IMG/VR virus record: IMGVR_UViG_3300032820_000118
Location: 1-24,434 of that record
Strand: one strand, 5' to 3'
DNA from: a virus
Length of the DNA: 24,434 nt
Below, piece by piece: positions 1 to 24,434 of the stretch; position 1 is the stretch's first letter; the number at the start of each line of letters is the position of its first letter. The notes under the pieces are model-generated. The model worked only from the letters and a program-made list of their open reading frames with translations. It was not told the origin of the DNA and did no database searches. The translations under genes were made by a program, and so were the position numbers.

Positions 1-105
1 GTACTGATTAAAACATTTCATTATCCTTTGCTCTTGTGTTAGAGCTTGAGCTTGCGATTTAGCAAGCTCATCTGGATTTTCGTTTATTGTGTTAAAGAAT
101 GTCAA
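1..105 (-). CDS. Partial hypothetical protein, 5' end of a leftward gene
   Basis: The minus strand stays open from a TTG at 105-103 to the left edge, giving about 35 residues that begin (M)TFFNTINENPDELAKSQ and contain TQEQRIMKCF. The TTG overlaps the TGA stop of the upstream gene (ATTGA), and a GAGAGGTGG Shine-Dalgarno-like run lies about ten bases before it, so translational coupling is likely. The 'TQEQRIM' stretch resembles the start of a winged-helix domain, but too little is visible to name it. An in-frame ATG near position 15 is an alternative start. The gene continues beyond position 1. Existence is moderately supported; function is unknown. Confidence 0.4.
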   Translation of the reverse strand, partial: MTFFNTINENPDELAKSQAQALTQEQRIMKCFNQY

Positions 106-530
106 TTCCACCACCTCTCTGACCAACTGAACTCTACACCTAGCTTTTCTAGTTTACCAACACATCTTCTAGCCGCTGCTCTGACTTTACCGGCATACTG
201 TGGGCTAACATCTTCAGATTTTCCATCCATAGTACTACCAGAAATGCAATCATCTAAAACAGCTTTTTGATAAACAGATAATTTATCTGGCAGTGTTTTC
301 TTTTTGCATAAATCGTAGCTAATCTCTGAATGTGCAAAGCCGATTTCGTTTTCTGGGTAAACTTGTCGTTCGTGACCTTCCCACATTTCGGTAATAATTT
401 TGTCAGTTTTGTTGTAGTTACCATATTTGGTAACCATTTCGTCTGTATAAAATTCACAGAGAACCTCAGATATACAATCTGAGGGTCTGTCCATAAGAAT
501 CTCAATTTCGAGATTTGTAAATTTAGTCAT
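102..530 (-). CDS. Hypothetical protein (142 aa), leftward operon
   Basis: A 142-residue acidic protein starting MTKFTNLEIEIL and ending SWSERWWN. I chose the ATG at 530 rather than the upstream in-frame ATGs, because it overlaps the stop of the preceding gene by eight bases (ATGACTAA) and has AGGA about eight bases upstream. The longer version would be read entirely inside the neighbour. I do not recognise the family. Visible features are an N-terminal acidic half, a helix-rich C-terminal third (AGKVRAAARRCVGKLEKLG) and a tryptophan-rich tail. There is no signal peptide or membrane segment. It belongs to a compact leftward group of small phage genes, probably early or accessory. Confidence 0.7.
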   Translation of the reverse strand: MTKFTNLEIEILMDRPSDCISEVLCEFYTDEMVTKYGNYNKTDKIITEMWEGHERQVYPENEIGFAHSEISYDLCKKKTLPDKLSVYQKAVLDDCISGSTMDGKSEDVSPQYAGKVRAAARRCVGKLEKLGVEFSWSERWWN

Positions 531-711
531 TAGTTTGTCCTGCTCTGTAGTTTTGTTTGATAAGTTGTCTGACAGCATTTTCCGCAGCTTCGATAGTTGG
601 GAAAGTGTGTCTTGTTTCGTAGTAAGCTGGGCAACCAGCAGGGTCATAGACATCAAATCCAACACTGAATATTGATGTCATAATTGTGTAGCCTCTATAT
701 TTGTCAGACAT
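523..711 (-). CDS. Small hypothetical phage protein (62 aa)
   Basis: A 62-residue protein starting MSDKYRGYTI with a compact pattern: YRGYTI strand, FDVYDPAG strand-turn, then a helix (FPTIEAAENAVRQLI). This layout is common in very small phage proteins, but no function is assigned. The start is well supported: AAGGAGG lies at the end of the upstream gene, and that gene's TAA directly abuts this ATG (TAAATG). The 3' end overlaps the next gene by eight bases. It lies in the leftward operon driven from the promoter before position 984. Confidence 0.75.
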   Translation of the reverse strand: MSDKYRGYTIMTSIFSVGFDVYDPAGCPAYYETRHTFPTIEAAENAVRQLIKQNYRAGQTND

Positions 712-984
712 TTAGTTTTCCTCCTTGTATTCTTGGTTAACTTCCCAAAGCTGTTTTATTGCAGTAGCAACAAGTACACCTTCTCCTTCTCCAAACATAA
801 GAAGTTGGTTTAGAACATCTTTTATTGGGTTTGGTGCTGAGTTGTACATTGCTGCATAATCATTAGCAATTGTTTCAACCATGTTTTTTAGATCAATTTG
901 TTCAAGCTCTTGATCGTGAGCCTCATGATCTGCTTGAGTCATGTAGTCAGTTTTGTTCATAAGAAGTCTGTTTTGTTTTGACAT
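712..984 (-). CDS. Hypothetical protein (90 aa), first gene of leftward operon, probably leaderless
   Basis: A 90-residue acidic, mostly helical protein starting MSKQNRLLMNKTDYM and ending QEYKEEN; the family is not recognised. I chose the ATG at 984 because an in-frame extension to 1131 would translate straight through a strong promoter and overlap the divergent gene. The -10 hexamer ends only four bases before this ATG, so transcription should begin at or next to the start codon. No Shine-Dalgarno sequence is present, so the message is probably leaderless, or else translation starts at the ninth codon (MNKTDYM). It is followed without a gap by the 62-residue gene. Confidence 0.7.
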   Translation of the reverse strand: MSKQNRLLMNKTDYMTQADHEAHDQELEQIDLKNMVETIANDYAAMYNSAPNPIKDVLNQLLMFGEGEGVLVATAIKQLWEVNQEYKEEN

Positions 985-1007
985 ATTAATTATAATACAA
1001 TTAATAT
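978..1007 (+). promoter_or_regulatory. Possible rightward promoter for the accessory/late region
   Basis: A perfect TTGACA (978-983) is followed after 18 bases by TAATAT (1002-1007), a four-of-six match to the -10 consensus. This would give a leader of roughly 45-50 bases before the gene at 1061. The -10 lies inside the 20-bp palindrome and the whole element overlaps the leftward promoter. The weak -10 lowers confidence, but the intact -35 and divergent layout support it. Confidence 0.4.
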
Positions 1008-1017
1008 TAATTGTAAA
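989..1017 (-). promoter_or_regulatory. Sigma70-type leftward promoter
   Basis: Read on the minus strand, a TTTACA -35 box (1017-1012) and a perfect TATAAT -10 box (994-989) are separated by exactly 17 bases. It lies immediately before the leftward operon, and the spacer is largely filled by a 20-bp palindrome. The expected start point falls on or beside the ATG at 984. This is the strongest bacterial-type promoter I see in the window. Confidence 0.75.
996..1015. promoter_or_regulatory. Perfect 20-bp palindrome, candidate operator
   Basis: Bases 996-1015 form an uninterrupted inverted repeat with half-site TACAATTAAT followed by its exact reverse complement. It fills the spacer of the leftward promoter and covers the -10 of the possible rightward promoter. 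A dimeric repressor bound here would block both. It could be a chance AT-rich palindrome, but its length and placement argue against that. Confidence 0.55.
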
Positions 1018-1060
1018 CCAATTAAATTTGATGTAACATTCACAGTAACAACTTATTTGT

Positions 1061-2014
1061 ATGAGACATTTAGTTACTGGTGGTGCTGGCTTTCTTGGGT
1101 CGCATTTAGTTGATTCATTAATAAAAGACAATCAAGAGGTCATTTGTCTTGATAATTTTCATACTGGCAAGAAAAGAAATGTTGCCCATCTGATTGGTCA
1201 CAAGAACTTTGAACTGATTAGACATGATGTAATTGAGCCCATACTGCTAGAAGTTGACCGTATTTGGCATTTAGCTTGTCCAGCAAGTCCTGTTCAGTAC
1301 CAAATAAATCCCATAAAAACCATAAAAACTAGCTTTTTTGGTACATATAATATGCTCGGATTAGCAAAAAGATCGGGAGCAAGAATACTTTTTACCAGTA
1401 CTTCAGAGATTTATGGCGACCCACAAATCCACCCACAGCCAGAATATTATCTCGGCAATGTAAATACGATTGGACCTCGTGCCTGTTATGACGAGGGAAA
1501 AAGAATATCTGAAACATTGATGACTGATTATAAAAGAGTTAATAATGTACAGATTCGCATTGCTCGTATATTTAATACTTATGGTCCAAGAATGTTAAAA
1601 AATGATGGAAGGGTAGTTAGTAACTTTATTACACAGGCATTAGCCAACAAACCAATTACTGTTTATGGAACAGGTACACAAACTAGGTGCTTTTGTTATG
1701 TAGATGATATGATTGCTGGACTTAAAAAACTTATGGATTCTGATTGTTCAAAGCCGATAAATTTAGGCAACCCTGTAGAAATCACAGTTAATGAGTTGGC
1801 AATGCGTATATCAAATAAAATTAATTCTGCTTTACCCCATGTAAATTTACCATTGCCAGAAGATGACCCACAAAGAAGAAACCCAGACATAACATTGGCA
1901 AAAGAAACTTTAGATTGGTTGCCGACAGTTTCACTAGATGATGGACTTGATGAAACAATAGATTATTTTAAATCATTTAAAAAAATTACTTGGAATAAGG
2001 AGGCTGCATATTAA
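1061..2014 (+). CDS. UDP-glucuronate decarboxylase (UDP-xylose synthase), short-chain dehydrogenase family
   Basis: A 317-residue NAD-dependent sugar-nucleotide enzyme expected to convert UDP-glucuronate to UDP-xylose. The N-terminal Rossmann motif GGAGFLG (residues 7-13) and the NAD-ribose aspartate D31 (CLDNF) are intact. So are the TSTSE catalytic region (112-116) and the Tyr143-x3-Lys147 pair inside [11 protein letters not shown]. The signatures [20 protein letters not shown] and LGNP are typical of UXS enzymes rather than other epimerases. Length is normal for a complete bacterial UXS. It has no clear SD and begins about 60 bases after the control region. Its stop overlaps the next gene's start (TAATG). 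Being phage-borne beside a glycosyltransferase, it may supply a pentose donor; a role in host surface polysaccharide is the alternative. Confidence 0.9.
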
Positions 2015-3333
2015 TGGGAGCTTCAATATTCGAAATTGAGCATAACGGATTGTTTTATGAGTTTGAATTTGATAGTGACCATAAATGGACACATCACACA
2101 AAATGGCCTGATGGTCAGACATCATATTCATTGTTACAGGGAGCAGGGCAAACTTTAGAAAATGCCAAGAAAAGGTGTAAGGAACATATTATTGCTTGGT
2201 ACGAAAATCCAGAAAGCTTTCATGTTGACGATAAATATGTCGACATGAATAATAAGTACATTAAAAAAATGCAAAAACGCAAGGAGGATTTAGGTACTGT
2301 GATTTCAACTGAATGTTCTTTATCAGAACTAAAACCATATAAAAACAATTCAAAAATTCATCCCGATAAACAAATTAAAAATATTGTTGCATCAATTAAG
2401 CAGTTTGGATTTACACAGCCTATTGTTTGTGATGAAGAAAAAACCATTCTTTCTGGTCATGGTAGATATGAAGCTGCCAAGCAGATGCAGATTGAAGAGG
2501 TGCCAATTCGAATTGTAGAAAATTTAACTGATGCACAAAAAAAAGCATATGTTATAGCTGATAATAAAATTGCAGAACAATCTGAATGGGATGAACAAAA
2601 GGTCTTAGATGAACTTGCAGAACTTGCAAACTTAGATGATCTACATCAGGATATTGTTGATATTTTAGATTACAATACTTTTTCTTTTTATACTGTCAGA
2701 CAGATGGCTGTTGCAGATTTAAAGCCACATCCTAAAAACTACAAAGCCCATCCTGAAGATCAATTAGAACATTTAAAGCAATCTATTACAGATAATGGTA
2801 TATATAGAAATGTGATTGTTGCTAAAGACAACACAATTCTTGCTGGTCATGGTGTAGTTAAGGCTGCACAGTCTTTAGGACTTACTTCAGTACCAGTATT
2901 AAAGTTGCAGCTTGAATCTGATAGTATTGAAGCTGTTAAATTACTTACAGCAGATAACGAGGTATCGCATTTAGGCGAGGTCGATGATCGTGCTTTATCC
3001 AATATTCTTAAAGAGATCATGGAAAAAAGTGATCTTTTAGGTACAGGCTATGATGAAATGATGTTGCAGAACTTGTTGTATGTAACAAGACCAGCATCAG
3101 AAATAAAAACTACAGATCATGCTGCTGAATGGATTGGTATGCCAGATTTCGAAATATCTGAGGAAGCAAAAAAGTTAATAATAAACTTTGAAACATATGA
3201 TGACAAAAAAGTATTTTGCGAACAAAATAATTTTTTATTTAATGAAAAGCAAACTGAGTCACTTTGGTTTCCTGAGAAAGAACGAAGAGACATTACATCT
3301 GTTGGATTTGAGGTAGAAGATGAAGAAGCCTAA
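2014..3333 (+). CDS. Tandem ParB/sulfiredoxin-fold domain protein
   Basis: A 439-residue protein with three parts. An N-terminal ~95 residues of unknown type (FEIEHNGLFYEFEF) comes first. Two ParB/Srx-type domains follow: about 102-215, starting LSELKPYKNN with signature GHGRYEAA (148-155), and about 230-340, starting VADLKPHPKN with AGHGVVKAA (277-285). The second domain has lost the arginine after GHG. The C-terminal part (from about 372, WIGMPDFE, ending near TESLWFPE) matches a tail I recall from other phage ParB-type proteins. AAGGAGG lies at 1997-2003, about ten bases before the start, and the start overlaps the decarboxylase stop (TAATG). ParB-type domains often sit beside DNA-modification or terminase genes in phages; the exact activity (nuclease, nucleotide-dependent clamp, or targeting factor) cannot be told from sequence. 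Confidence 0.8.
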   Translation: MGASIFEIEHNGLFYEFEFDSDHKWTHHTKWPDGQTSYSLLQGAGQTLENAKKRCKEHIIAWYENPESFHVDDKYVDMNNKYIKKMQKRKEDLGTVISTECSLSELKPYKNNSKIHPDKQIKNIVASIKQFGFTQPIVCDEEKTILSGHGRYEAAKQMQIEEVPIRIVENLTDAQKKAYVIADNKIAEQSEWDEQKVLDELAELANLDDLHQDIVDILDYNTFSFYTVRQMAVADLKPHPKNYKAHPEDQLEHLKQSITDNGIYRNVIVAKDNTILAGHGVVKAAQSLGLTSVPVLKLQLESDSIEAVKLLTADNEVSHLGEVDDRALSNILKEIMEKSDLLGTGYDEMMLQNLLYVTRPASEIKTTDHAAEWIGMPDFEISEEAKKLIINFETYDDKKVFCEQNNFLFNEKQTESLWFPEKERRDITSVGFEVEDEEA

Positions 3334-4201
3334 ATATCCTGTATATGTAATATCAAAAGGCAGAGCAGATACTTGTCTGACAGCAAATTTTTTATTAAAA
3401 GATAAAGTTAACTTTAGATTAGTTATAGAACCACAAGAATATGACAAATATGCTAAACACTACGATTCGTCGATAATTATTACAACACCATTTAAAAATT
3501 TGGGATTGGGATCAATACCAGTTAGAAATTTTGTTTGGGAACATAGCAAATCAATAGGAGCAAAAAGACATTGGATAATGGATGATAATATACGCAGTAT
3601 TCATAGAAAATATAAAAACACTCGTATCCGTGTTAATGGCAATATTGGTTTGAGATGTTGCGAAGATTTTACAGATAGATATACAAATATTGCTATTGCT
3701 GGTTTAAATTACGTTTCGTTTGCAATAAAAAGAACACAGCCACCATATCAACTTAATGCTCATGTTTATTCCACATTGTTAATTGATAATTCGTTAGACA
3801 TAAGGTGGCGTGGTAGATATAACGAGGATACTGATTTATGTTTACAAGCTCTGTCACTTGGACTTTGTACTGTTAATTTTAATGCTTTTTTAATCGAAAA
3901 AATGCACACAATGACCATGAAAGGAGGTAATACAGACCAACTTTATAAAGGTGATGGCAGATTAACTATGGCAAGAAGTTTAGAAAAAATGTGGCCAAAA
4001 GTTGTAGAAACAACAAGAAAATTTCAAAGACCACAACATCATATACAAAATAATTGGCAAAAATTTGATACACAATTGATAAGAAGAAAAGATATAGATT
4101 GGGAAAATATACAAAAAACAGATAATTATGGATTACGATTAGTTCAATTGAAACAACCAAAAAGTGGTTCTAAAGAACTAAAAAGACTTTTTGAGAAATA
4201 A
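3320..4201 (+). CDS. TET-associated-type (TAGT/GREB1-like) glycosyltransferase, candidate DNA glycosyltransferase
   Basis: A 293-residue GT-A-type glycosyltransferase. It opens with YPVYVISKGRAD (6-17), then VIEPQEYDKY, LGLGSIPVRNFVWEH (61-75) and HWIMDDNI (84-91), whose DDN fits the metal/nucleotide-sugar motif. A second acidic motif RYNEDTDLCLQ (166-176) and a KGGNTDQLY segment follow. This order matches the phage glycosyltransferases associated with TET/JBP dioxygenases, which are proposed to glycosylate modified bases in phage DNA. The start overlaps the ParB-domain gene by 14 bases, with GAGGT upstream, and the stop abuts the terminase small-subunit start. No base hydroxylase or DNA methylase is visible here, so the acceptor base and sugar are inferred. 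Confidence 0.75.
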   Translation: MKKPKYPVYVISKGRADTCLTANFLLKDKVNFRLVIEPQEYDKYAKHYDSSIIITTPFKNLGLGSIPVRNFVWEHSKSIGAKRHWIMDDNIRSIHRKYKNTRIRVNGNIGLRCCEDFTDRYTNIAIAGLNYVSFAIKRTQPPYQLNAHVYSTLLIDNSLDIRWRGRYNEDTDLCLQALSLGLCTVNFNAFLIEKMHTMTMKGGNTDQLYKGDGRLTMARSLEKMWPKVVETTRKFQRPQHHIQNNWQKFDTQLIRRKDIDWENIQKTDNYGLRLVQLKQPKSGSKELKRLFEK

Positions 4202-4519
4202 ATGGCAAAAAGATCTACAAAAAAAGAAGTAGAGTGGCGAGTAAGAAAAGTTGCTGCTTTAAAAGCTCGTAATACTATGCGATCAGAAATTGTCGCATAT
4301 GGTGTTAGAGAATGGGGGGTAAAACCTAGAGCCGTTGATAAGTATATAAGTGCTGCAAATGAAGTTATGGCAACAGATTGGGATGTTGACAGGAGACAAT
4401 TTACTGCTGATGTTCTTTCTCAACTTAGTACATTGGCTCAAGATGCTAGAAGAAACAATCAGCCACATATAGCACTTGGCTGTATAAACACAATGGCAAA
4501 AGTTGCTCAATTGTTATGA
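4202..4519 (+). CDS. terS: Terminase small subunit (putative)
   Basis: A 105-residue basic protein. Its N-terminal half is helix-turn-helix-like (VAALKARNTMRSEIVAYGVREWG, followed by AVDKYISAANEVM), suiting DNA recognition. Its C-terminal half is helical (LSQLSTLAQDARRNNQPHIA) as in small-subunit oligomerisation regions. It lies directly before the large subunit, overlapping it by ATGA, and its ATG follows the previous TAA without a gap. The identification rests on position, size and fold pattern rather than a decisive motif. The expected role is to recognise the packaging site and recruit the large subunit. Confidence 0.75.
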   Translation: MAKRSTKKEVEWRVRKVAALKARNTMRSEIVAYGVREWGVKPRAVDKYISAANEVMATDWDVDRRQFTADVLSQLSTLAQDARRNNQPHIALGCINTMAKVAQLL

Positions 4520-5853
4520 GTATCATTGATCGAGAAGGCAGAATATTAGAATCTTCTACTGGTGCTAATTTATGTTGTGACGATATTATTGAAAGAATAA
4601 AAGCTGACCTTCATCCCGGCCAATTAGCTTTTGTTAGTGACCAAGATACACAAATCATTGGTCTTTCTGCTGGTTATGGTGCAGGCAAGACCAGAAGTTT
4701 ATGTGCAAAAGCTGTACAGTTGGCTATTAATAATCAAGGTTTTACAGGTGCAGTTATGGAACCTACTGCACCATTAATAAGAGATATATGGCAAAACGAT
4801 TTTGAAACTTTTTTAGAAGATTATGGAATCCCATATACACAAAGACAGTCTCCTCTTCCTGAATATTTACTGCACCTACCAGATGGAGATGCTCGCATAC
4901 TGTGTAGAAGTTTCGAGAACTGGTCTAGAATTATTGGATTAAACCTTGCTTGGGTATTAGCAGACGAAATAGATACTGTTGCTCCATCTATTGCAGACAG
5001 AGCTTTTCCAAGAATACTAGCAAGATTACGTTCTGGAAATCAAAGACAGTTTGGTGTCGCATCAACACCTGAGGGTTTCAGATGGATGTGGAATACTTTT
5101 GGCAGTAACGAAGCACAAAAGAAAACAGATCGTAAGTTAATAAAAATGCGGACATATGATAACCCACATTTACCACAGGACTTTATTACAAGATTAGAAG
5201 AGAATTATGAAAAAGGATTACTACAAGCATATTTAAACGGAGAGTTTTGTAATATAACAACAGGACAGGTTTATGACCGCTTCAACCGATCTGTCCATGT
5301 CACTGATACGTTGCCAGATATAACCAACGAACCACTCAGAATCGGACTTGATTTTAACATTGGAAATATGAATGCAGTTATTGGTATTGCTATTGGTGAC
5401 AAATTACTCGTGGTTGATGAAATAAAAGAATCACATGACACCGACTCAATTGCTCAAGAAATTAAAAGACGCTATCCAGAACAAAAAATCTATGTCTATC
5501 CTGATGCGTCAGGAGGAAACAGAAGCACAAACGCTTCGAAAACCGACATCCAAATACTAGAAAGTTATGGATTTATGAACCAATCACCAGCGGCTAACCC
5601 ACCTGTAAGAGATAGAGTTAATTCAGTACAAAGATTACTTGAAAATGGAAAAGGTCAAGTTAGACTACAAATTCATTCAAGTGCAACTAAATTGATTGAG
5701 TGTCTTGAACTTCAAAGTTATACTGAAAAGGGTGAACCTGATAAAGATGCTGGTTACGATCACATGAATGATGCTTTAGGTTACATTACTTGGCGTCTGT
5801 TCAATCCATTACATATGGGTGCTGGTCGTAAAACAGGAATTAGGCTTTATTAA
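4516..5853 (+). CDS. terL: Terminase large subunit
   Basis: A 445-residue packaging motor with both expected activities. ATPase: Walker A GYGAGKT (residues 53-59) and Walker B with WVLADEID (catalytic D150-E151). The coupling-type motif ASTPEG follows near 182-187. The RNase-H-like nuclease half shows IGLDFN (D279), YPDASG (D330) and DHMNDALGY (D415, D419), which together form the metal-binding acidic cluster. Length is normal for the family and nothing is missing. The start overlaps the small-subunit stop. The enzyme docks on the portal encoded by the next gene, translocates DNA into the head and cuts the concatemer. The packaging strategy (cos or headful) cannot be read from this sequence. 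Confidence 0.95.
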   Translation: MSIIDREGRILESSTGANLCCDDIIERIKADLHPGQLAFVSDQDTQIIGLSAGYGAGKTRSLCAKAVQLAINNQGFTGAVMEPTAPLIRDIWQNDFETFLEDYGIPYTQRQSPLPEYLLHLPDGDARILCRSFENWSRIIGLNLAWVLADEIDTVAPSIADRAFPRILARLRSGNQRQFGVASTPEGFRWMWNTFGSNEAQKKTDRKLIKMRTYDNPHLPQDFITRLEENYEKGLLQAYLNGEFCNITTGQVYDRFNRSVHVTDTLPDITNEPLRIGLDFNIGNMNAVIGIAIGDKLLVVDEIKESHDTDSIAQEIKRRYPEQKIYVYPDASGGNRSTNASKTDIQILESYGFMNQSPAANPPVRDRVNSVQRLLENGKGQVRLQIHSSATKLIECLELQSYTEKGEPDKDAGYDHMNDALGYITWRLFNPLHMGAGRKTGIRLY

Positions 5854-5889
5854 GATTATTTATTACACTAAAGAAAACATTGGAGCAAA

Positions 5890-7305
5890 ATGTACTCAGG
5901 TTATAACTATTACAACAGAGAGACAAACTCACAAGGTAAAGAAATAAATGACCCGAATGCTATTTGGTTTCAACAAGAGCCTCATTGGATGCTGATAGAA
6001 GATTTGCTTGGTGGTACATATCAGATGAGGAAAAGACATAGACGATATTTACCACAAGAACCAAGAGAATTAGATGAATCATACGACAACAGACTTGCTA
6101 GGTCTGTTTGTCCACCGTTTTATTTGCGATTGGAAAGAATGTTAGCTGGTATGTTAACAAGAAAGCCTGTCAGATTAAACGATACAGCAGACTCAATCCG
6201 TGAACATTTGTTTGATGTCGATTTACAGGGTAATGATCTCAATGTTTGGACTTATGAGACTACGAGGAAGATGGTCAGATATGGTCATGTTGGAGTTTTA
6301 GTAGATGCTCCAACAAGTGGGCAAAGTGGCAGACCATATTGGGTTACTTATACACCAAGAGATATTTTAGGATACAGAACTGAAATGATAGATGGTGAAG
6401 TAAAACTAACACAATTACGTCTACAGGAAAAAGTATCAGTTCCTGATGGTCTTTATGGTGAAAAGATAATTGACCAAATAAGGTTATTGACCAGAGGTGG
6501 TTTTGAAATACATCAAAAAGGAAAAAATAATTTATTTACAAAAATAGATGAAGGAACTACAAGTCTGTCTGAAATACCTTTTTCTGTTGCATATGCAAAC
6601 AGATTAAATTTACTGGAATCAAGACCACCAATGTCTGATATTGCAGAATTAAATTTAAAGGCATATCAAATACAATCTGATTTAGATAATCAGCTTCATA
6701 TCTCTGCTGTACCAATGTTGGCATTTTATGGCTTTCCACAAAGCTCAGAAGAAGTAACTGCTGGACCCGGAGAAGCAATAGCCTTTCCTGCTGAAGGAAG
6801 AGCAGAATATATTGAGCCTGCTGGTAGAAGTTATGATGCTCAGTTTAAAAGACTTGATGTTTTGTCAAACCAAATAAATGAGTTAGGTCTTGCTGCTGTA
6901 TTAGGACAAAAATTATCGGCAGAAACAGCAGAAGCAAAACGAATTGATAGATCGCAGGGCGATTCAACAATGATGGTTGTAGCACAACAGATGCAAGATA
7001 TGATAGATAACTGCTTACAGTTTCATGGTCAATACATTAATGCTGAAGCTGGTAGTTGTTTTGTAAATAGGGACTTCTTATCACAGAGACTAGAGCCACA
7101 AGAAATACAGGCATTACTACAGCTTTATACTTCTGGTTCGATTACACAAGAAACATTACTGAAACAGTTACATGAGGGAGAAGTATTGGGAGATGAATTT
7201 GACATTGAAGAAGAAATTGAATCTACTCAAAGTGGTGGATTAGTCGAAATGGCACAACCAACAAAACCAGAGGCTGATGAAGAAAATGATTCTGAAGAAG
7301 AATAA
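5890..7305 (+). CDS. Portal protein (DUF4055 type)
   Basis: A 471-residue protein immediately after terminase. It opens with an aromatic-rich segment, then a region typical of this portal type (LARSVCPPFYLRLERMLAGM) and VRYGHVGVLVDAP. The long helical crown/stem region includes SAETAEAKRIDRSQGD, where portals usually have a conserved threonine/acidic helix. The last ~40 residues are very acidic (DEENDSEEE). The start is supported by GGAG eight bases upstream after a 36-base gap. It forms the dodecameric ring at the head vertex for DNA entry and exit. The stop overlaps the next gene (TAATG). Confidence 0.85.
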   Translation: MYSGYNYYNRETNSQGKEINDPNAIWFQQEPHWMLIEDLLGGTYQMRKRHRRYLPQEPRELDESYDNRLARSVCPPFYLRLERMLAGMLTRKPVRLNDTADSIREHLFDVDLQGNDLNVWTYETTRKMVRYGHVGVLVDAPTSGQSGRPYWVTYTPRDILGYRTEMIDGEVKLTQLRLQEKVSVPDGLYGEKIIDQIRLLTRGGFEIHQKGKNNLFTKIDEGTTSLSEIPFSVAYANRLNLLESRPPMSDIAELNLKAYQIQSDLDNQLHISAVPMLAFYGFPQSSEEVTAGPGEAIAFPAEGRAEYIEPAGRSYDAQFKRLDVLSNQINELGLAAVLGQKLSAETAEAKRIDRSQGDSTMMVVAQQMQDMIDNCLQFHGQYINAEAGSCFVNRDFLSQRLEPQEIQALLQLYTSGSITQETLLKQLHEGEVLGDEFDIEEEIESTQSGGLVEMAQPTKPEADEENDSEEE

Positions 7306-8546
7306 TGGCTCCACCAAATCAAGCAATACCAGAAGCATTATACAGAAATGCTTTAAATCTAAATAGGTTTAGTAATAGTGTTAGCAACGAATTAATTAAT
7401 AGATATAACGATATTATTCTTGATATTTCATATCAACTTGCATCAATAGATGATGTTACAAGTCCGGGTACTGCATTACGTTTGCGAACCATCCTTGCAC
7501 AATTACAGGAAAGTCTTGGAAGTTGGGCTATTGACAGTTCAAAAGTAACCATAAATCAATTACAAGGTTTAGTTGTTCTTGAAACAGATTTTATTCAAGA
7601 ACAATTAAAAAAATTATTGCCTTCAAATGCTGCTAAACGATCTGTCAGGACTGTAGAGGTTAGTTCTAATTTTGCAAAAAGTGTTGTTACTACAGATCCA
7701 ACTGAAATAAATGTTTTTACATTGCCAAGTGAATTACGTGCAACAGTTACAGGTATAGAGCCTAAATTTAATTTAACTGCGAGAGATGGTGCAGTCATTA
7801 CACTTCCAAATGGTGCAACAGTACAAAAAACATTTAGAGGTTTGGCAAAACAACAATCAGATTTATTTACAAAAACAGTGCGAAATGGTTTGTTAATAGG
7901 AGAAACAACAGATCAAATATCAAGAAGATTAAGAGGAAAACTACAATTTAATCAAAAGGGGACTGTAAGACAAAAAATAGCTGCTGGTGGTGAAGCAACT
8001 CGTATTGCTAATAATCAAGTTCATACAATAGTAAGAACAAGTGTTAATCAGGTAGCAAATGCTGCATCAAGAAGTGTTTATGCTGCAAATAAAGATATAA
8101 CAAAACAATATAAATATGTCGCAACGCTTGATAATAGAACATCATCAATCTGTGCTCGTTTGGATGGTCAGATATTTGAATATGGCAAAGGACCAACACC
8201 ACCACAACATTTTAATTGTCGTTCTGTAATTGTTGCTGTAATTGATAACGAATTTTTAGATGAATTTGGTATAAGTCGTGATGATTTAGAAATAGGAACT
8301 CGACCATCAAAAACAGGACTAAAACAAATTGGTCAATTAGTTCCAGCTAATCAAACATATCCAGAATGGCTATCAAAACAGCCAATTGATTTGCAAGAAG
8401 AAGTGTTTGGGAAAAAACGTTCAGCATTGTTTCGTAAGCAAATAAGAAAAGGAAAAAGCCCGACACAAGTGTTTCGTCAGTTTGTTAGAGAAGATGGATC
8501 TGAATTAACATTAAAAGAATTAGAAAAATTTACAAAAAACAGTTAA
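7305..8546 (+). CDS. Head morphogenesis protein, SPP1 gp7 / Mu gpF family
   Basis: A 413-residue minor head protein. The family signature is at about residues 267-308: YVATLDNRTSSICARLDGQ, then GPTPPQHFNCRS, with paired cysteines and the HxxCRS motif expected for this family. The N-terminal half is helical; the C-terminal ~60 residues are strongly basic. Relatives bind portal and DNA and are carried in the head in few copies. The gene overlaps the portal stop, the usual place for this family. Length is typical and no active-site claim is made. Confidence 0.9.
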   Translation: MAPPNQAIPEALYRNALNLNRFSNSVSNELINRYNDIILDISYQLASIDDVTSPGTALRLRTILAQLQESLGSWAIDSSKVTINQLQGLVVLETDFIQEQLKKLLPSNAAKRSVRTVEVSSNFAKSVVTTDPTEINVFTLPSELRATVTGIEPKFNLTARDGAVITLPNGATVQKTFRGLAKQQSDLFTKTVRNGLLIGETTDQISRRLRGKLQFNQKGTVRQKIAAGGEATRIANNQVHTIVRTSVNQVANAASRSVYAANKDITKQYKYVATLDNRTSSICARLDGQIFEYGKGPTPPQHFNCRSVIVAVIDNEFLDEFGISRDDLEIGTRPSKTGLKQIGQLVPANQTYPEWLSKQPIDLQEEVFGKKRSALFRKQIRKGKSPTQVFRQFVREDGSELTLKELEKFTKNS

Positions 8547-8571
8547 ACTTGTTTTAGTTGCTTTTAAAATT

Positions 8572-8658
8572 ATGCCAATGGGGAAAGGAACCTATGGTTC
8601 AAAGGTAGGTAGACCACCTAAAAAGAAGAAAAAAGTAAAAAAAGGTGGTAAAAAATAA
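8572..8658 (+). CDS. Tiny lysine-rich protein (28 aa)
   Basis: A 28-residue reading frame, MPMGKGTYGSKVGRPPKKKK and a Lys/Gly tail. GRPPK resembles an AT-hook core (GRP), which binds the minor groove of AT-rich DNA. It starts 25 bases after the gp7-like gene and its stop overlaps the next start (TAATG), arguing that it is translated. The second ATG (8578) is an equally good start. Function is unknown; DNA binding is inferred from composition. Confidence 0.6.
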   Translation: MPMGKGTYGSKVGRPPKKKKKVKKGGKK

Positions 8659-8756
8659 TGGCAAAATCACTAGCAGAAAGATTGTCTGAAGCAAAACAGG
8701 CAGCACAAACCGGTAAACCAAAGAAAAATGCCAAGAAAGAAAAAGAAAAAAAGTAA
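8658..8756 (+). CDS. Tiny basic protein (32 aa)
   Basis: A 32-residue frame starting MAKSLAERLSEAKQAAQ with a lysine-rich tail (KKEKEKK). The N-terminal 17 residues would form an amphipathic helix. It begins in the stop of the preceding tiny gene (TAATG) and overlaps the next gene by 29 bases. No family is recognised. Existence rests on the overlap pattern and on sharing the composition of its neighbours. Confidence 0.5.
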   Translation: MAKSLAERLSEAKQAAQTGKPKKNAKKEKEKK

Positions 8757-8952
8757 AATACCAGAAAACTATCTGAAAGGGTCTAAAAACAGAAGTGCAA
8801 AAGCTGCTGAAATTAGACGTACCGCAGAAGCTTACAGAAAAGGTGAGTATATTGACATTAAAGCTGTTCAAAAATCTAGAGTAAATCAAGATGTCACAAA
8901 AAAAAAGAAGAAGTCCACTAAACGAAAAAACAAAAAAAGCACTAAGAGCTAA
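8728..8952 (+). CDS. Small highly basic protein (74 aa)
   Basis: A 74-residue protein with lysine clusters at both ends (MPRKKKKKSK at the start) and a helical centre (NRSAKAAEIRRTAEAYRKGE). The central AYRKGEYID stretch resembles VYRKGQGAYL in the next gene, so the two may be distantly related. It overlaps the previous gene by 29 bases and the next by 62. A run of nine A residues (8898-8906) lies within the second overlap. No function is assigned; composition suggests nucleic-acid binding. Confidence 0.6.
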   Translation: MPRKKKKKSKIPENYLKGSKNRSAKAAEIRRTAEAYRKGEYIDIKAVQKSRVNQDVTKKKKKSTKRKNKKSTKS

Positions 8953-9151
8953 AGCTGAAGGCACAAGATTTACCTATGGTGAATTAGCTGCTGTTTATAG
9001 AAAAGGTCAAGGTGCTTATTTATCGAGTGGAAGTCGTAATGTCAGTATGCCTGCATGGTCAATGGCTCGTGTTAACAGTTATATGAGAGGTGGTCCAGCA
9101 CGCAAAGTAGATAAAGATATTTATAATAAAACAAGGAAGAGACAGAAATGA
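8891..9151 (+). CDS. Small basic phage protein, DUF5824-like
   Basis: An 86-residue basic protein. The core TYGELAAVYRKGQGAYLSSG, the Trp-x-x-Ala-Arg-Val-Asn pattern (WSMARVNSYM) and the acidic pair in KVDKDIY resemble a small uncharacterised family of phage proteins that I would place near DUF5824; the family name is from memory. It has no cysteines, signal peptide or membrane segment. It overlaps the previous gene by 62 bases and the next by four (ATGA). Its place between head-morphogenesis and scaffold genes suggests a capsid or internal protein. Confidence 0.65.
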   Translation: MSQKKRRSPLNEKTKKALRAKAEGTRFTYGELAAVYRKGQGAYLSSGSRNVSMPAWSMARVNSYMRGGPARKVDKDIYNKTRKRQK

Positions 9152-9420
9152 CTGTTAAACGTGGGAAAGAATCCTTTTCTGGTTTTAATAAACCAAAAAG
9201 GACTCCGAATCATCCAACAAAATCCCATGCAGTATTAGCAAAAGAAGGAGATAAAGTAAAATTAATTAGATTTGGACAGCAGGGTGTTTCTGGTGCTGGT
9301 AAAAATCCGCAAACAGAAAAAGGTAAAGCTAGACGTAAATCATTTCTTGCCCGTCATGCAAAAAATATTGCAAGAGGAAAAATGTCTGCAGCTTTTTGGG
9401 CAGCAAAAGTAAAATGGTGA
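9148..9420 (+). CDS. Small basic conserved phage protein (90 aa)
   Basis: A 90-residue basic protein. It contains RTPNHPTKSHAVLAKEGDKV, LIRFGQQGVSGAG and a C-terminal signature RKSFLARHAKNIARGKMSAA ending WAAKVKW. I recognise the C-terminal pattern as recurring in many phage small proteins near capsid genes, but know no proven function. AGGAAG upstream supports the start, which overlaps the previous stop by four bases. It closes the group of five basic proteins. Confidence 0.7.
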   Translation: MTVKRGKESFSGFNKPKRTPNHPTKSHAVLAKEGDKVKLIRFGQQGVSGAGKNPQTEKGKARRKSFLARHAKNIARGKMSAAFWAAKVKW

Positions 9421-9457
9421 TATAAATAATATAATACATTTAGTTTACGACTAATTT
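9421..9457 (+). promoter_or_regulatory. AT-rich gap with TATAAATA and TATAAT boxes, possible late promoter
   Basis: The 37-base gap before the scaffold gene holds TATAAATA (9421-9428), which equals the T4-type late promoter consensus, and an overlapping TATAAT (9430-9435). No -35 box is visible at the right spacing and no SD precedes the ATG at 9458. Such boxes are easy to find by chance in AT-rich DNA. Confidence 0.3.
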
Positions 9458-10153
9458 ATGTCTGAAGAAAACAAAGAAGTGGTTACGCCACCAGAAAACA
9501 ATGCAGAACTTGAGCAACTTAAGGAATCTGTAAAAAAACTCGAAGCAAAAAACTATGAGCTTATTGGTAAATTAAAAAATCAAAAACCTGTTTCAGATAA
9601 ATCTTTACCAGAAGATTATGAAGAGTTACTTGCTTTTAAGCAAAAGCATGAACGTGAACAGTTGGAAAGTGAAGGTAAATACACAGAGGCAACACAAAAA
9701 CTAGAACAACAGTATCGTGATAAATCTGCAGAGGACAAAGAACGAATACAAAAGTTAGAAGCTAGAAATCGTGAGCTTGAACTTATTGCACCAGCAATGC
9801 AGGCCTTATCTGAGGTAACACATGACCCTGAGTTAGTTCTAAATAATTTAGTTCCGAAAGATCAAATACAAATTAAAGAAGGCGTACCTGTTGTTGTTGA
9901 TGGCTATGAACAGTTACCTGTTCAAGAGTATGTAAAAAACAAACTTGAAAAAGAAAAGCCATATTTGTTAAAAAATAAATTACCATCTGGAGGTGGTGCA
10001 CCCATTTCAAGACCATCTTCAGATAATTTTTCAGAAGATATGTTGAAACCATTTCTAAAAAATAGTGAAGATATTACTGAACAGGGTCGTATTTTTAAAA
10101 CATATGGTAAGGAAACTTGGCAAAAGTTGAGAGATATTGCTAAAACACGTTAA
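9458..10153 (+). CDS. Capsid scaffolding protein (putative)
   Basis: A 231-residue, highly charged, coiled-coil protein directly before the major capsid gene, the normal place for a scaffold. Residues about 15-105 are long Glu/Lys/Gln heptad-like helices (LEQLKESVKKLEAKNYEL, KLEARNRELELI). A compact middle (NNLVPKDQIQIKEGVPVVVD) and a Gly/Ser linker (PSGGGAPISRPSS) follow. The basic C-terminal helix (WQKLRDIAKTR) fits the segment by which scaffolds bind coat protein. No protease motif is present. No SD is seen before the start. Confidence 0.8.
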   Translation: MSEENKEVVTPPENNAELEQLKESVKKLEAKNYELIGKLKNQKPVSDKSLPEDYEELLAFKQKHEREQLESEGKYTEATQKLEQQYRDKSAEDKERIQKLEARNRELELIAPAMQALSEVTHDPELVLNNLVPKDQIQIKEGVPVVVDGYEQLPVQEYVKNKLEKEKPYLLKNKLPSGGGAPISRPSSDNFSEDMLKPFLKNSEDITEQGRIFKTYGKETWQKLRDIAKTR

Positions 10154-10230
10154 TATGTAAATATTAGGCAAGGCTACGCTAAGTCAAATAGGGTTACGCC
10201 CACATCCGTTAATTTTTTATTCTTGAACAC
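10154..10230 (+). other. Intergenic leader of the capsid gene with short near-repeat
   Basis: A 77-base gap between scaffold and capsid genes. It contains two near-identical octamers, GGCTACGC (10173-10180) and GGTTACGC (10192-10199), and a T-rich run (ATTTTTTATT) before the ATG. No convincing hairpin, terminator or SD is present. It may hold a capsid-gene promoter or translation-enhancing leader, but this is not clear. Confidence 0.3.
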
Positions 10231-11259
10231 ATGGCAGTTCTCAGGAGTGATATTATCGTTCCAGAGGTATTTACGCCTTATGTCATTGAGCAAACTACTG
10301 CTAGAGATTCATTTCTTGCAAGCGGTGTGGTTGCACCTATGGCTGAGCTAAATGCTACTGAGGGTGGTGATTTCGTAAATGTGCCGTTTTTCTCGGCAAA
10401 CCTTTCAGGTGATTTTGAGGTTTTATCAGATTCATCTTCTTTAACACCCGGCAAAATCTCAACTGACAAACAAGTTGGTGTTATTTTACATAGGGGTCGT
10501 GCATTTGAATCAAGAGATTTAGCTTCATTGGCTGCAGGCTCTGATCCAATGGCAGCAATCGGTCAAAAGATCGGTTCTTACATTGCTAACCAAAGACAAA
10601 AAGATTTACTTGCTTGTCTTGATGGTGTATTTGGTTCTGTTAACTCAACAGATTCTAATGCAGCATTTTTTGGTCTAACTATTGATGGCGGGTCAAGTGA
10701 TACTCCTACAGGATTATCTCCAAGACACGTTGCTAAAGCTAGATCAATCCTTGGAGATCAAGGAGACAAGTTAACTGCTGTTTGTATGCACAGCAAAGTT
10801 TACTACGATCTCGTTGAGAGAAAAATGGTTGACTATGTTCTTGCATCAGATGGTAATGGTGGTTCTGCAACTGCTTCTGGTGGTTCTATCTCAGGTGCAT
10901 ATGGTGGAGACAATACAGTTCCAACATATTGCGGACTAAGAGTAATCGTTTCAGATGACGTTTCTACCGCAGGGTCAGGCTCATCAACTGAATACAGTAC
11001 ATATTTCTTTACTGCTGGTGCAGTAGCTAGTGGAGAGCAGGCTGGTCTAACAACTGAAACAGACAGAGATATTCTGGCTAAATCAGATGCTATGGCTATC
11101 GACTTGCATTACACATATCACCCTGTTGGTTCAAAATGGGCAGTAACAACAACAAACCCAAATAGAACTCAACTTGCAACTGTAGGCAACTGGTCGAAGG
11201 TCTACGAGACAAAGAACATTGGTATCGTAAGAGCCACTAATGTTTCTACTCAAGACTAG
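10231..11259 (+). CDS. Major capsid protein (gp13-like family)
   Basis: A 342-residue coat protein following the scaffold. The N-terminus (SDIIVPEVFTPYVIEQTTAR), GGDFVNVPFF, ISTDKQVGVILHRGRAFES and the later MHSKVYYDLV (a conserved element before the P-domain in HK97-fold coats) fit the gp13-like major capsid group. No N-terminal delta domain is seen, consistent with a separate scaffold gene. A Gly/Ser-rich stretch (NGGSATASGGSISG, about 210-225) is probably a surface loop. No protease gene lies nearby, so maturation cleavage is not expected. It forms the icosahedral shell. Confidence 0.88.
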   Translation: MAVLRSDIIVPEVFTPYVIEQTTARDSFLASGVVAPMAELNATEGGDFVNVPFFSANLSGDFEVLSDSSSLTPGKISTDKQVGVILHRGRAFESRDLASLAAGSDPMAAIGQKIGSYIANQRQKDLLACLDGVFGSVNSTDSNAAFFGLTIDGGSSDTPTGLSPRHVAKARSILGDQGDKLTAVCMHSKVYYDLVERKMVDYVLASDGNGGSATASGGSISGAYGGDNTVPTYCGLRVIVSDDVSTAGSGSSTEYSTYFFTAGAVASGEQAGLTTETDRDILAKSDAMAIDLHYTYHPVGSKWAVTTTNPNRTQLATVGNWSKVYETKNIGIVRATNVSTQD

Positions 11260-11272
11260 AGGTAATTAAATC

Positions 11273-11638
11273 ATGCCAAGTTTATTTGAAGTTAGTGCTG
11301 GTAAATTAGCTGGACCAACTACTGGTGGTACAGTTACCCAAGCAACAAACAAATCTACAGGTGTAACTCTTAATACTGAGAGTGGACAAATTACTATGAA
11401 CAATGCACAGCTAAATGCTGGTGTTGAAGTAACATTTACAGTAACAAACGATAAAATCGCTGCTACTGATTGTGTTGTAGTAAATCATGGTACTGGTGGA
11501 ACTGCTGGTTCATACTTAGTAGGAGTTAGCGAAATTGCTGCTGGCTCTTTTAAAGTAACTGTAACCAATGCTTCTGCTGGTAACTTAAGTGAAGCAATTG
11601 TAATTAACTTTGTTGCATTAAAAGGTGCATCTAGTTAA
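11273..11638 (+). CDS. Capsid accessory/decoration-type beta protein (putative)
   Basis: A 121-residue protein immediately after the coat gene, with GAGGT before the ATG. Nearly the whole chain is beta-strand-like (STGVTLNTESGQITM, VEVTFTVTNDKI, CVVVNHGTGGTAG, EAIVINFVALKG) with Gly/Thr turns, a pattern that recurs in small proteins beside phage capsid genes and suggests a beta-sandwich. Position and fold suggest a head decoration protein or head fibre base. No experimental role is known to me for this type. The stop overlaps the next start (TAATG). Confidence 0.55.
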   Translation: MPSLFEVSAGKLAGPTTGGTVTQATNKSTGVTLNTESGQITMNNAQLNAGVEVTFTVTNDKIAATDCVVVNHGTGGTAGSYLVGVSEIAAGSFKVTVTNASAGNLSEAIVINFVALKGASS

Positions 11639-11805
11639 TGGGAATCTTCGCTTTCAGACGAATGAGAGAACAGGAGGCTACTAAATCAGTAGCCCCTGAA
11701 CCTCTTAAAAAAACAAAACGTAAGCCTAAATTAAAACAAAATGGCAATAACGATAGACGCAACAGTGGGGGGAGCATCAGCGAACAGTTACATAACACTG
11801 TCTGA
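11638..11805 (+). CDS. Small basic hypothetical protein (55 aa), overlaps next gene
   Basis: A 55-residue frame starting MGIFAFRRMREQEATKS and continuing into a lysine-rich segment (PLKKTKRKPKLKQ). It begins in the stop of the preceding gene (TAATG) and runs 65 bases into the connector gene in another frame. The first ~35 codons lie in a 102-base space otherwise without a gene. Short 'MG(I/M)F..RR.RE' proteins occur at this position in related phages as I recall, but no function is known. The C-terminal part is read over the neighbour and is probably unconstrained. Confidence 0.55.
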   Translation: MGIFAFRRMREQEATKSVAPEPLKKTKRKPKLKQNGNNDRRNSGGSISEQLHNTV

Positions 11806-12301
11806 TGCAAACGCAATTGTAGAAGGATTAGTTCTTGATGATGATGTTTCAGTATGGGATAGTTCAAATACTGACAACAAAAACAGAGCTTTATATACTG
11901 CGGCAGTTAGAGTTGACCGAGAAAGATTTTTAGGTGCAAAAGTAACTAATACCCAAGCATTACAATGGCCTCGAACAGGAGTAAGGAAACCTGATACTTA
12001 TATCAATACCTATGCAACAGGCTTTCCTTTTCGAATAACAACTGATTATTTTACAGATACAGAAGTTCCAGAACAAGTAAAAAAAGCACAAGTAATTCTT
12101 GCAGTTTATTTGAATAATAATAGGAATGGGTTAGGATTAAGTGGCTTAGAGGATTACAAAAATGTAAAAATTGGTAACCTAGAAGCAACACCGAATTTTT
12201 ATGGTTCGGTTGGTGCTGATAGAGTACCACCACTATTTGAACGTTACTTTACTGGGTTACGTCATAGTGGACCCGGCAACGTCGCAATTAAAAGGAGTTA
12301 A
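11741..12301 (+). CDS. Head-tail connector/adaptor, 'DnaT-like' phage family
   Basis: A 186-residue protein. Its N-terminus GGASANSYITLSDANAIVEG and the middle ALYTAAVRVDRERF, then ALQWPRTGV and VPEQVKKAQVILAVYL, are the pattern of phage proteins annotated as 'DnaT-like ssDNA-binding'. The gene position (after capsid, before the head-closure genes) and helical bundle pattern instead fit a gp6/gp15-type connector that binds below the portal. The DnaT label should not be taken as a replication role. The start lies within the 55-residue gene. AGGAG near its 3' end serves the next gene. Confidence 0.75.
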   Translation: MAITIDATVGGASANSYITLSDANAIVEGLVLDDDVSVWDSSNTDNKNRALYTAAVRVDRERFLGAKVTNTQALQWPRTGVRKPDTYINTYATGFPFRITTDYFTDTEVPEQVKKAQVILAVYLNNNRNGLGLSGLEDYKNVKIGNLEATPNFYGSVGADRVPPLFERYFTGLRHSGPGNVAIKRS

Positions 12302-12303
12302 CA

Positions 12304-12525
12304 ATGACCTATTATCCAGCCGCCAAAATTATCAATGATACTGCTGCACATACAGGCAGATTTGGTTGTATAAAGGCACTTCAAGATTCAGTTATCAACA
12401 CACTTGTAGCTGAAAACATTACTGGTGATTTAACAAGTTTACAGTTTAAATCTAATACTGCTATTGAAGGTGTTATTACAAGTGTCAAATTAGACAGTGG
12501 AACTGTTATAGCTTATTTACTATGA
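12304..12525 (+). CDS. Small virion-region protein (73 aa)
   Basis: A 73-residue protein with the pattern HTGRFGCIKALQDSVI, GDLTSLQFKSN and IEGVITSVKLDSGTVIAYLL. The pattern recurs in small phage proteins in capsid/connector regions and predicts a beta-rich fold. AGGAG lies seven bases upstream and two bases separate it from the previous stop; its own stop overlaps the next ATG (ATGA). A minor structural role is inferred only from context. Confidence 0.65.
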   Translation: MTYYPAAKIINDTAAHTGRFGCIKALQDSVINTLVAENITGDLTSLQFKSNTAIEGVITSVKLDSGTVIAYLL

Positions 12526-12875
12526 GTCTTGCTAATGCTTTAAAAAAAGCTGCATCAAAAACACTCAGTAAATTGGGTGGTAATGTAACTATTAGAAAAG
12601 TAACTGCTGGTTCATACAATACAACAACTGGTGAAATTTCAGAAACAACTGCTGACACAACAATTAAAGGTGTTTTAGAAAATGTAACACGATCACAAGT
12701 AAATGATTTAATTGAACAACAAGATAAAATTTTAACAATATCTGCTAATGATTTAGATTATGTTCCAACTACAAAAGATAGAGTAGTAATTAGTAGTGTT
12801 GAATTTAAAATTATAGCTGTTACTACAAATGAACAAAATAATACACCTATTAGTTTTGAAATTATATTGAGGTAA
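12522..12875 (+). CDS. Head-closure/stopper-type protein (putative)
   Basis: A 117-residue protein with a helical N-terminus (MSLANALKKAASKTLSKLG) followed by a beta-barrel-like pattern: VTIRKVTAGSYN, TIKGVLENV, KILTISANDLDYVP, DRVVISSVEFKIIAV and ISFEIILR. Size and order (between connector and gp10-type protein) match the head-closure or stopper proteins of siphoviruses, which seal the portal channel. The identification is by position and fold pattern. It overlaps the previous gene by four bases. Confidence 0.6.
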   Translation: MSLANALKKAASKTLSKLGGNVTIRKVTAGSYNTTTGEISETTADTTIKGVLENVTRSQVNDLIEQQDKILTISANDLDYVPTTKDRVVISSVEFKIIAVTTNEQNNTPISFEIILR

Positions 12876-12877
12876 TT

Positions 12878-13222
12878 ATGGCTAGAGAAATAAGACTTTC
12901 TGGAATAGGAGATCATTTCAAAGGAAAAGTAGAAACAACAGTTCGTAAGGCTACTTTTATATGGAAAGAAAAAGTTGTTAAAGCTACACCTCGTGATACC
13001 GGTAATTTAGCTAGATCATGGGACACAGATATTGAACCATTTGTTGGTGAAATTTTTACAAATGTGGAATATGCTGAACCAGTTTGTTATGGAACTAATT
13101 TGCCACCTAGTTGGAAAGGACAATTTAGAACATCTCCAAAAAATAATACAATAAAAGGCTTTCCAGAATTAATTGCTAAACAGATAGAAAGTGTGATTAA
13201 AGATGAATTTAGGAGATCATAA
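12878..13222 (+). CDS. HK97 gp10-family neck/tail-completion protein
   Basis: A 114-residue protein with the HK97 gp10-type signature: a helical N-terminus, then VVKATPRDTGNLARSW (about 37-52) and IFTNVEYAEPVCYGT, and a C-terminal helix. GAGGT lies before the start, and the stop overlaps the next gene (ATAATG). The family acts at the head-tail junction. Length is typical. Confidence 0.8.
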   Translation: MAREIRLSGIGDHFKGKVETTVRKATFIWKEKVVKATPRDTGNLARSWDTDIEPFVGEIFTNVEYAEPVCYGTNLPPSWKGQFRTSPKNNTIKGFPELIAKQIESVIKDEFRRS

Positions 13223-13629
13223 TGGCCGCAGTTGATTTAAATACAGTCAGATCAACCATTGAAGGAAGGCTTGCAACAGAACTAGCATCAAGCCCTGCTA
13301 TTCCTATTGTATTTAATAATATGTCTTTTGATTCAACTACAGAAGATACATTTGTTCAATGTCAAACAAGTTTTGGAACAGGCAGATATTTAGGTAATGG
13401 TGTAAATATTGTAGTCGGATTAGTTGTCATTAATATATTTACTGAAGAAGGTATTGGCTCTGGTGCAAACTTTACAATTGGCAAAAGAGTCCGAGACTTA
13501 TACAATAAAGTGACAGTATCAGATGTTATTTTTGATTCACCTATTGGACCTGAGGTTCTTTCATCAAGTCCAGAAGGTAAATTTCAAACGCAATTAAGAA
13601 TTACATTTGAAATATTTGAGGAACTTTAA
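13222..13629 (+). CDS. Tail terminator protein (DUF4128/lambda gpU-like)
   Basis: A 135-residue protein with a helical start (LNTVRSTIEGRLATELA), the strand IPIVFNNMSF, a TFVQCQTSFG strand, and YLGNGVNIVVGLVVINIFTE followed by KRVRDLYNKV. This is the alpha/beta pattern of tail terminators that cap the tail tube at the head end. Lambda gpU is 131 residues, so size fits. AGGAG lies upstream and it follows the gp10-type gene directly, as expected. Confidence 0.75.
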   Translation: MAAVDLNTVRSTIEGRLATELASSPAIPIVFNNMSFDSTTEDTFVQCQTSFGTGRYLGNGVNIVVGLVVINIFTEEGIGSGANFTIGKRVRDLYNKVTVSDVIFDSPIGPEVLSSSPEGKFQTQLRITFEIFEEL

Positions 13630-13631
13630 TT

Positions 13632-13784
13632 ATGGCAAAACTTGAAATCACTGAAGATATGTTAGATGCAATTGAACATATAAAGGGAAGAAGAGAATCA
13701 CAGTACTGGGATCCTGAATGTAGAAAATATTATGAGGCACAACAAAATAAAAAAAAAGAAGCTAAAAAAACAAAAAAAGGTTAA
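13632..13784 (+). CDS. Small basic hypothetical protein (50 aa)
   Basis: A 50-residue frame starting MAKLEITEDMLDAIEHIKGR, with YWDPECRKYY in the middle and a lysine-rich tail. A GAGG box lies at the end of the terminator gene, and two bases separate the two genes. No family is recognised. It sits between tail terminator and tail tube, where small genes of unknown role are common. Confidence 0.55.
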   Translation: MAKLEITEDMLDAIEHIKGRRESQYWDPECRKYYEAQQNKKKEAKKTKKG

Positions 13785-13809
13785 TATAAAATAAATACTT
13801 CTTTTTGTT
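13785..13809 (+). promoter_or_regulatory. AT-rich gap with TATAAAATAAATA run before tail tube gene
   Basis: The 25-base gap holds TATAAAAT followed by AAATA, then a pyrimidine-rich stretch up to the ATG. There is no SD and no -35. It resembles the gaps before 9458 and 14806 and may be an internal late promoter. Confidence 0.25.
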
Positions 13810-14226
13810 ATGGCTGTAAAAGGTGATGTTGGAAAAATTATGTTCCACAATGCTGCTGGTACTGAAGCAGACGTAAGTGATCTTAGGTCTTGGAACTTAT
13901 CAGTTTCCAAAGATACTATGGAAACCACAAAAATGGGTGATACTTCCAAAACTTTTGTCGGTGGACTTATTTCAGGAGAAGGTTCTGCAACTTTACTTTA
14001 CAATCCATCTGGAAACTCAGATTATCAAGCATTTATAGATGATGCTTTAGTTACTGGAGATCAAGCTGACGCATTATTTGAACTATTCCCAGATTCAGCA
14101 CAATCTGCCAAAAAGATTGGATTTTCTGGCATAGTAACTAATGCAGAATATGGTGCAACACTTGGGGAAATTCAAGAAGTCAACATCACATTCATTACAA
14201 GTGGTGCCATTACATCAGCCATATAG
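13810..14226 (+). CDS. Major tail (tube) protein
   Basis: A 138-residue protein just before the frameshifting chaperone pair, the fixed position of the tube subunit. Its pattern is characteristic of small siphovirus tube proteins: VGKIMFHN, VSDLRSWNLSVSKDTMETTKMGD, SGEGSATLLYNPSGNSDY, then LGEIQEVNITFITSG at the end. The chain is mostly beta with a helix around AFIDDALVTGDQADALFEL. There is no C-terminal Ig-like domain. It polymerises as hexamer rings around the tape measure. Confidence 0.8.
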   Translation: MAVKGDVGKIMFHNAAGTEADVSDLRSWNLSVSKDTMETTKMGDTSKTFVGGLISGEGSATLLYNPSGNSDYQAFIDDALVTGDQADALFELFPDSAQSAKKIGFSGIVTNAEYGATLGEIQEVNITFITSGAITSAI

Positions 14227-14231
14227 TATAT

Positions 14232-14255
14232 TAGGGTAATACAATTAAAACCCTA
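14232..14255 (+). other. Inverted repeat overlapping the chaperone start codon
   Basis: TAGGGT (14232-14237) and its exact complement ACCCTA (14250-14255) can pair as a 6-bp stem around a 12-base AT-rich loop. The A of the ATG at 14255 lies in the stem. It is not followed by a T-run, so it does not look like an intrinsic terminator. It may damp translation of the chaperone relative to the tube protein. Confidence 0.4.
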
Positions 14256-14623
14256 TGGCAAAAAGAAATGTAGACCTTATTACTGAAGCATTTAGCGAAG
14301 TAATGGGTAAAAGAAGAAAGTATGTACTCAATAAACCTGATGGATCAATTTTAAAAGAATTATATTTTCCACCATTAACTAGACATGACAGAATACAGGC
14401 ACAAATTTCATCTGGAACAGATGAGGCTTTAGTAATATCAACAAGATTATTATGTCAACTAGCAGAGAATGAAGATGGTTCAAAAGCATTTGCTTCTGCT
14501 GATGCTGAAAATTTAAAAAGGTTTTTACCAGAACAAGTTTTAAATGAATTAGAAATATTTATGATGGGAATAAATGCAGATTTTGATTCAGCAAAAAACG
14601 AATCAAGCGAGATAACTGGCTAA
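14255..14623 (+). CDS. G: Tail assembly chaperone G (zero-frame product)
   Basis: A 122-residue protein between tube and tape-measure genes, equivalent to lambda gpG. It has VMGKRRKYVLNKPDGSILKE, FPPLTRHDRIQAQ, and a C-terminal helical part (FLPEQVLNELEIFMMG). The A AAA AAC heptamer at 14593-14599, eight codons before the TAA, marks the frameshift site. Ribosomes that do not slip make this product; those that do make G-T. G coats the tape measure during assembly and is absent from the finished virion. No SD is visible, and the start codon is partly inside a small inverted repeat. Confidence 0.8.
   Translation: MAKRNVDLITEAFSEVMGKRRKYVLNKPDGSILKELYFPPLTRHDRIQAQISSGTDEALVISTRLLCQLAENEDGSKAFASADAENLKRFLPEQVLNELEIFMMGINADFDSAKNESSEITG
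14593..14599 (+). promoter_or_regulatory. -1 ribosomal frameshift site A AAA AAC
   Basis: The zero-frame codons are gcA AAA AAC, a perfect X XXY YYZ slippery heptamer. Slipping one base back gives AAA AAA and enters the frame that stays open to 14781. It is placed as in the lambda G/G-T pair. Confidence 0.88.
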
Positions 14624-14781
14624 ATTTCGAGTTTTTTCTCGCAACACAACTTGGAAAAACATTAAGTGAATTAAGAAAGTCTTTAACAGATGAAGAACTT
14701 TTACATTGGGCTGCATATTACACATTAAAGAATGAAAGGGAAAAGCAAGAAATGAATCGTCAAAGACATAAAACAGGCTAA
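14599..14781 (+). CDS. T: Tail chaperone T-part, expressed as G-T fusion by -1 frameshift
   Basis: The -1 frame from the slippery site encodes 60 residues. It includes NWLNFEFFLATQLGKTLSEL, LTDEELLHWAAYYTLKNERE and a basic end (MNRQRHKTG). The WAAYYxLKNE pattern is the usual T-domain signature, which recruits tail tube subunits while G binds the tape measure. There is no good start codon or SD of its own, so it is probably made only as the roughly 175-residue G-T fusion starting at 14255. The stop at 14779-14781 precedes the tape-measure gene by 24 bases. Confidence 0.85.
   Translation, partial: RIKRDNWLNFEFFLATQLGKTLSELRKSLTDEELLHWAAYYTLKNEREKQEMNRQRHKTG
14607..14642 (+). other. Candidate stimulatory stem-loop for frameshifting
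   Basis: GCGAGA (14607-14612) pairs exactly with TCTCGC (14637-14642). After a small internal loop, AACT (14614-14617) pairs with AGTT (14630-14633). The stem starts seven bases after the slippery heptamer, the usual distance for stimulators, and the zero-frame TAA lies in the loop. A competing 4-bp CGAG/CTCG hairpin is also possible. Confidence 0.55.
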
Positions 14782-14805
14782 GATATAATAAAGATATTTG
14801 TTTTT
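14782..14805 (+). promoter_or_regulatory. Short AT-rich gap with TATAAT box before tape measure
   Basis: TATAAT at 14784-14789 lies 16 bases before the GTG start, with no -35 at proper spacing and no SD. It resembles the gaps at 9421 and 13785. A very short leader would result if it is used. Confidence 0.25.
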
Positions 14806-16545
14806 GTGGCACAATCTACGGTCAGATTAATAGTTGATGCTCAAAATGCAATTAGACCTTTGCAGCGCACTGACCAGATCACAAGAAATTTAAGTAGAAA
14901 TACAGACAAATTAAAAGGCAGATTAGATAAAGCAAACAGATCATTTCATTCAGTTGGTAGAGGGGCAAAAACGGCCAGTGCTGGTGTAAATACATTAGTC
15001 GCTTCACTTAGACCACTTTTAACTGCTCTAGCACTTATTGGTACTGCTAGATTTATATTTGTAAAAACTGCTGAACTACAAACTCAAAGAGTTGCTTTAG
15101 TTCAATTAACTGGTTCTGTTGAAAAAACAAATAAAATTATTAAAGAATTACAAGCGTTTGGTAATGTTACACCATTTACCAGTAGTGAATTAATAACACA
15201 AGCTAAGAGATTAAAAGCATTTGGATTTGAAACTGAAAATTTAGTTGATATGGTGAAAAGGCTTTCAGATGTTGCTGGTGCCACAGGAGCTGATTTAAGT
15301 GGGATATCAACCGCATTTGGTCAAATATTTGCTAAAGGCAAACTACAAAGAGAGGAAGAATTACAACTTTTAGAAAGAGGAGTAGATATTACAAGTGAAC
15401 TAAAAAGAATAACTGGTAAGAGTGGTGAAGATTTTGAAAGCATGATGAGAAAAGGACAAATAAGTTCTGAAATGGTACTACAGGCATTAAAAAATCTTAC
15501 GAATGAGGGAGGTGTATTTTTTGGAGGAGCAACAAAACAATCACAAACCTTAAATGGTCAAATATCTACATTGGTTGACAATGTAGAAACACTTGCAAGA
15601 ACTATTGGAGATGCTTTGGAACCATCTTTAATGGCAGTTTTAAAAATAGCAAATAAAACATTGTCAGCAATAAATAGATTATTGTCGAGTGATTTTCAAA
15701 GACAAATAAGTGGATTTAGATTAAATCTTATAACCCCCGGTGGACTTAAAAGTGATTTAGAAAAAATAGAAAACTTTACAAAAAATATACAACCACTTGG
15801 TCTTGATACTGAGGCTATTGATCTTCGTATAAGTCAATTACAGGGAACCTCCGAACAAATAAAAAAAATTACAAACAAAATAAATAAAGGTGGAGTATTA
15901 AATAGACCATTTTTTACAACAAAGGAAGAGGAAACACAAGTTTTAGAAACACAAGAAGCTATAACACAAAAAATAAATGAATTAACTGAACGAAAAAATC
16001 AATTATTAACTGTAACAAGTGAAAAAACTACAGATATAAGTAATGGGTTAAAAAATAATAAAACTGATGCTGATAAATTGGCTGAATCCTTCGGTAAAAT
16101 CGGAGATACAATTGCTACTGGAATTTCTGATGCTTTAGTAGATGCTATTAATGGCACTAAGACTTTAGGTGAATCATTAAGAAATATTGTTAATGAATTA
16201 GCAACTTCATTTTTAAGACTTGGGATTAATTCAATGTTAAAGAGTACAGGTTCCAAATTATTTGCTAATTTGCCCGGATTTGCAAATGGTGGTAGACCAC
16301 CAGTAAATAAACCATCTATTGTTGGAGAAAGAGGACCAGAGGTCTTTGTTCCATCTATTGCTGGCAATATTATTGCAAACGATAAACTTGGAGGATCAAC
16401 AAATAATGTTGTTGTTAATGTTGACGCATCTGGTTCATCTATAGAAAGTGATGCTGCAAGTAGTGAACAATTAGGTAGATTAATAGGAGCAGCAATACAA
16501 TCAGAACTAATTAAAGAAAAAAGACCCGGAGGTTTATTAAGTTAA
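14806..16545 (+). CDS. Tail tape measure protein
   Basis: A 579-residue protein starting at GTG (the conserved MAQSTVRLIVDAQNA start follows). The N-terminus is basic and helical. A hydrophobic segment lies at about 62-90 (LVASLRPLLTALALIGTARF). The typical tape-measure core then includes TPFTSSELITQAKRLKAFGF, LSDVAGATGADLSGISTAFG and RGVDITSELKRITGK. The C-terminus has the frequent FANGGRP and GERGPEVFVPS motifs (about 493-515). Length sets tail length; at about 1.5 angstrom per residue it predicts a tail of roughly 80-90 nm, shorter than lambda. There is no peptidase domain. The stop overlaps the M-like gene. Confidence 0.92.
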   Translation: MAQSTVRLIVDAQNAIRPLQRTDQITRNLSRNTDKLKGRLDKANRSFHSVGRGAKTASAGVNTLVASLRPLLTALALIGTARFIFVKTAELQTQRVALVQLTGSVEKTNKIIKELQAFGNVTPFTSSELITQAKRLKAFGFETENLVDMVKRLSDVAGATGADLSGISTAFGQIFAKGKLQREEELQLLERGVDITSELKRITGKSGEDFESMMRKGQISSEMVLQALKNLTNEGGVFFGGATKQSQTLNGQISTLVDNVETLARTIGDALEPSLMAVLKIANKTLSAINRLLSSDFQRQISGFRLNLITPGGLKSDLEKIENFTKNIQPLGLDTEAIDLRISQLQGTSEQIKKITNKINKGGVLNRPFFTTKEEETQVLETQEAITQKINELTERKNQLLTVTSEKTTDISNGLKNNKTDADKLAESFGKIGDTIATGISDALVDAINGTKTLGESLRNIVNELATSFLRLGINSMLKSTGSKLFANLPGFANGGRPPVNKPSIVGERGPEVFVPSIAGNIIANDKLGGSTNNVVVNVDASGSSIESDAASSEQLGRLIGAAIQSELIKEKRPGGLLS

Positions 16546-16886
16546 TGGCTACTTTCCCATCAATTCAACCTGTTTACAATGCACGAAAAACTACAACACC
16601 AAAAATTAATCTAACTCAGTTTGGTGATGGTTATCAACATAGAATTAAATTTGGACTTAATACAATTCCATATCAATGGACATTAACTTTTGATGTAAGC
16701 GAATCAGATTCAGATACTATAGAGTCATTTCTTGAAGCAAGAGCATTAGATTGTGAGTCTTTTGATTGGCAACCTCCGGGCAGTGGTGCTGCATATAAAT
16801 GGATTTGTCTAAAATGGACAAAAACAATTCCATATGTAAATAGAGCCGAATTAGTTATGACATTTCAGCAAGTATTTGAGCCATAA
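16545..16886 (+). CDS. M: Minor tail protein M (lambda gpM family)
   Basis: A 113-residue protein (lambda gpM 109). It has the family pattern LTQFGDGYQHRIKFGLN, TLTFDVSESDSDTIESFLEA, FDWQPPGSGAAYKWICLKW and AELVMTFQQVFEP. GGAGGT lies before the ATG, which overlaps the tape-measure stop. It forms part of the tail-tip complex that starts tail assembly, and it lies in the lambda order before L. Confidence 0.9.
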   Translation: MATFPSIQPVYNARKTTTPKINLTQFGDGYQHRIKFGLNTIPYQWTLTFDVSESDSDTIESFLEARALDCESFDWQPPGSGAAYKWICLKWTKTIPYVNRAELVMTFQQVFEP

Positions 16887-17512
16887 TGACAAGTCCTGTA
16901 TCAGAACTTCAAAAAATTAATCCAAGTAGTATTATTGAGCTTTTTCAACTTGAGCTTGTAACTGCAATACATGGACAAAATACAAAATTTTATTATCACA
17001 ATGGTGTAAATACAAATGAAGGTGGAAATGTAATTTTTAATAATATTGAATATATTAAGATGCCTATTGAAGCAACTGGTTTTGATTTTACTTCAAAACA
17101 GTTACCAAGACCTAGATTAAAAATATCAAATGTTTTAGGAACATTTACAACTTTAATATTAACTTTGCCACAAGGTTTGGAAGGAGCAATAGTAAGACGT
17201 ATTAGAACTTTAAGTAGATATATTGACAATACAAATTTTGTTGGTGGTGATATTTTATTAGAAAACGGAAGTTTTTTAATACAAGAAAATGGTGGTCTTA
17301 TTGATATGGAAGCAGGCGTAAATCCATTTGGTACACCTGACCCAACAGCTACTTTTGACGAACAGGTTTTTTCTATTGACAGAAAAATTGCAGAAAACAG
17401 GAATGGAATTGAATTTGAATTGGGTGCTGGTTTTGACTTAGATGGTGTACGTTTACCAAAACGTCAGGTCTTACCTGATGATTTTCCGGGTGTTGGTTCG
17501 TTTTTTGCATGA
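16886..17512 (+). CDS. L: Minor tail protein L (lambda gpL family), without cysteines
   Basis: A 208-residue protein (lambda gpL 232). The N-terminal family part is clear: IIELFQLELVTAIHGQ, FYYHNGVNTNEGGNVIFNNI, LPRPRLKISNVLGTFT and IRTLSRYIDNTNFVGGD. A LLENGSFLIQENGGLIDMEA insertion (about 122-142) follows, then TFDEQVFSIDRKIAENRNGI and LPKRQVLPDDFPGVGSFFA. Lambda gpL carries an iron-sulfur cluster held by C-terminal cysteines; this protein has no cysteine at all and the C-terminal domain is nearly absent. It is probably a naturally reduced, functional version. Its stop overlaps the K start (ATGA). Confidence 0.85.
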   Translation: MTSPVSELQKINPSSIIELFQLELVTAIHGQNTKFYYHNGVNTNEGGNVIFNNIEYIKMPIEATGFDFTSKQLPRPRLKISNVLGTFTTLILTLPQGLEGAIVRRIRTLSRYIDNTNFVGGDILLENGSFLIQENGGLIDMEAGVNPFGTPDPTATFDEQVFSIDRKIAENRNGIEFELGAGFDLDGVRLPKRQVLPDDFPGVGSFFA

Positions 17513-18222
17513 CTTGGAAAGATAAAGCATTAGAACACGCAATAAAAGAACAGCCAAGAGAATCTTGTGGCCTTGTTGTAGTTAAAAAAGGTAAGGAAAT
17601 TTATTGTCCATGTAAAAATTTAGCTTACGACCCTTCAGATCAATTTATTATTGATGCAAATGATTGGGTCAGGATTGAAGATAATGAAGGAGAAATAGTT
17701 GCTGTTGTACATAGTCACCCAACTACAAGTGCAAAACCAAGTGAAGCTGATAGAGTTGCCTGTGAAAAATCAAATCTGAAATGGTGGATTGTTCAACCTC
17801 AATTAAAAGATTGGCAGTATTGCGAACCATGTGGATATAAAGCACCACTAATTGGCAGACAATGGGTGTGGGGTGTTACTGATTGTTGGAGTTTATGCAG
17901 AGATTGGTATAAAGAAGAATTAGGAATAGAACTTATTGATTGGGTAAGACCAAACAATCCAGATGATTTTGTAAGGAATCCTATGTTTGTTGACTGTTTT
18001 GCAAAAACAGGATTCAGAGAATTATTACCAACAGAGGATTTACAGTATGGAGATTTATTATTAATGTCAATAAGTAGTAGCGGATTAAATCATATTGGTG
18101 TTTACTTAGGACAGCAAACAGTTTTGCATCATTTACAAAATAGATTATCTAGTCGTGATCTATTAGATGAATGGTTGCTAAAATGTACAGGTAAGAGGAT
18201 TCGTTATGTTAAGAAAAATTAA
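17509..18222 (+). CDS. K: Tail tip protein K: JAMM peptidase plus NlpC/P60 domain
   Basis: A 237-residue protein with two catalytic domains, as in lambda gpK. The JAMM/Mov34 domain (about 3-112) has E18 (ESCGLV), H68 and H70 (HSHP), S78 and D81 (SEAD), a complete zinc site. The NlpC/P60 domain (about 116-237) has Cys126 (GVTDCWSL), His195 (NHIGVYL) and His207/208 (LHHLQN), a complete papain-like set. It may cut a tail protein during assembly and peptidoglycan or another bond during entry. It is extra rich in cysteine (CPC, CEPC near 33-35 and 105-108). It overlaps L by four bases and I by 17. Confidence 0.92.
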   Translation: MTWKDKALEHAIKEQPRESCGLVVVKKGKEIYCPCKNLAYDPSDQFIIDANDWVRIEDNEGEIVAVVHSHPTTSAKPSEADRVACEKSNLKWWIVQPQLKDWQYCEPCGYKAPLIGRQWVWGVTDCWSLCRDWYKEELGIELIDWVRPNNPDDFVRNPMFVDCFAKTGFRELLPTEDLQYGDLLLMSISSSGLNHIGVYLGQQTVLHHLQNRLSSRDLLDEWLLKCTGKRIRYVKKN

Positions 18223-18811
18223 GGTATACGGAGAACTTGCAAAGTTTTTAGGTCAAAAAACCTTTGAAGCAGAGGTTAAAAATGTAGCACAAGCAGTTAG
18301 ATTCTTAGTTGTTAACTTTCCTGAGTTAGAAAAACATATGGGAGATAGGTATTACAAAGTATTAGTTGGAAGTTGGGAAATAAATAAAGATGAAATACAT
18401 TATCCCAATAGTCAAGAAGATATAAAAATTGTCCCTGTAATTGGTGGAGAGGGTGGAAGAGGTACAAGAGCATTAATTATTGGTGCAGTTTTAATTGGAG
18501 CAGCAATTCTTGCCCCCGGCGCAGGAATGGTTGGACTACAATTTGCTGGTACTGGTGGAGCAGCCGCAAGCCCATTTATGGCGGCTGTTGGGAATATTGG
18601 TATTGCTTTGGCTTTAACAGGACTTTCTCAAATGCTTACACCTGTAGAAAGTATAAAAGAGGAAGAACAAGACCCAAGAAAGTCTTTTAGTTTTAGTGGT
18701 ATTGTAAATACATCTCGTGCTGGTGTTCCAGTACCTGTTATTTATGGAGAAACAATGGTAGGTTCTATTGTTATTTCAGCTAACATAGAAAACGAACAGG
18801 TAGAAGTATGA
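18206..18811 (+). CDS. I: Tail assembly protein I (lambda gpI family)
   Basis: A 201-residue protein (lambda gpI 223). The N-terminal ~85 residues form a ubiquitin-like domain (IKVYGELAKFLGQKTFEAEV, then VAQAVRFLVVNFPELEKHM) ending in IVPVIGGEGG. Two glycine/alanine-rich hydrophobic segments follow (ALIIGAVLIGAAILAPGAGM and MAAVGNIGIALALTGL), then the conserved SFSGIVNTSRAGVPVPVIYG end. The hydrophobic segments could act on the host membrane. It overlaps K by 17 bases and J by four. AAGAGG precedes the start. Confidence 0.9.
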   Translation: MLRKIKVYGELAKFLGQKTFEAEVKNVAQAVRFLVVNFPELEKHMGDRYYKVLVGSWEINKDEIHYPNSQEDIKIVPVIGGEGGRGTRALIIGAVLIGAAILAPGAGMVGLQFAGTGGAAASPFMAAVGNIGIALALTGLSQMLTPVESIKEEEQDPRKSFSFSGIVNTSRAGVPVPVIYGETMVGSIVISANIENEQVEV

Positions 18812-21800
18812 AGATAATCGGGTCAGGCGGTGGTGGAAAAGGCGGTGGAGGTGGTGGAGGTACACCACATGAGGACAAAGATAATCTTGACTCAAAATCT
18901 TTTGCAAGAGTTCTTGATTTAATTGGTGAAGGAGAAATTAGTGGTCTTGTTGATGGCGCAAAGTCAATATTTTTTAATAACACACCTTTACAAGCTGCAG
19001 ATGGTTCTTTCAATTTTAAAGATGTTACATTTGAAGTAAGAACTGGAACATCTAGTCAGACTGTTATACCAGTAACAAGAAATGTTGCTGTCACAAAAGG
19101 AGTGGCACAGGCTGGTACACCAATCCCACAAGGAAGTGCTGGAAGAGTTATTCAGATAACTGATTCAGATGTTGATGCAGTTTCGCTTCAAATTACAATA
19201 CCAGCATTACAAGAATTTAGTGATAAAGGAGATATTTTTGGGACAAGCGTACAAATTGCAATTCTAGTTCAATATAGTGGTGGTGGTTATCAGACTGTAT
19301 TATCTGGTAATGATGCAAAAATATCAGGCAGAACACCAGACCCATATACAAGAGATTATTTAGTAAATCTAAGTGGAGCTTTTCCTGTTAATATAAAAGT
19401 TCAAAGAATAACCGCAGATAGTTCATCATCAAAATTACAGAATGATATTCAATTCAACAGTTATGTTGAAATTAAATATGACAAAAGAAGTTATCCAAAT
19501 AGTGCTTTAATCGGTTTAAAAGTAGATGCAGAACAGTTTTCATCAATTCCAAACCGAAAATATTTAGTAAAAGGTATAAAAGTAAAAATTCCACATAATG
19601 CAACTGTTCGTGCTGATGGCAGTTTGGAATACACAGGAACATTTAATGGAACTTTAGGGGCTGCACAATATACAAATGACCCTGCTTGGTGTTTATATGA
19701 TCTTTTGACATCATCAAGATATGGATTAGGAGATCATTTAAATGAAAGTGGAATTGATAAATTTAGTTTTTATGCTGCTTCAGTGTATTGCTCACAACAG
19801 GTAGATGATGGAACAGGTACTGGTGCAACAGAACCACGTTTCTCATGTAATGTATTAATTAATAATCAGCAAGAAGCATATAACGTAGTAAATCAAATGT
19901 GTTCTGTTTTCAGAGCTATGCCATATTATGAAACTGGAAGTTTAACAATTACACAAGACTCACCAAAAGATGCAAGCTATTTGTTTACGCTTGCAAATGT
20001 AATGCCACCCGGATTTACATATTCAAATTCAAGTCAAAGACAAAGACCAACTGTTGTAGTTGCCAAATACTTAGATTTAGATTTAAGGGACATTAATTAT
20101 GTAGAACAATTTGATACTGCTAACCAATCAAGATATGGAACTGTAATTAAAAATATAAATGCTTTTGCTTGTACTTCAAGAGGTCAAGCATCTCGCTTAG
20201 CAAAATGGTTGCTGTATATGAGTAACGTAGAACGTGAGGTTGTATCTTTTAAAACTTCTATTGATGCTGGTGCTGTTGTCAGACCCGGCCAAATTATAGA
20301 GATTGCTGATCCTGTCAGAAGTGGAGAAAGAAGAGGTGGGCGTATCGTATCTGCAACTACTAATTCTGTTACTGTTGATGATGCGACTGGATTGACTGCA
20401 GAAGCTGGTGCAACATTAAGTTGTGTTTTGCCTGATGGAACAGCAGAACAGGTTACAGTATCAGGACTCACCAATAAAGTTTTCAGTTTAGGTCAGCATT
20501 TTTCTGCTGCACCTAATCCTAACAGTATATGGATATATGAGACAAATAGTATTCTTACAACTACATGGAGGGTTTTAGAAGTTATAGAAGAAGATAGAAC
20601 AAACTATAGTATTACGGCAAGTGAATATAATTCTGGAAAATATAATCATATTGAAAGTGGTATTGCACTGCCAGTTCGTGATGTAACAAATTTAGATATA
20701 CCACCAAGTCCACCTACAAATGTAAGTGCGACAGAAGTTATTTATGAGAATACTGGTATTGCAAGAGTTAAGATTGTTGTTAGTTGGACAAGCACTTCTG
20801 ATACACATTACATTCGTTATAGATTACAGAATGGAAACTTTATCTCAAGAACTGTCGATAATTCAAAAAGTTATGAAATTTTAGATACTATTGCTGGTAA
20901 TTATCAAATTGAGGTTTACAGCGTTAGTTCATCTGGTTTACGATCTTCAACTTTTAATACTCCACAAAGTCCGTTTTTTGTAGCTAATGGAAAGACTGCA
21001 CCACCACAAAATGTTAGCGGTGTAAGTTTACTTCCAATTGATGAAACAAGTGCAATTTTAAGTTGGAATCGTGCAACAGAACTTGATGTATTGTTGGGAG
21101 GTAAAACATTAATAAGACATTCTAGTAAAACAACAGGAGCGCAATGGAAAGATAGTCAAAATATAGTTGTAGCGGCTGCTGGTAACCAAACACAAAAAAT
21201 TGTTCCTTTGCTTGCTGGAACATATTTAATTAAATTTGAAGATGATGGAGGCAGAGAAAGTCCGGCTCCCGGCTCGCAAGATTCTGATTGGAATAATACT
21301 AGAGTAACAACTAATCTTCCAGCACCAACTGAAAGATTACAAGTAGGAAGTATAGATGAACATACAGCAAACTTTACAGGTAATAAACCTAATAATAAAA
21401 CTGTATATGACTCTTCATTAGATGCCTTAAAATTAGCTATTACAAATAATGCAGTAAATACATCAGGAGAGTATGAATTTGCTAATTCAATAGATTTAGG
21501 TCAACCATATGATGTGAATTTAAGAAAAGTTCTTGAAGCATCTAGTTTTAACTTAAATAATTTATGGGACGATAGAGTTGATTTAATAGATGATTGGGGA
21601 TATATAGATCAAGTTGGTGGCGTTACTGAAGCCACAAAATGTAATGCTGCAGTATATGTTAGTTCTACAAATGATGACCCTGCTTCAGGTTCAGCAACAT
21701 TCAGCGATTATAAAGAATTTAGTAATGTACTTATAACTGGTCGGGGTTTTAAATTTAAAGCATTATTAACAAGTAATGACACTAACCAAAATATAGCTGT

Positions 21801-22077
21801 TACAAAGTTAGGAGCTACACTAGAATTACAAGGAAGAACAGAATCCATTTCGACCCCAGTTACAACTGGTTCGCAACAGTATTCAGTTTCTTTTACTAAT
21901 GCGTTTAAGCAAACACCAACTGTAGTAGTGACTCCAACAAATCAACAATCTGGTGATTTCCATGAACTTGCTAATATAAGTAGGACAGGATTTCAAGTTA
22001 CTTTTAAAAATGGTAGTTCAGCAGTTGCAAGATCATTTGTTTGGGCAGCATCAGGTTTTGGTAAGGAGGTGACGTAA
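18808..22077 (+). CDS. J: Tail tip/host specificity protein J
   Basis: A 1089-residue central tail-fibre protein (lambda gpJ 1132). It starts with a glycine tract (residues 5-18), then the J core: HEDKDNLDSKSFARVLDLIG, GEGEISGLVDGAKSIFFNNT, FNSYVEIKYDKRSYPNSALI, AWCLYDLLTSSRYGLGDHL and NAFACTSRGQASRLAKWLLY. Two fibronectin-III-like domains lie at about 631-830, and a C-terminal beta domain at about 1006-1089 (FKQTPTVVVTPTNQQ, GFQVTFKNGSSAVARSF). The C-terminal part is the likely receptor contact, as in lambda. The core is close to lambda's, motif by motif. Starts four bases inside I. Confidence 0.93.
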   Translation: MKIIGSGGGGKGGGGGGGTPHEDKDNLDSKSFARVLDLIGEGEISGLVDGAKSIFFNNTPLQAADGSFNFKDVTFEVRTGTSSQTVIPVTRNVAVTKGVAQAGTPIPQGSAGRVIQITDSDVDAVSLQITIPALQEFSDKGDIFGTSVQIAILVQYSGGGYQTVLSGNDAKISGRTPDPYTRDYLVNLSGAFPVNIKVQRITADSSSSKLQNDIQFNSYVEIKYDKRSYPNSALIGLKVDAEQFSSIPNRKYLVKGIKVKIPHNATVRADGSLEYTGTFNGTLGAAQYTNDPAWCLYDLLTSSRYGLGDHLNESGIDKFSFYAASVYCSQQVDDGTGTGATEPRFSCNVLINNQQEAYNVVNQMCSVFRAMPYYETGSLTITQDSPKDASYLFTLANVMPPGFTYSNSSQRQRPTVVVAKYLDLDLRDINYVEQFDTANQSRYGTVIKNINAFACTSRGQASRLAKWLLYMSNVEREVVSFKTSIDAGAVVRPGQIIEIADPVRSGERRGGRIVSATTNSVTVDDATGLTAEAGATLSCVLPDGTAEQVTVSGLTNKVFSLGQHFSAAPNPNSIWIYETNSILTTTWRVLEVIEEDRTNYSITASEYNSGKYNHIESGIALPVRDVTNLDIPPSPPTNVSATEVIYENTGIARVKIVVSWTSTSDTHYIRYRLQNGNFISRTVDNSKSYEILDTIAGNYQIEVYSVSSSGLRSSTFNTPQSPFFVANGKTAPPQNVSGVSLLPIDETSAILSWNRATELDVLLGGKTLIRHSSKTTGAQWKDSQNIVVAAAGNQTQKIVPLLAGTYLIKFEDDGGRESPAPGSQDSDWNNTRVTTNLPAPTERLQVGSIDEHTANFTGNKPNNKTVYDSSLDALKLAITNNAVNTSGEYEFANSIDLGQPYDVNLRKVLEASSFNLNNLWDDRVDLIDDWGYIDQVGGVTEATKCNAAVYVSSTNDDPASGSATFSDYKEFSNVLITGRGFKFKALLTSNDTNQNIAVTKLGATLELQGRTESISTPVTTGSQQYSVSFTNAFKQTPTVVVTPTNQQSGDFHELANISRTGFQVTFKNGSSAVARSFVWAASGFGKEVT

Positions 22078-23033
22078 TGAGTAATGCCTCAGATTATAAT
22101 TTAGCTAATCAAGTCGGTTCTACTTTTAGAACCGAATTAAATAATATTTTAGGAGATATTCAGACTACAAATAGTGGGTCATCTACACCTACAACAAATG
22201 CTATAGGTAAATTATTTGTAAATACTTCAAATAATACTTTAAATATTTGTACAAATGCTAGTAATCCTACATACTTATTGCTTGGCAAAACAGATGTAGA
22301 AAATATGGGTCATGCAACAACTGTCGACCCAGACTTTACAGGGACAATTGATTCTGCTGGTGATATTGTAATGGCAGGCAATGGAGCTTTAAAACTTCCA
22401 ACAGGAACCTCAAGTAATAGGCCAACAGCCGCAACAGGACAAATAAGATTTAACACTCAAACAGTAGAGTTTGAAGGGTACAATGGTACAGCTTGGGGAG
22501 GTTTAGCTTCAGGTGTTCCTGTTGGTACAATTCTTGCACACGCATCAAACACACCTCCATCTGGTTTTTTAGAATGTAATGGTTCAAATATAAGTAGATC
22601 AACATATGCAACATTATTTTCTACTATATCAACAACTTTTGGAGTTGGTGATGGTTCATCAACATTTGCTTTGCCAGATTTAAGGGGACAATTTATAAGA
22701 GGTTGGGCTAATACAGGAAGTACTGATGCTAGTAGAGTTTTCGGTTCAACGCAAACAGACCAAAATAAAAATCATACTCATACAACAGATTCAACAAGTT
22801 TAACTGGTACTGTTACACATTTATCAGGCTCTCTTGCAAATAATCCCGGAAGTGCTACTGGTGTTTTTTCTGTACCATCATCACAAAGTGCAGTTGGTGC
22901 AAGAAGCAGTGGCTCAGCAACTGCGGCTAATTTAAGTATTGATGCAAGTCACTCACATACTGTTTCAAGTAGTGGTGGTGGAACTGAAGCAAGACCAACA
23001 AATATTGCTTTAATGTACATAATCAAATTTTAA
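22077..23033 (+). CDS. Tail fibre with phage tail-collar domain
   Basis: A 318-residue fibre protein with an excellent SD (AAGGAGGTGACG) and a start overlapping the J stop (TAATG). The N-terminal ~110 residues are a Ser/Thr/Asn-rich shaft. Then comes a module RFNTQTVEFEGYNGTAWGG (about 123-141). The collar domain begins near 147 (VPVGTILAHASNTPPSGFLE) and ends with TFALPDLRGQFIRGW. The C-terminal part has His-rich HTHTT and ASHSHTV segments, which in collar fibres can bind metal ions along the trimer, and ends in the typical RPTNIALMYIIKF. It is probably a side fibre or receptor-binding protein. Confidence 0.85.
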   Translation: MSNASDYNLANQVGSTFRTELNNILGDIQTTNSGSSTPTTNAIGKLFVNTSNNTLNICTNASNPTYLLLGKTDVENMGHATTVDPDFTGTIDSAGDIVMAGNGALKLPTGTSSNRPTAATGQIRFNTQTVEFEGYNGTAWGGLASGVPVGTILAHASNTPPSGFLECNGSNISRSTYATLFSTISTTFGVGDGSSTFALPDLRGQFIRGWANTGSTDASRVFGSTQTDQNKNHTHTTDSTSLTGTVTHLSGSLANNPGSATGVFSVPSSQSAVGARSSGSATAANLSIDASHSHTVSSSGGGTEARPTNIALMYIIKF

Positions 23034-23035
23034 TT

Positions 23036-24434
23036 ATGACAAATCAAAAGATAAGTCAATTTACAGAATTAACAGCACCAGCAAGTACAGATGTCTTGCC
23101 TATTATTGATGCAAGTGATACAACCAATAAAAAAATAAGTTATGCAAATTTATTAAGTAAAGCACCAGACGGATCTACTTCTGCTCCCGCATTTAGTTTT
23201 AACTCTGACCCAAATACAGGTATCAGTGGTGGTTCAGATACACTTACTTTCAGCACTGGTGGAACTGGCAGAATGTCTATCAGTTCTGCTGGTCTTGTAA
23301 ATATTGTTGGAGACTTGACAGTTGGAGGGACAACAACAACTATAAATACTGCAACACTAGATGTAGAAGATAAAAATATTACTCTTGGAAAAGTATCAAC
23401 TCCAACTGATACAACTGCTGATGGTGGTGGATTAACTTTAAAAGGTGCAACCGACAAAACTTTTAATTGGGTAAATTCAACTGATTCATGGACAAGTAGT
23501 GAACATTTATCTGTCTCTGGCCAAAAAGAAGTTAGATATTTAGATGCTGATTCTTCTAATTATGTTGGTTTTAAATCACCAGCAACAGTCTCATCAAATG
23601 TAGTTTGGACATTACCAAGTGCTGATACATCTGTAAGTGGATATGTTTTGTCTAGTAATGCTTCAGGAGTATTATCATGGGTGGCTCCGGGTCAAAGTGC
23701 TAGTCCCGATTTTACTGGTACATTAACTCTTACTGATGATGGAAATATTAGAGGTTTTGCCTCTACTCAGGCCACATATACTGGGTCTGTTAAAACTTTT
23801 ACTGTTACTGTGGCAACTAAAACTGCAGCACATAGATATAACGGAAGTGGCTCAAGTAATGGATATGTTATTGATGGCAAAGAAGCACCATTCTTAACTT
23901 TAACTCCGGGCAGAACATATAAATTCGACCAATCACATTCAAGTAATTCTGGACACCCACTTCGTTTTTACCTTGAGTCAAATAAAACTACATCACATAC
24001 AACAAATGTAACTGTAAACGGAACAGCAGGGCAAAGTGGAGCTTACGTTCAGATTTTAATTGAAGATACCACACCAATGGTTCTGCATTATCAATGTTCA
24101 TCACATCAGTTAATGGGTAATTCAATTCAAACTAACTCAGCAACTGCTACAGGAACTTTATTATCAAGCTTAACTGTTTCTGGAAACTTTAGTGTTAGTG
24201 GAAATATTTTAATGACAGGAACAGGTGCAATTGATGTTGCTGCTGGCACTACAGCAGATAGACCCGGCTCTGCAAGTGCTGGTATGTTTAGATTTAATAC
24301 AACCACCTCAGGTTTTGAAGGATATGACGGAAGTTCTTGGGGAGAAATTGGTGGAGGAAGTGCAAGTTCAGTAACTGTAGCTGATGAAAGCACAGATACC
24401 ACTTGTTTTCCATTATTTACTACTGGTGCAACTG
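23036..24434 (+). CDS. Large tail-fibre protein, 3' end outside window, with cupredoxin-like domain
   Basis: An open frame of at least 466 codons from MTNQKISQFTELTAPASTDV to the right edge. The N-terminus (ISQFTELTAPASTDVLPIID) is a common phage tail-attachment segment. A repetitive shaft (LTVGG, TTINTATLDVEDKNITLG) comes next. At about 255-365 lies a beta domain containing LTPGRTYKFDQS, SGHPLRFYL and YQCSSHQLMGN. Its His307, Cys354, His357 and Met360 match the ligand pattern of blue-copper proteins. After it the module RFNTTTSGFEGYDGSSWGE repeats one in the preceding fibre gene. The start has no SD and follows the previous stop by two bases. A fibre or capsule/receptor-binding role is inferred. 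Confidence 0.8.
   Translation, partial: MTNQKISQFTELTAPASTDVLPIIDASDTTNKKISYANLLSKAPDGSTSAPAFSFNSDPNTGISGGSDTLTFSTGGTGRMSISSAGLVNIVGDLTVGGTTTTINTATLDVEDKNITLGKVSTPTDTTADGGGLTLKGATDKTFNWVNSTDSWTSSEHLSVSGQKEVRYLDADSSNYVGFKSPATVSSNVVWTLPSADTSVSGYVLSSNASGVLSWVAPGQSASPDFTGTLTLTDDGNIRGFASTQATYTGSVKTFTVTVATKTAAHRYNGSGSSNGYVIDGKEAPFLTLTPGRTYKFDQSHSSNSGHPLRFYLESNKTTSHTTNVTVNGTAGQSGAYVQILIEDTTPMVLHYQCSSHQLMGNSIQTNSATATGTLLSSLTVSGNFSVSGNILMTGTGAIDVAAGTTADRPGSASAGMFRFNTTTSGFEGYDGSSWGEIGGGSASSVTVADESTDTTCFPLFTTGAT

Follow-up and report, generated by a model that had tools for sequence, protein, structure and literature searches.

The locus considered here raises the question of how a short reading frame, overlapping the end of a putative tail assembly chaperone gene and shifted by one base relative to it, comes to be translated. 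The reading favored in this study, at a probability of roughly 95%, is a lambda-type programmed -1 ribosomal frameshift yielding a G protein of 122 amino acids and a G-T fusion of 175. The frameshift device itself is already known, and the window (the whole stretch of DNA analyzed, a virus fragment of 24,434 bases from a marine phage) is a new and well-supported example of it.

Genomic setting of the locus

The G/T locus, with its signal elements, and the two genes flanking it lie on the plus strand. The genes run in the order major tail protein, G, T and tape measure, with PHROG matches on both sides of the G/T pair. The major tail protein gene (13810..14226; phrog_10528, 2.9e-41) is preceded by a tail terminator at 13222, and the tape measure gene (14806..16545, GTG start; phrog_9959 tape measure, 9.4e-35; Pfam TMP_3, 3e-23) is followed by minor tail proteins, both the terminator and the minor tail proteins being identified from PHROG profiles. 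The open reading frame between them (14255..14623, zero frame, 122 aa, ending at the TAA at 14621-14623) is assigned as a G-type tail assembly chaperone from its open frame, its PHROG matches and its position; the protein matches PHROG 20784 at 3e-27, and among the tail assembly chaperone profiles it matches phrog_344 alone, weakly (0.08). The major capsid protein of the window is 66-79% identical to those of the cyanosiphoviruses KBS-S-2A, S-H1 and MED4-184.

The T extension in the -1 frame

The T-type extension occupies 14599..14781 including its stop, with base 14599 shared by both frames. Translated from the CGA at 14599, it stays open for the 60 residues that had been predicted, to the TAA at 14779-14781, and its product matches phrog_337 (tail protein, 1.6e-7), phrog_25875 (tail assembly chaperone, 8.8e-5) and phrog_14766 (tail protein). 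When G and T are joined at the proposed shift point, the tail PHROG match runs unbroken across the junction (residues 51-155 of the joined product). A Pfam search of G and T returned no family above the cut-off, and so gave no match at the sequence level to lambda G or T.

Relatives were collected in two scans that gave 145 records with both G and T, of which 106 were distinct; three wider scans brought the total to 270 distinct loci. In the window and in all 270 of these loci T is in the -1 frame relative to G and overlaps its 3' end, and the conserved residues of T begin exactly at the shift point. The -1 frame is shown to be under protein-coding constraint. The frame break by itself, and nothing more, could be read as a sequencing or assembly error or as the decay of a single fused gene, but 270 distinct loci have the same frame relation, and the signal recurs in S-H1 and KBS-S-2A, which are cultured phages. 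This reading, the least credible of those considered, is already refuted by conservation.

A second alternative is that T is a separate protein whose translation begins close to the stop of G, through reinitiation or coupling, with the A-run being incidental. The public record of phage S-H1 lists T as a free-standing small ORF without annotating a frameshift (L147:3375-3518), and some relatives have an internal ATG, GTG or TTG about 22-35 codons into T, both of which would fit separate translation. Against it, an ATG, GTG or TTG in the T frame before the end of G was found in none of the 270 loci, and 66 of the 106 close relatives have no such codon in the first 40 codons of T. Additionally, separate translation would not account for conserved residues that begin at the shift, and would leave the hairpin described below unexplained. 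It is therefore considered very improbable.

In the public records of KBS-S-2A (L390:952-1505) and MED4-184 (L148:3346-3545) T is absent altogether. The expectation that annotation from ATG-to-stop frames alone would miss T is thus borne out in these two phages, as well as by the isolated ORF of S-H1; in cyanophage-related marine siphoviruses, T is either omitted by gene callers or entered as a small ORF on its own.

The slippery heptamer

The heptamer A AAA AAC (14593..14599) lies in the G frame as originally predicted: positions 14591-14599 of the frame opening at 14255 read GCA AAA AAC, a register that fits a -1 tandem slip. The window is A-rich and contains 24 copies of AAAAAAC against 17.7 expected, which is not unusual, and heptamer counts by themselves carry no signal. 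The conservation of the site is a different matter, as every one of the 206 loci from two clades has either A AAA AAC or A AAA AAA. In the window-like clade (147 loci) these forms number 106 and 41, and in the S-H1-like clade (59 loci) 57 and 2, the count of 57 including one locus (L283) scored by eye. The heptamer is accordingly retained as A AAA AAM rather than strictly as A AAA AAC, with its last base alternating between C and A (about 17 switches on the tree) and being T or G in none of the 206 loci. The likely reason lies in the coding of the -1 frame, where T would create TGA and G would replace a conserved Arg. G, the last base most prone to shifting in E. coli, is thus never used at position 14599 or its counterparts in these relatives. 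No link was found on the tree between the heptamer base (C or A) and the stop position discussed below (10 supported independent pairs; sign test, median p 0.25).

The original prediction also held that the A AAA AAC type is efficient in many systems. This is so on mammalian ribosomes, where the heptamer is very shifty. E. coli shifts far less on it than on A AAA AAG (PMC5009743), so a high efficiency cannot be assumed here, although the tRNAs of the host may differ from those of E. coli.

The spacer, the hairpin and the zero-frame stop

Downstream of the heptamer the predicted 7-nt spacer GAATCAA was confirmed (14600..14606), and its length is constant in all window-like and in S-H1-like relatives. 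It is followed by a hairpin, defined by RNA folding and comparison of variants, with an outer stem of GCGAGA (14607..14612) and TCTCGC (14637..14642) and an inner stem of AACT (14614..14617) and AGTT (14630..14633). RNAfold gives it -12.1 kcal/mol (z -3.4), and none of 200 shuffled sequences was equally stable. When codons were reshuffled so as to preserve the T peptide, 0 of 5,000 versions were as stable, and the exact 6-bp stem arose in 0.3%. The main ORFs of the window contain 57 in-frame heptamers of the form X XXY YYZ in 5,567 codons, among which the one at 14593 has the most stable downstream hairpin. The combination of an in-frame heptamer with this hairpin is therefore unusual, beyond what chance would give. 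An Rfam search found no matching family anywhere in the window.

The stem is also maintained in relatives. All 28 distinct versions of it among close relatives fold, with the hairpin starting 7 nt past the heptamer in each; four versions with GAGAGA in place of GCGAGA are re-paired as an 11-bp stem, and two loci (L037 and L143) have changed both arms of the inner stem, from AACT/AGTT to AATT/AATT. Formal covariation is modest because the close relatives vary little: one pair has changed on both sides, and 9 of 500 shuffles reach the same score. The RNAalifold consensus for close relatives is likewise weak (-3 kcal/mol), since the inner stem does not pair in the same register in every variant, and folding each variant separately is more informative. 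Constraint is further visible at the codon level, where the ratio of observed to expected synonymous variation is 0.35 in the stem compared with 0.59 in the rest of T. All 97 of 97 T sequences use CTC for the Leu encoded in the outer 3' arm, while CTC makes up only 9 of the 485 Leu codons in the main ORFs of the window.

Beyond the close relatives, S-H1-like phages keep the 7-nt spacing of the window with different base pairs (a GCAGG/CCTGC stem), and none of 2,000 recodings of the S-H1 hairpin was as stable. The KBS-S-2A locus likewise has A AAA AAC, a 7-nt spacer and a strong hairpin, its G gene giving no match in tblastn with the G of the window.

The stem had been expected to place the zero-frame stop in its loop. 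The stem and the loop position hold for the window, but the placement is lineage-specific. Of 205 loci, 41 have the stop in the loop and 164 have it in the spacer, and its place changed about 13 times on the tree, so the signal does not depend on a set position of the stop.

The constant spacing bears on a further alternative, namely that transcriptional slippage on the run of six or seven A adds a base to some of the mRNAs, thereby bringing the two frames together. The junction does offer a run of six A (seven in the relatives with A AAA AAA), although six A is short for polymerase slippage. Moreover, a polymerase slipping on a homopolymer would not require a hairpin at a constant distance of 7 nt, yet the spacing is conserved, and in the MED4-184-like clade, with only three A at the junction, T is still in the -1 frame. 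Slippage of the polymerase is thus judged to be as improbable as separate translation of T, and ribosomal frameshifting remains the preferred reading.

Proposed mechanism and products

Combined, the conservation of the heptamer (206 of 206 loci in two clades) and of the -1 frame (270 of 270) supports the predicted cassette giving a G/G-T chaperone pair. Under programmed frameshifting, most ribosomes would pass the heptamer and stop at the TAA at 14621-14623 to give G (122 aa, 13.7 kDa). A minority, stalled by the hairpin that begins after the 7-nt spacer while tRNA-Lys and tRNA-Asn occupy AAA AAC, would move both tRNAs back by one base onto AAA AAA, resume reading at CGA (14599) and end at the TAA reaching 14781, producing G-T (175 aa, 20.3 kDa). 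The parallel with lambda suggests that the G part coats the tape measure protein and that the T part recruits the major tail protein, in which case the ratio of G to G-T would matter for tail assembly.

The junction to search for had been given as SAKKRIKRDNW, which is revised here. In a tandem slip the AAC in the A site would be read as Asn before the slip, so that the main junction is predicted to be SAKN-RIKRDNW, and SAKKRIKRDNW would be a minor product of a single slip; according to the review of recoding sites cited above, the tRNA-Asn of E. coli allows double slippage only (PMC5009743). Trypsin would destroy either junction, cutting the predicted one into SAK, NR, IK and R. The peptides to be expected are instead DSAKNRIKR (tandem) or DSAKKRIKR (single) with Asp-N, and IFMMGINADFDSAKNRIKRDNWLNFE with Glu-C.

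A possible different slip signal in one clade of relatives

In the MED4-184/P-HS2-like clade, a sister clade, the heptamer X XXY YYZ was found in none of 64 loci, with T still in the -1 frame. All 64 loci instead share NNA AAG GAA TCY TAA followed by a G-rich stem (L148:3322-3390 and 63 further loci within L309-L388), and the hairpin of MED4-184 (L148) is more stable than 99% of its recodings. Since A_AAG is described as a minimal slip site, as in IS1222 (review, PMC5009743), the conserved motif suggests that this clade uses a candidate A_AAG single-tRNA slip site. The change in the type of slip signal maps once on the tree. One orthologous tail chaperone family may have had its whole recoding signal replaced while keeping the -1 relation of T. 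On this proposal, two clades have the tandem-slip heptamer A AAA AAM, the 7-nt spacer and a stem, and the MED4-184/P-HS2 clade, having lost the heptamer, has a single-tRNA A_AAG-type site with a G-rich stem (64 of 64 loci); the chances for and against it are about even. If true, the replacement would serve as a natural experiment in which one kind of shift signal gives way to another, bearing on how the G:G-T ratio is maintained.

Relation to known systems

Frameshifts in tail chaperone genes are a classical device, the best-known case being lambda gpG/gpGT with the heptamer G GGA AAG. The window resembles lambda in its gene order, its -1 frame, a slip near the 3' end of G, an adjacent tape measure gene and a T that is an extension without a start of its own. 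It differs in its heptamer (A AAA AAC rather than G GGA AAG), in a T of about 60 residues and in lacking any match at the Pfam level.

The heptamer, too, has been reported in the tail chaperones of other phages, namely the Caulobacter phage phiCbK group (PMC3556154), Acinetobacter phage Loki (PMC5313236) and the haloarchaeal HCTV-2 (PMC5009743). These are likened to the window by heptamer and kind of gene. The Loki heptamer is said to adjoin the stop (PMC5313236), whereas in the window the stop is the eighth codon after it, in the hairpin loop. Among cyanosiphoviruses, S-H1 and KBS-S-2A share A AAA AAC, the 7-nt spacer, a hairpin and a T in the -1 frame with the window; MED4-184/P-HS2 differ from it in having the conserved NNA AAG GAA TCY TAA site instead of the heptamer. 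A library search covering open-licence papers found no prior report of a frameshift in this gene of cyanosiphoviruses. The present analysis sets out in full a tail-chaperone frameshift for a large group of marine, cyanophage-related siphoviruses. Its natural variants (AAC or AAA in the heptamer, stop in the spacer or in the loop, alternative stems, and a clade with another slip site) allow the dependence of tail assembly on signal strength to be tested.

Other observations in the window

Two regions outside the tail genes also merit mention. Genes for a sugar-nucleotide epimerase/dehydratase, a ParB N-domain protein and a TET-associated glycosyltransferase (PF20691, 3.5e-43) are clustered at 1061-4198, before the terminase gene, and possibly constitute a DNA base-modification set. 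Additionally, a protein with a DnaT-like domain (PF20557, 4e-19) is encoded at 11741-12298 within the head-tail connector region, at a position where a connector would be expected.
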